Shown: in pieces, positions 1-64,000 of the stretch | How positions within the stretch are numbered: the first letter of the stretch is position 1 | Layout: every line of letters starts with the position of its first letter | From: Lacinutrix sp. C3R15 | GTDB taxonomy: Bacteria > Bacteroidota > Bacteroidia > Flavobacteriales > Flavobacteriaceae | Direction of reading: 5' to 3' | NCBI RefSeq assembly: GCF_018860825.1 | Contig: NZ_JAHKPZ010000012.1 | Location: 372,001 to 436,000, forward strand | DNA length: 64,000 nucleotides | The notes under the pieces: generated by a model | Database searches by the model: none | What the model was told of the DNA's origin: nothing | The model's input: the letters and a program-made list of their open reading frames with translations, nothing else | Made by a program: the position numbers and the translations under genes

Positions 1-1
1 T

Positions 2-1177
2 GACGTATATGGCTCTAACACAGTTACAGATATTTCTCATGGTGATTTTTACAGACCTATTGAAGCTGGAACGTACGACATTTTAATTGAAGCTACTTGT
101 TACCAACCAGTTACTTTAACCAATCAAACCATTGCAAATGCACAAACAGTTACATTAGCAGATGTTTTATTAGTACCAAGTAATACTGTGCCTACAGAAA
201 TAACAGTATCAACTGTAGGCGCTACAACAGCAACTATAGATTGGAATGATGATGCAGATAGTTATAACTTACAATATAAAGAAACTGGAGCATCAACTTG
301 GACATCAGTTACTGGACTTACAACAAATACGTATGAAATTACAGATTTAATCGTTGGTGTAACATATGAAGTACAAGTTGCTTCCATTTGTGGTACTAAT
401 TCACCTTCTGCTTACTCCTCTTCTATTACTTTTACAACGCAATTATCATATTGCGATGCAAGAACTAGTGATGATTCTGATGAATATATTCAAAAAGTAC
501 AAATAGGTTCTTGGTCTAAAACTTCTGAAGACGGAGCTGATGGTACTGGTTATTCCAATTTTACTCAAGAAACTCCCACAGATTTAGAAATAGACTCTCA
601 ATATACTATAACCATAACTCCAGAATGGACAGGAAACACGTATAACGAAGGCTATGCCGTATGGATAGATTATAATAGAGATGGCGATTTTACTACAGAC
701 GAACGTATTTTTCAAAATGCTTCTACAAACGACACCTTTGTATCTGGACAATTTACAATACCATCTGGGCTTACTACTGGAACAACAAGAATGCGAGTAA
801 TCATGGCTTATTCTGCAACACCAAATGACCCTTGTGATGATTCTATTAATTATGGTGAAGTAGAAGATTATACTGTAAATATTGTATTAGGTGATACATT
901 AAGTACTATTGTTAATACACTAGAAGATTTAACTATATACCCAAACCCTTTTAACAATAGCATTAGCATTAAATTACCTAATAACCTCAACAATAACAGT
1001 GTAACTGTAAATATGTATGATATTAGAGGCCGATTAGTTGTTAGCTTAAAAAATACGCAAGCCACTAATAACATTATAAATATTTCAAACTTAGATAAAC
1101 TATCTAATGGTACCTACTTCTTAAAAATTAAAAACAACCAATCTAACACAGAAGTAGTTAAAAAGATTGTAAAATAA
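2..1177 (+). CDS. C-terminal part of a secreted GEVED / T9SS sorting-domain protein (possible M14 carboxypeptidase)
   Basis: The frame is open from the left edge, so the N-terminus and any catalytic domain are missing. The first ~60 residues (GDFYRPIEAGTYDILIEA) resemble the beta-sandwich that follows the catalytic domain of flavobacterial M14 zinc carboxypeptidases. A fibronectin type III-like module follows, then a GEVED domain starting at YCDARTSD and ending GEVEDYTVNI. The last ~75 residues are a type IX secretion sorting domain (YPNPFNN, NMYDIRGR, LSNGTYFLKI). The protein is therefore exported and probably attached to the cell surface or released. The GTG at 188 is internal, not the start. 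The peptidase assignment is an inference; the GEVED and sorting domains are clear. Confidence 0.85.
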   Translation, partial: DVYGSNTVTDISHGDFYRPIEAGTYDILIEATCYQPVTLTNQTIANAQTVTLADVLLVPSNTVPTEITVSTVGATTATIDWNDDADSYNLQYKETGASTWTSVTGLTTNTYEITDLIVGVTYEVQVASICGTNSPSAYSSSITFTTQLSYCDARTSDDSDEYIQKVQIGSWSKTSEDGADGTGYSNFTQETPTDLEIDSQYTITITPEWTGNTYNEGYAVWIDYNRDGDFTTDERIFQNASTNDTFVSGQFTIPSGLTTGTTRMRVIMAYSATPNDPCDDSINYGEVEDYTVNIVLGDTLSTIVNTLEDLTIYPNPFNNSISIKLPNNLNNNSVTVNMYDIRGRLVVSLKNTQATNNIINISNLDKLSNGTYFLKIKNNQSNTEVVKKIVK

Positions 1178-1285
1178 AGAGTCTATAAAACGTGTGTAAT
1201 AAAAGTCATAATACTTCATTGTGACTTTTAACACACCAATGTTCTAAAATACAACAAGTTATATCTAAAAATACATTTAATCGAT

Positions 1286-1293
1286 TAAATTTG
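1286..1293 (+). promoter_or_regulatory. Candidate -7 element for the 2019-residue surface protein gene
   Basis: TAAATTTG matches the Bacteroidota -7 consensus TAnnTTTG and lies about 65 bases before the ATG. No good -33 TTG is visible at the right distance, so the call is weak. Confidence 0.35.
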
Positions 1294-1358
1294 CACTTTA
1301 CGGAGTTAAATATTAAATTTACGTATTAATATTAGTCCCAAACTAAATTAACCTATTT

Positions 1359-4300
1359 ATGAAAACTTATACTAACCAAATTATAGGGTATGCTATATGT
1401 ATTAGTTTCTTGCTTTTATCAAACTTCACTTATTCGCAAGATTTCAATGTACAACACATACAAGATGACATAGCAAGAAGCGGTGGTACTAACACATCAT
1501 TCACACCAGTATCTTCAATTAACAACGCTATAGCTCTTGCTAACAACAATAGAAAAACAAATGCTGGTGTAAATGGGTCTTCTTCAAATCTTAATGGAGA
1601 TGATCTAGCTGGTGCAAGAGTGTTAACAGCAACCAATACTTTAAGTTATTACAGAGAGTCAGCTTCGTCAAATTCAAACATGCGCTTCAATACTTCAATC
1701 TGGGAATATATTGGTCCTAGCGCAGGAGATAACGAAATGATAGTTAGAGGTAGATATGCCGTTAACCTTAATGGAGCTACTAATACCACTACACAAACGT
1801 TAACAGGTATAAGCAATGCTGAAAAATGCATCCCTTTTATTACGGGAATTATGAATACTTCAACCAGTGAAGGCGCAGATTCTGGTACTGCTATTGCTTA
1901 TTTAGAAAACAACACTACATTAAGAATTTTAAAAGGCTCTAATGCCAATAGCGTTACCGTTTACATTACACTTGTTGAATTTACAGGTAGTAATTGGACA
2001 GTACTTCATGGTGATTCTGGAAATGTTTCTGCAGATACAGGAACAATAAATTTAAAAAATAATGCTAACGGAACAGGAACCACAACCAGTGTAAGCGCTT
2101 GGAATAATGCTATTATTTTTAGTCAGCATATTGGAGATACAAATGCTAGCGGAACTAATGATGCTATAGCAGATAACTGGCCAATAATGGATCCTGGAAG
2201 CAATAATCAAAGAGTAGATTGGACTTTTCATGGAGACCATGTTTCTGCAGGAACTAATAGACAATTTGTTCATGTTTTAACCAATAACAACTTAAATGTA
2301 ACCAGATACCAAGATACCTCTAGCGATGCTGGAGAATCTACTAAAAACATAACATCTGCTAGTTTAACAGATGTAAACCAAGCACTTATTATTGGTTCTT
2401 CTACCTCTAGCGGTAGTGGGACTGCTTACGCTAGAGGTTGGCGTAATTACTACCTAAACTCTACTACACAAGCCGCACACTGGTCTCACAGAAGTGGAAA
2501 CACGATGGCACATGAAATACAAATTGTAGATTTAGCAGGTTTAACATCTAGCACTACTTCAAGTTATTGCTCTTCAAACGGTAATAATACAAATTATGAA
2601 TACATAGGTAACGTTCAATTAAATACAATAAATAATTCTTCTGGAGCAGGTACAACTAGTACAGGATATTCAGACTTTACAGCAATATCAACAACATTAA
2701 ACCAAAATAGCACAGAAACTATTACTATTACTCCAACTTGGTCTGGAGTAAATTATAATGAAGGTTATTCCATTTGGATTGACTATAATCAAGATTCAGA
2801 TTTTAATGATCTTGGCGAGCAAGTTGCTACAATAGCACCTACAACAAGCGATCCTGTTTCTGCAAGTTTTACAATTCCTATTACAGCTTCTCTTGGTAGC
2901 ACAAGAATGCGTGTAAGTATGAAGTATGGTAATACGCCTACAGATTCTTGTGAATCTTTTAATTATGGAGAAGTAGAAGATTACACTATTAATATAGCAA
3001 GCGGAACTCCGCAACCAGAAATAAATATTACTGGTAATAGTGTAACTATAAATGATGGAGATACAACACCAACTATTACAGATGATACTGAGTATGGAAG
3101 TACAGGTTCTGGAACACCTATTTCGCACACATTTACTATTGAAAACACAGGAACAGCTTCACTAACTATTGGTTCTTTAACCTTTTCAGGAGCAAACCCT
3201 TTAGATTTTTCTATTAGCGCTGCTCCTGCAACAACGGTTGCTGCATCAAGTAGTACTACCTTTACAGTAGATTTTAACCCAATAGCAAACGGAACACGAA
3301 CAGCAATACTGTCTATTATTAATAATGACTCCAACGAAAACCCATACAATTTCACTTTGCAAGGTACTGGAGTTGTTCCTTTAACAGAAGGACCTGGAGG
3401 TGTTACTTCAGATTTAAGATTATGGCTTAAAGGTACAGACGGTTTAAGCTATACTAGCGGTCAAAGCGTGAGCCTTTGGGCAGACCAAGGTCGTGGTGCA
3501 GATGCTACAGTAAACACTACTGGTCAAGAGCCTACCTATTATGATAACACAACAAGAAACATAAACTTTAACCCTGTTGTTGAGTTTGATAATACTTTTG
3601 CTACCTATTCGTTAGATTCCGATTATTCCTATGACAATACTTCTACGCAGTTTTTAGAAGGTTCATCAGGAATGTATACACAAGATATTTTTCTAGTAGT
3701 TATTCCAGACGATACTCCTATCAACAACTCTTTTGGATTTATGGATGTATTTTGTGGTGATGCAGATCCTTCAACAAACGCAACAGATGCTACAGGAATT
3801 GGTTTTGGAGACTTTACAGGTCGTGTTAGTGACGAATCTATTTGTTTTGCAATTGACACCTATAGTACAAGTATACCTGGTGATGGTTATGCTGTTAATG
3901 ATGGGCCAAATACATCTTACAATAATGTTGGTATAATTAACGCTAGAAACAATACAGCCATAACACAGCAAGAATTATATTATAATGCTAATGATATTGA
4001 ATATAATCAAAATGACATTCCTTCCTTTGTAAATGTAGAAGATTCCAGATATTGGATTGGAAGAAGTAAAGGTTGGGAAGCTACAACAAATGCAAGAATT
4101 GCTGAAATTATAACCTTTTCTTCCAGAAAAGTAGATACCGATTTAACACAAGAAAGAAACAGAATACAATCTTATTTAGGTATTAAATATGGAATTACAC
4201 TAGGTGTAAATGGTACCACGCAAGACTATGTAGATAGTGATGGTACATTAATTTGGGATCAATCTGAAAATGTTGGTTTTAATTATGACATAGCTGGTAT

Positions 4301-7300
4301 TGGTCGTGATGATGCTTCAGACTTAAACCAAAAACAATCAAGAAGTGTTAATAACGCTACGGATGGTTTAGGAAGAACACAAGGCATCATAACCATGGGC
4401 TTAACAGATATATATGACACTAACAAATTAAACCAATCTGATAATGCCACAGAACTAAATGACAAAGAGTTTTTAGTTTGGGGAAATAATGGTGAAGATT
4501 TAAATTTAGCAGCTTCAACTGTAGAAGTAGATATGAGTGTAGGTATAGGTACACTTAGCACCAATGTTTCTTTTACAAGAATGCAACGTATCTGGAAAGT
4601 AGTAGAAAACGCTGGAGATATTCCTTCGGTAAAAATATCTATACCTCTTGATGCAGTAAGAAACATATCTCCTCCTGGTAGTTATTATATGTTTATTTCA
4701 AATACTCCTGTTTTTGACCCTACTGCTAGTTATAGATTAATGACCGAAAATGGTACAAATTTAGAAACCGACTATGATTTTGACGGAACAAAATATATCA
4801 CTTTTGGTTACGCTCCACAAGTTATAGTAGAACGTTCTATATATTTTGATGGTACTGTTGACTATATTGACATGGAAAACAAATTAAATCTTAATGCATC
4901 AGAATTTACAATCTCTGCATGGATTAACAGAGAATCTGGTTCTAACAACACCTCTATTCTATCTAAAAGAGATTTTCTTTATACCGAAGGATACGATTTT
5001 AAAATTAATGCATTAGGAGGTTTTGAAGTATCCTGGAAAAATGGAATATTAACAGAAACCATAAGGTCTTCTGTTGTAATTCCTGAAGATGAATGGCATC
5101 AAGTTGCAATTATTTATAAATCAGGTATAGCCACACTTTATATTGATGGTATTGAAGATACTTCATCCTCATTAAACAACCCTTCTGCTACAAATCAATA
5201 CGCTTATATTGCTGCAGCAGGTAAAAATACACCAACAGCTTACTTTAAAGGTAACATTGATGAAGTAAGAATTTGGGATACAGCCTTAACGCAAACGCAA
5301 TTGCAATATATCATGAATCAAGAAATTGAAGAAAATAGTAATTTTGTAGATGGTAAAGTAATACCTACTACTGTTACTAAAAACGATATTATAGCAATTC
5401 CTTGGTCTCAACTTGCTGCGTACTACCCTATGTCTATTTACACATACACTAATACAGAAGATGCTTCAGGTAATGGTAATCAAGGATATTTAAGAAACCT
5501 AAATACTGTAGATCATCAAACGGCTCCGCTTCCTTATAGATCAAATACCAATGGAGACTGGAACACAAATGCTACCTGGTTAAACGGAAATATACAAACA
5601 ATACCAGGAACCACTTCTATTGTTGATAATACTAAAACTGTAGATTGGAATATTGTAATAACAAACCACAATATTACAATGAGTAATACCAGCTTACCTA
5701 GCGGAAATAACGAAAACAGAAAAGTACTAGGTTTATTTGTAAATGCCAATACACTTACTGTAGATGGAGATAATGCAGTGCATTCTGGAAACGGACTTAC
5801 AGTTTCTCATTATTTAAATATTGATGGTAAGATAGATTTACAAGGAGAATCACAATTAATTCAAACAGAAGATTCTGATTTAGCTGTAACCAGTGCTGGC
5901 TCCTTAGAAAAAGATCAACAAGGTACACAAGACTATTTTACTTATAATTATTGGTCTTCTCCTGTAGGTGTTAGTAATACGACATCTAACAACAATAGTT
6001 ACACCTTAAATAACAATATATTTAAAGATGGATCAGACCCTCTGTCTCCTACAAACATTAATTTTGTTTCTGGTTACAATGGTTCCAATGGTTCTCCTAT
6101 TAATATAGCCACTTATTGGATTTGGAAATTTAGCAACAGAACTAGTGATGACTATGCATCTTGGCAACATATTCGCAATACAGGAACACTACTTGCAGGT
6201 GAAGGCTTTACCATGAAAGGCGTTGCAAACACAAATGAAAACGTAAGTTTAGAACAAAACTATATAATTGAAGGAAAACCTAATAATGGAGATATTACAT
6301 TATCTATAAATGCTGGTAATGATTACCTTATTGGTAACCCTTATCCTTCTGCCATTAATGCAGATACATTTATTCTTGACAATGCTCCTAATATTGAAGG
6401 TACAGGAAATACTACTGGTACTCTTTATTTCTGGGAACATTGGGGAGGTGGCTCTCATAATTTATCCGATTACCAAGGTGGTTATGCTACTTACAATCTT
6501 TCTGGTGGTACTCCTTCTGCTTCATTAGGTACTAATGATCCTGATGTAAGTACTGGCGGAACACCTACCAAAATACCAGGCAAATATATTCCTGTAGCAC
6601 AAGGTTTCTTTGTTACTGGTGAAGCAACAGGTACTATTAAATTTAATAATAGCCAACGTGTTTTTGAAAAAGAAGGCACAAACTCTGTGTTTGTTCGTGA
6701 TAGCGCAAACTCCTCGCCTACTGCACATGCAGATGACGACGATGATAGAACAAAAATTAGACTTGGTTTTAACTCTGTTAATGAAATTCACAGACAATTA
6801 CTAGTGACTGCAGATACTAGAGCTTCTGTTGGTTACGAATGGGGATTTGACGCTAAAAACTTAGACGATCAAATGGACGATATGTATTGGGTAATTAGTA
6901 ATGAACAATGCTTAATTCAAGGAATTAATGAAATTAACATAGCTACCATTTTACCTATTGGTATACATGTTAGTGATGCAGGATTAAATACCATTACTAT
7001 AGATGCTTTAATTAACTTTCCTGAAGAGTTACAAGTATATGTCCACGATATTGATTTAGATACCTACCACAATTTAAGAACTAGTGATTACCAAATAAAT
7101 TTAGCTGCTGGTTCATATCTTGATCGTTTTGAAATTACTTTTACAAACCAATCTTTAAGTACAGAAGATTTAGAAACAAATAGCTTAAACACTTACTTTT
7201 CTAATGAATCAGATCATATAATAATTAACAACCCGAATACCATACAAATTGATGAGGTAAAACTCAACAATATACTTGGGCAAACAATATATACCTTCAA

Positions 7301-7418
7301 CACTATAGAATCACAAAACTATATTGAACTTAAAGCTAAGAATTTAAGCTCTGGTACATATATTATTACATTAAAAACCGAAATTGGCGAAGTATCTAAA
7401 AAAGTATTAGTTAATTAA
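1359..7418 (+). CDS. Giant multidomain T9SS-exported surface protein (GEVED, choice-of-anchor, LamG-like)
   Basis: A 2019-residue protein with a clear signal peptide (ISFLLLSNFTYSQ). Domains in order, with approximate residues: an unassigned N-terminal region to ~400; GEVED ~403-548; a choice-of-anchor D/HYDIN-like immunoglobulin fold ~554-673 (HTFTIENTG); a concanavalin-like/DUF8202-type region from ~684 (DLRLWLKGTDG) to ~1150; a second LamG-like domain ~1159-1311 (SIYFDGTVDYIDMENK); a long region with GDWNTNATW; and a T9SS sorting domain ~1945-2019 (LSSGTYIITLKTEIGEVSKKVLVN). This layout is typical of flavobacterial adhesins or polymer-binding surface proteins. The ligand cannot be told from sequence. 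It shares the GEVED and sorting domains with the gene just upstream and is followed by a strong terminator. Confidence 0.85.
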   Translation: MKTYTNQIIGYAICISFLLLSNFTYSQDFNVQHIQDDIARSGGTNTSFTPVSSINNAIALANNNRKTNAGVNGSSSNLNGDDLAGARVLTATNTLSYYRESASSNSNMRFNTSIWEYIGPSAGDNEMIVRGRYAVNLNGATNTTTQTLTGISNAEKCIPFITGIMNTSTSEGADSGTAIAYLENNTTLRILKGSNANSVTVYITLVEFTGSNWTVLHGDSGNVSADTGTINLKNNANGTGTTTSVSAWNNAIIFSQHIGDTNASGTNDAIADNWPIMDPGSNNQRVDWTFHGDHVSAGTNRQFVHVLTNNNLNVTRYQDTSSDAGESTKNITSASLTDVNQALIIGSSTSSGSGTAYARGWRNYYLNSTTQAAHWSHRSGNTMAHEIQIVDLAGLTSSTTSSYCSSNGNNTNYEYIGNVQLNTINNSSGAGTTSTGYSDFTAISTTLNQNSTETITITPTWSGVNYNEGYSIWIDYNQDSDFNDLGEQVATIAPTTSDPVSASFTIPITASLGSTRMRVSMKYGNTPTDSCESFNYGEVEDYTINIASGTPQPEINITGNSVTINDGDTTPTITDDTEYGSTGSGTPISHTFTIENTGTASLTIGSLTFSGANPLDFSISAAPATTVAASSSTTFTVDFNPIANGTRTAILSIINNDSNENPYNFTLQGTGVVPLTEGPGGVTSDLRLWLKGTDGLSYTSGQSVSLWADQGRGADATVNTTGQEPTYYDNTTRNINFNPVVEFDNTFATYSLDSDYSYDNTSTQFLEGSSGMYTQDIFLVVIPDDTPINNSFGFMDVFCGDADPSTNATDATGIGFGDFTGRVSDESICFAIDTYSTSIPGDGYAVNDGPNTSYNNVGIINARNNTAITQQELYYNANDIEYNQNDIPSFVNVEDSRYWIGRSKGWEATTNARIAEIITFSSRKVDTDLTQERNRIQSYLGIKYGITLGVNGTTQDYVDSDGTLIWDQSENVGFNYDIAGIGRDDASDLNQKQSRSVNNATDGLGRTQGIITMGLTDIYDTNKLNQSDNATELNDKEFLVWGNNGEDLNLAASTVEVDMSVGIGTLSTNVSFTRMQRIWKVVENAGDIPSVKISIPLDAVRNISPPGSYYMFISNTPVFDPTASYRLMTENGTNLETDYDFDGTKYITFGYAPQVIVERSIYFDGTVDYIDMENKLNLNASEFTISAWINRESGSNNTSILSKRDFLYTEGYDFKINALGGFEVSWKNGILTETIRSSVVIPEDEWHQVAIIYKSGIATLYIDGIEDTSSSLNNPSATNQYAYIAAAGKNTPTAYFKGNIDEVRIWDTALTQTQLQYIMNQEIEENSNFVDGKVIPTTVTKNDIIAIPWSQLAAYYPMSIYTYTNTEDASGNGNQGYLRNLNTVDHQTAPLPYRSNTNGDWNTNATWLNGNIQTIPGTTSIVDNTKTVDWNIVITNHNITMSNTSLPSGNNENRKVLGLFVNANTLTVDGDNAVHSGNGLTVSHYLNIDGKIDLQGESQLIQTEDSDLAVTSAGSLEKDQQGTQDYFTYNYWSSPVGVSNTTSNNNSYTLNNNIFKDGSDPLSPTNINFVSGYNGSNGSPINIATYWIWKFSNRTSDDYASWQHIRNTGTLLAGEGFTMKGVANTNENVSLEQNYIIEGKPNNGDITLSINAGNDYLIGNPYPSAINADTFILDNAPNIEGTGNTTGTLYFWEHWGGGSHNLSDYQGGYATYNLSGGTPSASLGTNDPDVSTGGTPTKIPGKYIPVAQGFFVTGEATGTIKFNNSQRVFEKEGTNSVFVRDSANSSPTAHADDDDDRTKIRLGFNSVNEIHRQLLVTADTRASVGYEWGFDAKNLDDQMDDMYWVISNEQCLIQGINEINIATILPIGIHVSDAGLNTITIDALINFPEELQVYVHDIDLDTYHNLRTSDYQINLAAGSYLDRFEITFTNQSLSTEDLETNSLNTYFSNESDHIIINNPNTIQIDEVKLNNILGQTIYTFNTIESQNYIELKAKNLSSGTYIITLKTEIGEVSKKVLVN

Positions 7419-7458
7419 TTTACCCCAAAAAACCACTAAACATTAACTAAGCTTTACT

Positions 7459-7494
7459 AAAGCCTTGAATAGAAATATTCAGGGCTTTTTATTT
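7459..7494. terminator. Bidirectional terminator between the surface protein gene and hisS
   Basis: AAAGCCTTGAAT pairs with ATTCAGGGCTTT (one G-T pair) across a short loop, followed by a T-run. It lies between two convergent genes and overlaps the hisS stop codon. Confidence 0.8.
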
Positions 7495-8859
7495 TAAATG
7501 TTTTATTAAATCTTGAAGATTAAGTTTTAACTGCTCACCAGACTGCATATTTTTAAGCGTAAAACTATTTGCTTCCATTTCCTGCTCACCTACTAAAACT
7601 ACAAATGGAATATTACGTTTATTCGCATGATTCATTTGTTTTTTCATTTTTGCAGCATCTGGATACAACTCTGCATTAATGCCTTCTTTACGTAATGTTT
7701 TAATTGCTTTTAAACAAAATAAAGCTTCGGTATCACCAAAATTAATAAAGAGCACATCTATAGATTTTGTTACAGTATCTGGAAACAATTCTAGTTCTTC
7801 AAGAACTAAATAAATTCTATCTAAACCAAAACTTACACCAACACCACTAACGTTTTTCATTCCAAAAATACCTGTAAGGTCGTCATAACGACCTCCACCA
7901 CCAATAGAACCCATTTTCACGTTTTCTGGTGCAGCTACTTCAAAAATAGCTCCTGTATAATAATTTAAACCACGAGCTAAGGTAACGTCTAACTGTAATT
8001 TGGCTGTTTCTAACTGTAAAGCTGTAATTCCGTTATTAATAAATTCTAATTCTTCAATTCCTTTTTTACCTTCTTCAGATGTGTCTAAAATTCCTTTTAA
8101 ACTTTCTATCTGGCTTTCAAAATCTCCAGTAAGACTAAATAAAGGCTGTAATTTATCAATACCACTTTGCGGAATACCTTTACTTAGCATTTCTTCTTTT
8201 ACCTTCTCTTCTCCAATCTTATCTAACTTATCAAGAGCAACGGTAAAATCTATTAGCTTATCACTAGCACCTATAACTTCAGCAATACCAGAAAGTATTT
8301 TTCTATTATTAATTTTAATAGTAACACCTGCTAATTTTAAATCTGTAAAAACAGCATCATAAAGCTGAATCAATTCTACTTCTTGAAATAAAGAGTCAGA
8401 ACCAACCACATCTGCATCACACTGAAAAAACTCTCTAAACCTTCCTTTTTGTGGTCTGTCTGCACGCCAAACAGGTTGTATTTGGTAACGTTTAAAAGGA
8501 AACTCTATTTCATTTTGGTGTTGTACAACATATCTTGCAAAAGGCACAGTAAGATCATAACGAAGCGCTTTCTCAGAGATTTTAGAGGTCATTTTAACAG
8601 CATCTTTACTAGTATAAAGTGCATCATCAACCTTTGAAAGATAATCACCAGAATTTAAAATCTTAAAAATAAGCCTATCTCCTTCTTCTCCATATTTACC
8701 CATTAACGTATCAAAGTTTTCAAAACTTGGTGTTTCTATTGGCTGAAAACCAAATTGCTGAAAATGTTTTTTAACTACATTAAAAATATAATTACGCTTT
8801 GCTACTTGTTCTGGATTAAAATCTCTTGTTCCTTTAGGAATGCTTGGTTTTTGTGCCAT
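7489..8859 (-). CDS. hisS: Histidyl-tRNA synthetase
   Basis: Charges tRNA-His with histidine in the cytoplasm. At 456 residues it is the usual length for the short bacterial class II enzyme. Visible motifs are PKGTRDF at the N-terminus, class II motif 2 ([13 protein letters not shown]), the histidine-binding segment [14 protein letters not shown] and motif 3 ([12 protein letters not shown]). The last ~95 residues are the anticodon-binding domain. The ATG start gives the conserved [14 protein letters not shown]. It stands alone on the minus strand with a ~125-base leader. Confidence 0.97.
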
Positions 8860-8881
8860 ATTAACTTTTATCTTTCCGCAG

Positions 8882-8902
8882 TGCTAAAGCTAGACTTTAG
8901 CA
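8882..8902 (-). promoter_or_regulatory. Hairpin in the hisS leader
   Basis: An 8-bp perfect inverted repeat (TGCTAAAG / CTTTAGCA, 5-base loop) lies about 23 bases before the hisS start. It could affect translation or mRNA stability. No T-run follows it, so it is not a terminator. Confidence 0.4.
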
Positions 8903-8990
8903 GGAATCTCTTTTATTATTTATCGCTTTTAACAATTAAACGTTACTAAAAGTCACTTTAATTGTCTTTATTTTTTACATTTAATTAGTG

Positions 8991-8998
8991 CAAAAATA
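8991..8998 (-). promoter_or_regulatory. Candidate -7 element for hisS
   Basis: On the minus strand this reads TATTTTTG, matching TAnnTTTG. It would give a leader of about 125 bases. No clear -33 TTG is seen. Confidence 0.4.
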
Positions 8999-9091
8999 TC
9001 ATAAATTTTAAAGTGCATCATAATTATTTGATATTTATAGTAACTTTATCCTGTTTCAATAGTCTTATTAAAAAACAACAAACCAAAAAAC

Positions 9092-10333
9092 ATGTTTGGA
9101 CTCGTAAGAGAAAATATAAGAATTGCCTTTGATTCTATTAAAAGTCAATTACTACGTACCATTTTAACCGTTTTAATTATTGCCATTGGTATAACAGCTT
9201 TGGTTGGTATTTTAAGCGCAGTTTCTGCTTTAGAAAACACTATTTCAAGTGATTTTTCTTCTATGGGTTCTAACACCTTTAACATTCAACGTTACGAGTT
9301 TACAACACAACGTAGAGGTCGTGGTGAAGTACAAAAAATAAACCCAGTAATTAGTTATAGAAATGTAAAAGAGTTTGAAGAAACCTATGAGTTTCCTGGT
9401 ACTAAAACATCGGTTTCTTTTACAGGTACTCGTGGTGCCGAAGTAAAATATGAAAATAAAAAAACAGACCCAGAAGTTACCGTTATTGGCGCTAATGAAC
9501 ATTTTATACAAAATTCTGGCTTAAAAATAGAAGCAGGTAGAGAACTCAATTTTTTTGATGTAAAAAACAATAGCAACTTATGTGTTATTGGTAGTGATTT
9601 AAATAAAGCTTTATTTAAGAACGAGAACCCAATAGGCAAAACCATAAGCGTAAGAGGTGTAAAATTTACTGTAATTGGTACGCTTAAATCTAAAGGTGCT
9701 ACTTTTGGTAATAATTTAGATTTACGCGTTATTATTCCTATACAAAATGCTCGCTCTATATTTACTTTACCCAATATTAATTATGAAATTAGTATTATGG
9801 TAGATAATAAAGAAATGCTAGAAGGTGCGCAAGACCAAGCCATTATTACTTTTAGAAACATTAGAGGTTTAAATCCTGTAGAAGAAAACAATTTTGGACT
9901 AGAACGTAGTGACGATTTAATTAATAAAATTGGTTCTATCACAATTTATTTAGAATATGCTGCCTGGATAATAAGTATTATTACTATTCTAGGCTCTTCT
10001 ATTGCTTTAATGAATATTCTTTTTGTTTCGGTTACCGAAAGAACTCGAGAAATTGGTGTACGTAAAGCCTTAGGAGCAAAAAAGAAAACCATCGCTTTTC
10101 AGTTTTTTATGGAAGCTTTAATTATTGGTCAACTAGGTGGTATTATAGGTATTATCTGTGGTGTTTTAATAGGATTATTAGTAGCTACACTAGCCAATTT
10201 TAATTTTACAACACCTTGGTTTGCTATGTTTAGTGCTTTTGCAATAGCCTTTTTAGTAGCTGTAGTTTCTGGTTTATTACCTGCCATTAAAGCTGCTAAA
10301 CTTGACCCTATTGAGTCTTTACGCTATGAGTAA
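9092..10333 (+). CDS. ABC transporter permease, MacB/FtsX type
   Basis: A 413-residue inner-membrane protein with the MacB topology: one N-terminal transmembrane helix (~20-42), a large periplasmic MacB_PCD-type domain (~43-285), then three C-terminal helices forming the FtsX domain. The segment TERTREIGVRKALGAKKK just after the second helix is diagnostic. Such permeases work with a MacB-type ATPase in lipoprotein or peptide export, or in mechanotransmission. No ATPase gene is adjacent, so the partner must be elsewhere. It is transcribed alone, and the substrate is unknown. Confidence 0.9.
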   Translation: MFGLVRENIRIAFDSIKSQLLRTILTVLIIAIGITALVGILSAVSALENTISSDFSSMGSNTFNIQRYEFTTQRRGRGEVQKINPVISYRNVKEFEETYEFPGTKTSVSFTGTRGAEVKYENKKTDPEVTVIGANEHFIQNSGLKIEAGRELNFFDVKNNSNLCVIGSDLNKALFKNENPIGKTISVRGVKFTVIGTLKSKGATFGNNLDLRVIIPIQNARSIFTLPNINYEISIMVDNKEMLEGAQDQAIITFRNIRGLNPVEENNFGLERSDDLINKIGSITIYLEYAAWIISIITILGSSIALMNILFVSVTERTREIGVRKALGAKKKTIAFQFFMEALIIGQLGGIIGIICGVLIGLLVATLANFNFTTPWFAMFSAFAIAFLVAVVSGLLPAIKAAKLDPIESLRYE

Positions 10334-10381
10334 ATACATAATTATAAGGTAATATAAAGAAACTAACGAACATTCACTAAA

Positions 10382-11062
10382 ATGACAGATGAAATCAAAA
10401 ATGAAGCAATTGAGCAACTTGAAAAAGATGTTCTTTTTGGCTTTGAAAACAGAGACGATTTACTTGAAAGTATAAGTGGAATGTTTTATGATGAAACTGA
10501 TTTTGATAAAAATTGGCTAAAAAAAGAAATTGATATCAGGTTAAAAAATCACCAAAAAGAAAGCCTTAATTGGAAAAAACCTACCGATTTTGAAAGATTA
10601 GTCAAATCATTTGACGAATTAAACAAAAATAAGATTGTTTCTCTACATAAAGCTGGATATACAAAAAGCGATGGAGAAGAAGATTGTTCCGAAATAATTG
10701 ATGAGTTAAAAGCTATAGGAATTAACACAAATGGATACTGCTATTATCACACTCAAGATTTAGAAAGAGCTATTGGAGAAGAAAAAATGTTGTTTATAAG
10801 TTTTGACAGTTATAATCGTGATGATGAATTAGCAAAAAATGTTGCCGAAAAAATAATTTCTGTTTTGACTAATAATGGTTTTAAGACAAAATGGAATGGC
10901 GCAGTAAACACACGAATTGAAATATTAAATATCGATTGGAAAAAAACTGTTGACAACATTGATTATAATTATGGACGAGTATTTGAGATTATTGAAAAGC
11001 ACCATAAACCTGCGAATAACGGAAAAACAAAAGCCGATAAAAAGCCTTTTTGGAAAATTTGA
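10382..11062 (+). CDS. DUF6891-like protein
   Basis: A 226-residue soluble, acidic protein without signal peptide or membrane segment. The central and C-terminal parts (FDELNKNKIVSLHKAGYTKSDG, YCYYHTQDLERAI, a later DW pair) recall the DUF6891 family, whose function is not known; this match is from memory. The gene opens an accessory block that also holds a toxin-antitoxin pair. It is followed by a long non-coding spacer, unlike the tightly packed neighbours. Confidence 0.6.
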   Translation: MTDEIKNEAIEQLEKDVLFGFENRDDLLESISGMFYDETDFDKNWLKKEIDIRLKNHQKESLNWKKPTDFERLVKSFDELNKNKIVSLHKAGYTKSDGEEDCSEIIDELKAIGINTNGYCYYHTQDLERAIGEEKMLFISFDSYNRDDELAKNVAEKIISVLTNNGFKTKWNGAVNTRIEILNIDWKKTVDNIDYNYGRVFEIIEKHHKPANNGKTKADKKPFWKI

Positions 11063-11173
11063 TAGCAAAAAATACTGCTCTTAACCAAGTATAAAATTAA
11101 TTGCTATTTTAGGCTTAATAAAAGCTAACTTAAGTTATACATAAACGTTGGCTACAAGCTTTCAAAAAACGAC

Positions 11174-11299
11174 ATGAATAACGGAATAATACTCATTATT
11201 GCATTTTCTTTTCCATTATTACTTCTGATAGTGTACTATTTCTGGTTATCAAAACGAAAAAAAAGACACGCGGAATCATTAATGAGTTTAAAAAATTGA
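11174..11299 (+). CDS. Small single-pass membrane protein (41 residues)
   Basis: The ORF reads MNNGIILIIAFSFPLLLL at the start: a short polar N-terminus, one hydrophobic helix of ~20 residues, then a lysine/arginine-rich tail (SKRKKRHAESL) that would stay in the cytoplasm. The composition is that of a real membrane peptide. It has no obvious ribosome-binding site. It may instead be the 5' part of a frameshifted gene, because open sequence resumes in another frame at 11335. Confidence 0.4.
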   Translation: MNNGIILIIAFSFPLLLLIVYYFWLSKRKKRHAESLMSLKN

Positions 11300-11334
11300 T
11301 CATTAGTAGAAAGTAATAAATTGGTCTAATCAGA

Positions 11335-11520
11335 TTGTCGTCTTTGCAGCTTGCTGGTAACGGAATTATTAAATACGGAACCGAACGTAGAAGGAACGAA
11401 AATTTAACGGATTCCCAATTAAAAAAAATGAAGGAATCAGTTGGAGAATACTCTGAAATGCAAAACTTAAAAATTTTAATCTATAACAAATTTTCACATT
11501 GCAATAGAGATTACATCTAA
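11335..11520 (+). pseudogene. Possible remnant of a decayed gene
   Basis: Open for 61 codons from a TTG with protein-like composition (GNGIIKYGTERRRNENLTDSQ) but no good start or ribosome-binding site. It lies 35 bases after the 41-residue membrane ORF in a different frame, which would fit a gene broken by one or more indels. The evidence is composition only. Confidence 0.2.
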
Positions 11521-11580
11521 ACTGCATAATTTATCACTTAAGCCTACTACCAACAGCGCATATAATTCATACTAATTCTT

Positions 11581-11650
11581 ACCTGCTTACAAAAATCCTC
11601 TCAGATTTTATTTGCTAACTTTAGTCCTTAAACACGCTAGCTGTAATTTG
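11581..11650 (+). repeat. Palindromic intergenic spacer element
   Basis: Contains a hairpin (AAAATC at 11592-11597 with GATTTT at 11604-11609), then TTTGCTAAC, CCTTAAACACG and a GCTAGC. From memory, similar spacers recur between accessory genes in Flavobacteriaceae. A weaker relative (ATTACTTGCTAAACCACG) lies after the toxin gene around 12290. Confidence 0.4.
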
Positions 11651-11680
11651 TAAATGATTCATATTTGGTGTATATTTACA
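11647..11680 (+). promoter_or_regulatory. Promoter and probable operator of the parDE operon
   Basis: TTTG (11647-11650), a 20-base spacer and TATATTTA (11671-11678) form a near-consensus Bacteroidota promoter. The inverted repeat TGTAAAT (11649-11655) / ATTTACA (11674-11680) overlaps both elements. This is where a ribbon-helix-helix antitoxin would bind to repress its own operon. The role is inferred from position and family behaviour. Confidence 0.55.
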
Positions 11681-11695
11681 TCAAACAAATAAAAT

Positions 11696-11935
11696 ATGGC
11701 AAGACAAAGTATATCATTCACTAAGCCAAACGATGAATGGCTAAAAACTCAAGTAGATAAAAAAGAGTATTCAAGTAAGAGTGAACTCGTAAATGACTTG
11801 ATTAGACAAGCCAGAAAACAACAAGTTGAAATTAACTGGATTCGTGCTAAATTAGAAAAAGCCGAAAATAGCGGCTATACAAATGAAAATAAAAATGAAA
11901 TTTTAGCGCAATCAAAGTCTTTGCTTAATGGCTAA
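11696..11935 (+). CDS. parD: ParD-family antitoxin
   Basis: A 79-residue protein. The N-terminal half (RQSISFTKPNDEWLKTQV...YSSKSELVNDLIRQARKQQ) is a ribbon-helix-helix DNA-binding domain. The C-terminal half is the flexible toxin-binding region. ParD binds and neutralises ParE and, with it, represses the operon. Its last 8 bases overlap the toxin start (ATGGCTAA), which couples translation. A palindrome overlaps its promoter. Confidence 0.9.
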   Translation: MARQSISFTKPNDEWLKTQVDKKEYSSKSELVNDLIRQARKQQVEINWIRAKLEKAENSGYTNENKNEILAQSKSLLNG

Positions 11936-12215
11936 ATACAAATTAAGTAATGAAGCGAAAAATGACTTGATAAGAATTCATCATTATGGTGTGAAAAAAT
12001 TTGGAATGACTCAAGCAGACAAATACTTTGAATCATTTTTTAAATATTTCGAAATTATTGCTCAAAGACCTTTTTCTTTTGAATCTGTTGACTATATAAA
12101 AAAAGACTACAAACGATGTGTTTGTGGGGTGGATAGCATTTATTTTAAAATAAATGAAAATATTGTAGAAATAATGGCAATTGTAGGAAGACAAGATTTG
12201 AATGAAAAACTGTAA
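11928..12215 (+). CDS. parE: RelE/ParE-family toxin
   Basis: A 95-residue basic protein with the ParE fold signature: LSNEAKNDLIRIHHYGVKKFG at the N-terminus, a RPFSFESVDYIKKDYKR segment, and the C-terminal strand ENIVEIMAIVGRQD. ParE toxins poison DNA gyrase, while RelE relatives cleave mRNA at the ribosome. The antitoxin type and the IVGRQD ending favour ParE. It overlaps the antitoxin by 8 bases. It probably serves as a stabilisation or stress module of this accessory block. Confidence 0.9.
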   Translation: MAKYKLSNEAKNDLIRIHHYGVKKFGMTQADKYFESFFKYFEIIAQRPFSFESVDYIKKDYKRCVCGVDSIYFKINENIVEIMAIVGRQDLNEKL

Positions 12216-12346
12216 TCTGAATTAAAAAACCGTTGTAAACTATAGTTATAAGTAATTGCTGTTTCTCGCCTACTTTGTATGTATTTGCAAAATTACTTGC
12301 TAAACCACGTAAGTACTCATAAACAACACCATAACATTACAAGCAT

Positions 12347-12391
12347 AAAAAAAGGCATCTAAAAATACCTCTTAAATGCCTTTTTCTGTTT
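12347..12391. terminator. Bidirectional terminator between parE and the DUF6495 gene
   Basis: AAAAAGGCAT pairs with ATGCCTTTTT across a loop of ~17 bases, with A- and T-runs on the two sides. It sits between convergent genes. Confidence 0.75.
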
Positions 12392-12403
12392 TTAAATTAA
12401 GCC

Positions 12404-12871
12404 TTAATTAATAAGCTTATCTAAATAGATAAATAAATCGCCTTTTGTAATGACACCTCCTTGTTGAATAAGTGTAAACTTGTCTTTATTCTTATCTTCA
12501 GAATATTCTTTTTTAGCCTGTAAAAATTCTACATTATCATCCATCAAGTTTTCTCGTAGCCAATTAAACCCATCTTTAGTTGTTATATCTATTCCATTTT
12601 TAAGTTGCACTGCAATAACATGCATAACCTCTTCTTTTAAATGAAACAAATGCATTTGTTGTGGTGAAATATGCTCTACATATTTTGCTTGATTTAAAAC
12701 ACCTTCCCAAACCAAATCACTAAACACATCTAATTCTTGTTCTGCTACTTCTGGTGTGTTGGTTTTAATAGTATCCCACTCACTAGCTGTTATAGATTGT
12801 GTTGCTAAAAAATTAATAAATTCTTGGTGCAATTCTTCTAATTGCTCTTTTGTAAGTCTTGAATATTTCAT
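12404..12871 (-). CDS. DUF6495 family protein
   Basis: A 155-residue soluble acidic protein with no signal peptide. The N-terminus (MKYSRLTKEQLEELHQEFINFLATQSI) and the body match, from memory, the Bacteroidota family DUF6495, which has no known function. Predicted mostly helical. It is a single gene with flanking spacers. Confidence 0.7.
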   Translation of the reverse strand: MKYSRLTKEQLEELHQEFINFLATQSITASEWDTIKTNTPEVAEQELDVFSDLVWEGVLNQAKYVEHISPQQMHLFHLKEEVMHVIAVQLKNGIDITTKDGFNWLRENLMDDNVEFLQAKKEYSEDKNKDKFTLIQQGGVITKGDLFIYLDKLIN

Positions 12872-12998
12872 TGAAAAATATTTTTATTTTACATTTCCGT
12901 GAAAACGGAAATTTTATTTTAACACTAGTTTCCTATACTATAGGAGTCTTAATTAATTTTTTTGCTACAAGATTAAGTATTCTTGTGCATTTTTAAAT

Positions 12999-13901
12999 TT
13001 ATTTGGTAACACCTAAAGCCTTTGCTGCAGCAAAAGGTCTATCTGTAGCAAAAACATCTATTCCTTTATTTTGCCATACTTTATATAGATTCTCTCCTTT
13101 TGCTTCGGCTTGTTTATCTAAGTTTCCTAAAGTACCTAAAATGGTTTTTATTCCATAAGACTGTACTTTTTTATAAAACGTATCTGCTGACAATCTTGTT
13201 CCTGTAAAGGCCAACATATTTTCTGTTGGTATATTAGAATGTAATAACCAGTCTAATTCCTTTTCATTTCTTGCTGAAACAGACAATAACAATTCTGGTG
13301 CTAACTTATACGCCTTTTCTGCTTGTTTTAAATCATAAGTAATAATAACACAAACATCTTCTGCTTTTTCTGCTCTAATTGCATCTATTACAGTTTCAAC
13401 AGCAACACTACGCTTAATATCTACCGTTAAGACAACCTTATTTGCTTTTGCCCATTTTAAAACGGAAGAAAATAATGGAATTTTAAAACTAGTTTGGTTT
13501 TCAAAATCATCTTCTAAATAAAACGCTTGTAATTCTTGGTAAGTATAGTCTGTTAGTTTTCCTGTTCCTGTTGTTGTTCTATCTAGAGTGTTGTCATGTA
13601 GCAACACCAATTGATTATCTTTAGTTTTTGCCACATCAATTTCAAAAATAGCAGTAGGAATACGGTTGTAAACATACGCTAGGGTTTCTATGGCATTTTC
13701 AGGATAATTGGCAATACTTTTTCCGCCACGATGCACACTAATAATAGCATCTGCATTAGGCTGGTATTTAAAAGTTTTAATTAAAACCGATTTTTTATTA
13801 GATTCTTGTACTACTTCATTGGTAGTGCTTGCCTCAGAAACATTTTTCTTACAAGACACCACTAAAACGAATAGTAAAATAAAATATAATTGTTTGTGCA
13901 T
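12999..13901 (-). CDS. Glycerophosphodiester phosphodiesterase lipoprotein
   Basis: A 300-residue lipoprotein with a signal peptide ending at C17 (LVVSC). It hydrolyses glycerophosphodiesters to glycerol-3-phosphate and an alcohol. The GDPD core motifs are visible: VHRGGKSIANYPENAIETL near the N-terminus, the EIDVAKTKDNQLVLLHD segment with acidic metal ligands and the second histidine, and VDIK later. It is likely anchored in the periplasm or outer membrane for phospholipid scavenging. It is monocistronic. Confidence 0.92.
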   Translation of the reverse strand: MHKQLYFILLFVLVVSCKKNVSEASTTNEVVQESNKKSVLIKTFKYQPNADAIISVHRGGKSIANYPENAIETLAYVYNRIPTAIFEIDVAKTKDNQLVLLHDNTLDRTTTGTGKLTDYTYQELQAFYLEDDFENQTSFKIPLFSSVLKWAKANKVVLTVDIKRSVAVETVIDAIRAEKAEDVCVIITYDLKQAEKAYKLAPELLLSVSARNEKELDWLLHSNIPTENMLAFTGTRLSADTFYKKVQSYGIKTILGTLGNLDKQAEAKGENLYKVWQNKGIDVFATDRPFAAAKALGVTK

Positions 13902-13954
13902 ATGTACTCTGTTACTTAAACTGAATATTTAGTAAAAGTTAGATTTTTAAAATA

Positions 13955-13991
13955 AAAAAAACCGTTTAGAATAGCTCCAAACGGTTTTTAA
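13955..13991 (-). terminator. Terminator of the rpsF-rpsR-rplI operon
   Basis: AAAACCGTTT pairs with AAACGGTTTT across a ~14-base loop, just after the rplI stop codon on the minus strand. A-rich sequence on the plus strand gives the U-run. Confidence 0.8.
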
Positions 13992-14008
13992 TAATGTGAT
14001 TTAAAATA

Positions 14009-14452
14009 TTAAGCTTGAGCTATTACTTCAAAAGATAATTCAACAGAAACCTCTCTGTGTAAACGAATAGTAGCATCATACTTACCTAAACGTTTTACAG
14101 TAGTAACTGTAATGAATTTTTTATCAATTTCTTGACCTTCTTTTGCTAATGCTTCCGCTAGGTTGATATTGTTAATAGATCCAAATAATTTGTCTCCTGA
14201 ACCAACTTTAGCAGCTATTTTAATTTCTAATGCTTTAAGTGCATCTGCAACTTTATTAGCATCATCAATAATTTTCTTTTCTTTATAAGCTCTTTGCTTA
14301 ATGTTTTCAGCTAATACTTTCTTTGCAGAAGCAGTAGCAATAACAGCGTGACCTGTAGGAATTAAAAAGTTTCTACCATAACCGTTCTTAACCGTTACAA
14401 CATCGTCTTTAAATCCTAAGTTCTCAACGTCTTGTTTTAATATAAGTTCCAT
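14009..14452 (-). CDS. rplI: 50S ribosomal protein L9
   Basis: A 147-residue protein with the L9 N-terminal domain (MELILKQDVENLGFKDDVVTVKNGYGRNFLIPTG), a connecting helix and the C-terminal domain. L9 binds 23S rRNA near the base of the L1 stalk and supports reading-frame fidelity. It is the last gene of a three-gene ribosomal operon, 12 bases after rpsR. Confidence 0.97.
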   Translation of the reverse strand: MELILKQDVENLGFKDDVVTVKNGYGRNFLIPTGHAVIATASAKKVLAENIKQRAYKEKKIIDDANKVADALKALEIKIAAKVGSGDKLFGSINNINLAEALAKEGQEIDKKFITVTTVKRLGKYDATIRLHREVSVELSFEVIAQA

Positions 14453-14464
14453 GTTATGCGTATT

Positions 14465-14764
14465 TTATTTTAATAAATCTGCCACATATGGCATTAATGC
14501 TAAGTGACGTGCTCTTTTTACAGCAACAGACACTTTTCTTTGATATTTTAATGAAGTTCCTGTTAAACGTCTTGGTAAAATTTTACCTTGTTCGTTTACA
14601 AAACCTAATAACCAGTCTGCATCTTTATAATCTACATACTTGATTCCAGATTTTTTGAAACGACAGTACTTTTTATTCTTGTTCGTTTCAATATTAAGAG
14701 GAGTTAAATATCTAATTTCTCCGTCTTTTTTTCCTTTAGATTGTTGTTCTATAGTGCTTGCCAT
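14465..14764 (-). CDS. rpsR: 30S ribosomal protein S18
   Basis: A 99-residue protein. The body shows the S18 signature ([40 protein letters not shown]). It binds 16S rRNA with S6 on the platform. The N-terminus is ~25 residues longer than in E. coli, with a Lys/Gly-rich extension common in Bacteroidota. It lies 2 bases after rpsF. Confidence 0.97.
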
Positions 14765-14766
14765 GA

Positions 14767-15105
14767 TTATGCTTTTTGTTTTAGTTTAGCTCTTCTTCTT
14801 TCTGCCCACGAAATCGCGTGCTTGTCTAAAGATACAGTTAAGTAACGCATAAAACGCTCATCACGTCTAAACTCTACTTCTAAAGGGTTAATAACTTCAC
14901 CATCTACTTGGTACTCAAATAAGTGATAAAAACCACTCTTTTTGTTTTGAATTGGGTACGCTAATTTTTTTAAGCCCCAATCTTCTTTGGCTACCATCTT
15001 TGCTCCTCTAGAAACAAGAAAATCTTCGTATTTCTTTACTGTTTCCTTTATCTGTGTCTCAGATAAAACGGGATTTAAGATGAAAACAGTTTCATAATGA
15101 TTCAT
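14767..15105 (-). CDS. rpsF: 30S ribosomal protein S6
   Basis: A 112-residue protein with the S6 ferredoxin-like fold ([69 protein letters not shown]). It partners S18 in the 30S platform. First gene of rpsF-rpsR-rplI, with a consensus promoter close upstream and a leader of ~26 bases. That leader is too short for the S6:S18 autoregulatory leader known in other phyla. Confidence 0.97.
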
Positions 15106-15137
15106 AAAAATCTAATTTATTTGTTAAAAATTGGCTG

Positions 15138-15168
15138 CAAAAGTAAGTCTTTTTATTTAAAGAAACAA
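15138..15168 (-). promoter_or_regulatory. Promoter of the rpsF operon
   Basis: Read on the minus strand: TTG (15168-15166), a 20-base spacer, then TACTTTTG (15145-15138), a full match to the Bacteroidota primary-sigma consensus. Predicted start near 15131. Confidence 0.7.
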
Positions 15169-15260
15169 CAAAACACAAAACAATCTTATAAAATTATATC
15201 ACTTCATTTCATATCTAAAAAAACGTTAATAATTTGTTAAAACTATCATTTAGTCGGTGT

Positions 15261-15312
15261 TTTTTGGTTTTTAACCGAATTATTCGTACTATTGTCGATA
15301 TCTTAACCGAAT
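15261..15312 (+). promoter_or_regulatory. Promoter with 10-bp direct repeats before the LytTR regulator
   Basis: TTTTTG (15261-15266), a 20-base spacer and TACTATTG (15287-15294, one mismatch to TAnnTTTG) form the promoter. The direct repeat TTAACCGAAT occurs at 15271-15280 inside the spacer and at 15303-15312 just after the expected start, 32 bp apart. LytTR proteins bind paired direct repeats, so autoregulation is possible. Confidence 0.45.
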
Positions 15313-15325
15313 AAACATAAATGTT

Positions 15326-16021
15326 ATGACTTTAAACTGTGTAGTAGTTGATGATTCAGCAATACAACGTCTGTCAATTGTTAAACTAATTGAAAATCAC
15401 TCATCTCTGAATTTAATAGCGGAATATAGTAGCGCTTTAGAAACAAAAAATGGTTTAAATACGCATAAAGTAGATTTAATTTTTTTAGATATTGAAATGC
15501 CAGTTCTAAACGGATTTGAATTATTAGATGTGTTAAATAATAAGCCACAAATTATTTTTGTTACTGGTAAAACGGAATATGCTTTTAAAGCATTTAATTA
15601 CGATGCAACAGATTATTTACAAAAACCAATTACTAAAGAACGTTTTAATACTGCAGTTGAAAAAGCATTAGAATATCATAAATTAAAATTAGACTTTAAC
15701 GAAGCGGAAGGAGAACACATTTTTGTAAAAAGTAACCTTAAAAAACGTAAAGTTTATATAAAAGATATTAAATGGATTGAAGCACTTGGTGACTATGTAA
15801 AACTAGTAACCGAAGAAACAAGCCTTGTTGTACTTTCTACTATGAAAGCTTTTGAACACGAATTACCAGAAGGTAAGTTTTTAAGAATTCACAAGTCTTA
15901 TATTGTTAATCTAGATAAAGTAGACAGATTTAATAGTAAGAATGTAGAAGTTGGTGCTTATGAAATACCTTTAAGTAGAAACAAGAAAACACAACTTGTT
16001 GAAGCATTGAATAACAACTAA
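15326..16021 (+). CDS. LytTR-family response regulator
   Basis: A 231-residue two-domain protein. Receiver domain ~1-120 with the acidic pocket (VVVDD), phospho-acceptor D55 in LIFLDIEMP, the conserved Thr/Lys region (FVTGKTEYAFKAFNYDATDYLQKP). LytTR DNA-binding domain ~135-231 (FLRIHKSYIVNLDKVDRF). It would bind DNA when phosphorylated. No histidine kinase is adjacent, so it is an orphan regulator. Direct repeats at its own promoter suggest self-control. Followed by a strong terminator. Confidence 0.95.
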   Translation: MTLNCVVVDDSAIQRLSIVKLIENHSSLNLIAEYSSALETKNGLNTHKVDLIFLDIEMPVLNGFELLDVLNNKPQIIFVTGKTEYAFKAFNYDATDYLQKPITKERFNTAVEKALEYHKLKLDFNEAEGEHIFVKSNLKKRKVYIKDIKWIEALGDYVKLVTEETSLVVLSTMKAFEHELPEGKFLRIHKSYIVNLDKVDRFNSKNVEVGAYEIPLSRNKKTQLVEALNNN

Positions 16022-16042
16022 CACAAAATCACATATACTCCT

Positions 16043-16070
16043 AAAGTCTGACGAAAGTTGGACTTTTTTT
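16043..16070. terminator. Terminator after the LytTR regulator
   Basis: A 10-bp stem AAAGTCTGAC / GTTGGACTTT (two G-T pairs) closed by a GAAA tetraloop and followed by TTTTT. It also lies at the 3' end of the convergent priA. Confidence 0.85.
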
Positions 16071-16074
16071 GTTC

Positions 16075-18528
16075 TTAGTAATTATCTACATTTAATATTA
16101 CACGTACAGGCCTAAAATCTTTTACAGCATTAAAACTATTCTCTATTTTTAAAATAGCATCTTTTGTTTTTGCTAAAGATTGCTTTTGCGGAATTTTAAC
16201 TAAAATATTTTTATGAAATTGATTTCGTATTCTAGAAACTGGCGGAAATTCTGGACCTAAAACAAAATCACTAAAAACTTGACGTAACGATTTTGCATAC
16301 CAATCTGCAGCCATATTTACACGATTGTAATCTTTATGCTTTAAAGTGATTTTTATTTGTCTGTAAACTGGAGGATATTTAAAATTATAACGCTCATCCA
16401 TTTGCTCTTTATACATTCCTGCATAATCGTTTGTAGAAACCTGCTGTAATATTTTATGAAACGGATTATAGGTTTGTATTAAAACTTTACCTCGCTCTTC
16501 GGTACGTCCTGCTCTACCAGAAACCTGAAGCATTAATTGAAAACTACGTTCATGAGCTCTAAAATCTGGAAAATTAAGCATATTATCTGCATTCATAATA
16601 CCAACCAACTTTACGTTTCTAAAATCTAAACCTTTGGTTAGCATTTGTGTTCCTACCAAAATATCTACTTCCTGTTGCTCAAAAGAAGTTATAATTTTTT
16701 CGTAACCATACTTACCTCTGGTAGTATCTAAATCCATTCTAGCTACTTTATAATCAGGAAACAACTCCTTCACCTCTACTTCTATCTGTTCTGTACCAAA
16801 ACCCTTGCTATCTATATCTGGACTACCACAAGCCATGCATTTAAGCAACATAGCAGAATGGTAACCACAATAATGACAACGCAATTGATTTCTGTATTGA
16901 TGGTAGGTTAAACTTACATCACAATTGGGGCATTGTGGTGCATTACCACAGGTATTACATTCCACAATTGGTGAAAAACCTCTTCTATTTTGAAACAAAA
17001 TAATTTGTTGACCTGCTTTTAATGTTTCGTCCATTTCTTCTAGCAATCTATCACTAAAATGGCCTTTCATTTTTTTTCGCTTATGCTTATCCTTAATATC
17101 TACCAGTTCAATTTCTGGCATCAAAACATTATTATAACGCGTACTTAATGCTACAAAACCATACTTTTTTTGCTTTGCATTAAAAGCGCTCTCTAAACTT
17201 GGTGTAGCAGACCCTAACAAGGTTTTTGCTTTAAAAATATTAGCCAAAACTACTGCTGCATCTCTTGCATGGTATCTTGGTGCAGGATCAAATTGTTTAA
17301 AAGACTGCTCATGCTCTTCATCTACTAAAATTAAACCTAAGTTTTTAAAAGGTAAAAATATAGACGATCGTGCTCCTAAAATTATTTGCGCTTTCGCGGA
17401 ATTGTTTAACAAATTAGTATACACTTCTACGCGTTCATGAATAGAGTATTTTGAATGAAAAACAGCTACTTGTTCTCCAAAATAATTTTGAAGCCTAGAA
17501 ACTAACTGTGTTGTTAGTGCTATTTCTGGAAGCAAATACAAAACCTGCTCTCCTTTAGCTAAAGCTTCTTCAATAAGCTTGACATATATTTCTGTTTTAC
17601 CTGAAGAAGTTACACCATGTAACAAAGTAACATGATGCGTTTTAAAAGATGTTTTAATTTCTTCTAGAGCTTTAATTTGGTGTTCATTTAATTTCTTGGA
17701 AGCTTCGTTTTCTTCTCCAGAATAATTAATTCTATCGGTTTGAATGTGATATTCTTCTAGTATACCTTTATCTACCAGTGTTTTTATTATTGCAGAAGAT
17801 GCCTGGCTGGCTTCGGTTAACTCTGTTACCTTAATAGGTTTCTTGCTTTTTGCAGACAACATAAACAAGGTCATAATTACTTGTTTCTGTTTTGGTGCTC
17901 TATTCAACGCTTCTAAAGCATTTTGAAGTGAAGTTTCTGAAGTATAATCACCATGCAATTTTACATACCTAACATACTTTGGTTTGTATTTTTCGTAAAT
18001 TTCTTCTTGTAAATGAATGGCTCCTTTTTCTAAAAGCCTTTTAATTACAGGAAGCACATTCTTTTTATCTAAAATAGAAATTAGATCTTGAATTTTTAAT
18101 GAAGATTGATACTGTAGTGCTTCGTATACTAGAAATTCATCATCTTTTAAATCTGTATCCTCAATTTCTTTATCGTTATTCTTACTAATTATAGTTTCAC
18201 TTTCTAACAAAAATGCACTTGGTAAAGCAGCACGCATTACATCACCTAAAGTACACATGTAGTAATTAGAAATCCATTGCCAAAACCTTAATTGCTCGGG
18301 ATTCACTATTGGTGTTTCATCTAAAATTTGATGAATCTCTTTAGCTTCATATACCAAAGGTTTGTTGTTATGTATGCTATGTACAAGCGCTGTGTACATT
18401 TTTGTTTTACCAAAAGGCACAGCAACACGCATGCCTACCTGAAGAAAAGAGGCCTCTGCTTCTGTAATGCTGTAGGTAAATAGTTTTTCCAGTGGAACTG
18501 GTAGAATGACATCTATGAAATAATTCAT
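16075..18528 (-). CDS. priA: Primosomal protein N' (replication-restart helicase PriA)
   Basis: An 817-residue superfamily 2 helicase that reloads the replisome at stalled forks. Visible: the N-terminal 3'-end DNA-binding domain (~1-110), Walker A (HGVTSSGKTE), DEEH box, and the PriA zinc region with paired cysteines (CNTCG...CPNCD...CHYCG...CMACG). Helicase motifs V-VI follow (GTQMLTKGLDF, QVSGRAGR), then the C-terminal domain. Monocistronic, convergent with the LytTR gene. Confidence 0.97.
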   Translation of the reverse strand: MNYFIDVILPVPLEKLFTYSITEAEASFLQVGMRVAVPFGKTKMYTALVHSIHNNKPLVYEAKEIHQILDETPIVNPEQLRFWQWISNYYMCTLGDVMRAALPSAFLLESETIISKNNDKEIEDTDLKDDEFLVYEALQYQSSLKIQDLISILDKKNVLPVIKRLLEKGAIHLQEEIYEKYKPKYVRYVKLHGDYTSETSLQNALEALNRAPKQKQVIMTLFMLSAKSKKPIKVTELTEASQASSAIIKTLVDKGILEEYHIQTDRINYSGEENEASKKLNEHQIKALEEIKTSFKTHHVTLLHGVTSSGKTEIYVKLIEEALAKGEQVLYLLPEIALTTQLVSRLQNYFGEQVAVFHSKYSIHERVEVYTNLLNNSAKAQIILGARSSIFLPFKNLGLILVDEEHEQSFKQFDPAPRYHARDAAVVLANIFKAKTLLGSATPSLESAFNAKQKKYGFVALSTRYNNVLMPEIELVDIKDKHKRKKMKGHFSDRLLEEMDETLKAGQQIILFQNRRGFSPIVECNTCGNAPQCPNCDVSLTYHQYRNQLRCHYCGYHSAMLLKCMACGSPDIDSKGFGTEQIEVEVKELFPDYKVARMDLDTTRGKYGYEKIITSFEQQEVDILVGTQMLTKGLDFRNVKLVGIMNADNMLNFPDFRAHERSFQLMLQVSGRAGRTEERGKVLIQTYNPFHKILQQVSTNDYAGMYKEQMDERYNFKYPPVYRQIKITLKHKDYNRVNMAADWYAKSLRQVFSDFVLGPEFPPVSRIRNQFHKNILVKIPQKQSLAKTKDAILKIENSFNAVKDFRPVRVILNVDNY

Positions 18529-18552
18529 AGACCAAAGATAATAGGTTTAAAC

Positions 18553-18586
18553 AAAAAAAACAGCTTTAAAAAAGAGGCTTTTTTTT
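18553..18586 (-). terminator. Possible terminator after the TPR gene
   Basis: An A-run and a T-run flank a short GC stem with a bulge; on the minus strand it ends in a U-run just past the TPR gene stop. The stem is weak. Confidence 0.35.
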
Positions 18587-18593
18587 ATAACCT

Positions 18594-19442
18594 TTATAAT
18601 TTGAATAGTTTTTTTAGAGAAGAAGAATCTGTTTTTTTCTTGGTTTGCGTTTTCTGTTCTTTAGTTGTTGTATTTGTATTCTGTATGGTTGGTTTTCTTC
18701 TATCTTTTTTGTTGTTTATTATAGGCTTTATTTCACCATCTAATTTTGGAATGCTTGACATATTACCACCAGATTTTTTATCTGCAAGTGCCCTTAAAGT
18801 TGCTACCTGCAAATCATAATCTCCCATGTATATTTTATCATAAATCGCAATAGCTTTGGTGAATTGTTCTTGCTCTTCATACACCCAAGCTAGCAATAAC
18901 AATTCATGTCTTGTAGACTTTATATTGCTTGCATTAACATTTACCTCTAAGCTCTTTTTTATATCTGCTTCTGCTTCTTTTAAATTACCCAAATTAAAAT
19001 ATAATTGTGCACGATAAAAATAGGCATAAGCATTTGGAGACATTGCTACCATTTGATTTCTAGTTTCTAAATCGCTTTCTTTTGCTTGTTCTCTGGCTAT
19101 TAATTTTTCACTAGTTCGTTTTCTATCTAAATAATCAAAATACACTTTGCAACTATAAATCAATTCGTATTGAAAAGCAACAACCAAATTTTTTCTTTCT
19201 AGTTGCCCTAAATAATATCTTTTATTTAAATCTTGTTCTACAATTGCTGCATCTATTTGATTTGCATATTTAGGCAATGTTTCTTTAAAACAATTTTTAT
19301 AGGCATTTGGTGTAAGGTTTCGTTTTAAACTTTCATTTTCTAAACATTGACAAATGTCTGCTCTAAAAGCATCTTTATAGGCTTGACCATAGGTGTAATG
19401 CACACTTAAAAAGGCAAGGAATACAATTATAGCAGGTTTCAT
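18594..19442 (-). CDS. Exported TPR-repeat protein
   Basis: A 282-residue protein with an N-terminal signal peptide (IIVFLAFLSVHYTYGQ). The middle holds two to three tetratricopeptide repeats (PNAYAYFYRAQLYFNLGNLKEAEADIKKSLEVN; LLLAWVYEEQEQFTKAIAIYDKIY), a protein-protein interaction scaffold. An N-terminal region with paired cysteines (ICQCLENES, YKNCFKETL) may be a Cys-linked subdomain. The tail is rich in Lys/Thr. Function unknown; probably periplasmic. It is 28 bases after another exported small protein on the same strand, so they may be co-transcribed. Confidence 0.75.
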   Translation of the reverse strand: MKPAIIVFLAFLSVHYTYGQAYKDAFRADICQCLENESLKRNLTPNAYKNCFKETLPKYANQIDAAIVEQDLNKRYYLGQLERKNLVVAFQYELIYSCKVYFDYLDRKRTSEKLIAREQAKESDLETRNQMVAMSPNAYAYFYRAQLYFNLGNLKEAEADIKKSLEVNVNASNIKSTRHELLLLAWVYEEQEQFTKAIAIYDKIYMGDYDLQVATLRALADKKSGGNMSSIPKLDGEIKPIINNKKDRRKPTIQNTNTTTKEQKTQTKKKTDSSSLKKLFKL

Positions 19443-19470
19443 TTTTTTCTTTTTTTAATTTCTATTTATC

Positions 19471-19893
19471 TTATTCTGTACCAACAAAATAGTTTTTCAC
19501 CATAGTTAAACAGTATCGTAACACTTTTTTAGACTTATTTAAATTTGCTGTGGCTCTTCCTTTTTTCATAAGGTTTGCTCTTCCGTTTGCCATATCATCA
19601 AAAACTTCAGGAAAAATATGCCAAAGACTATCGATATCTTTTTCTGCACGTTGCATTAATTCGTCTTCAATTTCTACAGGAACTTCAACTCCTGCTTGTG
19701 TTAAACTGTCATAAACAAAGACTTTATGATATAAATTAAAAGTGTTACCTACAAATTGATCTACACTAGAAATATTAGATTCTCTTTTTGGAGGACTAAT
19801 TCTTTTTTCTTGTGAAAAGATATCTATTGGTAAGAATAAAACAGCTAAGATTATTAAAACAATTTTACAGTTTGATTTTTGAAATATTTTCAT
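19471..19893 (-). CDS. Exported protein of unknown function (140 residues)
   Basis: Signal peptide VLIILAVLFLPIDIFSQ, then a helical, charged domain of ~110 residues with no motif I recognise (SVDQFVGNTFNLYHKVFVYDSL; LWHIFPEVFDDMANGRANLMKKGRATANLNKSKK). No cysteines after cleavage apart from one near the end. It lies between a T9SS protein and the TPR protein on the same strand and may form a small exported-protein operon with them. Confidence 0.65.
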   Translation of the reverse strand: MKIFQKSNCKIVLIILAVLFLPIDIFSQEKRISPPKRESNISSVDQFVGNTFNLYHKVFVYDSLTQAGVEVPVEIEDELMQRAEKDIDSLWHIFPEVFDDMANGRANLMKKGRATANLNKSKKVLRYCLTMVKNYFVGTE

Positions 19894-19923
19894 GACATAT
19901 TGTTTTTATAGTTGTTAATAGCC

Positions 19924-21060
19924 TTATTGTTTTATAATTTTTTTAGTAATGGTTTGATTTTGATTAGTGATTTTTAAAAGATAAATACCAATATTTAATT
20001 GCGAAATATCGATTGTATTGTGTTTATTAAATAATGTTTGTTTATATACTATTCTTCCATTTAAATCTAAAATAACAGCCTCACTATGTATTCTATTTAA
20101 AGTAATATGTAAAGTAGATTTGGCAGGAATTGGATATATAGAATATGCATCAGAGGTATTATTTTTGGTATGTAGCGTATAGCATTCTGGATAGGTTCTT
20201 CTATCTCTAGATGCACCTGTCCAGCTTCCTAAGAGATAGTTTTCTCTAATAAGCTCTGTGTAATATCCTTGGCTATTATTGGTATATAATTCTCTTCTTT
20301 CTGCATTGTAAGTTGCTGTTCCTTCTTGCCACTGTGAAACCAGAACTTGTGTTAAAAAATCATTAGCATCAAAAGTATAGGTTTCTTGATTTTTGTTCAC
20401 CCAATTATTGTTTTCCCAATCTTCAGAAGTCTTTGTGTGTAATAAATTATTTGCAGCATACACAAAAGTGGCTCTGCTAATGGTAGTCCAAACCTGGTTT
20501 GTTAAATCCCATTCACTACTTAGTGTGTTTATTAAAAGCGGAACGGCATTATAGGTAAACTCTTGTTTTGTAGCATTTATCCATGTATTAGTATTTACAT
20601 CTCGATTCTCTATTGTACTTTCTATAATTAAATTATTTGTATTGTAGGTATTTGTAATTCTACTATCTAATTGCCAAGTATTATCTATCCATAAATAATT
20701 AATAATTTCTATTAAGTTGTTTCCTGCATAAGCTTGTGTTGATTTTCTATCATTTTCCCAAATTTGAGTATCACTATTCCACAACTCATTTATAGTCTCT
20801 AGTATTTGGTTATTTGCATTATAACTTGTTGCTAGTCTAGCACTATCTACAAAAGTACTGGTACTAAAATCTAAAACTTGTAAAATAGCCAAAACAGGAA
20901 GGCAATCCTGATTAAACGTATAATCTACTGTAGAAAAATGCAGCCATTGGTTAGTAAACCAAATATCGTTTTCCCAGGTTTCAGGAACAGGAGGAGCTGC
21001 TATTTGCGCAAGACTTAAATTAATACTAAAAAGTAACGTAAAAAGTAATTTCAGTTTCAT
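19924..21060 (-). CDS. T9SS-exported protein with about seven 30-residue repeats
   Basis: A 378-residue protein with a signal peptide (LLFTLLFSINLSLAQ). From residue ~80 to ~290 there are about seven units of 28-31 residues, each starting near Y-x-A/T-N-N-x-L/I, with one or two Trp and an Arg near the end (YNANNQILETINELW, YAGNNLIEIINYLW, YAANNLLHTKTSEDW). This resembles the YD/RHS-like beta-stranded repeats of secreted Bacteroidota proteins but is shorter and Trp-rich. The last ~75 residues are a T9SS sorting domain (YPIPAKSTLHITL, LNIGIYLLKITN). Surface exposed; ligand unknown. Confidence 0.8.
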   Translation of the reverse strand: MKLKLLFTLLFSINLSLAQIAAPPVPETWENDIWFTNQWLHFSTVDYTFNQDCLPVLAILQVLDFSTSTFVDSARLATSYNANNQILETINELWNSDTQIWENDRKSTQAYAGNNLIEIINYLWIDNTWQLDSRITNTYNTNNLIIESTIENRDVNTNTWINATKQEFTYNAVPLLINTLSSEWDLTNQVWTTISRATFVYAANNLLHTKTSEDWENNNWVNKNQETYTFDANDFLTQVLVSQWQEGTATYNAERRELYTNNSQGYYTELIRENYLLGSWTGASRDRRTYPECYTLHTKNNTSDAYSIYPIPAKSTLHITLNRIHSEAVILDLNGRIVYKQTLFNKHNTIDISQLNIGIYLLKITNQNQTITKKIIKQ

Positions 21061-21223
21061 AAAAGAGTGATTAATTAATAGTTATATAAAATAACACCTC
21101 TTAAAGCAGAATTACTACTAAAAACTTATAACTGTGCACTTTGGCTTTATTTCTGTGCAAATATTATTGTCTTTATAAAAAATTGAACTAAATTTATCTT
21201 GCTATTAATTAATCTTAAAAACT

Positions 21224-23314
21224 ATGAAATCTAGTGTTTACTATATGCTTATGGTATGCTCTATTTTTTGCTATGCACAAGAGCAAAAAATAGATGCACT
21301 AGAGATGGATTTTAATACCATAAAGGTAGTAAGTTCTGAAAAGCTTCAAATAGCAAATCAGCTTTCTAGTTTGCTGCAACAAACCAATCCTGAAAAGGCC
21401 TTAAAATTTTCAAACCAAGCAATTTCTCTAGCAAAAACCCTTCAATTAAAAGATAAAGAAGCAATTGCTTATAAAAACAAAGCCCTTAATTTGGTAGCAT
21501 TATCTAAAGATTCTTTAGCAATAGAGGCCTATAATAGAGCCATTGCTATACAAACAGAACGAAAAGATTGGAATCAAGTCGCTCGTATTAATTATAATAA
21601 AGGATTAATCTATTTTGGACAATCGGATTATATAAAAGCAAATGCACAAAACGTTAAAGCTTTAGACGTTTTTAAAAAAGAAAAAGACAGTTTCTTAATG
21701 GCTGTTGTACTAAATAGTATTGGCATTAACCAAATGTATCAATCCCTTTACCCTGAAGCTATAGATAGCTACTTAAAAGCCTCCAAAATTCACGAACAAA
21801 CCAACACTACAAACACAGATCGTTATGCTGGAATTCTTACCAATATTGGATTATTATACTATAGGTTAGAAAAAAATAAAGAAGCCTTAAAATATTTTAA
21901 TAAAAGCCTAGAAACCAATAAAAAATTAAATTCTAAAATTGGTATAGCAAACGCACTTACTAATATTGGCAATGTATATGATGATATAAAACAGCCCGAA
22001 AAAGCGATTAACTATTATAAAGAGTCACTAGCTATAATGCAAAGTATACATAATAAATATGGTATTGCAAGTGCATTAACAAATACAGGAATTGCTTATA
22101 TTAATTTAAAGGAATATGACAAAGCACTAACCTATTTAAAAGATACAAAAGTGTTATTTGAAGAATTAGACAATAGTAATAATTTAGCTATAGTTTATCA
22201 AAGCATTGGAACTGCATATTTTAAAAGCGCATTGCAAAGCGAAAACAAAAAGGAAAACTATTTAAAAGCCAAAAATAATTTTGAAAACGCACTAAAATAT
22301 TCTAAAAAAACTCAAAGTATAGAACGTCAAGCAAGTGCACTAGAGAAGCTTGGGCAAGTAAATGCTAAACTGAACAATTATAAAATTGCGTACACCAACC
22401 AAACCGAAGCTAAAAAACTAAAAGACAGCTTTATGTCTTCTGAAAAAAAAGAAGAAATAGCAAAGCTAGAAGCCAAATATGAATACGAAAAAAAAGAAGC
22501 TACACTAACAGCTATTCATGAAAAACAACAAACCCTAAAAGAAGCAGAAGTATCGCGTTATAAATTTATAAAAAACACTTCTATGTTTGTTGGTAGCACT
22601 TTAGCCATTGGCTTAACCATAGGTTTTATGCTTTATAAAAAGAAGCAAGAAGCCAATGCTATTGCTAAAGAAACAGCATTTAACTTAAAAGTTTCAAACA
22701 CAGAACTAAAAGCGTTACGAGCACAAATGAATCCGCATTTTATTTTTAATTCTTTAAATTCTATTCAATCATATATTGCCAAAAATGATATTGAAAATGC
22801 TACTAATTATTTGACTAAGTTTTCAAAATTAATGCGGGAAACTTTAGAAAAATCTACACAAAAAGAAATTACATTAACCGAAGATATTTCTATTTTAAAA
22901 ACCTATTTAGATATTGAAAACAAACGTGCAAACAATAGTTTTACATACAATATAAATATTGATGAAACTATTGATGCAGAAAACACTTTAATCCCTCCAA
23001 TGATTTTACAACCTTTTGTTGAAAATAGTATTATTCATGGTTTAAGAAAAAGCACAGAAAGAGGAAAAATATGCATTAACTACACCAAAGAAAAAGACAT
23101 GCTTATTTGCAGTGTAGAAGATAATGGTATTGGTAGAGCAGCATCTGCAGCAAATACACCTAATACCAACAAACACTCCTTAGGAATGCGTATTACCAAA
23201 AGTAGAATTGAAATCATTAATAAAATAAAAGACACCAAAGGAAATTTACATATTATAGACAAACCAAATGGCACTAAAGTAGAAGTAAAACTACCACTAA
23301 CACTAGCATTTTAA
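21224..23314 (+). CDS. TPR sensor histidine kinase, LytS/YehU type
   Basis: A 696-residue protein: signal peptide (VCSIFCYAQ), an extracytoplasmic array of tetratricopeptide repeats (~30-400), a coiled-coil stretch, one transmembrane helix (~446-466) and a cytoplasmic His_kinase domain. The phospho-acceptor is H505 in MNPHFIFNSLNSIQSYI. The ATPase has the N-box (LQPFVENSIIHGL) and G-boxes (DNGIGRAAS, SLGMRITKSRIEI). It likely phosphorylates the LytTR regulator that begins at the base right after its stop. The signal sensed by the TPR array is unknown. Confidence 0.93.
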   Translation: MKSSVYYMLMVCSIFCYAQEQKIDALEMDFNTIKVVSSEKLQIANQLSSLLQQTNPEKALKFSNQAISLAKTLQLKDKEAIAYKNKALNLVALSKDSLAIEAYNRAIAIQTERKDWNQVARINYNKGLIYFGQSDYIKANAQNVKALDVFKKEKDSFLMAVVLNSIGINQMYQSLYPEAIDSYLKASKIHEQTNTTNTDRYAGILTNIGLLYYRLEKNKEALKYFNKSLETNKKLNSKIGIANALTNIGNVYDDIKQPEKAINYYKESLAIMQSIHNKYGIASALTNTGIAYINLKEYDKALTYLKDTKVLFEELDNSNNLAIVYQSIGTAYFKSALQSENKKENYLKAKNNFENALKYSKKTQSIERQASALEKLGQVNAKLNNYKIAYTNQTEAKKLKDSFMSSEKKEEIAKLEAKYEYEKKEATLTAIHEKQQTLKEAEVSRYKFIKNTSMFVGSTLAIGLTIGFMLYKKKQEANAIAKETAFNLKVSNTELKALRAQMNPHFIFNSLNSIQSYIAKNDIENATNYLTKFSKLMRETLEKSTQKEITLTEDISILKTYLDIENKRANNSFTYNINIDETIDAENTLIPPMILQPFVENSIIHGLRKSTERGKICINYTKEKDMLICSVEDNGIGRAASAANTPNTNKHSLGMRITKSRIEIINKIKDTKGNLHIIDKPNGTKVEVKLPLTLAF

Positions 23315-24052
23315 ATGATTAAAACCCTAATAGTAGATGATGAACAGCATTGTATTGATAGTCTTATAAGATTAGTAGAAACGCATGCAGCAAACCTAAA
23401 AATTATAGCTACTTGTACAACGATTGAAGATGCTTTAAAAAAAACAAAATTACTGCAACCAGACTTGGTTTTTTTAGATATTGAAATTCATAATAAAACA
23501 GGTTTTGATTATTTAGAAGACTTAGGAAACTATAACTTTAATGTCATTTTTACAACAGCTTTTAATGACTATGCTATTAAAGCTTTTAAATATAGTGCAA
23601 TGGATTATTTATTAAAACCCATAGATAAAGATGATTTTATTGCAGCAATTAACAGACTAGAAAAACAAATTACCTCTTTAAACAATGCACAGCAAATAAA
23701 AATTTTATTAAATAATTTAAAAAAAGAAGACCCAAAAAAAACCATACAAATACCTACATCTAACGGATTTGAAATCTTAGAAATTGAAGATATTGTACAT
23801 TGCAAAGCAGATACTAGTTACACCTTTATTTACACAAAAACAGAAAAAATATTAGTTTCTAAACCCTTAAAACATTTTGAAGAACTTTTGGTGGATGCAA
23901 ACTTTTTCAGAATTCATAATTCACATTTAATTAACATTGCTCATGTTAAGAAATACACCAAAGGAAAAGGTGGTTATGTAACCATGTCTAATCAAGAAAC
24001 CATTGATGTTTCTATTAGAAGAAAAGAAGCTTTCTTGAAGCTTTTTAACTAG
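23315..24052 (+). CDS. LytTR response regulator partner of the TPR kinase
   Basis: A 245-residue protein. Receiver domain with LIVDDE and phospho-acceptor D55 (LVFLDIEIHNKTGFD), the Thr-containing strand (FTTAFNDYAIKAFKYSAMDYLLKP), then a LytTR DNA-binding domain ~140-245 (FFRIHNSHLINIAHVKKYTKGKGGYVTMSN). Its ATG directly follows the kinase TAA, so the two are translationally coupled and form a two-component system. Target genes cannot be seen here. Confidence 0.95.
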   Translation: MIKTLIVDDEQHCIDSLIRLVETHAANLKIIATCTTIEDALKKTKLLQPDLVFLDIEIHNKTGFDYLEDLGNYNFNVIFTTAFNDYAIKAFKYSAMDYLLKPIDKDDFIAAINRLEKQITSLNNAQQIKILLNNLKKEDPKKTIQIPTSNGFEILEIEDIVHCKADTSYTFIYTKTEKILVSKPLKHFEELLVDANFFRIHNSHLINIAHVKKYTKGKGGYVTMSNQETIDVSIRRKEAFLKLFN

Positions 24053-24285
24053 TTTTCAACACTTAACCACTTATTGGTTTGCAAATAAATAAGAAAACAC
24101 AACCCTTACTTGAATAATATTAGGGTTATCTGTATATAAGACAGGCTTATTATAAGTTTCAGCTTTACACCTAATACAAAGCTCATCATTATTTAACGAT
24201 TAATGTTATCTAAAATTTTTCCAAAAAAAATTCTCCTTCTCTTTTATAAACTTCTACACTAGATTTTGTTCTCTAGTTACTACGT

Positions 24286-25233
24286 CTATAATTTTCCATT
24301 AATTTTTCGCAATCCGTTTAAAGAGGCATTTAACTCATAACCTAGCAATAAAATATTTGCATTTAGCCATAAGTAGAACATTAAAATTAAAATGGCACCA
24401 ATAGAACCATACAACTCATTATACTGTGCAAAATTATTGATATAAATACCAAAAAGGTAGGAAGTTAAAACAAATAAAAAGGTAGTTAATAATGCTCCTA
24501 CAGAAAAGAAACTAGATTGTTTCCCTTCTTTGGTACCAAAATAATATAAGGTTGCTGTTGCTAAATACGTCATTATTAAAAAGAATAAATATCTTGCTGT
24601 TACAATCCAGAACACATTAGAGTCTACCGCTGTTAAACCTTCTTTGTTTAGTTTATCAAAAAGAGGTTGCAATAAATAAATCTCTACATAACCAAAAATA
24701 ATAACGGTTAAAATAACCATAATGGCTAAAATTAAGGCAACACCTAAAGCGTATAAATACTGTTTTACAACATTACGTGATAGTTGTACATGGTAAGAGT
24801 TTTCAAAACCAGAAAACAAAGCATTTACACCATTTGCCATTAATATTATAGAAAGTAAAAACACAGATGAAAGTAATCCTCCACGACCTGTATTGATGTT
24901 TCCATAAATATTTTCGTCAAAAAACTCGGATGTATTTGGTGGTAAAAACGAATTTAAAAAAGATAAAAATTCCGCTCTAAAACCGTCTATTGGTATATAA
25001 GGTATTACAATAAGTACAAATAGTAAAAACGGAAATATTGCCATAAAAAAACTAAAAGCAATAGCACTAGCTCTTGTAGCTAAAGCTCCTCTTGCAATAC
25101 CAATAACATATAATTCTAACAGATCATAAATAGATAAACCTTCAAAACCCGGAAGTTTTATTTGCTTAAAAAGCTTTACCAACAGACTAACCACTGGTAT
25201 TTTTTCTAGTTTATCTTCTATTTTTTTTGTCAT
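24286..25233 (-). CDS. YihY/BrkB-family inner-membrane protein
   Basis: A 315-residue protein with about six transmembrane helices. Family hallmarks: ARGALATRASAIAFSFFMAIFPFLLFVL near the N-terminus, a long loop with FSGFENSYHV, and YGSIGAILILMFYLWLNANILLLGYELNA at the C-terminus. YihY proteins were once called ribonuclease BN, wrongly, and have no firm function. It is 57 bases after nadC on the same strand, so it may be co-transcribed. Confidence 0.92.
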   Translation of the reverse strand: MTKKIEDKLEKIPVVSLLVKLFKQIKLPGFEGLSIYDLLELYVIGIARGALATRASAIAFSFFMAIFPFLLFVLIVIPYIPIDGFRAEFLSFLNSFLPPNTSEFFDENIYGNINTGRGGLLSSVFLLSIILMANGVNALFSGFENSYHVQLSRNVVKQYLYALGVALILAIMVILTVIIFGYVEIYLLQPLFDKLNKEGLTAVDSNVFWIVTARYLFFLIMTYLATATLYYFGTKEGKQSSFFSVGALLTTFLFVLTSYLFGIYINNFAQYNELYGSIGAILILMFYLWLNANILLLGYELNASLNGLRKINGKL

Positions 25234-25290
25234 TAATTAAGACTAGCGTGTTAATAGATTACTTACTGCAAACTTTGATGGCAACTAAAA

Positions 25291-26151
25291 CTAATTAACT
25301 GCTTTTAAACTTAAATCCATATTATACACAGAATGCGTTAAAGCACCAGAAGATATAAAGTTTACGCCACACTCTGCGTACTTTCTAATAGTCTTTTCAT
25401 TAATACCTCCAGAACTTTCTGTCAGGCATTTGTTACCAATTAATTTTACAGCCTTTTTAGTATCTTCAAAATTAAAGTTATCAATTAAAATTCTATAAAC
25501 ACCTTCGCTTTTCAAGATTTCTTCTATTTCATTTAAATCTCTAGCTTCTACTATAATTTTTAAATCTCTATTAGTTTCTTTTAAGTAGTTTTTTGTTTTT
25601 TCGATGGCTTTGGTTAATCCGCCAGCAAAATCAATATGATTATCTTTAAGCATAATCATGTCATACAATGCAAATCTGTGGTTTTCTCCTCCTCCAATTT
25701 TAACAGCCCATTTTTCTAATGCGCGAATTCCTGGAGTGGTTTTTCTGGTATCTAAAACTTTGGTTCCTGTGCCTTCTAATAAATCTACAAACTGTCTTGT
25801 TTTTGTAGCAATAGCACTCATACGTTGCATAGCATTAAGCACCAAACGCTCTGCTTTTAGTATAGATTGCGAAGCTCCTTCTACATAAAAAACAATATCT
25901 CCATATTTTACTTTGCTACCATCTTCAATTAGCGTTTCTACTTTCATATCTTTATCTACATAAGCAAAAACCTTCTTTGCAAACTCTACTCCTGCAATAA
26001 TACCTTCATCTTTTACCAAAAGCTTTGCTTTTCCTTGTGCTGTTGCAGGAATACAAGCAAGTGAGCTATGGTCTCCATCACCTACATCTTCTCTAATGGC
26101 ATTTGCTATTATTAACGCTATTTCTGTATCAAATTGTGCTTTGCTTATCAT
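25291..26151 (-). CDS. nadC: Nicotinate-nucleotide pyrophosphorylase (quinolinate phosphoribosyltransferase)
   Basis: A 286-residue cytoplasmic enzyme making nicotinate mononucleotide from quinolinate and PRPP in de novo NAD synthesis. Motifs: EDVGDGDHSS, ERLVLNAMQRMSAIAT, LDTRKTTPGIRALEKWAVKIGGGENHRFALYDMIMLKDNHI (the substrate and PRPP site), ESSGGI and ISSGALTHS. Length is normal. nadA and nadB are not nearby. Confidence 0.97.
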   Translation of the reverse strand: MISKAQFDTEIALIIANAIREDVGDGDHSSLACIPATAQGKAKLLVKDEGIIAGVEFAKKVFAYVDKDMKVETLIEDGSKVKYGDIVFYVEGASQSILKAERLVLNAMQRMSAIATKTRQFVDLLEGTGTKVLDTRKTTPGIRALEKWAVKIGGGENHRFALYDMIMLKDNHIDFAGGLTKAIEKTKNYLKETNRDLKIIVEARDLNEIEEILKSEGVYRILIDNFNFEDTKKAVKLIGNKCLTESSGGINEKTIRKYAECGVNFISSGALTHSVYNMDLSLKAVN

Positions 26152-26200
26152 AAAATAATTCTTTGTGCTAAAATAAGAAATAGATTTACGATATTAGTTT

Positions 26201-26233
26201 TTTGAAATACGATTTTTTAATTTCTTATTTTTG
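26201..26233 (+). promoter_or_regulatory. Promoter of the exported-protein / rlmH operon
   Basis: TTTTTG (26201-26206), a 19-base spacer and TATTTTTG (26226-26233) match the Bacteroidota consensus. The predicted start near 26240 rules out the TTG at 26231 as a start codon and supports the ATG at 26264. Confidence 0.65.
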
Positions 26234-26263
26234 AAAAATATCGCGCTTAAAATACTACATCTT

Positions 26264-27100
26264 ATGATTTATAAAATTACCGCATTATTCCTCCTTATTA
26301 GTTTTCATACTATTAGTCAAGAAAAAGTTTTTATAGATGAAAATATGAAGGAAATTGATTCGCTACAATTTAATACTATCTGTAAGAATCGTGCCTATAA
26401 ATGTTTAGCATATAGCTCAGATTCTATTCTAGTAAACAAAGTGTTACCAAAATATAGCTTCGGAAAAATAACGCCTCAAGAATATGACCAAATACGAAGC
26501 ATTTTAGAGCTAGATTCTAAAACGAAAGTAGTACCAGGTTCTAAAATCGTTATTTCTTATTCAGACACGTTGTTTAATAAAGAAACAATAATTAAAAACC
26601 AAATGGGTATATTTAATCAACCAAATCTAAGTAACAATATTACCTTTATTTCTAATGGTTTTTCAAAAGTTATAAACCCAAATAAAGATTTAGACAGAAG
26701 GGATTTTATAAAATTCAATGAGAAAATTGATAAGTACTTGACAAAATGTATAGAAAATTTTGAAAAACAAGATTTAGTATCAGTAAATTATGTTTATAAT
26801 AAGAAACAAGATGGTATTACTTATTTTGAAAATACACCGAGATTAAAAGACAGAGGCATTTTTAAAAACACCTTTTTTAAAATTCATAAAAACTACAAGT
26901 TATTAGTTTTAAAACCAGATGGAGAATATTTTTTAAGCGGAGGTTATATGAGCAACAAAAATGTTCAATTACTACTTAAAAATGACGATTGGTCACCTAT
27001 TAGAGAAGATTTACAAGAATTTATAATTAGAGGTTGTTATATAAAATACAACTTTTTTGAAGACCCTTTTTATGGGCGCTTTACAAAAAACTGCTTTTAA
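26264..27100 (+). CDS. Exported protein of unknown function, co-transcribed with rlmH
   Basis: I take the ATG at 26264 because it starts a clean signal peptide (MIYKITALFLLISFHTISQ) and a promoter lies just upstream; the longer reading from the TTG at 26231 overlaps the -7 element. The 278-residue product has no recognised domain. It ends in a region with two Cys (RGCYIKYNF, TKNCF). Its TAA shares one base with the ATG of rlmH. Conservation of this pairing was not checked. Confidence 0.6.
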   Translation: MIYKITALFLLISFHTISQEKVFIDENMKEIDSLQFNTICKNRAYKCLAYSSDSILVNKVLPKYSFGKITPQEYDQIRSILELDSKTKVVPGSKIVISYSDTLFNKETIIKNQMGIFNQPNLSNNITFISNGFSKVINPNKDLDRRDFIKFNEKIDKYLTKCIENFEKQDLVSVNYVYNKKQDGITYFENTPRLKDRGIFKNTFFKIHKNYKLLVLKPDGEYFLSGGYMSNKNVQLLLKNDDWSPIREDLQEFIIRGCYIKYNFFEDPFYGRFTKNCF

Positions 27101-27573
27101 TGCATATTAAACTACTAGCCATTGGCAAAACAGACAACAAGCAATTACAAAGCTTAATAGACGATTACACCAAACGTCTTGGCTTTTATATTAAGTTTGA
27201 ATTAGAAATTATTCCAGATTTAAAAAAAGTTAAAAACCTAAGTGAGGAGCAACAAAAACAAAAAGAAGGCGAAATTATTTTAGGCAAATTAAATACTACA
27301 GATGTATTAATTTTACTCGATGAAAACGGAAAGCAATTAGATTCTGTTGGTTTTTCAAACTACTTACAAAAACACATGAATTCTGGTATTAAGCAATTGG
27401 TTTTTGTTATTGGTGGACCTTATGGTTTTAGTCCTGAAGTATATAGTAAAGCACAAGGAAAACTCTCTTTATCTAAAATGACATTTTCGCACCAAATGGT
27501 ACGTTTATTTGTAATAGAACAAATTTACAGAGGGTTTACTATTTTAAAAAATGAACCTTATCATCATAGGTAA
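27100..27573 (+). CDS. rlmH: 23S rRNA (pseudouridine-1915-N3)-methyltransferase
   Basis: A 157-residue SPOUT methyltransferase that methylates pseudouridine 1915 in helix 69 of 23S rRNA. Visible: LLAIGKTDNKQLQ at the N-terminus, FVIGGPYGFSPEV (the knot loop that binds S-adenosylmethionine), and the C-terminal LSLSKMTFSHQMVRLFVIEQIYRGFTI...PYHH. Its start overlaps the previous stop by one base. Its last codons form one arm of a long inverted repeat. Confidence 0.97.
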   Translation: MHIKLLAIGKTDNKQLQSLIDDYTKRLGFYIKFELEIIPDLKKVKNLSEEQQKQKEGEIILGKLNTTDVLILLDENGKQLDSVGFSNYLQKHMNSGIKQLVFVIGGPYGFSPEVYSKAQGKLSLSKMTFSHQMVRLFVIEQIYRGFTILKNEPYHHR

Positions 27574-27583
27574 ACCCTCTGTA
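27526..27583. repeat. 14-bp perfect inverted repeat at the 3' end of rlmH
   Basis: TACAGAGGGTTTAC (27526-27539) and GTAAACCCTCTGTA (27570-27583) are perfect complements around a 30-base loop. The left arm encodes the conserved YRGFT of RlmH; the right arm spans the stop codon. It may serve as a terminator or 3'-end stabiliser between convergent rlmH and hpf, though the following T-run is poor. Confidence 0.7.
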
Positions 27584-27590
27584 GTTGTAT

Positions 27591-27890
27591 TTATTTAATA
27601 GAATAAGTTTCTTTTCGTTTTTTAAGCTGTTTTTCTAAATCATTAACCGTTTGACGTACTGCAACTTCATAATTTTTTTCATCAGAAGTAGCAAAAACTC
27701 TTGGTCCTGGTAAACTTAATTCTATATCACAAATTTTTCCTTTAGTGTGATCGTTTTCGTTCTTTTTAAAACGAACAACAGCACTAATTAAAAATTCATA
27801 TCTATTAAATAACTTTTCTAATTTTTCTGTAGCAAGCGCATTTAGCGTTTCACTAATATCTACATCAACGTATTCAAAATTTACAGTCAT
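27591..27890 (-). CDS. hpf: Ribosome hibernation-promoting factor, HPF/RaiA family
   Basis: A 99-residue short-form protein that binds the 30S decoding region and silences ribosomes in stationary phase. The fold shows FEYVDVDISETLNALATEKLEKLFNRYEFLISAVVRFK and the C-terminal basic helix VNDLEKQLKKRKET. The C-terminal dimerisation domain of long HPF is absent. A candidate -7 element (TATTTTTG on the minus strand, 27925-27918) lies ~28 bases upstream. Confidence 0.93.
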   Translation of the reverse strand: MTVNFEYVDVDISETLNALATEKLEKLFNRYEFLISAVVRFKKNENDHTKGKICDIELSLPGPRVFATSDEKNYEVAVRQTVNDLEKQLKKRKETYSIK

Positions 27891-27973
27891 AGTTTTAAGT
27901 GTTTAATTGTTATTACTCAAAAATACAAATTTTACAAATCATTTTATATGACTTATATCATACTTAAAACTAA

Positions 27974-28966
27974 TTATTTCTTTCCTTTTAATTTATAACC
28001 TATAGCCAATTTTGCATTAGACAAATTGAAGAAATAATCATTGCCATTATCAAAATCTGTAGTGTAATAACCATTTCCGTAGGTTAAACTAACGTAATAT
28101 CTATCTATACTATATCCTAACCCTATATTAAAATCTATTTTATACAACATTGGGTTAGATGGTCTGTAGCTATCGTCTTGCAAGGTTACTTTTTTATTCA
28201 TTAAAGCAATTCCTGGCATAAAATTAAAAGTAGCAGTAATATTTTCTGGAAGCTTAAAATAAGATACAAATCCTGCTAAAAGCCCTAAAGCGCCACCACG
28301 ATATCTTTTTACATTTGCTTCTTCATTAAAATACATACTTGCATCGTCACTAAAAATACTAGGTTTTGCAGAAAAATAATCAAACACACCAAAAAAACCG
28401 AGACCTCCAGTTATGTACATGTTTTTATTTCGCTTTTCAGAAAAACCGGCTTTTAATTGCGAATAAGAAAACTCTACATCATCAAAAGTGTATAAATAAT
28501 TAACACCAAAAGTTACAGAGCGAATATCACTTCTAAAAACAGTAGCTACATCAAAATCACTTTTGGCATTAAAACCTTTATACGTTTGTATAAATGCATT
28601 TACATAATGTTGCTTTTTAACTATAGTTGTAGCTTGTAAATCAAACCTTTTTGTCTCTTCTTTATTTGGGTTTTTTATATTAAAAGCAAGATCAATAATA
28701 AACTTTTTACTAGCTACACCAAAACCCAATCCATATCTGTTATTAGGAACATATTTAGCCTTAGAATTATCGTCTTTAATACTAAATTTCTTTACTTTAA
28801 AATTAGAAAATAAACGAATCGAATAATTTTCCAGATTTCTATCTATAAGTAAAGAGTCTATATTTTCTAAAGATTGTGAGTGCACAGAAATGCAACTAAA
28901 ACAAAAAATGACAAAGAAAAATAATCTAAATTTTAAATACTTTTTAAAAATATTCTGTGCTAACAA
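27974..28966 (-). CDS. DUF4421 family exported protein
   Basis: A 330-residue protein with a signal peptide (FFFVIFCFSCISVHSQ). The body (YSIRLFSNFKVKKFSIKDDNSKAKYVPNNRYGLGFGVASKKFIID) and many alternating beta strands fit, from memory, DUF4421, a predicted outer-membrane beta-barrel-like Bacteroidota family without known function. It starts with TTG; no ATG gives a complete signal peptide. Monocistronic. Confidence 0.7.
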   Translation of the reverse strand: MLAQNIFKKYLKFRLFFFVIFCFSCISVHSQSLENIDSLLIDRNLENYSIRLFSNFKVKKFSIKDDNSKAKYVPNNRYGLGFGVASKKFIIDLAFNIKNPNKEETKRFDLQATTIVKKQHYVNAFIQTYKGFNAKSDFDVATVFRSDIRSVTFGVNYLYTFDDVEFSYSQLKAGFSEKRNKNMYITGGLGFFGVFDYFSAKPSIFSDDASMYFNEEANVKRYRGGALGLLAGFVSYFKLPENITATFNFMPGIALMNKKVTLQDDSYRPSNPMLYKIDFNIGLGYSIDRYYVSLTYGNGYYTTDFDNGNDYFFNLSNAKLAIGYKLKGKK

Positions 28967-29073
28967 AAGGTGCTTAATTTGGTTAATATCAAATAAAATT
29001 TACCAGAATAGATCTATTTTATTTGGGAAATTCTATTTTTACAAAAGCTAAAATACATTAATTACCATAAACT

Positions 29074-29652
29074 ATGCAACTTGTTTTCGCCACCAATAAT
29101 TTAAATAAACTTAAAGAAGTACAATCGCTAATCCCTGAACACATTACGCTTTTAAGTTTAAAAGATATTGGTTGTTTTGAAGATGTGCCAGAAACACAAA
29201 AAACCATTGAAGGCAATGCCATACAAAAAGCAGCATATATTAAAGAAAAATATGGTTATGATTGCTTTGCAGATGACACAGGATTAGAAGTTACAGCATT
29301 ACAAGGCGAACCTGGTGTGTACTCTGCCAGATATGCAGGAGCACAACGCAATGATCAGGATAATATGAATTTGCTTTTAACCAACCTTAAAGACAGGCTA
29401 GATAGAAGTGCACAATTTAAAACCGTTATTGCCTTGCATCTTAACGAAAAGCTAGAAACGTTTACAGGCATTTGCAAAGGAGAAATAACAACAGAAAAAC
29501 ATGGCAAAGAAGGTTTTGGTTATGACCCTATTTTTAAAGCAGAAGGATTTGATAAAACCTTTGCAGAAATTACTATCGCTGAAAAAAACAAAGTAGGACA
29601 CAGAGGGAAAGCCGTAAAACAACTAGTTGCTTTTTTAAATGATTTAAATTAA
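29074..29652 (+). CDS. rdgB: Non-canonical purine NTP diphosphatase (RdgB/HAM1 family)
   Basis: A 192-residue enzyme that hydrolyses dITP, ITP and XTP to monophosphates, keeping deaminated purines out of DNA and RNA. Motifs: FATNNLNKLKEVQSLIP, FADDTGLEVTALQGEPGVYSARYAG, GFGYDPIFKAEG, KNKVGHRGKAVKQL. Tail-to-tail with the next gene, sharing 4 bases. Confidence 0.97.
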   Translation: MQLVFATNNLNKLKEVQSLIPEHITLLSLKDIGCFEDVPETQKTIEGNAIQKAAYIKEKYGYDCFADDTGLEVTALQGEPGVYSARYAGAQRNDQDNMNLLLTNLKDRLDRSAQFKTVIALHLNEKLETFTGICKGEITTEKHGKEGFGYDPIFKAEGFDKTFAEITIAEKNKVGHRGKAVKQLVAFLNDLN

Positions 29653-30695
29653 TCTAGATTACTTATCACATTAGCCAAATAACTTGCATCTTTAGAAACA
29701 CCTCCTAAAGTTGCAGAACCTCTGGTATACATCCACGGTAAGCCAATAAAATACAATCCATCTATATTACTTACACCTCTATAATTTTTAGGATAGCCAT
29801 TTTCATCTAATTCTAAACCCTCAATCCAATTAAAATTAGGACGATAACCAGTTGCCCAAATAATATTTTTAATAGTGGAAACTTTTGAGTTTTCAAAAAT
29901 AATTTCTTCTTGTAGTGCATCTTTGGTTCTTCCTTTAGCTATTACATTTTCTCTAGAAAGAATTTCTTTCACATCTGTACCTATAACTGGTTGCGATGAA
30001 TTACTTAAACGCTTCCCTATCCAGCTATATTTATTAAAACTTAAAAAACCAACTAAGGTAAACCACCACCACAAGGTTTTTCCAAGAATTTGTTGTGGTA
30101 AAGATTTTACAGTAGTATCTCCAGAAAAATAAACGGTTCTTGAACCATCTTTAGAAATTTCATTTAAAATTTGGTATCCAGAGTCTCCTCCTCCTACTAC
30201 CAAAGCATCTCCTTCTTGCAATTGGTACACACCTTTATAATAATTACTATGCATTTGAAGCACGCTTTTAGCTATTTTAGTATTACAAGGAGGTGTATAC
30301 GGAATATGAAATGGTCCTGTAGCTACAATTACATTTTTAGCTTGTAATTCGCCATCTTTATATCTTACATAAAAACCGTTTTCTGTTTTACGTACAGCAG
30401 TTACCAAGATATTGAGTTGTACTGGTATTTTAAAAGTTTCTACATATTTTTTAAAATAGTTACTTACTTCTATTTTTGTAGGATAGTGTCCTTTTGGCGC
30501 ATCAAATTTTAATCCTGGTAAGTGGTTATATTCGGTAGGTGTAAATAGTTTTAAAGAATCCCAACGGTTTAACCATGACGCTCCTATTTCCTTTTCACCA
30601 TCTAGTATTAAAAATTCCTTTTCTAATATTTTTAAATGATACGCCATAGACAATCCTGCTTGTGCGCCACCAATTATAATATAATCTAACATCAA
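29649..30695 (-). CDS. FAD/NAD(P)-dependent monooxygenase-like oxidoreductase
   Basis: A 348-residue flavoprotein with an N-terminal FAD-binding Rossmann motif (YIIIGGAQAGLSMAYHL), an NADPH Rossmann motif (ALVVGGGDSGYQIL) and the ATGYRPN motif near the end. It belongs to the flavin-containing monooxygenase/CzcO-like group. Substrate unknown; no neighbour helps. Overlaps rdgB by 4 bases at the 3' end. Confidence 0.88.
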   Translation of the reverse strand: MMLDYIIIGGAQAGLSMAYHLKILEKEFLILDGEKEIGASWLNRWDSLKLFTPTEYNHLPGLKFDAPKGHYPTKIEVSNYFKKYVETFKIPVQLNILVTAVRKTENGFYVRYKDGELQAKNVIVATGPFHIPYTPPCNTKIAKSVLQMHSNYYKGVYQLQEGDALVVGGGDSGYQILNEISKDGSRTVYFSGDTTVKSLPQQILGKTLWWWFTLVGFLSFNKYSWIGKRLSNSSQPVIGTDVKEILSRENVIAKGRTKDALQEEIIFENSKVSTIKNIIWATGYRPNFNWIEGLELDENGYPKNYRGVSNIDGLYFIGLPWMYTRGSATLGGVSKDASYLANVISNLD

Positions 30696-30789
30696 CCATT
30701 TTTAAATTTTACAAAGAGGCTAAGGTAAAAACTTTTAAAGGAACTCCTAAAAATGTGCTGTATAAGATTATAATACCTTTTATATGTTG

Positions 30790-30893
30790 GCTATTCGTTT
30801 ACAGGTTTAGGCGCGTTAACGATAGTAGTGGCATCCTTTTTTTGCTGGCATATATGGCAAAAAAAGATATAACGAATAGCGTGTTAAAACGCC
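30790..30893. repeat. Intergenic element with crossing inverted repeats
   Basis: Three arm pairs: GCTATTCGTT (30790-30799) with AACGAATAGC (30871-30880), perfect; GGCGCGTTAAC (30810-30820) with GTTAAAACGCC (30883-30893), 9 of 11; and CTTTTTTTGC (30836-30845) with GCAAAAAAAG (30857-30866), perfect. The first two pairs cross, as in a pseudoknot, and enclose the third. From memory, similar palindromes are scattered between genes in Flavobacteriaceae, suggesting a REP-like family. Confidence 0.65.
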
Positions 30894-30942
30894 CAAATAA
30901 TTAAATAAAACCTAACTACCCTATTTATAGCAAATAAAAACG

Positions 30943-30950
30943 TATCTTTG
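30943..30950 (+). promoter_or_regulatory. -7 element of the DEAD-box helicase gene
   Basis: TATCTTTG is a full match to TAnnTTTG. It predicts a leader of about 130 bases. No clear -33 TTG. Confidence 0.5.
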
Positions 30951-30984
30951 CAGCTTGAAACGCGAAAAATGCGTTACAATTGAC

Positions 30985-31054
30985 TCCTCAGAGAGAGGAT
31001 GTGTTACTAGAGGTTTTAGGTTAAGTATGTTCAATGCACTTCTATTTGTAACAC
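30985..31054 (+). promoter_or_regulatory. Structured 5' leader of the DEAD-box helicase gene
   Basis: The leader holds a hairpin TCCTC (30985-30989) / GAGGA (30995-30999) and a longer-range pair GTGTTAC (31001-31007) / GTAACAC (31048-31054). A third segment, GCGTTACA (30971-30978), could compete for the same partner. Long structured leaders are common for cold-shock RNA helicases, so a temperature or autoregulatory role is possible. Confidence 0.4.
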
Positions 31055-31089
31055 CAAAATAGATTGACATTGAAATACATAAAACAAGA

Positions 31090-32928
31090 ATGAGCACATT
31101 CCAAGATTTAGGTCTTAACGACGAATTATTACAAGGTATAACAGATTTAGGGTTTGAAAAACCATCTGAAGTACAAGAAAAAGCAATCCCAATTTTATTA
31201 AACGAAGAGACAGATTTAGTAGCCTTAGCGCAAACTGGAACTGGTAAAACGGCAGCATTTGGTTTTCCTATGCTACAAAAAATCGATGTTAACAGTCGTA
31301 CCACTCAAGGTTTAATTCTTTCTCCTACTCGTGAGCTTTGTTTACAAATTGCTAACGAAATGAAAGCCTACGGTAAATACTGTAAAGGTTTAAATGTAGT
31401 TGCCATTTATGGTGGTTCAAGCATTACAGACCAAGCACGCGAAGTAAAACGTGGCGCACAAATTATAGTTGCTACTCCTGGTAGAATGAAAGATATGATT
31501 AACAGAAAATTAGTAGATATTACTAAAATTCAATACTCGGTTTTAGATGAGGCCGATGAGATGTTAAACATGGGATTTAAAGAAGATATTACAGATATTC
31601 TTTCTGGTACACCAGAAGATAAAAACACTTGGTTATTTTCTGCAACCATGCCAAAAGAAGTTGCTAGAATTGCTAAAAAATTCATGCTAGACCCAAAAGA
31701 AATTACGGTTGGTCATAAAAATGAAAGTACTTCTAACGTAACACACGAATACTATTTAGTAAACGCTCGTGATCGTTACCAAGCATTAAAACGTTTAGCA
31801 GATGCGAATCCTGATATATTTTCGGTAATTTTTTGTAGAACTAAAAGAGATACCCAAAAAGTTGCAGAAAACTTAATTGAAGATGGTTATAGCGCTGGTG
31901 CATTACATGGTGATTTAAGCCAGAACCAACGTGATATTGTGATGAAACAATTTAGAACACGTCAAATACAAATGCTTGTAGCTACAGATGTTGCTGCTCG
32001 TGGTATTGATGTGGATGATATTACACACGTAATTAACTACCAATTAAGTGATGAAGTAGAAACCTATACACACCGAAGCGGAAGAACAGGTCGTGCCGGA
32101 AAAACGGGAGTTTCTATGGTAATTGTTTCTAAAAGTGAAATACGCAGATTAAAAAGTATTGAGCGTATTATTAACAAGAAATTTGAATTAAAAGAAATTC
32201 CGAACGGAATGGAAATTTGCGAAGTACAATTAATGTCTTTAGCAAACAAAATTCACAATACAGAAATCAATCATGAAATTGATAAGTATTTAGAAGATAT
32301 TAATGGCTTGTTTGAAGAAACTACCAAAGAAGAACTTATTAAAAAATTCTTCTCTGTAGAGTTTACTCGTTTCTTTAACTACTACCAAAAAGCTAAGAAT
32401 CTTAACGTAACAGCATCTTCTAATGATCGTGAAAGCGGAAGAAGTAGCAATAGTAATGATACACGTTACTTTATTAATGTTGGTGAAAAAGATGGCTTTG
32501 ATTGGATGAAGCTAAAAGATTTCTTAAAAGAAATTCTAGAACTTGGTAGAGACGATGTATTTAAAGTAGATGTTAAAGACAGTTTTTCTTTCTTTAATAC
32601 CGAAAAAGAGCACCAAGAAAAAATACTTGCCTTTTTTACAGATTACAAACACGAAGGCCGTTTTGTTAATGTAGAAGTTAGCGAAAACCGTGGAGGTGGT
32701 GGAAGAAGTCGTGGCGGAAGACGTCGCGATGGTGGAAACGACAGAAGACGTGGAGGATCTGACAGACCAAGAGGAGAAAGACGTAGTTCTGGAAGAAGAA
32801 ATGATTCTGGTGGTGACTCTAGAAGAAGTGAAAGACGTAGTTCTGAAGGTTCTTCAAGAAGATCAGAATCTAGAGATAAATCGGAATTTAAAACCACACA
32901 TTCTAGACCAAGACGTTCAAGACGCTAA
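31090..32928 (+). CDS. DEAD-box ATP-dependent RNA helicase (DeaD/CsdA-like)
   Basis: A 612-residue helicase for RNA remodelling in ribosome assembly and mRNA decay, often in the cold. Motifs in order: Q motif region (TFQDLGLNDELLQ...GFEKPSEVQEKAIP), AQTGTGKTAAF, PTRELCLQI, DEADEML, SAT, and HRSGRTGRAGKTG. A DbpA-type RNA-binding domain spans ~465-545. The last ~70 residues are an Arg/Gly/Ser-rich basic tail (GGGGRSRGGRRRDGG) typical of RNA chaperones. It has a ~130-base structured leader. Confidence 0.95.
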   Translation: MSTFQDLGLNDELLQGITDLGFEKPSEVQEKAIPILLNEETDLVALAQTGTGKTAAFGFPMLQKIDVNSRTTQGLILSPTRELCLQIANEMKAYGKYCKGLNVVAIYGGSSITDQAREVKRGAQIIVATPGRMKDMINRKLVDITKIQYSVLDEADEMLNMGFKEDITDILSGTPEDKNTWLFSATMPKEVARIAKKFMLDPKEITVGHKNESTSNVTHEYYLVNARDRYQALKRLADANPDIFSVIFCRTKRDTQKVAENLIEDGYSAGALHGDLSQNQRDIVMKQFRTRQIQMLVATDVAARGIDVDDITHVINYQLSDEVETYTHRSGRTGRAGKTGVSMVIVSKSEIRRLKSIERIINKKFELKEIPNGMEICEVQLMSLANKIHNTEINHEIDKYLEDINGLFEETTKEELIKKFFSVEFTRFFNYYQKAKNLNVTASSNDRESGRSSNSNDTRYFINVGEKDGFDWMKLKDFLKEILELGRDDVFKVDVKDSFSFFNTEKEHQEKILAFFTDYKHEGRFVNVEVSENRGGGGRSRGGRRRDGGNDRRRGGSDRPRGERRSSGRRNDSGGDSRRSERRSSEGSSRRSESRDKSEFKTTHSRPRRSRR

Positions 32929-33000
32929 ATGATCTGGCCTAAGGGCTGGTAATTTTGTTAATTTTAAGTCAAAGTTTAAAAGGTATAAGGTATTTATAAA

Positions 33001-33008
33001 TATGTTTG
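33001..33008 (+). promoter_or_regulatory. Candidate -7 element
   Basis: TATGTTTG matches TAnnTTTG 28 bases before the start of the carboxypeptidase-like-domain gene. No -33 element is obvious. Confidence 0.35.
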
Positions 33009-33036
33009 TATCTTTATAAAACTACACACCACTATT

Positions 33037-33819
33037 ATGAAGAATTGGTTTACTATATTTTTTTTACTACTATCTTTTACATTTAGTCAAGCACAAGAGC
33101 TACCTAATAAAGTAAAAGGTGTAGTAATTAACGCTGCAGATGATACCACTCTAGAAGGCGTAAATATTGTAAACTTAACACAAGTAATAGGTACAACAAC
33201 TAATGAAAAAGGTGTGTTTGAACTTGCAGCAAAACCAAATGACACCTTACACTTTTCTTATTTAGGTTTTAAATCTATTAAAGTTAGAGTAACAAACGAT
33301 TGGTTAAAATATGGAAGTTCTAATATTGCTTTAACAGAATTGGCTTTAGCTCTAGAAGAAGTAGTTGTAACACAGTTTAAACTTACGGGTTTTTTAGAGG
33401 TAGATATTAAAAATGTACCAACAAACAATAATTACAGATATGCAATATCTGGCTTACCAAGTACAGGTTATGAAGCTGGAAACAATTCGCCAAGTGCTGT
33501 AACTAAAGTTTTAGGTGCTATTTTTAATCCTGCAGACTTTTTATACCGAATGTTTGGTAGACAGCCCAATGAGATGCGAAAGTTAAAAAAGATGAAGCAA
33601 GACGATGAGATTAGAAGTTTACTTGCCCAACGATTTGACAGAGAAATGCTCATGGCTTTACTACAAGTAAACCGAGTAGATTTAGATGAAATTGTAAGCC
33701 AATGTAACTACTCTAAAGATTTTATAAACTCTGCTAATGACCTTCAAATTTTAGACGCTATTAGTGAGTGTTATGAAGAATATAAGGTTTTAAACAGAAG
33801 TAGATCTGGTAAATTTTAA
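33037..33819 (+). CDS. Exported protein with a carboxypeptidase-like regulatory domain
   Basis: A 260-residue protein with signal peptide (FFLLLSFTFSQAQ) and a CarboxypepD_reg-like beta-sandwich at ~25-110 (VKGVVINAADDTTLEGVNIVNL, GTTTNEKGVFEL, LHFSYLGFKSIKV), the module that also starts many TonB receptors. It ends with a helical region (~180-255) of no known family; no plug or barrel is present. The role is unknown. Followed by a strong terminator. Confidence 0.85.
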   Translation: MKNWFTIFFLLLSFTFSQAQELPNKVKGVVINAADDTTLEGVNIVNLTQVIGTTTNEKGVFELAAKPNDTLHFSYLGFKSIKVRVTNDWLKYGSSNIALTELALALEEVVVTQFKLTGFLEVDIKNVPTNNNYRYAISGLPSTGYEAGNNSPSAVTKVLGAIFNPADFLYRMFGRQPNEMRKLKKMKQDDEIRSLLAQRFDREMLMALLQVNRVDLDEIVSQCNYSKDFINSANDLQILDAISECYEEYKVLNRSRSGKF

Positions 33820-33841
33820 ATATTTATAAAATTCAATATAC

Positions 33842-33873
33842 AAAGCGTAATCCTTTAGGGTTACGCTTTTTTT
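33842..33873. terminator. Strong terminator
   Basis: A 12-bp stem AAAGCGTAATCC / GGGTTACGCTTT (one pair G-T) with a TTTA loop, followed by TTTT. Lies between convergent genes. Confidence 0.9.
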
Positions 33874-33884
33874 ATTATCTAAAA

Positions 33885-34544
33885 TCACTTATTCTCTTCA
33901 TAGTATCTCGCTATAATTTGGTCATAGCTTTTAATGGTTTTTTTAACCCAATCTAATCGCTTAGCATTTTGTTCTTCTTCACTAAGTTGCCAAGCGATAT
34001 CGCTTCGTCTTAATTTTGCCGTTACCTCTTGTAAAATAATAGCTGCAGAAACAGAAATGTTTAAACTTTCGGTAAAACCAACCATTGGTATTTTTAAATA
34101 ACAATCTGCAGCATCTAGCACTTCTTGGCTTAAGCCTTGGGTTTCTCTACCAAAGAAAAAACATGACTTTTTAGTAAAATCAAAATCCTGCAATTCACAA
34201 TCTTCTATATGTGGTGTAGTCGCTACTATTTGATATCCTTTTTGTTTTACATCTGCAATACAGTCTTTAATAGAATGAAACCTGTTTAAGTCTACCCATT
34301 TCTGTGCTCCCATTGCAATTTCTCTATCTATACTTTTGCTATTCACCTCTTCTACTATATTTACTTCTTGTATTCCAAAAACATCACAACTACGCATTAC
34401 AGCACTTGAATTATGCAATTGGTACACATCTTCTGTAGCAACCGTAAAATGCTTAGTACGCTGCTTAATCACTGTATTAAACTTGTTTCTTCGGTTTTCG
34501 GTTAAATAGGTTTCTAGGTATTCTAGAAGTTTAATGTCTGTCAT
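33885..34544 (-). CDS. trmH: tRNA 2'-O-ribose methyltransferase, TrmH/SpoU family
   Basis: A 219-residue SPOUT enzyme, close in length to TrmH, which methylates G18 in the tRNA D-loop. SpoU motifs: NSSAVMRSCDVFGIQEVNIVE (motif 1 with the catalytic Arg), CFFFGRETQGLSQEVL (motif 2) and LKIPMVGFTESLNISVSAAIIL (motif 3). The target base is inferred from length and motifs; other SpoU members modify rRNA. Confidence 0.9.
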   Translation of the reverse strand: MTDIKLLEYLETYLTENRRNKFNTVIKQRTKHFTVATEDVYQLHNSSAVMRSCDVFGIQEVNIVEEVNSKSIDREIAMGAQKWVDLNRFHSIKDCIADVKQKGYQIVATTPHIEDCELQDFDFTKKSCFFFGRETQGLSQEVLDAADCYLKIPMVGFTESLNISVSAAIILQEVTAKLRRSDIAWQLSEEEQNAKRLDWVKKTIKSYDQIIARYYEENK

Positions 34545-34672
34545 ATTTTTTACTAAACGTCAAATTTAATTAAAAAAGAACGGATAAGCACTTTCTTAAG
34601 AATGACAAAAAAAGTAATTTTATCTTTTGAGCAGAGTACCACTTTCGTGGGAATAAAATAGAATCTATTTTT

Positions 34673-35350
34673 ATGAAAAATATTGTAGTATTAACAGGAG
34701 CAGGAATAAGTGCAGAAAGTGGTATTAAAACCTTTAGAGATGCTGATGGTTTATGGGAAGGTCATGATGTTATGCAAGTAGCATCACCACAAGGATTTAT
34801 AGATAACCCTTCATTAGTTTTAGATTTTTATAACCAACGAAGAAGGCAGCTACTAGAAGTGCAACCCAATAAAGCGCATTATGATTTAGCATCATTAGAA
34901 AAAGAGTATAACGTTACCATTATTACACAAAATGTAGACGATTTACACGAACGCGCAGGAAGCACAAACGTAGTGCATTTGCATGGCGAATTATTAAAAG
35001 TACGAAGTGTTAATAACGAAACAGCAGTACAGGATTGGAAAACAGATTTAGTTCTTGGTGATATTGATAAAAAAGGAGATCAATTACGACCGCATATTGT
35101 ATGGTTTGGTGAAGCCGTACCTATGTTTGATAAAGCTGTTGAAATTTGTGAAACAGCAGATATACTAATCATTATTGGTACTAGCTTACAAGTCTATCCT
35201 GCAGCAAGCCTTATGCACTATGTACCAGAAAATACTACTACTTATTTTATAGACCCAAAACCTGCATATGTAAACCACCAAAAAATAACGGTTATTGCTA
35301 AACCTGCAACCGTTGGAGTTTATGAGGTGCTTAAACTATTACAAGACTAA
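34673..35350 (+). CDS. cobB: Sirtuin, NAD-dependent lysine deacylase, lacking zinc ligands
   Basis: A 225-residue sirtuin that removes acyl groups from lysines using NAD. Motifs: LTGAGISAESGIKTFRDADGLW (NAD binding), TQNVDDLHERAGS and VHLHGEL (catalytic His), PHIVWFGEAVP, GTSLQVYPAA. FYNQRRRQL keeps the Tyr-x-x-Arg pair that recognises succinyl/malonyl lysine in SIRT5 and CobB. The four zinc-binding cysteines of canonical sirtuins are absent; the protein has a single Cys. Shares 4 bases tail-to-tail with the FucU gene. Confidence 0.93.
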   Translation: MKNIVVLTGAGISAESGIKTFRDADGLWEGHDVMQVASPQGFIDNPSLVLDFYNQRRRQLLEVQPNKAHYDLASLEKEYNVTIITQNVDDLHERAGSTNVVHLHGELLKVRSVNNETAVQDWKTDLVLGDIDKKGDQLRPHIVWFGEAVPMFDKAVEICETADILIIIGTSLQVYPAASLMHYVPENTTTYFIDPKPAYVNHQKITVIAKPATVGVYEVLKLLQD

Positions 35351-35781
35351 AAACCGCTCTCTTCAGCCATTTTTACAACACCAACAGTTAGTATTAAATT
35401 GGCAAAACGACGTTGTTCGCCTGTTTGAATAATTAATGTAGTATTAGGATCCCTTATTTTGTCATAAAAAGACCATCGTTCCATCTCATCCCAAGTTACA
35501 TCTCCCAGTAATTTTTTATACGCCTCGTGAATCTCTGCATTTGCTTCTGCAGGCTTTTCCATAACAATAGCACCTTGAACAGGACAAACCTCTAATATAC
35601 CTTCAAGAACAGTTAGTGCATCTAATAATCCTGGGCGAAAATTAAGGTGTACTGTTGTAGAGTTTGGCCCACTCATGGCACCAACAGGTAAATTACCATC
35701 TGCAATAACAACTTGTGCAAAATGACCTGAACGTGCAAGAGCTTCCATTATAGTAGGATGAATTACTGAAGTCTTTAACAT
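35347..35781 (-). CDS. RbsD/FucU-family sugar mutarotase
   Basis: A 144-residue protein that interconverts sugar anomers (fucose or ribose). Recognisable segments: IHPTIMEALARSGHFAQVVIADGNLPV at the N-terminus with the catalytic His, and SFYDKIRDPNTTLIIQTGEQRRFANLILTVGVV. I start at the ATG at 35781, preceded by AAAGAGA, because the upstream in-frame ATG at 35817 falls inside a terminator stem. It follows an SDR gene, suggesting a small sugar-use cluster without kinase or transporter. Confidence 0.88.
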   Translation of the reverse strand: MLKTSVIHPTIMEALARSGHFAQVVIADGNLPVGAMSGPNSTTVHLNFRPGLLDALTVLEGILEVCPVQGAIVMEKPAEANAEIHEAYKKLLGDVTWDEMERWSFYDKIRDPNTTLIIQTGEQRRFANLILTVGVVKMAEESGF

Positions 35782-35810
35782 AAATTTCTCTTTAAAAAGT
35801 AAATAAATAT

Positions 35811-35846
35811 AAAACACTAGGTGCTACTTAGCTCCTAGTGTTTTTT
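35811..35846. terminator. Near-perfect long hairpin between the SDR and FucU genes
   Basis: AAAACACTAGG (35811-35821) pairs with CCTAGTGTTTT (35834-35844), and inside it GCTA pairs with TAGC across one T-T mismatch. It has the form of a two-way terminator. It sits between two genes of the same strand, so FucU may depend on readthrough or its own promoter. Confidence 0.75.
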
Positions 35847-35876
35847 AAGTTTTAATGTATCACAATTAACTTAGAA

Positions 35877-36641
35877 CTACATATTGTAGACACCTCCATT
35901 AATATCTAATGTTGCACCAGTAATAAAACCATCATACTCAGAAGCTAAATATAAAACTGCTCTAGCAACATCGTCTGCATTACCTGCTCTTTGTATAGGA
36001 ATACCAGCTGTTGTAGCTGCTGCAGACTCTTTTGTAGTATGCGTGTTATGAAATGAAGTACCAAGAATAAGACCTGGAGCAACCGCATTTACTCTAGTAC
36101 CTTGCGCACCCAATTCTGTAGAAAGCGCTCTTGTAAAGGTTAAAATTGCTCCTTTACTGGTAGAATATACTAAGGATCCTGGATGCCCTCCTTTACGTCC
36201 TGCCAGAGAGGCCAAATTAACAATACTACTATTGTCATTTTTTGCCAAATATGGTGCTGCTGCTCGTGTTACAAACATCATAGAGGTTAGATTAATATCC
36301 ATTACCTTATGCCAGAATTCAGCTTCCATTTCGTTTAACATTTTTCGTGCAACAAGAGATCCTGCATTGTTGATTAGTATATCTAATCCTCCAAAAGTCT
36401 CTATTGTTTTTTCAACCATAGCATTAGCGTCTTCTTCTTTTGTTAAGTCTCCACTTATAGCAATTGCTTTTTGTCCTTTACTTAATGCATATTCCGTTAA
36501 TTGGTTGGCTGTATCAGCACTAGAAAAATAGTGAATAGCAACATTAGCTCCGCTATCAATAAATTGTTTTGTAATCGCTTCACCAATTCCTTGCGCTCCA
36601 GCTGTAATAAGTACGTTTTTTCCAGTTAATTTCTTGTTCAT
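35877..36641 (-). CDS. Short-chain dehydrogenase/reductase
   Basis: A 254-residue classical SDR. NAD(P) motif TAGAQGIGEAI, the NNAG motif (INNAGSLVA), catalytic Ser and Y-x-x-x-K (GSLVYSTSKGA). The C-terminus (YDGFITGATLDINGGVYNM) is typical of sugar or 3-oxoacyl dehydrogenases. With a FucU mutarotase downstream, a sugar dehydrogenase role (for example L-fucose) is plausible but unproven. Confidence 0.9.
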   Translation of the reverse strand: MNKKLTGKNVLITAGAQGIGEAITKQFIDSGANVAIHYFSSADTANQLTEYALSKGQKAIAISGDLTKEEDANAMVEKTIETFGGLDILINNAGSLVARKMLNEMEAEFWHKVMDINLTSMMFVTRAAAPYLAKNDNSSIVNLASLAGRKGGHPGSLVYSTSKGAILTFTRALSTELGAQGTRVNAVAPGLILGTSFHNTHTTKESAAATTAGIPIQRAGNADDVARAVLYLASEYDGFITGATLDINGGVYNM

Positions 36642-37069
36642 TTTTATTTTATTTCTTAGTTAATCGTGTTGCTAGTTATAGTACATGCATTACTTTGTTG
36701 TGTATAATCAACATACTTTTATTTATACAAATATATAATAATAAGGCAGTTTTATTAAAAACAGAAGTAGATGTGTTAAAAATTAATATTCAAATAACAC
36801 ATTAGGCTATCAACTACTTGAATTTATTTATCAAAAAAAATTAGTTCGATTTTTTATTTTTAGTTTCCTTTATTTAAAGGTTTGTATTTTTTTTACTTCT
36901 TTCTACTTGGTAACACATTGCTTTGCTGAGGACTTAAAACAATTAAGTATTGAATTGTTTCAATTGGAAATAAGCAAAGCATTAAAACCAACTTTTCAAC
37001 CTTTTAAAACAGGCTTATTCCATTTTGCAATTCAAGATCCAGATATTGCAGGACTGGTAGCTAAAGTTT
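36642..37069. other. Long intergenic region with a possible gene remnant
   Basis: An AT-rich spacer upstream of the SDR gene. It contains an inverted repeat TGTGTTA (36772-36778) / TAACACA (36795-36801), which could be an operator for the divergent SDR promoter. From about 36907 on the plus strand there is protein-like sequence (PFKTGLFHFAIQDPDIAGLVAKVF) without a proper start; its end runs antisense to the VOC gene. Confidence 0.35.
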
Positions 37070-37456
37070 TTAGGATGGATCATTATTTATTTCAATCCAA
37101 TAACCATTAGGATCTTGAAAATAAACTTGTTGAATACCATCTTTACGCACATAGTCTTTATTTGCTGTGCCAAGCCAATCACTATATTCTATATTTAAAG
37201 TTTTTAAATGACTTACAAACAAAGCTAAATCTGCTATAGCTAAAGCAAAATGTACTGCTTTATTGGTTTTTACTTCTAAATTTGGTCTAGGAATTAAATG
37301 TAATTGCTTGCCTTCTCCTAAAGCAAGCCATCTGGTTTTAGAATTAGAAGCTGTATTTTCAATTTCTTTAAACTTAAATACCTTTTGATAAAACGCTACA
37401 GATTCGTCAACGTCTTTTACAGAAAGTGCAATGTGATTAAATGAAAATGAAAACAT
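37070..37456 (-). CDS. VOC (glyoxalase/bleomycin-resistance fold) protein
   Basis: A 128-residue single-module protein. The fold is shown by FNHIALSVKDVDESVAFYQKVF at the N-terminus, AVHFALAIADLALFVSHL in the middle and QQVYFQDPNGYWIEI at the end, giving His, His and Glu positions for a metal. I start at 37456 (MFSFSFNHIAL); the upstream ATG adds a non-family hydrophobic leader. Substrate unknown. Confidence 0.85.
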   Translation of the reverse strand: MFSFSFNHIALSVKDVDESVAFYQKVFKFKEIENTASNSKTRWLALGEGKQLHLIPRPNLEVKTNKAVHFALAIADLALFVSHLKTLNIEYSDWLGTANKDYVRKDGIQQVYFQDPNGYWIEINNDPS

Positions 37457-37564
37457 ATTTTTAAACTTTTTTAGAAAAAATATCAGCAATAGTATTTAAT
37501 ACTTATTTATAGGCAAACTTGAAAAACAAAATGTATAACGAAAAATATATTGCTCATGGGTATT

Positions 37565-39133
37565 CTAATCTTCTACTCGATTTAAATCTAGATCATGAAA
37601 ATCGAAACTAAAGTCAATATTAGGAGAAATACCTTTCATTGCAATTTGTTGAGCCTTTTGATTTTCGTCTAGAGTAAAAGTTACAAAAGCATCGGCATTC
37701 ATATCTTGATATTCCCATTTAATGGCAAAGGTTTCGTCTTTATAAAATTGTAAAGCTCCATTTAGTTTTGGAGATCTATGAAATTGCAACCATAGTTGAT
37801 CTCTTTTCATAAAAACTTCACAAGTACCAAACCAATTATCTTTGTAAACCCCAATATATTTTTGAGTATCTATAGGGTTACTTGCATTGTTTTTAACTGT
37901 TTCCCATACTTTATCTGTAATAGCATCTCCTTTTTTTGCTTTAGATTTTAAGTAATCAGCATATTTATCTATCCATTTAAAATCGTCTAATTCTAAATAC
38001 TCATCTAAAATAGTTTGCGAAACCGAAGAAAACAATCCTGCTCCATCATCACTTGTATTGGTTAAAATAACAATACCTAAATCCATATCTGGAATTAAAA
38101 CCGTTTGTGAGAGCATTCCTGGTAAACCACCTGTATGCTCTACTTTCATATTACCAAGCACATCAGACAAAAACCAACCTAAACCGTATCCTGAAAAATG
38201 CGAATTATATCTTGGGTTTTTATTTACTCCCATAACGGTATGCATTTTCCACATTTCGTCATGATTGGTAGCTGTAAAAAGTTCTTTTTCTAGGTTTTCG
38301 CCATATTTACCTGCGTTTAAATGCAAAAGCATCCATTGGCATAAATCGTCTACATTAGAAAAAATACCACCTGCTGCTCCATTCATCATTTCTTTAAAGG
38401 TTGGTATTACTTGTATTTCTCCTTTTTCAGTAGAGTGTGAAGCAGATAAGTTAGTCGTATCTTTTATTGCTGCTAAAGAGGCATAGGTATTATCCATTCC
38501 TAAAGGCTCCAGAATACGTGTTTTAGTAAATGCTTCCCAAGTCATACCACTTTTTCTAGCAATTAATTCTCCTGCTACAAGGTATAGTAAGTTATCATAG
38601 TCCCATTTGGTTCTAAAGGCAGAAGATGCTTTAAAATGTTGAAAACTGGACAATAAATCGTTCATTGTAAAATCGGTTCCGTCAGGAAAAAACATTAAAT
38701 CGCCCATTCCTAAAGGCAAGCCGCTTCGATGGGTTACTAAATCTAGAATACTAAAATTATCTTCTACATAATCATTATACATGGTAAATTCTGGAATATG
38801 ATCTTTTACTTTATCTTCCCAATTTATTTTACCTTCTTCTACTAAAATTGCCAATCCTGCAGTTGTAAATGCTTTACTGTTGGATGCAATTGCAAATTGT
38901 GTATGCTCATTTACTGGAGCTTTAGTTTTTATAGATTTTACACCATAGCCTTTGTTATGAATTATCTTGCCATCTTTAACAACTGCAACTGCTGCACCTG
39001 CAACTTGAAACTTGGTCATGGCATAATTAACAATAGAGTCAATTTGTTGTGTAGTAACTTGTGCATGTATACTATTAGTTACTAAAAACAAAGTGAAAAA
39101 TATACTTAAAATAGTGGTTTTAAATAATGTCAT
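37565..39133 (-). CDS. Exported serine hydrolase, class C beta-lactamase-like
   Basis: A 522-residue protein with a signal peptide (LFLVTNSIHAQ). The beta-lactamase/penicillin-binding fold spans ~25-380 with S-x-x-K (ASNSKAFT) and Y-x-N (YDNLLYLV); HTGGLPG fits the third motif. The C-terminal ~100 residues (YIGVYKDNWFGTCEVFMKRDQLWLQF) form a DUF3471-like lipocalin-type domain. Such proteins are D-amino peptidases or esterases more often than true beta-lactamases. Confidence 0.92.
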   Translation of the reverse strand: MTLFKTTILSIFFTLFLVTNSIHAQVTTQQIDSIVNYAMTKFQVAGAAVAVVKDGKIIHNKGYGVKSIKTKAPVNEHTQFAIASNSKAFTTAGLAILVEEGKINWEDKVKDHIPEFTMYNDYVEDNFSILDLVTHRSGLPLGMGDLMFFPDGTDFTMNDLLSSFQHFKASSAFRTKWDYDNLLYLVAGELIARKSGMTWEAFTKTRILEPLGMDNTYASLAAIKDTTNLSASHSTEKGEIQVIPTFKEMMNGAAGGIFSNVDDLCQWMLLHLNAGKYGENLEKELFTATNHDEMWKMHTVMGVNKNPRYNSHFSGYGLGWFLSDVLGNMKVEHTGGLPGMLSQTVLIPDMDLGIVILTNTSDDGAGLFSSVSQTILDEYLELDDFKWIDKYADYLKSKAKKGDAITDKVWETVKNNASNPIDTQKYIGVYKDNWFGTCEVFMKRDQLWLQFHRSPKLNGALQFYKDETFAIKWEYQDMNADAFVTFTLDENQKAQQIAMKGISPNIDFSFDFHDLDLNRVED

Positions 39134-39175
39134 ATAATTTTGATTGATAGATTAATAGCTGTTTTAAAGATACAC

Positions 39176-40411
39176 TTATTTCTTGTTTTTTTCTGCAATC
39201 CACTTACTCATAAATTTAGTGCTTTGCAAGGTATGATGCATAAGCATTTGTCCTGTAAAATTATTTTGTCTGTGCGTTTTTAGTTGCTCAACAGTTGTTT
39301 CAAGAACATCAATAAACCCTTTCTTAATTTCGTTTTTATTAAAACGTGTATTAAGTACCTGAAATCCGTTTTTTTGTTTCTCTTTCCAGAGTATTTCTTC
39401 TTGATAAAGAGCAACTGCTTTGTTTGCAAAATCTAGCGGATTATCTACAATAAACCCATTAGGTTCTAGAATACCATACATACCTTCTGCTCCAATAGAT
39501 GTAGTTATACAAGGTGTTCCGTTTTGCATAGCTTCTACTAGTTTTCCTTTTAATCCTGCACCAAAACGTATTGCTGCTAAACAGACTTTTGCTTGCTGCA
39601 TCACTAGGTTTGCATCTTCTGCAAAACCTTTTATTAAAAAACCTTCTTTTTTATTGTGTAGCTGATTTACTTTTTGACTAGAATACGATCCGTAAATATG
39701 CATTTCGGCTTTTGGCAATTGTTTTCTAATTAATGGCCAAATGGTTTCTTTTAAGTATAAAACCGAATTGTAATTAGGTTCATGTATAAAATTACCAATA
39801 GTTATAAAATGTTCTCGTTTTTGAAAAGTTGGTAATCTCTTGATTGCTTCTAAAGAAACACTATCAATCATAAATGGCAAATAATGCAATAAAGCAGCAT
39901 CTACTTTAAAACTATTTTTTAAAATTTCTATCTCTGCTTTAGAAATAATTAAACTTACATCACATCTATATATACTAGCAATTTCGCGTTTTGCTGTATC
40001 ATTAAATAAATAAGAAGCATCAAAAGGCTGTTTGTCTTTAAAAGCTTGCTGTCTTCCTTTTCGTAAAGCGTGTAAATCTTCGGTATCTAGAATACGTAAA
40101 GCATCTGGACAAGTTTCTGCTACACGCCAACCAAATTGCTCTTCCATCATAAAGCGATCAAAAAGCACAACATCTGGATTTAGGTTTTCTATAAAAACAT
40201 TAAAACTCGTATTATTTAATTCGATAGCAACTTGCTCAACTCCAATGGTTGTTAAGTTAAAAGCATTGTCACTTTTAGCACAAGGGCTAGCAAAAGTAAT
40301 GCTAAATTTTTGTTCTTGAAATAGTTGTATAAGCTGCATCATCCTGCTTCCTGCCGCAGAACTTTTAGGTTCTGGCCATACAAAACCAATAATTAAGAGT
40401 TTTTTTATCAC
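39176..40411 (-). CDS. Glycosyltransferase, GT-B fold (GT4-like)
   Basis: A 411-residue cytoplasmic enzyme. The N-terminal half begins LLIIGFVWPEPKSSAAGSRM, typical of group 1 transferases. The C-terminal half carries the sugar-nucleotide site (GLKGKLVEAMQNGTPCITTSIGAEGM), a good GT4 match. Acceptor unknown; no polysaccharide cluster surrounds it. Confidence 0.88.
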   Translation of the reverse strand: MIKKLLIIGFVWPEPKSSAAGSRMMQLIQLFQEQKFSITFASPCAKSDNAFNLTTIGVEQVAIELNNTSFNVFIENLNPDVVLFDRFMMEEQFGWRVAETCPDALRILDTEDLHALRKGRQQAFKDKQPFDASYLFNDTAKREIASIYRCDVSLIISKAEIEILKNSFKVDAALLHYLPFMIDSVSLEAIKRLPTFQKREHFITIGNFIHEPNYNSVLYLKETIWPLIRKQLPKAEMHIYGSYSSQKVNQLHNKKEGFLIKGFAEDANLVMQQAKVCLAAIRFGAGLKGKLVEAMQNGTPCITTSIGAEGMYGILEPNGFIVDNPLDFANKAVALYQEEILWKEKQKNGFQVLNTRFNKNEIKKGFIDVLETTVEQLKTHRQNNFTGQMLMHHTLQSTKFMSKWIAEKNKK

Positions 40412-40460
40412 AAATGTGCAATATTTTTTGTGTTATTAAAGAGCAATTACTGCCAAGCTA

Positions 40461-40934
40461 TTATTCTGGTTTTGGTAATAAACTATATTTTATACGTACA
40501 TTTTTTGCCCAACTAATTACAGATGCTATTTGAGCGTCTGTAAGATTTGCTTCAGCATGTGCCCATGTGTAAGAATTTAATGGCATTTCTTTTGTTTCTA
40601 CCATTTCTATAAGTTCTTCAAACTTATGGTCTTTCTTTTTTACAGAGTTAGCTTCCCAGCCAGAAACATTAAAATGTTTTTTTCCATGTTTAACATGATC
40701 TGCCAACCAATAATTTACTGGAGTTATTTTGTTATACCAAGGATAGTTAGTTACATCACTATGGCAGTCATAACAGCTGGTTTGCAAAATAAGCTTTACA
40801 TCTTCTGGCGGATTGGTTTCGGTTTCAAAAGCTGTAATAGATGTTAGTTCTCCTTCATTTCTTTCTGGCCCAAAAAATTGAGCTATTACAAATACTATGA
40901 GTAAAAGTAAAAGTATTTTTTTTATAATTTTCAT
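40461..40934 (-). CDS. Haem-binding-domain protein with a CxxCH motif
   Basis: A 157-residue protein with an N-terminal membrane anchor (ILLLLLIVFVIAQFF) and the haem-binding-domain signature SCYDCHSDVTNYPWYNKITPVNYWLADHVKHGKKHFNVSGW. CYDCH attaches c-type haem covalently outside the cytoplasm. It is probably a periplasmic electron-transfer or sensing protein anchored to the inner membrane. Single gene, divergent from the next. Confidence 0.9.
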   Translation of the reverse strand: MKIIKKILLLLLIVFVIAQFFGPERNEGELTSITAFETETNPPEDVKLILQTSCYDCHSDVTNYPWYNKITPVNYWLADHVKHGKKHFNVSGWEANSVKKKDHKFEELIEMVETKEMPLNSYTWAHAEANLTDAQIASVISWAKNVRIKYSLLPKPE

Positions 40935-40978
40935 CTATGTATTTTTTATTAATTTAGACATTAAAAATACTAAATCTT

Positions 40979-41551
40979 TTGACTTCAGACCAACTATATC
41001 AGGAATTAAATTATGTAAATCATTCGCGCGAAAAGCGTTTATATTACGCAAATTTACTAATAGATAATCCTGAATGGATACCTAAAATTTTAGAAATACT
41101 TTTTAAGGTAAATGATAAAATTTCACCACGAGCAGCTTGGGTTTTGGAGTTTATGTGCAAAGAGAATTTAGAAAAACTGATTCCGTATTTAGATACTTTT
41201 ACCCAAAACATACACCAAGTACACCAAGATTCTGCAGTACGACCTGTAGCTAAAATTTGTGAGTATTTAATAAAAGCTTATTATACTAAAGCAGAAAATA
41301 GAATACAAAAAGAATTACTACCTAAACATCGTGAAAAAATTATTGAAGTCTGTTTTGATTATATGATTAATGACGAAAAAATTGCACCAAAAGCATATGC
41401 TATGAATACATTGTATTTACTAGGTAAAGATTATGACTGGATTCATCCAGAACTGGTTTTAATTTTAGAGCGTGACTACCAAATGCAAAGTTCTGGTTAT
41501 AAAGCAAGAGCTAAGCATATTATTAAAAAGATAAAATCGAAAAAATCATAA
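40979..41551 (+). CDS. HEAT-like helical protein upstream of purB
   Basis: A 190-residue soluble, mostly helical protein (YANLLIDNPEWIPKILEILFKVNDKISPRAAWVLEFMC; KLIPYLDTF; KAYAMNTLYLLGKDYDWIHPELVLIL) with the spacing of armadillo/HEAT repeats. No enzymatic motif. It starts with TTG; no ATG gives a full repeat. purB follows 65 bases later with its own promoter. Function unknown. Confidence 0.75.
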   Translation: MTSDQLYQELNYVNHSREKRLYYANLLIDNPEWIPKILEILFKVNDKISPRAAWVLEFMCKENLEKLIPYLDTFTQNIHQVHQDSAVRPVAKICEYLIKAYYTKAENRIQKELLPKHREKIIEVCFDYMINDEKIAPKAYAMNTLYLLGKDYDWIHPELVLILERDYQMQSSGYKARAKHIIKKIKSKKS

Positions 41552-41582
41552 TTCTAAATTCGTAATTAGTAATACAAAAACC

Positions 41583-41590
41583 TATCTTTG
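41583..41590 (+). promoter_or_regulatory. -7 element of purB
   Basis: TATCTTTG, a full match to TAnnTTTG, gives a ~20-base leader for purB. Confidence 0.5.
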
Positions 41591-41616
41591 AAACTTCTAA
41601 AAAAACAACACAAACT

Positions 41617-42960
41617 ATGTCTTTAAACACATTAAATGCCATTTCACCAATTGATGGACGATACAGAAATAAGGTGGATGAATTAGGTAACTATTTTAGC
41701 GAAGAAGCACTTATAAAATATCGTGTTTTAGTTGAAATTGAATACTTTATTGCGCTTTGCGAAATACCTTTGCCACAACTAAAATCTATAAACACAACTG
41801 TTTTTGAAGATTTAAGAGCTATTTATAAAGAATTTTCTACAGAAGATGCTTTAGCAATTAAAGACATTGAAAAAGTTACCAACCATGATGTAAAAGCTGT
41901 TGAATATTTTATCAAAGACAAATTTGACAAGCTAGAATTACAAGAATACAAAGAGTTTATTCACTTTGGTTTAACCTCTCAAGATATTAACAATACAGCA
42001 ATTCCGTTAAGCATTAAAGAGGCTATGAATGATGTATATGTTCCTGAATATCTTACGCTTCTTAACCGATTAAAAGAATTGGTAAACGAGTGGTCACAAA
42101 TTTCTATGCTAGCAAGAACACATGGTCAGCCAGCTTCTCCTACACGATTAGGTAAAGAAATTGAAGTATTTGTGGTACGCTTACAAGAACAATTTAATTT
42201 ATTAAATGATGTGCCAAGTGCTGCAAAATTTGGTGGAGCAACAGGAAACTATAATGCGCATAAAGTAGCATACCCAACTATAGACTGGAAAGCTTTTGGT
42301 AGCGCTTTTGTACAAGAAAAATTAGGCTTACACCACTCCTTCCCTACTACACAAATTGAGCACTATGACCATATGGCTGCTTTATTTGATGCTTTAAAAC
42401 GTATTAATAATATTGTTTTAGATTTAGATAGAGATATCTGGACCTACGTGTCTATGGATTATTTTAAGCAAAAAATTAAAGCTGGTGAAGTTGGTAGTAG
42501 CGCAATGCCTCACAAAGTTAACCCTATAGATTTTGAAAACTCTGAAGGAAACCTTGGTATTGCCAATGCTATTTTTGAACATTTAGCAGCTAAATTACCT
42601 GTATCAAGACTACAACGTGATTTAACAGACAGTACTGTTTTACGTAATGTTGGTGTTCCTTTTGGGCATACTTTAATTGCTTTTAAAAGCACCTTAAAAG
42701 GCTTAAATAAATTATTGTTAAACGAAGACAAATTTGCTCAAGATTTAGAAAACAATTGGGCTGTTGTTGCAGAAGCAATTCAAACCATTTTAAGAAGAGA
42801 GGCTTACCCAAACCCTTATGAAGCTTTAAAAGGTTTAACAAGAACAAACGAAAAAATTACGCAACAGTCTATTTCAAATTTTATTGATACCTTAGAGGTT
42901 TCTAACGAAATTAAGGAAGAACTAAAAGTAATTACGCCTAGTAATTATACTGGAATATAA
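41617..42960 (+). CDS. purB: Adenylosuccinate lyase
   Basis: A 447-residue fumarase-superfamily enzyme that releases fumarate at two steps of purine synthesis. Motifs: SPIDGRYRNKVDELGNYFSEEAL, TSQDINNTA, ARTHGQPASPTRLGKE, and the signature GSSAMPHKVNPIDFENSEGN with the catalytic Ser loop. The SPIDGRY start and length match the E. coli-type subfamily. Own promoter. Confidence 0.97.
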   Translation: MSLNTLNAISPIDGRYRNKVDELGNYFSEEALIKYRVLVEIEYFIALCEIPLPQLKSINTTVFEDLRAIYKEFSTEDALAIKDIEKVTNHDVKAVEYFIKDKFDKLELQEYKEFIHFGLTSQDINNTAIPLSIKEAMNDVYVPEYLTLLNRLKELVNEWSQISMLARTHGQPASPTRLGKEIEVFVVRLQEQFNLLNDVPSAAKFGGATGNYNAHKVAYPTIDWKAFGSAFVQEKLGLHHSFPTTQIEHYDHMAALFDALKRINNIVLDLDRDIWTYVSMDYFKQKIKAGEVGSSAMPHKVNPIDFENSEGNLGIANAIFEHLAAKLPVSRLQRDLTDSTVLRNVGVPFGHTLIAFKSTLKGLNKLLLNEDKFAQDLENNWAVVAEAIQTILRREAYPNPYEALKGLTRTNEKITQQSISNFIDTLEVSNEIKEELKVITPSNYTGI

Positions 42961-42974
42961 ACTTATTTAATACT

Positions 42975-43202
42975 ATGCTTACAGACAAACAATCATTACT
43001 AATTATAGGTATTTTTACTTTTTTTTTTGTTTTCTTTGGTATACTAGGCATATTAGAAAATATTTTTATTGCAGCACCAATGCTTATAGGCTTTTTCACT
43101 TTAATTATTAATTTAATTATAACCAAAAGAGTTTCTGAAGAAGAAGAAAACAAACTTGAAGAAAAAAAAGTTTCTATAGAAGAAACGCAAAAAAGTAATT
43201 AA
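42975..43202 (+). CDS. Small two-helix membrane protein (75 residues)
   Basis: Two hydrophobic segments (LLIIGIFTFFFVFFGILGIL; FIAAPMLIGFFTLIINLII) and a highly charged C-terminal tail (EEEENKLEEKKVSIEETQ). It lies 14 bases after purB and before a strong terminator, so it is probably the last gene of the purB transcript. No family recognised. Confidence 0.7.
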   Translation: MLTDKQSLLIIGIFTFFFVFFGILGILENIFIAAPMLIGFFTLIINLIITKRVSEEEENKLEEKKVSIEETQKSN

Positions 43203-43268
43203 TTTACAAACCTGAACTTGTTTTCAGATTCTAAAATAAATACGCATAAAAATTAAAATATTACTATA

Positions 43269-43300
43269 AAAAAAGCTTACCAAAACGGTAAGCTTTTTTA
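43269..43300. terminator. Strong terminator after the purB transcript
   Basis: A 13-bp stem AAAAAAGCTTACC / GGTAAGCTTTTTT with a 5-base loop, between convergent units. Confidence 0.9.
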
Positions 43301-43322
43301 TTAAAAATTAATGGGTAATTAT

Positions 43323-43865
43323 TTATTTAAAAAAATTAATAATTCCTTTTAATTGTGTTTCATCTACTTTTCCTTTGTTCATAGATTCTGCTAGTCGTAC
43401 TAGTTTTGCTGGACTCATATCGTCTCCTAAAACACGTAAAACACCAAAACCATATTCTTTAGAGCTTCCAAAAATGATAAACTCATCGGCTAGATTGTCA
43501 TCACCAATATATTTAAGTTCTAATTTAGAACCAAACATATTAAAATCACCAAGTTCAATATACTTTTCATCTTCTAAAATAGAGGCTACTTTAGCTTTTT
43601 CTACTTGGTAGGTTTCTTGATTAGTAGAATCTAATTTAAAGCCTAAAAAGTTTAATTTATCTACCGACTTGTATGCTTCTTTTTCATCTGCAGTTAAATC
43701 TGCATTTTCAAAATCTACAATGCTTGTTGGTATATCTACTGTTGTAAAATTAGGAGATTCTTGATTGTCTACAAAATACGTTTGTAAAGATTGCTTATTA
43801 CTACAACTTACTAGCAAGGTAATTGCTAGTAAACTGTAACATAATGTTTTGATTGATGGTTTCAT
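43323..43865 (-). CDS. DUF4252 lipoprotein
   Basis: A 180-residue lipoprotein with lipobox at C21 (LLVSC). The body (ELGDFNMFGSKLELKYIGDDNLADEFIIFGSSKEYGFGVLRVLGDDMSPAKLVRLAES) fits DUF4252, a Bacteroidota family of unknown function often linked to ECF sigma factors. Last gene of a four-gene minus-strand operon, 4 bases after another DUF4252 gene. Confidence 0.85.
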   Translation of the reverse strand: MKPSIKTLCYSLLAITLLVSCSNKQSLQTYFVDNQESPNFTTVDIPTSIVDFENADLTADEKEAYKSVDKLNFLGFKLDSTNQETYQVEKAKVASILEDEKYIELGDFNMFGSKLELKYIGDDNLADEFIIFGSSKEYGFGVLRVLGDDMSPAKLVRLAESMNKGKVDETQLKGIINFFK

Positions 43866-43869
43866 AGTT

Positions 43870-44430
43870 TTAATTTTTATCTTCTAAATGTTCCCCTCCT
43901 GGTATATTCATTTTCTTGGTAAGTTTAGAGATTTGTTTTAAATCAATATCTCCTGTTAAAGAAACAATTACGGTTTCAAATTTACGTTGCTCACCATTTA
44001 TAGAAACATTAGAGCCTTCCATATGTTGACTAATTCCGTTTACAAAAATTAAAAGCTCTTGTACATGGTCTTCGTCTTTTCCTTCTTTTACATAAAACTT
44101 AATTACGGTTCCATCATCTTTTACCTCCATTAACTCTTCTAAACTACTCGCTTTTGAGCTTACCCAAGAAGTAATATCTGCAGATATGTTACCTTTTTCT
44201 GTAATAATAGTTTTTAAACTAGTAATACTATTTACCATTTCAAGGTATTCTTTGGCTTCTGGATCATCGGTATCAATATCCATTTTTGCTAACATTTGAA
44301 ACATTTTTGGCTTGATGTTTACATAGGTTACATCTGCATTGTCGCTATATTTTGAAAATATATCTTGCGCCATGGATGTTAAAGGCATCATTAATAAAGC
44401 CATTACAACTAAAATTACATTCTTTTTCAT
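43870..44430 (-). CDS. DUF4252 exported protein
   Basis: Taken from the ATG at 44430, which gives the clean signal peptide MKKNVILVVMALLMMPLTSMAQ; an upstream ATG adds 11 residues. The 186-residue product has a DUF4252-type domain (IKPKMFQMLAKMD; SLEELMEVKDDGTVIKFYVKEGKDEDHVQELLIFVNG) and a G-D-I-D-L-K-Q-I-S ending typical of the family. It lacks a lipobox, so it is likely free in the periplasm. Probably a target or modulator of the sigma/anti-sigma pair encoded just upstream. Confidence 0.82.
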   Translation of the reverse strand: MKKNVILVVMALLMMPLTSMAQDIFSKYSDNADVTYVNIKPKMFQMLAKMDIDTDDPEAKEYLEMVNSITSLKTIITEKGNISADITSWVSSKASSLEELMEVKDDGTVIKFYVKEGKDEDHVQELLIFVNGISQHMEGSNVSINGEQRKFETVIVSLTGDIDLKQISKLTKKMNIPGGEHLEDKN

Positions 44431-44468
44431 TTTGCTTTTTTTATTATTTATTGTGGTGTTCATATTTT

Positions 44469-44906
44469 TTATTTTTTAAAGATTAGACTTGTTGTGTTTT
44501 CTACTTCTGCTAAATAATTAATACTTGAAGCGCCTTTATTGAACTGCGTAGAAATCATTTCTAAAGATTTTTTTACTTCAAGATATGCCATTTCAGGATC
44601 ATCATAAGTACCTAAATCTTCGGTAGAAGATTGCGGCGTTTTAAAATAAAATCCTATCATAAGAACTGCTACTGCTGCAACCGAAATCCATTTATACAAA
44701 TTGTTTTTGTTAGTTTTTAATGGAACGTCTTTAGTAAACTGCTCTTCTTGGCTTAGCGAAAAATAGGTAAACATAGGTTTATACATTTCTAAATGTGGCG
44801 CTACAGTCTCTTGTGTAAAATAGTTTTTTAACTGCTGCTCTTCTTTTAGCGATGTTTCACCATTGTGGTATTTTTCTAGTAATTGTTCTATATTATTTAA
44901 CACCAT
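44469..44906 (-). CDS. Probable membrane-anchored anti-sigma factor
   Basis: A 145-residue protein with a cytoplasmic N-terminal region (EQLLEKYHNGETSLKEEQQLKNYF), one transmembrane helix (~72-88, WISVAAVAVLMIGFYF) and a short outer domain. The N-terminal helix pattern is that of Bacteroidota anti-sigma-like proteins. It overlaps the sigma gene by 14 bases, as typical of sigma/anti-sigma pairs. No zinc motif. Assignment rests on context and topology. Confidence 0.7.
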   Translation of the reverse strand: MVLNNIEQLLEKYHNGETSLKEEQQLKNYFTQETVAPHLEMYKPMFTYFSLSQEEQFTKDVPLKTNKNNLYKWISVAAVAVLMIGFYFKTPQSSTEDLGTYDDPEMAYLEVKKSLEMISTQFNKGASSINYLAEVENTTSLIFKK

Positions 44907-45402
44907 AATTATGTGTTTTTGTTAATTTTTCTCGTATTGTTTTTCTTGCTCTAGACAATGCAACTCGCACTGCTGTATTATTCATATCAAGCATCTTGGC
45001 TATTTCGTCAAAATCATACTGCTCAATATCTCTTAATTGTATCACTAGCTTTTGCTGCTCTGGTAAATCTTCTATTATTTTAGCAACCCAATTTACACTA
45101 TCATTAAACTCTAATTGTTTTTGTAACGAGGTATTATTGTCTTGATAATTGCTATGTACTAACTTTAAATTTTGCGCTTGTTTCGATTTTAATTTATCTA
45201 AACAAAAATTCTTGGTCATGGTCATAGAAAATGCTTCTACGTTTTTATACTCTTGCATCTTCTTTTTATTTTTCCATAATTTTAAGAGTACTTCTTGTGT
45301 AGCATCTTCTGCTTCTTCTCTAGACACTAGCAATCGTTTTGCTAAACGAAAGACCTTATCTTTAAAAGGCATTACAATATGTAAAAACTCGGTTTGTGTC
45401 AT
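44893..45402 (-). CDS. ECF-type RNA polymerase sigma factor
   Basis: A 169-residue sigma-70-family protein. Region 2 (VFRLAKRLLVSREEAEDATQEVLLKLWKNKKKMQEYKNVEAFSMTMTKNFCLDKLK) and region 4 (LPEQQKLVIQLRDIEQYDFDEIAKMLDMNNTAVRVALSRARKTIREKL) are clear, with no region 1.1 or 3. It directs RNA polymerase to a small regulon, probably including its own operon, since a GTAAC-N16-CGTC element lies just upstream. Confidence 0.95.
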   Translation of the reverse strand: MTQTEFLHIVMPFKDKVFRLAKRLLVSREEAEDATQEVLLKLWKNKKKMQEYKNVEAFSMTMTKNFCLDKLKSKQAQNLKLVHSNYQDNNTSLQKQLEFNDSVNWVAKIIEDLPEQQKLVIQLRDIEQYDFDEIAKMLDMNNTAVRVALSRARKTIREKLTKTHNYGVK

Positions 45403-45451
45403 TATTTTTGGTTCTGGTTAAAAACAACTTGGTAAAGGCTGTTTATATTAT

Positions 45452-45476
45452 GACGAACAACTCTATATTTTGTTAC
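45452..45476 (-). promoter_or_regulatory. ECF-type promoter of the sigma operon
   Basis: On the minus strand GTAAC (45476-45472), a 16-base spacer and CGTC (45455-45452) match the general ECF promoter pattern exactly. The predicted start is near 45445, giving a ~43-base leader. This supports autoregulation of the operon. Confidence 0.65.
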
Positions 45477-45538
45477 AATTAATTTTTTGTTGCATATATA
45501 ATAAGTATTTTTAAAGGGAAAAAGAGACCTATTTTGCT

Positions 45539-46960
45539 ATGAATATAATTAAAAAAATAACACTGCTATTCTTTGTAGCATGCCTATGCACCGCTTGTTT
45601 TGAAGATTTAGATGATACACCTATTAGTAGTTACGACATTAAAGATTTTGTTTGGAAAGGAATGAATTATGCCTATTTATACAAAGAAAACAAACCCGAT
45701 TTAGCAGATGATAGGTTTTCTAGTACTAGTGATTATTCAAGTTATTTAAGCGCTTATGAAACTCCGGAAATCTTATTTGAAAACTTAATTTATGACCGAG
45801 AAAACACAGATAGGTTTAGCTGGATTACGGATGATTATATTGCCTTAGAAGAAAGTTTTAATGGTGTAAGAACAAGCAATGGTTTGGAATTTGATTTTTA
45901 TTATGAACCTGGTAGCACTAGTAATGTTTTTGGTATAATAAGACTTGTTTTAAACAATAGTCCTGCTGCATCGCAAGGATTACAACGCGGACAAATATTT
46001 AACGCTGTAAATGGTGTTGCTTTAACAGAAAATAATATAAACACCTTATTAAGTCAAAACAATTACACCTTAAACTTTGCAACCTATAATGACAATAATA
46101 CGCCAAGCGATGATAGCGATGATACCATAGATACCACCAATGAAACTGCCACATTAAGCAAAGTTGCTTTTACAGAAAACCCTGTACATAAAACCGAAAT
46201 ATTACAAGTAAACAACCAAAACGTTGGCTATTTAATGTACAACGGTTTTACTGCAGATTTTAATACCCAATTAAACAATGCTTTTGCTACACTACTTAAC
46301 AATAATGTGCAAAACTTAGTTTTAGATTTACGCTATAATCCTGGTGGTTCGGTAAATACTGCAACCCTTTTAGGAAGCATGATTACTGGACAATTTAACG
46401 GAGAAACTTTTGCAAAGCTAATTTATAACAACGACTTACAAAGCAGTAATACCGAATATCAATTTACAGATTCTTTTGATGGCAATAGTATTAATAGTCT
46501 TAATTTACAAAAAGTCTATATTCTTACTACAGGAACATCTGCTTCTGCTAGTGAAATGGTGATTAATAGCTTAAAAGCATATTCGCAATTAGAAGTCATA
46601 CAAATTGGTTTACAAACTACAGGAAAATCGCAGGCATCAATTACTATTTATGATTCTCCTGATTTCACAAGAAGTGGCGCAAACTCTTTACATACTTACG
46701 CCATGCAACCTTTAGTAGCCAAAACAGTTAACAAATTAGATGTAAGTGTGCCTAACGAAGGATTAACACCAACTATAGAAATAAACGAAGACCCAAGTAA
46801 TTATGGCGTTTTAGGAGATGCTAGTGAACCGTTACTAGCTGCTGCTTTACAGCATATTTCACAAAACGGAAGGTTTTCACAAACCAAAACAAATCATTTT
46901 AATAAGATTAAAAACAAAATAGATTACAACCCTTTTGAAAATGGTATGTATTTAGATTAA
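45539..46960 (+). CDS. S41 (C-terminal processing) peptidase lipoprotein
   Basis: A 473-residue lipoprotein with lipobox at C20 (LCTAC). It has an N-terminal helical region, a PDZ-like domain (~125-175, LVLNNSPAASQGLQRGQIFNAVNG) and the S41 core with NLVLDLRYNPGGSV and TTGTSASASEMVINSLKAY, in which the Ser before A-S-E is the nucleophile. It likely degrades or processes periplasmic or surface proteins. Divergent from the sigma operon and followed by a strong terminator. Confidence 0.92.
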   Translation: MNIIKKITLLFFVACLCTACFEDLDDTPISSYDIKDFVWKGMNYAYLYKENKPDLADDRFSSTSDYSSYLSAYETPEILFENLIYDRENTDRFSWITDDYIALEESFNGVRTSNGLEFDFYYEPGSTSNVFGIIRLVLNNSPAASQGLQRGQIFNAVNGVALTENNINTLLSQNNYTLNFATYNDNNTPSDDSDDTIDTTNETATLSKVAFTENPVHKTEILQVNNQNVGYLMYNGFTADFNTQLNNAFATLLNNNVQNLVLDLRYNPGGSVNTATLLGSMITGQFNGETFAKLIYNNDLQSSNTEYQFTDSFDGNSINSLNLQKVYILTTGTSASASEMVINSLKAYSQLEVIQIGLQTTGKSQASITIYDSPDFTRSGANSLHTYAMQPLVAKTVNKLDVSVPNEGLTPTIEINEDPSNYGVLGDASEPLLAAALQHISQNGRFSQTKTNHFNKIKNKIDYNPFENGMYLD

Positions 46961-46974
46961 AATATTTATAAACT

Positions 46975-47005
46975 AAAAAAGCCACTCCTTAGAGTGGCTT
47001 TTTTT
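46975..47005. terminator. Strong bidirectional terminator
   Basis: A 13-bp stem AAAAAAGCCACTC / GAGTGGCTTTTTT, loop CTTA, with T-run. Between the convergent S41 and btuG genes. Confidence 0.92.
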
Positions 47006-47025
47006 ATGTAATTATAAAATATTCA

Positions 47026-48090
47026 TTAGTTAAAATGAAAACTATTTGGTCCTACTCCTACTGTAATTGTATTTAATAAAGTACCATTTAACGAGTATTC
47101 GTAAACATTACTGTTAGAGTTAAAATCTCCTCCATCAGAAATAAAAATCTTGTCATCTTCTACGTTAAATCCGTACATAACACCATAAGTAGATGTAGAA
47201 CTGTATGTTAATAAAGCAGTATCAGAAATAGTAGTACTACTCATAGAAGCACTATAAACCGAAGCGTCTACAGTAAAGTAAAAACTCTCGTTTTCTATTT
47301 TTAGATTTTTAGCTCCAACTAATGAAGCTGGAAGATCTATTGTACTTTCAATAGCATTAGTAGCTGTATTGATTTTAAATATTTTTCCGTTAGATGCATA
47401 GTCATAAGATAATACATATAAATCATCATCTTCTTCTAAAATAGAGTTTGGAGAATTTCCTGTTCCTAAATCAATAGAAGTCATTGTTTGTGTATTGGTG
47501 TTTAATACAGTTACTGCGTTTCCGCTTCCATAGTATCCATTAGAAATATACACATAATCATCGTCTGAAGTAATTTTTTCTGCATAATCTCCAACCACTA
47601 AGGTAGTAGTAGAATAATCCTCTAAATCAATTATAGTAAGAAAATCATCAGCTCCTGTACTCCAATCTGCAGAGTTCGTTACATATGCTTTTCCGTTTTC
47701 AACGGTACCATATCTTGGTGCAGAAAAATTAGAATCAATAGTTGCTATATATTCAAAAGTATAACGATCAACAACCGTTACTTGATTTGCAGATCCAGAA
47801 ATAATAAAAGCTCTAGTATCATCAAAAAAGATATCTTGTAAGTAAGAACCTACTTCATCTGCAGTTGGATTTACTAGCCTAAATACATCTTCTACAACAA
47901 TACCTTCATCACCTACAAAAGTAACAGATGCAGTTGCAGGATTACCATTTCCTTCGTTTAACACAAAATAACCATTATCATAAGCTCCTAAGCTTGAAGA
48001 ACCGTTATCATCATTATCATCATTACTACAGGAAGTTATTAATACACTTACTAAAAGTGCATAGGCTAAAAATTTGAATTGTTTTTTCAT
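47026..48090 (-). CDS. btuG: Surface beta-propeller lipoprotein, BtuG-like (cobalamin capture)
   Basis: A 354-residue lipoprotein with lipobox at C21 (LITSC). The rest is a YVTN/YncE-type beta-propeller (TVVDRYTFEYIATIDS; LTIIDLEDYSTTTLVVGDYAEKITSDDDYVYISN; INTATNAIESTIDLP). It sits 3 bases after a BtuB-like receptor under a cobalamin riboswitch. In Bacteroides thetaiotaomicron, BtuG is a propeller lipoprotein that caps BtuB and binds vitamin B12 very tightly; location, length and fold agree. The function is inferred from these, not from conserved ligand residues. Confidence 0.78.
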   Translation of the reverse strand: MKKQFKFLAYALLVSVLITSCSNDDNDDNGSSSLGAYDNGYFVLNEGNGNPATASVTFVGDEGIVVEDVFRLVNPTADEVGSYLQDIFFDDTRAFIISGSANQVTVVDRYTFEYIATIDSNFSAPRYGTVENGKAYVTNSADWSTGADDFLTIIDLEDYSTTTLVVGDYAEKITSDDDYVYISNGYYGSGNAVTVLNTNTQTMTSIDLGTGNSPNSILEEDDDLYVLSYDYASNGKIFKINTATNAIESTIDLPASLVGAKNLKIENESFYFTVDASVYSASMSSTTISDTALLTYSSTSTYGVMYGFNVEDDKIFISDGGDFNSNSNVYEYSLNGTLLNTITVGVGPNSFHFN

Positions 48091-48093
48091 GAT

Positions 48094-49929
48094 TTAAAAA
48101 TTAAAGTTTAAGTAAAAATTATAGTTAATTCCAGGCATGTAACGACTTGCTACACTCTGGTAGTTTTTATTGTAAAGGTTTTTGATTTGTGTTCCTACAG
48201 TGAACTGTTTCTGTTTTCCTAAAGCATAAGAAAGCCCCATATTAGAAACCAAATAAGCATCTAAAATATACTTTGGATCATCATCTTCTAATGTTAGTAC
48301 CTCACCAACATAAAGGGTTTCGTAATATAAAGCAGCTCTTTTGTATTGATAATTAAACAAACCTGTAACCTTATGTTTTGGCACATAAGTTAACTGTTGG
48401 TTGGTCTGTTTATTTTTTGAAATAGTATATGCATAGCTACTTCCTAAAGAAAACTGATGTTCTTTTATATGATATTTAAAATCTAATTTAGATTCTACAC
48501 CATAAGTTTCTACATGATCTGTATTTACTGGTTGCCAAACACTTCCTGTAGGAAGCCAACGAATCATATCTTTTATATTATTATAAAACCCTGTTGCAGA
48601 AAAAGACAAGTGTTTAAAATCTAATTGATTTCCTATTTCTATTTGCTGAGACGTTTCTGGTTTTAAATTAACATTACCACTTCCTTCCCAATACAAATCG
48701 TTATAAGTAGGAATTCTAAAATTCTTAGAACCGTTTATATTTAGCGTATAATGGTTTCCAAACTTATACTGCAATCCTAGACTATAAAGTAACGGACTAT
48801 CATAATTATTGGTGACTTCTTTTCTTATAGTAGCTTCGTAAAAAAAGGATTTAACTTGTTGTTTGTATAACAAACTAAAACTAGAAATGGTCCTTTTGTT
48901 ATTATCAATACTAGAACCTTCTCCAGAAGTATTTGTAATATCTACAACCCCTTGAAGCATGGCATCTTTAAATACACGATAGCTTAAATCGTATTTACCA
49001 ATAAGGGTTTTTGCTTTCCCAAAGGAGTAGGTATCTAAATTACTATTCGCAAAGTATTTATAATTTTCAGTAAGGTAAGCTAGTTTTAAAGTAGATACAA
49101 ATTTTCCGTATACACCATTCCATTCTAGCATGTTTCTAGAATTTAAATCTTGATATTTTGTAGGTGTTTCAGAAGGAAATATAAATGAAAATTCACGTTC
49201 GCCATCATATAGATAACTGTAAAACTTCAGAATATTCTTTGCGTTTATTTTATATCCAAAATTTGCAGATATACTCTGATTGTAAAACGCACCATTAAGA
49301 TTGGTTTTATCACTATCTACATAATCATAATCATTATCAGAACTCGATCTACTAACTGCTACATCTACACTAAACTGCTTAGAAGAAAATCCAGACTTTA
49401 CTCCTACATCTAAAGTGTTAAAGCTTCCGTAGTTTGCATACACAGAATTGTTAAAACCTTCATTAAAAGATATATTGTTATTTAAATGAATAGAACCACC
49501 AATGGCACCACTTCCATACAACACACTTCCTCCACCACTTCGTATACTTACGCCATCAAAATTGCGAATATTAATGGTGTTAAAATCGGTTTGACCGTTA
49601 AATTGCGAATTGATATTTATACCATTCCAAGCTACTGCTGTTTGTTGTGCTGTGGTTCCTCTAAAAGATGGAGAAGAAACCATTCCTAATCCATTTTCTT
49701 TAAAATAAAGGGTAGAATTATAGTTTAACAACTGGGTTAAAGAAGGAGCGCTTCTAGAGAATACGGTATCTTTTAAAGTTTGAACTTTTTGGGTATTTGT
49801 AAAAGTTTTCAAGTATCTATCTGCCTTTAAAACAACTTCCTCTAGTTGTTGTACAGAGTCTAGCTTGGTTTGTGCAATAACGCTCAAACTAAAAAAAACA
49901 ATTAATAAAAATAGAATACCTTTTTTCAT
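48094..49929 (-). CDS. btuB: TonB-dependent outer-membrane receptor for cobalamin (BtuB-like)
   Basis: A 611-residue receptor, close to E. coli BtuB (614), with signal peptide (FLLIVFFSLSVIAQ), a plug domain (~45-150, LNYNSTLYFKENGLGMVSSPSFRGTTAQQTAVAWNGININ) and a 22-strand barrel ending in the aromatic C-terminus (GINYNFYLNFNF). It lacks the N-terminal carboxypeptidase-like domain of sugar receptors (SusC type). The riboswitch in its leader identifies the substrate as a corrinoid. Confidence 0.93.
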   Translation of the reverse strand: MKKGILFLLIVFFSLSVIAQTKLDSVQQLEEVVLKADRYLKTFTNTQKVQTLKDTVFSRSAPSLTQLLNYNSTLYFKENGLGMVSSPSFRGTTAQQTAVAWNGININSQFNGQTDFNTINIRNFDGVSIRSGGGSVLYGSGAIGGSIHLNNNISFNEGFNNSVYANYGSFNTLDVGVKSGFSSKQFSVDVAVSRSSSDNDYDYVDSDKTNLNGAFYNQSISANFGYKINAKNILKFYSYLYDGEREFSFIFPSETPTKYQDLNSRNMLEWNGVYGKFVSTLKLAYLTENYKYFANSNLDTYSFGKAKTLIGKYDLSYRVFKDAMLQGVVDITNTSGEGSSIDNNKRTISSFSLLYKQQVKSFFYEATIRKEVTNNYDSPLLYSLGLQYKFGNHYTLNINGSKNFRIPTYNDLYWEGSGNVNLKPETSQQIEIGNQLDFKHLSFSATGFYNNIKDMIRWLPTGSVWQPVNTDHVETYGVESKLDFKYHIKEHQFSLGSSYAYTISKNKQTNQQLTYVPKHKVTGLFNYQYKRAALYYETLYVGEVLTLEDDDPKYILDAYLVSNMGLSYALGKQKQFTVGTQIKNLYNKNYQSVASRYMPGINYNFYLNFNF

Positions 49930-49967
49930 AATCTTAAAATCTTTCTCCCGAAGATTTGTTGAATGCT

Positions 49968-50141
49968 GAACTTGGCAGGTCTCCTGACTTGCGTCTTCAT
50001 GTTGGTCTTCCCAGAAAATATTTCCAGTGACTTGAAGTATAACATGAAGCTTTATAGCTTACAGTTGCGGGAACAGTTCTAGAGTTTAACTAGATTCCCT
50101 TTTAATCGACTTTGCTTCATTGCATAGTCGAACCAAAATTC
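49968..50141 (-). promoter_or_regulatory. Cobalamin riboswitch
   Basis: On the minus strand the conserved blocks occur in order: an AAAAGGGAATC region, CCCGCAACTGT, the B12 box (AGTCACTGG, complement of CCAGTGACT), GGGAAGACC and AGTCAGGAGACCTGCC. It ends ~40 bases before the btuB start, so coenzyme B12 binding should block translation or transcription of btuB-btuG. Its own promoter lies just upstream. Confidence 0.95.
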
Positions 50142-50145
50142 TGTG

Positions 50146-50173
50146 CAAAAGTAGTTTCTTTTTTTAAATGCAA
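50146..50173 (-). promoter_or_regulatory. Promoter of the riboswitch-btuB-btuG transcript
   Basis: On the minus strand: TTG (50173-50171), a 17-base spacer and TACTTTTG (50153-50146), a full match to TAnnTTTG. It places the transcript start at the first bases of the riboswitch. Confidence 0.65.
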
Positions 50174-50185
50174 GCTAATTTATAG

Positions 50186-50293
50186 CTACTTTTTCTTATT
50201 CATTTTGTAAATAAGAAAAACAAAACCTATTAAAAAATGAAGGATTATAATTCCACCTACTATATATATTGTTACATTTGAACCGTCTCTCAT
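50186..50293 (-). CDS. 35-residue membrane peptide upstream of the cobalamin riboswitch
   Basis: The product begins MRDGSNVTIYIVGGIIIL, continues as one hydrophobic helix to LIYKM and ends NKKK. A short polar N-terminus, one membrane span and a basic cytoplasmic end are what a real single-pass peptide shows. It lies between the riboswitch promoter and the divergent btuF gene and may take part in corrinoid uptake, or may be unrelated. Below most gene-caller cut-offs. Confidence 0.55.
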   Translation of the reverse strand: MRDGSNVTIYIVGGIIILHFLIGFVFLIYKMNKKK

Positions 50294-50336
50294 GACTAAA
50301 ATTTTATATAAATTTACACGATTTTAATCTGTATAA

Positions 50337-51506
50337 ATGCCACAAATGTTACAAAACAAAACTTTTACTTCGCTCCTATTTTGTAGTATACTATTGTTTA
50401 TTTCTTGTAAAAAGGAAGTGAAAACAATTCCTGAAACAAGTAAACAAGATGTTGCAAAATCAGAAAACAAATATGCCGAAGGGTTTAGCATTACACATAC
50501 CGAAAACTTTAAAATACTTACCATTAAAAACCCTTGGCCTAAAGCCGAAAAAGAATACAAATATGCATTAGTACCTAAAAATGCAGCCTCAAAAATCACT
50601 TTAAATAAAGATGCTTTTGATGGAATAATTACTATTCCTATTGAAAATATTGTAGTAACCTCTACCACGCATATTCCTGCTTTAGAACTTTTAAATGTAG
50701 AAGAAACTTTAATTGGTTTTCCTGGTACAGATTATGTGTCTTCTGAAAAAACAAGAACCAGAATAGACAACCAAGAAATTAGAGAATTAGGAAAAAACGA
50801 AGGTATCAATACCGAAGTTTTACTAGAACTACAACCAGATGTTGTTATTGGTTTTGGTATTGATGGAAACAATAAAACGTTTGAAACTATTAAAAAAGCA
50901 AATATTCCTGTAATCTATAATGGCGACTGGGTAGAAAAATCGCCTTTAGCAAAAGCAGAATGGATTAAGTTTTTTGGTGTACTTTATAATAAAGGTAAAG
51001 AAGCAGAAGTTGTTTTTAATCAAATAGAAAAGGATTACCTCGAAGCAAAAACCATTGCAAGTACAGTAGAAAAGCAACCAACGGTTTTAAGTGGAGCCAT
51101 GCATAAAGATATCTGGTATTTACCTAATGGTACAAGCCCAGAAGCACAAATTCTAAAAGATGCTAACGTAAATTATTTATGGAGCGAAACCACAGGAAAT
51201 GGTAGCCTATCTTTAAACTTTGAAACTGTTTTTGAAAAAGCCGAACATGCAGATTTATGGTTAAGCCCATCGTATTACAATAGCATAGAAGCCCTTGAAA
51301 AAGCAAACCAACATTATGCAAAATTTGATGCTTTTAAAAACAAAAACATGTATACTTTTGCTAATACAACAGGAAAAACTGGAGGTGTACTGTATTATGA
51401 ATTAGGTACTGCAAGACCAGATTTAGTTTTAAAAGATGTAATTAAAATTTGCCATCCAGGAGTATTACAAAATTACACACCTTACTTTTTTAAACCTTTA
51501 GAATAA
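50337..51506 (+). CDS. btuF: Cobalamin ABC transporter substrate-binding lipoprotein (BtuF-like)
   Basis: A 389-residue lipoprotein with lipobox at C24 (LLFISC; counted from the first ATG). The periplasmic-binding-protein fold spans ~70-370 (VVTSTTHIPALELLNVEETLIGFPG; LELQPDVVIGFG). It would deliver cobalamin to BtuC in the inner membrane. An ATG at codon 4 is an alternative start. Lead gene of btuFCD, which are head-to-tail with no gaps. Substrate is inferred from the adjoining riboswitch-controlled receptor. Confidence 0.87.
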   Translation: MPQMLQNKTFTSLLFCSILLFISCKKEVKTIPETSKQDVAKSENKYAEGFSITHTENFKILTIKNPWPKAEKEYKYALVPKNAASKITLNKDAFDGIITIPIENIVVTSTTHIPALELLNVEETLIGFPGTDYVSSEKTRTRIDNQEIRELGKNEGINTEVLLELQPDVVIGFGIDGNNKTFETIKKANIPVIYNGDWVEKSPLAKAEWIKFFGVLYNKGKEAEVVFNQIEKDYLEAKTIASTVEKQPTVLSGAMHKDIWYLPNGTSPEAQILKDANVNYLWSETTGNGSLSLNFETVFEKAEHADLWLSPSYYNSIEALEKANQHYAKFDAFKNKNMYTFANTTGKTGGVLYYELGTARPDLVLKDVIKICHPGVLQNYTPYFFKPLE

Positions 51507-52535
51507 TTGTCTGAAACCAACACATACAAAATTCCTTTTGTAATATTAACACTTATATTACTATGCTGCTTTTTTGCTAATATTAGCTTAGGATCTGTGT
51601 CTATACCGCAAAAAGAAATTTTTAATAGCTTGTTAAATGTTTCTAATAACCAATCTTGGCAATACATTATTCAAAATTACAGATTACCAAAAGCATTTAC
51701 TGCTATTTTAGTGGGTTCTGGTTTGGGTATTTCCGGACTATTAATGCAAACACTTTTTAGAAATCCCTTAGCAGGACCATTTGTTCTTGGTATTACTTCT
51801 GGAGCAAGTTTAGGGGTTGCCTTAGTAATTTTAGGCGCTGGCGTTTTTGGTGGTATATTATCTGCTTTATTAATTTCTAAATGGACTATCGTTATAGCAG
51901 CAAGCCTAGGAAGTTTCTTAGTATTATTAGCTGTTTTAATTGTTTCTTCAAGAGTTAGAGACACAATGGCTATATTAATTATCGGCTTGATGTTTGGAAG
52001 CATAACAGCTGCTGTAGTAAGCGTGCTTTCTTACTTTAGTTCTGCCGAACAGTTACAACAATACATTTTTTGGGGATTTGGTAGCTTAGGAAACTTATCT
52101 TGGAGAGAACTTGGTATTTTCTTTATTATTTATTGTTTTGGTATTCTTTTAAGTGTCTTTTCCATTAAAGGGTTAAACACCTTATTACTTGGTGAAAACT
52201 ACGCAAAAAGCTTAGGATTAAACATTAAAAAAAGTAGATTACTAATTATTTTAGCAACCAGTTTATTAGCAGGAACTATAACTGCTTTTGCAGGACCAAT
52301 TGCATTTATAGGTTTAGCAATTCCGCATGTAACCAGACAGATTTTCAACACCTCTAATCATAAAATATTAGTACCAGCTGTATTTTTATTTGGTGCTATT
52401 GTCATGCTTATTTGCGATAGCATTGCACAATTACCAACCAGTGATTATACCCTACCAATTAACGCTATAACGTCTTTAATTGGAGCTCCTGTTGTAATTT
52501 GGCTATTGGTTAGAAAAAGAAAGATGATTTTTTAA
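51507..52535 (+). CDS. btuC: Cobalamin ABC transporter permease (BtuC/FecCD family)
   Basis: A 342-residue inner-membrane protein with about ten helices. FecCD hallmarks: YRLPKAFTAILVGSGLGISGLLMQTLFRNPLAGPFVLGITSGASLG and AGTITAFAGPIAFIGLAIPHVTR. It starts at a TTG directly after the btuF stop, showing translational coupling. It forms the corrinoid channel with two BtuD copies. Confidence 0.93.
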   Translation: MSETNTYKIPFVILTLILLCCFFANISLGSVSIPQKEIFNSLLNVSNNQSWQYIIQNYRLPKAFTAILVGSGLGISGLLMQTLFRNPLAGPFVLGITSGASLGVALVILGAGVFGGILSALLISKWTIVIAASLGSFLVLLAVLIVSSRVRDTMAILIIGLMFGSITAAVVSVLSYFSSAEQLQQYIFWGFGSLGNLSWRELGIFFIIYCFGILLSVFSIKGLNTLLLGENYAKSLGLNIKKSRLLIILATSLLAGTITAFAGPIAFIGLAIPHVTRQIFNTSNHKILVPAVFLFGAIVMLICDSIAQLPTSDYTLPINAITSLIGAPVVIWLLVRKRKMIF

Positions 52536-53330
52536 ATGAACAAAGAAACCCAAAATAACATTTTAAAAACCGTTAATCTAACTATTGGTTACACTTCTAA
52601 AAAGGAAGAAACTACTATCGCCTCAAACATAAACCTTGCTTTAAAAAAAGGAGAACTCATTGGTTTAGTTGGCGCAAATGGTATTGGTAAATCAACCTTA
52701 TTACGAACGGTTACACAGGTACAACCTAAATTATCTGGAACAATTGTATTAAACCAAAAACCTTTAGAAAATTACACAAATTTAGACTTAGCCAAAACCA
52801 TGAGTTTGGTTTTAACCGAAACAATTGCCTCTAAAAACTTATCGGTTTTTGAGCTTATTGCACTAGGAAGACAGCCATATACTAATTGGGTAGGTAATTT
52901 ATCGCAAAAAGATATCACCATCGTTAACAAAGCCATTAAGCAAACAAATATTGAAAATTTAAAACATAAAAAATGTTTCGAGCTTAGTGATGGGCAACTT
53001 CAAAAAGTAATGATTACTCGTGCTTTGGCACAAGATACAGACTTAATTATTCTAGATGAACCAACCACACATTTAGATATGTATCACAAGGCCTATATTT
53101 TAAAACTGCTTCAAAGTTTGGTAAAAGAAACAGGTAAAACCATTCTTTTCTCTTCGCATGAAATAGATTTAGCTATTCAATTATGCGATACCATGATTGT
53201 AATGACAAAAGAAGAAGTAATATCTAACACACCATGTAACCTCATAGAACAAGGCGTTTTTAACACCTTATTTCCAGAAGATTTAATTGTTTTTGATACT
53301 AAAACCGGTAGTTTTAGAGTAAAGAAATAA
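52536..53330 (+). CDS. btuD: Cobalamin ABC transporter ATP-binding protein (BtuD-like)
   Basis: A 264-residue ATPase. Walker A (GLVGANGIGKSTLL), signature (LSDGQLQKVMITRALAQ) and Walker B (LIILDEPTTHLD) followed by the H-loop (LFSSHEIDLA) are all intact. Immediately after btuC. It energises corrinoid import; related FhuC/FecE proteins move siderophores, and context decides here. Confidence 0.93.
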   Translation: MNKETQNNILKTVNLTIGYTSKKEETTIASNINLALKKGELIGLVGANGIGKSTLLRTVTQVQPKLSGTIVLNQKPLENYTNLDLAKTMSLVLTETIASKNLSVFELIALGRQPYTNWVGNLSQKDITIVNKAIKQTNIENLKHKKCFELSDGQLQKVMITRALAQDTDLIILDEPTTHLDMYHKAYILKLLQSLVKETGKTILFSSHEIDLAIQLCDTMIVMTKEEVISNTPCNLIEQGVFNTLFPEDLIVFDTKTGSFRVKK

Positions 53331-53346
53331 TCTTGTCAAGTGGTAC

Positions 53347-53377
53347 TTGTTTCAGCATCTCAAATAATTTATCTTTG
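53347..53377 (+). promoter_or_regulatory. Promoter of rmuC
   Basis: TTG (53347-53349), a 20-base spacer and TATCTTTG (53370-53377), a full consensus match; leader ~14 bases. Confidence 0.65.
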
Positions 53378-53397
53378 ATGAAATACCTTTTCATTAA

Positions 53398-54786
53398 ATG
53401 AACGACAACATCATTCTCATTCTTGCCATTCTTATAGCTGCTGCAATTGGTGCATATTTAGGCATGCTTTTCACCAAACTAAAAAGTAAAAGCGAAAAAA
53501 GCACTTTACAAGAACGCAACAATAACTTACAACAACAGTTTAACGATTTTAAACAATTTTCGGAAACCGAAAACCAAAAACAAAATCTAAATTTTGAGCA
53601 TAAACTATCAGAATTAAAAGATGTTATTTCTAAAATTGAAGGCGAACGAGAAGACATTCGTCGTGAAAAAGATTTTTTAAATACCGAATTAGCACGAAGA
53701 AACTCAGAATTTGAAAACCTGCAAAAACTAAATTTAAAAAAAGACGAAGAATTAGAAGAACGCCAAAAACAACTTCGTACAGATTTTGAAAATTTAGCCA
53801 ATAAAATACTAGATGCAAAATCAGAAAAATTCACCCTTCAGAATAAGGAAAATATCAAACAAATTTTAAACCCTTTACAAGAAAAAATTCAAATTTTCGA
53901 GAAAAAAGTAGAAGATACACAAAAGGAAAGCATCAGTATGCATTCTGCTTTAAAAGAGCAATTATTAGGTTTAAAAGACCTAAACCAACAAATGACAAAA
54001 GAAGCTACCAACCTTACCAGAGCTTTAAAAGGCGATAGCAAAATGCAAGGTAACTGGGGAGAATTGGTACTAGAACGCGTTTTAGAAAAATCTGGATTAG
54101 AAAAAGACAGAGAGTATTTTGTACAACAACATTTTACAAGAGAAGACGGTTCGCGTGTGCTTCCTGATATTGTTTTGCATTTACCAGATAACAAAAAAAT
54201 GATTATTGACAGCAAGGTGTCTTTAACCGATTATGAACGTTATGTAAATGCAGAAGAGGAAGAACGCGAAACTTTTTTAAAAGCACATATAAATTCTATT
54301 AGAAGACATGTAGATCAGCTATCTGAAAAAAAATATGAAGATTTATATGACATAGAATCTCCAGATTTTGTACTCCTATTTATACCCATAGAACCTGCTT
54401 TTGCTGTGGCAATTAATGCCGATAATTCGTTATACAATAAAGCTTTTGAAAAGAATATTGTAATTGTTACACCTGCTACTCTTCTAGCCACTTTACGTAC
54501 CGTTGATAGCATGTGGAACAACGAAAAACAGCAACAAAACGCTATTGAAATTGCACGACAAGCTGGTGCTCTATATGATAAATTTCATGGTTTAGTTACT
54601 GATTTAACTGGTGTTGGTAAAAAAATTGACGATGCAAAAAAAGACTATTCTGCTGCTATGAATAAATTAGTAGAAGGAAGAGGAAATTTAATTACCAGCG
54701 TTGAAAAAATTAAAAAATTAGGAGCCAAAGCAAAAAAAGCACTACCAGAAAGCATTATTAAACGCGCTATTGAAGGTAATGAATAA
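53398..54786 (+). CDS. rmuC: DNA recombination protein RmuC
   Basis: A 462-residue protein with an N-terminal membrane helix (IILILAILIAAAIGAYLGMLF), a long coiled coil (~30-180) and the RmuC nuclease-like domain (~190-430: GNWGELVLERVLEKSGL, LPDIVLHLPDNKKMIIDSKVSLTDYERY). RmuC restrains DNA rearrangements at inverted repeats. Its last 8 bases overlap a small membrane protein gene. Confidence 0.95.
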   Translation: MNDNIILILAILIAAAIGAYLGMLFTKLKSKSEKSTLQERNNNLQQQFNDFKQFSETENQKQNLNFEHKLSELKDVISKIEGEREDIRREKDFLNTELARRNSEFENLQKLNLKKDEELEERQKQLRTDFENLANKILDAKSEKFTLQNKENIKQILNPLQEKIQIFEKKVEDTQKESISMHSALKEQLLGLKDLNQQMTKEATNLTRALKGDSKMQGNWGELVLERVLEKSGLEKDREYFVQQHFTREDGSRVLPDIVLHLPDNKKMIIDSKVSLTDYERYVNAEEEERETFLKAHINSIRRHVDQLSEKKYEDLYDIESPDFVLLFIPIEPAFAVAINADNSLYNKAFEKNIVIVTPATLLATLRTVDSMWNNEKQQQNAIEIARQAGALYDKFHGLVTDLTGVGKKIDDAKKDYSAAMNKLVEGRGNLITSVEKIKKLGAKAKKALPESIIKRAIEGNE

Positions 54787-55033
54787 GAAAAAAATAGATA
54801 TAGTTTATAAATGGTATTTACGTTTTCGTTATTTTAGAATTCTATGTATTGGTGCTGCTTTAATTAGTTTTAGTATAGGTTTATTTATTTCAGATTATAG
54901 TATTATTAACAAACCTGGTTTTGATATATTTATTAGTATCCTAACTTTGTTATTAGGAATTATATTTTCGTTTATTGGGCTTTATTACAGAGTAGAAACA
55001 GAGAATGGTATTCAAGAAAAAAACAAAAATTAA
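54779..55033 (+). CDS. Small two-helix membrane protein
   Basis: An 84-residue protein taken from the ATG overlapping the rmuC stop (ATGAATAA). Two membrane segments (ILCIGAALISFSIGLFI; IFISILTLLLGIIFSFIGLYY) and charged ends. No family recognised. The overlap implies translational coupling to rmuC. Confidence 0.75.
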   Translation: MNKKKIDIVYKWYLRFRYFRILCIGAALISFSIGLFISDYSIINKPGFDIFISILTLLLGIIFSFIGLYYRVETENGIQEKNKN

Positions 55034-55079
55034 ATTCTATATTAAAACGAAAACAACCTACCATTAACACCTAGATATT

Positions 55080-55448
55080 ATGATTAAATTTTTAATAAAA
55101 GCATTAACCACCATCATATTACTGTTTGTTGCTTATTTCTGTTTTATCTATTTTGCAAGCTATAGCGAAGGTGTTCGCGCTGGTGAATTGGTTAAATTTA
55201 GTAGCAAAGGGGTTTTGTTTAAAACTTGGGAAGGAGAAATAAGTCAAGGCGTTTCTGAGTCGCAATTTTTTAAGTTTTCTGTACAAGATAAAGAAGAAAA
55301 AGTAATTAAAGATTTAAACCGCTTACAAGGTAAATTTGTAAAACTAACCTATTTTGAACGTTATAAAACCTTATTTTGGTTAGGAGATACCCAATATTTT
55401 ATTATAAACGTAGAAGAAGATACGGCAAGAAATTATAACAGATACTAA
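55080..55448 (+). CDS. Membrane-anchored protein of unknown function (122 residues)
   Basis: One N-terminal membrane helix (TTIILLFVAYFCFIYFASY) then a ~100-residue outer domain beginning SEGVRAGELVKFSSKGVLFKTWEGEI, with a C-terminal YFERYKTLFWLGDTQYFI. From memory, close relatives are often labelled 6-phosphogluconate dehydrogenase, which is clearly wrong: there is no Rossmann fold and the size is a quarter of that enzyme. True role unknown. One base before the thioesterase gene. Confidence 0.8.
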   Translation: MIKFLIKALTTIILLFVAYFCFIYFASYSEGVRAGELVKFSSKGVLFKTWEGEISQGVSESQFFKFSVQDKEEKVIKDLNRLQGKFVKLTYFERYKTLFWLGDTQYFIINVEEDTARNYNRY

Positions 55449-55449
55449 T

Positions 55450-56013
55450 ATGAAACTTAAATTTAAAACAGCAGATTCCTCACGTATAAGCATTTCACTA
55501 CTTATGCAACCATCACATTCTAATTTTGGAGGTAAAATTCATGGTGGATATATTTTAAGTTTAATGGATGAAATTGCATTTGCTTGTGGCTCTAAACATT
55601 CTGAAACCTATTGTGTTACTGCCTCTGTAAATACGGTAGATTTTTTAAACCCTATTGAAATTGGAGATTTAGTAACCATGAAAGCCTCTGTAAATTATGT
55701 TGGTAGAACCTCTATGGTTGTTGGTATTCGTGTGGAAGCCGAAAACATTAGAACAGGAGAAACCAAACATTGTAACTCTTCTTATTTTACAATGGTAGCT
55801 AAAGACGATGACGGAAAATCTGTAACCGTTCCTGGTTTAATACTTAATGATAAAAAGGAAGTTGTTCGTTTTTTAAAAGCAATAAATCGTAACGAAAATC
55901 ATAGAGCCAGACAAGAAGAATTTAATCATGTAGACTTTTCTTTAGAAAACTATTTAGGCAATTTAAAAGACCATCGTGTAAAAATTGATTTACCAGATAG
56001 TTTTGATAATTAA
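55450..56013 (+). CDS. Acyl-CoA thioesterase, hotdog fold
   Basis: A 187-residue single-hotdog protein that hydrolyses acyl-CoA esters. Signature: SNFGGKIHGGYILSLMDEIAFACG with the HGG and Asp/Glu site, TASVNTVDFLNPIEIGDLV and GRTSMVVGIRVEAEN. The C-terminal ~60 residues are a charged extension. Related to YciA-type enzymes. Follows the 122-residue membrane protein by 1 base. Confidence 0.92.
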   Translation: MKLKFKTADSSRISISLLMQPSHSNFGGKIHGGYILSLMDEIAFACGSKHSETYCVTASVNTVDFLNPIEIGDLVTMKASVNYVGRTSMVVGIRVEAENIRTGETKHCNSSYFTMVAKDDDGKSVTVPGLILNDKKEVVRFLKAINRNENHRARQEEFNHVDFSLENYLGNLKDHRVKIDLPDSFDN

Positions 56014-56029
56014 TACTACCAGTAATAAT

Positions 56030-56113
56030 ATTCCTTAATAAAGGAATATATTTAATTATTCCATAAATAAGGAATAAATTTGATTATTCCATAAAAAAGG
56101 AATATATTTGATA
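56030..56113 (+). repeat. Three 28-bp tandem repeats with palindromes
   Basis: Units start at 56030, 56058 and 56086. Each opens with ATTCC, has 8 bases, then GGAAT, and ends with a TAnnTTTR-like block (TATATTTA, TAAATTTG, TATATTTG). The array lies immediately upstream of satD. Confidence 0.9.
56079..56110 (+). promoter_or_regulatory. Promoter-operator of the satD-DUF3307 operon
   Basis: TTTG (56079-56082, the end of repeat 2), a 20-base spacer and TATATTTG (56103-56110, repeat 3) form a full promoter. The third palindrome (56086-56103) fills the spacer exactly, so a bound repressor would block RNA polymerase. Predicted start near 56117, leader ~28 bases. Confidence 0.72.
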
Positions 56114-56144
56114 GTCATGTAATAAAGCATTAATTTAAAATCAA

Positions 56145-56771
56145 ATGACTAGTATTATAACAGGAGACATTATTAAATCTCGCGCTCAAACAAATCCTGA
56201 AGTTTGGCTTGACCATTTAAAAAAGGCATTATCCTATTTAGAAAAAGATAATTCTCTTTGGGAAATCTATCGTGGTGATAGTTTTCAGATAGAAATTAAA
56301 GATGCTACCAAAAGTTTTGAAGCTGCTATTTATATAAAAGCAGCCATTAAAATAATAAAAGGACTAGATGTTAGATTAGCCATTGGTATTGGCAAAAAAA
56401 CCTACCAAGGTAAAGACGTAACAGAATCTAATGGAGAGGCATTTATATATTCTGGTGAAACTTTTGAAACCTTAAAAAAGGAAAAACAAAACCTTAAAAT
56501 AAAAACAAAATCTCCAATACTTAACAAAGAGTTAAACCTGTATTTTAAACTAGCGCTAATTAGTATGGATAATTGGACTGTTAACTCGGCAGAAATTGTT
56601 AAATTAACCATAGAAAACCCTAAAGCATTACAAGAAGATTTAGCAAAACAAATTGGTACAAACCAAAATGCTATTAGTAAACGTTTAAAACGTGCTAATT
56701 TGGATGAAATACTAGCATTAAACAACATGTATATACATAAAATAAGCAGCTTACATGATACTACTTATTAA
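56145..56771 (+). CDS. SatD-family protein with C-terminal helix-turn-helix
   Basis: A 208-residue soluble protein. The N-terminal ~140 residues fit the SatD family (SIITGDIIKSR; LWEIYRGDSFQIEI; LDVRLAIGIGKKTYQGKDVTESNGEAFIYSGETFE), named after a Streptococcus mutans acid-tolerance gene and otherwise uncharacterised. The C-terminal part (QEDLAKQIGTNQNAISKRLKRANLDEIL) looks like a DNA-binding helix-turn-helix. That fits autoregulation through the palindromic array at its promoter. Overlaps the next gene by 17 bases. Confidence 0.83.
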   Translation: MTSIITGDIIKSRAQTNPEVWLDHLKKALSYLEKDNSLWEIYRGDSFQIEIKDATKSFEAAIYIKAAIKIIKGLDVRLAIGIGKKTYQGKDVTESNGEAFIYSGETFETLKKEKQNLKIKTKSPILNKELNLYFKLALISMDNWTVNSAEIVKLTIENPKALQEDLAKQIGTNQNAISKRLKRANLDEILALNNMYIHKISSLHDTTY

Positions 56772-57462
56772 ACTTTTACTAGCACACCTAATTGGTGATT
56801 TCTTTTTACAACCACTAAAATGGGTTATAGATAAAGAAACTAAAAAATTAAAATCTACAAAACTATATCTACATGTATTCATTCATGTTATTTTACTTTG
56901 TATCCTACTTTGGGATTTTTCACTTTGGCCAATTATTGTAGTTATTGGTGTTACACACCTTATAATTGACGCTACCAAACTCATTATTCAAAAAAATAAA
57001 ACAAGACGTTTACTTTTCTTTTTAGATCAGGTATTACATATTGCAGTAATTTTTGGTACTTATTATGTATTTACAAATACGCAAATAGATTTTAAATATC
57101 TTTTCACGGAACAAAATATATTGTTAATTACCTGTTTAGCCTTTTTAACACAACCTGTTTCTATAATAATGAAAACTATTTTTATAAAATGGGATATTTC
57201 TAAACTTACCAAAGGCACAGAATCACTAGAAGATGCAGGAAAATATATTGGTATTTTAGAGCGTATTTTAGTCTTTATTTTTATAGTTGCCAACCATTGG
57301 GAAGCTGTAGGTTTTTTAATTACAGCAAAATCTGTTTTTAGATTTGGAGATTTAAAAGAATCTAAACACCGAAAACTTACCGAATACATACTAATTGGTA
57401 CACTAATTAGTTTTGGCATAGCTATAATTATTGGCTTACTCTACCTGCTTTTAACACAATAA
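56755..57462 (+). CDS. DUF3307 membrane protein
   Basis: A 235-residue protein with about six transmembrane helices. The family signature is at the N-terminus (LIKLLLAHLIGDFFLQPLKWVIDK) and around HVFIHVILLCILLWDF and GVTHLIIDATKLII, with conserved His and Asp in membrane segments. Function unknown. Starts inside satD (17-base overlap), so the two are co-translated; SatD and DUF3307 genes commonly pair, from memory. Confidence 0.88.
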   Translation: MILLIKLLLAHLIGDFFLQPLKWVIDKETKKLKSTKLYLHVFIHVILLCILLWDFSLWPIIVVIGVTHLIIDATKLIIQKNKTRRLLFFLDQVLHIAVIFGTYYVFTNTQIDFKYLFTEQNILLITCLAFLTQPVSIIMKTIFIKWDISKLTKGTESLEDAGKYIGILERILVFIFIVANHWEAVGFLITAKSVFRFGDLKESKHRKLTEYILIGTLISFGIAIIIGLLYLLLTQ

Positions 57463-57530
57463 GCTGAATAACAACAAGTTAACTGAAATAAATTTTGTAT
57501 ATTAAGTAGGAACCTCTAAATAATGTTGCT

Positions 57531-58121
57531 ATGAAAAAAAATATACTAATACTCGTTTTTTTTATTTCCAATAGTCTATTTGCACAAACAACGTATGATT
57601 TAAATTGGGAAAGAAATATTACAGGAAATGCAGATTTAACTATTGAGCTTGGAGATACTGTACGATGGACATGGACAGATACAAGTCCGCATACCGTTGA
57701 AAACGTAGTTGGAAGCGCTGTAGAAACTTTTAACAGTGGTATTTTAACAGGGTTAGGAGAAACATTTTCTTATACATTTACAGCTATAGGAACCAATGAT
57801 TATTTTTGTGGTATTCATGGTGCAGCAAGCATGTCTGGAACTATTACAGTAGACCTAACAGCTAGCACACCTGAAGAAGCTTTTAAAACGTTTTCTATAT
57901 TACCAAATCCTGCAAGCGCAAATATAATTATACAGCTACCAAACAACTCTAATGCTGCAGAAATAGAAGTTTATAATATTTTAGGAAAACGAATTTTTAT
58001 TAAATCATTAAACGCTACAAGAAACACAGCAATAAACATTTCTTCTTGGCAAAGTGGTTTTTATATAATTAGAGTCATTTCTGGAGACAACGCACAAACC
58101 AAAAAGTTTATAAAACAATAA
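57531..58121 (+). CDS. Exported cupredoxin (blue copper) protein with T9SS sorting domain
   Basis: A 196-residue protein: signal peptide (VFFISNSLFAQ), a plastocyanin-like domain with all four type 1 copper ligands in place (H54 in SPHTV, C93 and H96 in FCGIHG, M101), and a sorting domain from ~115 (SILPNPASANIIIQLPNNS, WQSGFYIIRVIS). It would be an electron carrier delivered to the cell surface, unusual because cupredoxins are mostly periplasmic. Redox partner unknown. Confidence 0.9.
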   Translation: MKKNILILVFFISNSLFAQTTYDLNWERNITGNADLTIELGDTVRWTWTDTSPHTVENVVGSAVETFNSGILTGLGETFSYTFTAIGTNDYFCGIHGAASMSGTITVDLTASTPEEAFKTFSILPNPASANIIIQLPNNSNAAEIEVYNILGKRIFIKSLNATRNTAINISSWQSGFYIIRVISGDNAQTKKFIKQ

Positions 58122-58149
58122 AAGCATCCGGAAAACTCCGAATGCTTTT
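58120..58149. terminator. Terminator between the cupredoxin and carB genes
   Basis: AAAAGCAT-CCGGA pairs with TCCG-AATGCTTTT with a small mismatch; it overlaps the cupredoxin stop codon and separates convergent genes. Confidence 0.8.
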
Positions 58150-58178
58150 AGTATTTAGTAAGAGTACTTGATAAATTC

Positions 58179-61031
58179 TTATTTACTCAAATACATTTTA
58201 CGTCTAGAATACAAATTATAAAATTCGTCTTCTTTTAAACTATCTATAAATAAAATACTTTCTCCTGTACTTTTCATTTCAGGACCAAGTTGTTTATTTA
58301 CATTATGGAATTTATTAAAAGAAAAAACAGGTTGTTTAATAGCATACCCTTTAAGGCTAGGTTTAAAATCAAAATCAGTAACCTTCTTTTCTCCTAACAT
58401 TACTTTGGTTGCATAATTTACATAAGGTTCACCATAAGCTTTTGATATAAATGGCACTGTACGTGAAGCTCTTGGGTTTGCTTCAATGATATACACAATA
58501 TCATCCTTTATTGCAAATTGAATATTTATTAAACCTACCGTATTTAAAGCTAAAGCAATTTTTTTGGTATGATCTTTTATTTGCTGCATAACAAATTCTC
58601 CTAAATTAAAAGGAGGTAATGTAGCATTACTATCTCCAGAGTGGATTCCGCAAGGCTCAATATGCTCCATAATACCAATGATGTACACATTTTCTCCATC
58701 GCAAATAGCATCTGCTTCTGCCTCTATTGCACCATCTAAATAATGGTCTAATAATAGTTGATTACCTGGCATTCTACTTAATAAGTCTACCACATGTTTT
58801 TCTAGGTCTGCCTTATTAATAACAATCTTCATACCTTGTCCTCCTAATACATAAGACGGTCTTACCAGTATAGGAAAATCTAAAACATCTGCAATTTCTG
58901 CAGCTTCATCAGCCGTTGTTGCAATATCAAATTTAGGATACGGAATATTATTTTCTTTTAATAAATTAGAAAACAAGCCTCTATCTTCTGCTAAATCTAA
59001 GGCTTCAAAACTAGTTCCTAATATTTTTATACCATACTTGGTTAATTTTTCGGCTAATTTTAAAGCGGTTTGGCCACCAAGTTGTACAATAACACCTTCT
59101 GGTTTTTCATGTTTAATAATATCATAGATATGTTCCCAAAAAACAGGCTCAAAGTATAATTTATCTGCTATATCAAAATCTGTAGATACTGTTTCTGGGT
59201 TACAGTTAATCATGATTGTTTCATAACCACATTCTGAAGCTGCTAAAACACCATGAACACAACAATAATCAAACTCAATTCCCTGTCCTATTCTATTTGG
59301 TCCAGAACCTAGAACAATAATTTTCTTTTTGTCTGAAACCACACTGTCATTATCTGCGTAACGTTTACCATCAGCAGTTTCTACATCATTCTCAAAAGTA
59401 GAATAATAATACGGCGTCATAGCTTTAAACTCTGCTGCACAAGTATCTACCAGCTTATAAATTCTTTTTACACCTAATGCTTCACGTTTATTATATACTT
59501 GACTCTCTAAACAGTTAAGCATATGTGCTATTTGTCTGTCACCATATCCTTTTTGTTTGGCTTCAAGCAACAAATCTTTTTCAATAGTATCTATATTAAA
59601 AGTTGAAATTTCTTGTTCTAACATATACAGTTCTTCATATTGTTTTAAGAACCACATATCTATTTTAGTTATTTCATGAATTCTACTTAAAGGAATTCCC
59701 ATTTGTATGGCATCATAAATAACAAAAACACGATCCCAACTTGCATATTTTAGTTTGCTAACAATTTGCTCGTAATCTTTATATCCTTTTCCGTCTGCAC
59801 CTAAACCATTACGTTTAATCTCTAAAGATTGTGTTGCTTTATGTAAAGCTTCTTGAAAAGAACGACCAATTCCCATAACCTCTCCTACAGATTTCATTTG
59901 TAGACCAAGGGTTCTGTCGCTTCCTTCAAATTTATCAAAGTTCCAACGAGGTATTTTTACAATTACATAATCTAAAGTAGGCTCAAATAATGCCGAAGTA
60001 GATTTAGTAATTTGGTTTTGTAACTCGTCTAGATGATAACCAATAGCTAATTTAGCGGCTATTTTAGCAATAGGATATCCTGTTGCTTTACTAGCTAAAG
60101 CTGAAGAACGAGAAACACGAGGGTTAATCTCAATAGCAATAATATCTTCATTTTCATCAGGACTTACCGCAAATTGCACATTACAGCCACCAGCAAAATC
60201 ACCAATACTACGCATCATATGAATAGCCATATCACGCATTTTCTGGTAGGTTTTATCACTTAAAGTCATTGCTGGAGCCACAGTAATAGAATCTCCTGTA
60301 TGTATACCAATAGGATCCATATTTTCTATAGAACAGATAATTACTACATTATCATTAGCATCACGTAAAAGTTCTAGTTCATACTCTTTCCAGCCAATAA
60401 GGGCTTTATCTATCATGACCTCATGAATTGGAGAAATTTCTAATCCACGAGTTAATAATTCGTCAAAATCTTCTTCTTTATATACAAAAGAAGCACCAGC
60501 ACCTCCCAAAGTAAAAGAGGCTCTAATAATTAAAGGAAAACCAAATTCTTGTGCTATTTCTTTTCCTTTTAAATAAGAGGTAGCAGTAGCTTGAGGTGCC
60601 ATTGGCACACCAATTTTAAGCATTAATTCTCTAAACTTTTCTCTATCTTCTGTAATATTAATAGCGTCAATATCTACACCAATAATCTCTACTCCAAAAT
60701 CTTCCCAAATTCCTTTTTCATCTGCTTCAATACATAAATTTAAAGCAGTTTGTCCTCCCATAGTTGGTAAAACGGCATCAATTTGAGGGTGTTCTTTTAA
60801 AATTTGAACTAAAGATTTTGTAGTTAAAGGCAACAAATACACATGATCTGCCATAGTAGGATCTGTCATGATTGTTGCAGGATTAGAATTAATTAAAATG
60901 GTTTCTATACCATCTTCTCTTAATGAACGTAAAGCTTGTGTACCTGAATAGTCAAACTCACAGGCTTGCCCAATAACTATTGGCCCTGAACCAATGATTA
61001 AAATAGATTTTAGTTGCGTGTTTTTTGGCAT
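58179..61031 (-). CDS. carB: Carbamoyl-phosphate synthase large subunit without the regulatory domain
   Basis: A 950-residue enzyme making carbamoyl phosphate for arginine and pyrimidine synthesis. Both ATP-grasp halves are complete (IIGSGPIVIGQACEFDYSG... and VLGSGPNRIGQGIEFDYC...), with the oligomerisation segment between. It ends about 120 residues short of E. coli CarB (1073), just after GPEMKSTGE, so the C-terminal MGS-like allosteric domain (UMP/ornithine/IMP site) is missing. From memory this length is usual in Flavobacteriaceae. carA is not adjacent. Confidence 0.96.
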   Translation of the reverse strand: MPKNTQLKSILIIGSGPIVIGQACEFDYSGTQALRSLREDGIETILINSNPATIMTDPTMADHVYLLPLTTKSLVQILKEHPQIDAVLPTMGGQTALNLCIEADEKGIWEDFGVEIIGVDIDAINITEDREKFRELMLKIGVPMAPQATATSYLKGKEIAQEFGFPLIIRASFTLGGAGASFVYKEEDFDELLTRGLEISPIHEVMIDKALIGWKEYELELLRDANDNVVIICSIENMDPIGIHTGDSITVAPAMTLSDKTYQKMRDMAIHMMRSIGDFAGGCNVQFAVSPDENEDIIAIEINPRVSRSSALASKATGYPIAKIAAKLAIGYHLDELQNQITKSTSALFEPTLDYVIVKIPRWNFDKFEGSDRTLGLQMKSVGEVMGIGRSFQEALHKATQSLEIKRNGLGADGKGYKDYEQIVSKLKYASWDRVFVIYDAIQMGIPLSRIHEITKIDMWFLKQYEELYMLEQEISTFNIDTIEKDLLLEAKQKGYGDRQIAHMLNCLESQVYNKREALGVKRIYKLVDTCAAEFKAMTPYYYSTFENDVETADGKRYADNDSVVSDKKKIIVLGSGPNRIGQGIEFDYCCVHGVLAASECGYETIMINCNPETVSTDFDIADKLYFEPVFWEHIYDIIKHEKPEGVIVQLGGQTALKLAEKLTKYGIKILGTSFEALDLAEDRGLFSNLLKENNIPYPKFDIATTADEAAEIADVLDFPILVRPSYVLGGQGMKIVINKADLEKHVVDLLSRMPGNQLLLDHYLDGAIEAEADAICDGENVYIIGIMEHIEPCGIHSGDSNATLPPFNLGEFVMQQIKDHTKKIALALNTVGLINIQFAIKDDIVYIIEANPRASRTVPFISKAYGEPYVNYATKVMLGEKKVTDFDFKPSLKGYAIKQPVFSFNKFHNVNKQLGPEMKSTGESILFIDSLKEDEFYNLYSRRKMYLSK

Positions 61032-61053
61032 TGTATTAAATTATAGTGTGTTG

Positions 61054-61061
61054 CAAAAATA
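61054..61061 (-). promoter_or_regulatory. -7 element of carB
   Basis: TATTTTTG on the minus strand, a full TAnnTTTG match, ~23 bases before the carB start and after the rpmH terminator. Confidence 0.5.
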
Positions 61062-61080
61062 ATATTTATTTGATATAAAA

Positions 61081-61108
61081 AAAGGCGTTACACCTAAGTA
61101 ACGCCTTT
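61081..61108 (-). terminator. Terminator of rpmH
   Basis: An 11-bp perfect stem AAAGGCGTTAC / GTAACGCCTTT with a 6-base loop; an A-run on the plus strand supplies the U-run for rpmH. Confidence 0.88.
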
Positions 61109-61131
61109 ATAATATTAACAATTGTTAATCA

Positions 61132-61293
61132 TTATTTTTTATGTCTAGTTTCAGTTGATACAGACAATTTTTTTCTTCCTTTAGCTCTTCTACGTGCAAG
61201 TACTTTTCTTCCATTAGCAGACGCCATTCTTTCTCTAAAACCGTGTTTGTTTCTTCTCTTTCTTTTTGATGGTTGAAATGTTCTTTTTGGCAT
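61132..61293 (-). CDS. rpmH: 50S ribosomal protein L34
   Basis: A 53-residue, highly basic protein, below the length cut of most gene tracks. It reads [18 protein letters not shown] then [25 protein letters not shown], the universal L34 signature. It packs against 23S rRNA in the large subunit. The rnpA gene usually found next to rpmH is not here; in Bacteroidota they are often apart. It has its own promoter and terminator. Confidence 0.97.
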
Positions 61294-61361
61294 TGTCTTA
61301 TGTTTTTAAATCTTCTTTATTATATATTTTATTCAGTAATGAGTTTCCTCAAATCTGCGCG

Positions 61362-61391
61362 CAAATATACAAAGCCTTTTTTATTTAACAA
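61362..61391 (-). promoter_or_regulatory. Promoter of rpmH
   Basis: On the minus strand: TTG (61391-61389), a 19-base spacer and TATATTTG (61369-61362), full consensus. Leader of ~60 bases. Confidence 0.7.
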
Positions 61392-61480
61392 ACCTAAATT
61401 TAAATATTTTTTTGAAATTTATAAAGTGGTGTTTTCCATAAAAATTTAGTTTCTTTGTAATCCAAAAATTTTAGTAAAAA

Positions 61481-62059
61481 ATGTACAACAAAAATTTTAA
61501 GTTAATTATAGCCGCAATCATAATAGGAATAGCGGTTTGGCAGTTTATTGAAGGCAATATTGGTAATGGAATCATGTATATTTTATTATCCTTAATCTTT
61601 ATTTTACTGTACTTTAAAAATGAATTTATTTTATTAGCTTTTTTAAAATTACGTAAACAAGATTTTGAAGGAGCCAATAAATGGTTAGATAAAATTAAAA
61701 GTCCGGAAGCTGCTTTAGTTACAAAACAGCAAGGTTATTACAATTATTTAAAAGGTATTATGGTTAGCCAAACGGATATGAATGAAGCAGAAAAGCGATT
61801 TAAAAAAGCAATTTCTCTTGGTTTATCTATGGATCATGATATTGCTATGGCTAAATTAAATTTAGCTGGTATTGCTTTTTCTAAAAGAAGAAAGCAAGAG
61901 GCGCAAATTTTATTAAAGGAAGCTGAAAAATTAGATAAGCGCGACATGCTTAAAGACCAAATTAAAATGATGAAAGATAATATGAAGCGTGCACAAGCGC
62001 CAAATCAACATTATGGTCAAGGAGGATCTATGCGTTCTCAAAAAAGAAGAAGTAGATAA
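61481..62059 (+). CDS. Membrane protein with TPR-like cytoplasmic domain
   Basis: A 192-residue protein with two N-terminal membrane helices (LIIAAIIIGIAVWQFI; GIMYILLSLIFILLYF) and a soluble helical domain with TPR-like repeats (DFEGANKWLDKIKSPEAALVTKQQGYYNYLKGI; EAEKRFKKAISLGL; AKLNLAGIAFSKRRKQEAQILLKEAEKLD). The tail is Arg/Gln-rich. Probably a scaffold in the inner membrane; partner unknown. Convergent with cls, 1 base apart. Confidence 0.75.
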   Translation: MYNKNFKLIIAAIIIGIAVWQFIEGNIGNGIMYILLSLIFILLYFKNEFILLAFLKLRKQDFEGANKWLDKIKSPEAALVTKQQGYYNYLKGIMVSQTDMNEAEKRFKKAISLGLSMDHDIAMAKLNLAGIAFSKRRKQEAQILLKEAEKLDKRDMLKDQIKMMKDNMKRAQAPNQHYGQGGSMRSQKRRSR

Positions 62060-62060
62060 T

Positions 62061-63515
62061 TTATAGTAGCGGAGAAAATAATCTGCAAAAAGATTCTTTT
62101 AATTTAGTGAAGGTAGTTCTCTCCATCCAAGTATTTAAAGAGACTTCTTCACTATTTTTTATATCTTCTTGAAATTGTGCTACTAATATTTTACTTATAG
62201 ATTCTTCATAGATAAAAGCATTAATTTCAAAATTTATATTAAAACTTCTATAATCCATATTAGAAGTACCAATAGAAGAAAAAACACCATCTACAACTAT
62301 GGTTTTAGCGTGTACAAACCCTTTTTTATATCTATACACTTGTACTCCTGCATCTAACAAAGCTTGTAAATAAGAGTTTGTTGCATACTTAGCTGTCCAA
62401 GAATCAGACTCCTTAGGAATTAACAGTTTTACTTCTACTCCACTTTTAGAAACTACTTGCATTGCGCTAATAATTTCATCATTAGGAATAAAATAAGGTG
62501 TTGTTATGTACACATATTTATTTGCTGTAATTATTGCAGTAAAAATAACTTCCATAATATTAGCCCAATCTGTATCTGGACCACTTGCAGCAATTTGTAC
62601 TAGTGTTTTTGTTGTTACTTTAGACTCTGGAAAATAGTTTTTTGTAATTTGTATAGAACTATTAGAAACAAAATTCCAGGTCATGAAAAAATGAATTTGC
62701 AATTGTGTTACTGCTTCACCTTGAATTTTTAAATGAGTATCTCTCCAAAAAATATCGGAATCGTTTTTATTTAAATAATTATCTGCAATATTAATTCCAC
62801 CAATATATCCTATTAAACCATCAATTACAGCTACTTTTCTATGGTTTCTATAATTTAAATTACCTGTAAATTTGGAGAAAAAAACTGGCATAAAAGGAAA
62901 TAACTCTACTCCTGCTTTTTTAAGTTTTTGTTTCACCGATTTTGATAATTTACTACCAACATCATCAAAACTTATACGAACTTCTACTCCGTTACTAGCC
63001 TTTTCACAGAGAATTTCTATAATTTGATTTCCTATTACATCATCTAAAAAAATATAATATTCTAAGTGAATGTGATTGGTTGCTTCTTTTAAATCACGAA
63101 TTAAGCTTTTAAATTTATCATCTCCATTTTTTAAAATATCTACTTTATTTTTTAAAGTTAAGGGAGAGGCTTCATTGGCGTAAAGTAACTTAACAAGTTT
63201 TAATTTTTCATCTAAAGCTTTATCTACTTCCTTTTTTTCAAAATAGGTTAATTCTAGCTCTTGATTAATTTGTTTTACAACGCTTTTATTTAAAATATCT
63301 TTACGGTTAAATAACTTACTTTTTCTATACTCTTGTCCGAAAAGGTAATAAACCAGTACGCCTAGAAAAGGAAAAACCAGCAAAACAATGATGTATGTCA
63401 TTGTTTTTGCTGGATTAATGTTTTTAAATAAAATTATAAAAGTTGCAGAAATTGCTAATATATAGTTAACTATAATTATTATAGTCCAAATATTATTCGT
63501 TATAAAATCTAGCAT
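62061..63515 (-). CDS. cls: Cardiolipin synthase
   Basis: A 484-residue phospholipase D-family enzyme that joins two phosphatidylglycerols into cardiolipin in the inner membrane. Two N-terminal membrane helices are followed by two HKD motifs: HRKVAVIDGLIGYIGGINI and HAKTIVVDGVFSSIGTSNMD, both with intact His, Lys and Asp. The start ATG overlaps the stop of the upstream lytic transglycosylase by one base. Confidence 0.96.
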   Translation of the reverse strand: MLDFITNNIWTIIIIVNYILAISATFIILFKNINPAKTMTYIIVLLVFPFLGVLVYYLFGQEYRKSKLFNRKDILNKSVVKQINQELELTYFEKKEVDKALDEKLKLVKLLYANEASPLTLKNKVDILKNGDDKFKSLIRDLKEATNHIHLEYYIFLDDVIGNQIIEILCEKASNGVEVRISFDDVGSKLSKSVKQKLKKAGVELFPFMPVFFSKFTGNLNYRNHRKVAVIDGLIGYIGGINIADNYLNKNDSDIFWRDTHLKIQGEAVTQLQIHFFMTWNFVSNSSIQITKNYFPESKVTTKTLVQIAASGPDTDWANIMEVIFTAIITANKYVYITTPYFIPNDEIISAMQVVSKSGVEVKLLIPKESDSWTAKYATNSYLQALLDAGVQVYRYKKGFVHAKTIVVDGVFSSIGTSNMDYRSFNINFEINAFIYEESISKILVAQFQEDIKNSEEVSLNTWMERTTFTKLKESFCRLFSPLL

Positions 63516-64000
63516 TAAGGTTGTGTTTTATAGTAACCTTGATGCGGAATATCTATAAAATATTCTTTTCTAGAAGCATTATTTAGTTTGGGTTCACGTA
63601 ACCAAGGGTTGTGAATTTTAAGTATTTTATAGTTTATACCAAATCCTTTAGCAAAACTTGCAAAATCGGTTACTACAGTATCTACCGCAACTTTGTAAGT
63701 TGGTACAAAACGGTATAAATCTTTATCTCTAAAATTGAAACCATATTTATCAGGATTACTTAAAATTTCTTTTAAAGCTATTATTCTAAACACATAACGA
63801 CCAGTCTCTTCACCTAAAAGCAAATCATAATAACTATTTACATCCTGCTCTTTTAATCTTCTTGCCATTCCTGCCATTCCTGCATTATAACCAGAAGCAG
63901 CAAGCGTCCAAGAACCTAATTTCTCTTTAGCTTTTTTTAAATATTCACAAGCAACCTCTGTTGCAAGTTCTACATTATAACGTTCATCTACATTATCATT
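63515..64000 (-). CDS. Lytic transglycosylase, C-terminal part (cut by the window edge)
   Basis: The frame is open to the right edge, so the N-terminus, signal peptide and catalytic Glu are outside. The visible part (RYNVELATEVACEYLKKAKEKLG, SWTLAASGYNAGM, DVNSYYDLLLGEETGRYVFRIIALKEIL) matches the end of the SLT lysozyme-like domain of MltD/Slt-type enzymes that cut peptidoglycan. The internal Met near 63877 is not the start. Co-transcribed with cls. Confidence 0.88.
   Translation of the reverse strand, partial: NDNVDERYNVELATEVACEYLKKAKEKLGSWTLAASGYNAGMAGMARRLKEQDVNSYYDLLLGEETGRYVFRIIALKEILSNPDKYGFNFRDKDLYRFVPTYKVAVDTVVTDFASFAKGFGINYKILKIHNPWLREPKLNNASRKEYFIDIPHQGYYKTQP

Follow-up and report, generated by a model that had tools for sequence, protein, structure and literature searches.

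A conserved array of operators spaced 28 bp apart before satD-DUF3307 is very probably read by SatD itself

The satD-DUF3307 operon in the 64-kb stretch of DNA analysed here (the window) is preceded by three palindromic operators 28 bp apart. SatD very probably binds this array, because the operator letters covary with its recognition helix across genomes. Our joint reading, to which we assign a probability of roughly 80%, is that the operon is under direct SatD control, with a likely nucleotide-type input and DUF3307, a proposed membrane enzyme, as its output.

Exact matches to TATTCC-N8-GGAATA define operator 1 (56029..56048), operator 2 (56057..56076, 28 bp from operator 1) and operator 3 (56085..56104), to none of which a strand is assigned. 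The sequence-only reading of this DNA had described three copies of ATTCC-N8-GGAAT before satD, and these are present at 56030-56047, 56058-56075 and 56086-56103, with spacings of 28 and 28. The palindrome in fact spans 20 bp (TATTCC/GGAATA), one base more on each side than had been described. The three matches to ATTCC-N8-GGAAT in the window all fall in the array; none of 100 dinucleotide shuffles of the window contained three (mean 0.03). Genome-wide, the motif occurs at 5 places in 3,614,763 bases, 3 of which are the satD array. No second array of this operator was found in these 3,614,763 bases, and no further SatD operator target stood out in a search of the genome. A CC-N8-GG-like sequence inside satD (56470-56483; repeat family D2) resembles the operator core, with outer letters that misfit.

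As previously proposed, the third palindrome occupies the 20-base spacer between a -33 element, TTTG (56079..56082, + strand), and a -7 element, TATATTTG (56103..56110, + strand), which has TTTG 28 bp upstream; operator 3 also overlaps the start of the -7 box. TATATTTG conforms to TAnnTTTG, the -7 box of Bacteroidota sigma-A promoters. Both boxes are found only in the promoter that ends at 56110; for the -7-like TAAATTTG at 56075, the letters 28 bp upstream are TTTA rather than TTTG. The accessible part of PMC9723704 places TAnnTTTG at -12 to -5. By that placing, the satD transcript is expected to start near 56115, and not at 56117 as had been suggested.

To these observations we added a comparison of 309 satD loci besides the window, drawn from relatives, the family, the phylum and a named-genome collection and giving 277 unique proteins. 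Absence of the array before other satD genes had been named beforehand as fatal to the sequence-only reading; instead, a strong 28- or 29-bp repeat lies upstream of satD in 223 of the 277 unique loci. By the same measure, five shuffled sets gave 0, 0, 0, 1 and 1 such loci, the opening 230 nt of coding sequence gave 0, and a region further upstream gave 1/275. The best self-similarity lag in the 230 nt before satD was 28 in 199 of 277 loci, 29 in 21 and 56 in 20. Under the TAT rule, at least two consistent operators were found in 216 of 277 loci, 146 of which have three, and the intervals between them are exactly 28 bp in 377 of 450 cases and exactly 29 bp in 59. Scored on palindrome chains alone, only 190 of 277 loci attain the 99th percentile of shuffles. 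At least two consistent operators accompany 185 of 218 SatDs scoring at least 250 bits and only 4 of 22 scoring under 100 bits. Period and frame are kept over the phylum while the operator letters change. One genome (G645) encodes two divergent SatD paralogues (L284 and L288), each with its own repeats 28 bp apart; their half-sites differ (ATCAAC, and ATCAGC/AACAAC), and the usual outer TAT is missing.

TAnnTTTG lies within 260 nt upstream in only 142 of the 216 loci that have consistent operators in two or more copies. The commonest distance from operator centre to TAnnTTTG start is +8.5 (103 of 219 TAnnTTTG occurrences in the 216 loci), and in three-operator arrays with this offset the box coincides most often with the second operator (31), followed by the third (29) and the first (18). 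The idea that promoter geometry sets the 28-bp period was borne out in part: among the 83 operators with TAnnTTTG at the usual offset and a preceding operator, 33 have TTTG 28/29 bp upstream, while 7 have TTG and 43 have neither. The same 28-bp distance separates the HipB operators O1 and O2, on a promoter of quite another kind, which suggests that the period may reflect the seating of neighbouring dimers and not only the promoter.

Operator and protein vary together. Within the fixed frame TATxyz-N8-z'y'x'ATA, whose outer TAT is constant in 211 of 221 consensus half-sites, the inner triplet xyz changes with the SatD recognition helix. The triplets include TCC (48), AAG (22), TAG (21), CGG (20), CGT (17), CAC (16), TAC (16), CTG (11) and CAT (9), along with rarer ones. 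Among SatD columns, mutual information with the triplet is highest for residue 179, followed by 175 and then 176, all within the second helix of the helix-turn-helix (HTH) in the predicted structure (174-183). Lysine at 179 goes with TCC in 48 of 57 cases and GCC in 3, neither being present in 6; E179 with CGG, CGT or CTG (41/46); Q179 with AAG or TAG (40/45); R179 with TAC (13/17); and S, T, N, G and M with CAC or CAT (24/31). Residue 176 refines the E179 class, S occurring mostly with CGG, T with CGT and N with CTG. Covariation of this kind is what self-binding predicts, and it supports the earlier proposal that SatD acts on its own array.

Several analyses addressed shared descent. When the set was thinned so that N-terminal domains were less than 90, 75, 65 or 55% identical (190, 132, 69 and 36 representatives), residue 179 came first and 176 second each time. 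Residue 175 was third in the first three sets and outside the best eight columns with 36 representatives. With relatives of at least 55% N-terminal identity left out, all three triplet letters are predicted correctly from the helix in 124 of 208 loci. A predictor using the nearest N-terminus succeeds in 20 of 208, and 300 sets of four columns drawn at random from outside the helix average 13.4 (maximum 42) of 208. Parsimony on a FastTree tree built from the N-terminal domain (208 loci) requires at least 42 changes at residue 179 and at least 68 of the triplet. A phylogenetic sign test confined to supported branches, which leaves 3-6 pairs per residue class, was not significant (median p 0.125 to 1), with opposite-going pairs near zero. 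K is again paired with TCC in L031, a distant SatD from another family (helix class SD..KG).

Mixed arrays were found in 19 loci by our class rule, and L036, L037, L007, L010, L013 and L048 have two operator types in register at one promoter. TCC operators occur beside non-K SatDs in two T179 members of the window's genus, in L013 (G179) and in L048 (E179); operators and helix are therefore not always matched. K179 and T179 relatives in the window's genus have a promoter-proximal TCC-type repeat in common, downstream of which same-genus relatives have further TATCAC-type repeats, in register. In the window, this downstream block has shrunk to one decayed copy at about 56112-56132 (no strand assigned), apparent from an alignment of five same-genus upstream regions and having weak arms (GTCATG/TTAATG). 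We read this copy as a probable relic of the TATCAC-type operator of the relatives. Mixed arrays may be intermediates of a specificity switch.

The closest known geometry is that of Escherichia coli HipB. In the accessible parts of PMC3920265 and PMC3376134, HipB binds four TATCC-N8-GGATA operators cooperatively and is a repressor of hipBA, the two-gene operon that encodes it; on the oligonucleotide printed in PMC3376134, we measured an O1-O2 spacing of 28 bp. The likeness lies in an autoregulator within a two-gene operon, the outer TAT, the N8 centre and the 28-bp spacing. The SatD array is of this type, with TAT..N8..ATA in several copies 28 bp apart before an operon. Its operators in the window, TATTCC-N8-GGAATA, are not the exact HipB operator, the half-site being one base longer, and the inner triplet varies by lineage. 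SatD also has an additional N-terminal cyclase-like domain, its partner is DUF3307 and not the HipA kinase, and its promoter is of the Bacteroidota type. A covariation analysis of the MerR family (accessible part of PMC5045206) used the same kind of evidence, mutual information between regulator and operator columns; the present case differs in having an uncharacterised regulator, SatD, whose operators are copies linked physically at a single promoter.

The regulator (56145..56771, + strand, 208 aa) has an N-terminal nucleotidyl-cyclase-like fold at approximately residues 1-120 and a C-terminal HTH with recognition helix 174-183, both predicted. The HTH, previously surmised from sequence, is present in the predicted structure, and its profile matches HipB (E 0.002). 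The best Pfam family is SatD (PF16264), at 27.5 bits, or 26.7 bits in the genome search; because these scores are under the curated gathering cut-off of 29, the protein is named SatD-like and is not a filed member of the family. At E up to 0.1, PF16264 matches 41 of the 54 relatives that were aligned, with a best value of 5.5e-10. Streptococcus mutans SatD belongs to this same best family; its sat operon comprises satCDE with ffh and ylxM (accessible part of PMC12077213). The partner in the window is DUF3307 instead of ffh, and the link to acid tolerance belongs to the sat operon.

The predicted N-terminus has the type of fold that defines the class III nucleotidyl cyclase/GGDEF superfamily, with a moderate match (TM-score 0.39 over the query; two Foldseek hits, E up to 0.001). 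Asp8, present in 274 of 277 SatD sequences, lies in strand E2-10, and Asp45, present in 276 of 277, lies between E39-42 and E46-51 (DSSP). These positions fit the metal-binding acidic residues of cyclase and GGDEF domains, which we take to be on strand 1 and the strand 2-3 hairpin. The domain also contains an RGD[SE]F loop. For the SatD sequence profile, 26 PDB sequences were listed at E up to 1, none of them a cyclase. Relative to class III cyclases, GGDEF proteins, GTP cyclohydrolase III and the Cas10 palm, the domain in SatD is instead fused to an HTH. Fold and conservation together suggest that the predicted cyclase/GGDEF-type domain is likely a nucleotide sensor.

The second gene (56755..57462, + strand) overlaps satD by 17 nt and encodes an all-helical, predicted membrane protein of 235 aa that belongs to Pfam DUF3307 (PF11750; 97.6 bits against a cut-off of 23). 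All 43 relatives that were aligned also match PF11750 at E up to 0.1. Its model (pLDDT 90.9, pTM 0.71) resembled no known fold in our comparison of the predicted structure. Among 274 homologues, H11, D15, H40, H44, H68, D72, D91 and H95 are each conserved in 254-268 of the 265-272 sequences with a letter at that position, and E169, R170 and K192 in 273 of 273. Four of the first five predicted helices carry conserved H/D pairs with i,i+4 spacing, which suggests a membrane metal site, and we propose that DUF3307 may be a metal-dependent membrane enzyme. DUF3307 also matches phrog_2470, a phage membrane protein of the moron/host-takeover class (E 6.4e-12); no phage copy was found by tblastn.

A thioesterase-family gene (55450-56013) adjoins the array on the side opposite satD. 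Directly downstream of DUF3307, 57531-58121 encodes a plastocyanin/azurin-like copper domain protein with a type IX secretion C-terminal tail. Across loci, DUF3307 is the next gene downstream of satD, within 150 nt, in 272 of 276, and the two frames overlap or abut in 202 of 274. In the same 397 genomes of the family, SatD matches occur in 238, DUF3307 in 236 and both in 234; SatD is mostly single-copy, 4 of the 238 genomes listed as positive having two matches. Descent looks largely vertical, since SatD and DUF3307 pairwise identities correlate at 0.91 (274 loci) and the nearest neighbour is in the same genus for 57 of 72 SatD and 55 of 72 DUF3307 rows. Among 14 control genomes, Synechococcus elongatus and Bacteroides ihuae have DUF3307 and no Pfam SatD match, so DUF3307 can exist without this regulator. 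We found no study of the satD-DUF3307 operon in the open-licence literature on SatD or the sat operon. One paper in that literature has DUF3307 alone, and no open-licence main text was found to mention both SatD and DUF3307, or both Pfam accessions, a coverage that excludes most subscription journals.

Under the joint reading, SatD dimers would bind each 20-bp operator, TAT-xyz-N8-z'y'x'-ATA, through the HipB-like HTH, with residues 175, 176 and 179 of the recognition helix reading the xyz triplet. The two triplets of an operator are 11 bp apart, approximately one helical turn, which would fit a symmetric dimer. Because the operators lie over the promoter, three of them at 28 bp covering the -33/-7 elements, binding should repress both genes of the operon, possibly cooperatively. 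The cyclase-like domain (D8, D45 and the RGD[SE]F loop) may bind, or possibly turn over, a nucleotide, which would change DNA binding by SatD and thereby the output of DUF3307, the proposed metal-dependent membrane enzyme.

That the repeats are chance or a mutational tandem duplication without function is close to inconceivable: slippage can yield tandem copies and the three copies in the window are alike outside the palindromes too, but period and frame are kept over the phylum while letters change, and the helix-based triplet prediction, the thinning results and the 223/277 array count already contradict it. It is quite improbable that another transcription factor reads the array and that the SatD helix covaries only through shared ancestry. 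Such a factor would accommodate the TCC repeats beside non-K SatDs in mixed arrays and the non-significant sign test on supported branches. Against it, the recognition helix positions top all usable SatD columns, which have the same ancestry; the K-TCC pairing recurs in the distant L031; and the genome lacks a second array of ATTCC-N8-GGAAT operators.

Two further alternatives accept that SatD binds. SatD might activate, the upstream operators recruiting polymerase and the promoter-proximal one fine-tuning; operators often flank the start on both sides, given the box positions on second, third and first operators (31, 29 and 18), but they overlap the -7 box itself, most often at one fixed offset (103/219), and we regard activation as unlikely. 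We think it similarly doubtful that the pair is a toxin-antitoxin-like module in which SatD, a HipB-like autoregulator, also neutralises DUF3307, a membrane protein that would do harm in excess. The order of regulator then effector, the overlapping or abutting frames (202/274), the phrog_2470 match (E 6.4e-12) and, as far as the accessible hipBA sources go, the operator geometry and 28-bp spacing would suit such a module. The mostly single copy per genome (two SatD matches in 4/238 listed) and the largely vertical descent (0.91; 57/72 and 55/72) speak against it, as does DUF3307 in two control genomes lacking a Pfam SatD match, and the many nearly invariant H, D, E, R and K residues suit an enzyme better than a pore. 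SatD repression of its own operon remains the reading we prefer. A more ambitious version of it, to which we give somewhat short of even odds, is that SatD represents a new class of nucleotide-sensing factor, an RGDEF-like cyclase fold joined to a HipB-type HTH, whose sole target is the operon that encodes it and which through this operon governs a membrane metalloenzyme. In that version, DNA specificity would have drifted repeatedly on one scaffold because the operators are private and linked, leaving a readable recognition code, with mixed arrays as preserved switch intermediates.

Together, these comparisons make the uncharacterised SatD-like and DUF3307 families parts of a single module that can be tested and for which regulator, operator and promoter are defined. 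The array is real and conserved, SatD very probably reads it, and the module would be a new form of autoregulated HTH operon. Across hundreds of related genomes, the operator letters track the part of SatD that reads DNA, which strongly suggests that SatD regulates both satD and the membrane protein produced alongside. The linked arrays are a ready data set for asking how the specificity of an HTH changes, which of its residues reads which base and how regulator and sites shift together, with mixed arrays as apparent intermediates. Marine bacteria carry this operon, with SatD matches in 238 of the 397 genomes sampled from the family, and the predicted cyclase fold of its input domain suggests that the signal is a nucleotide.
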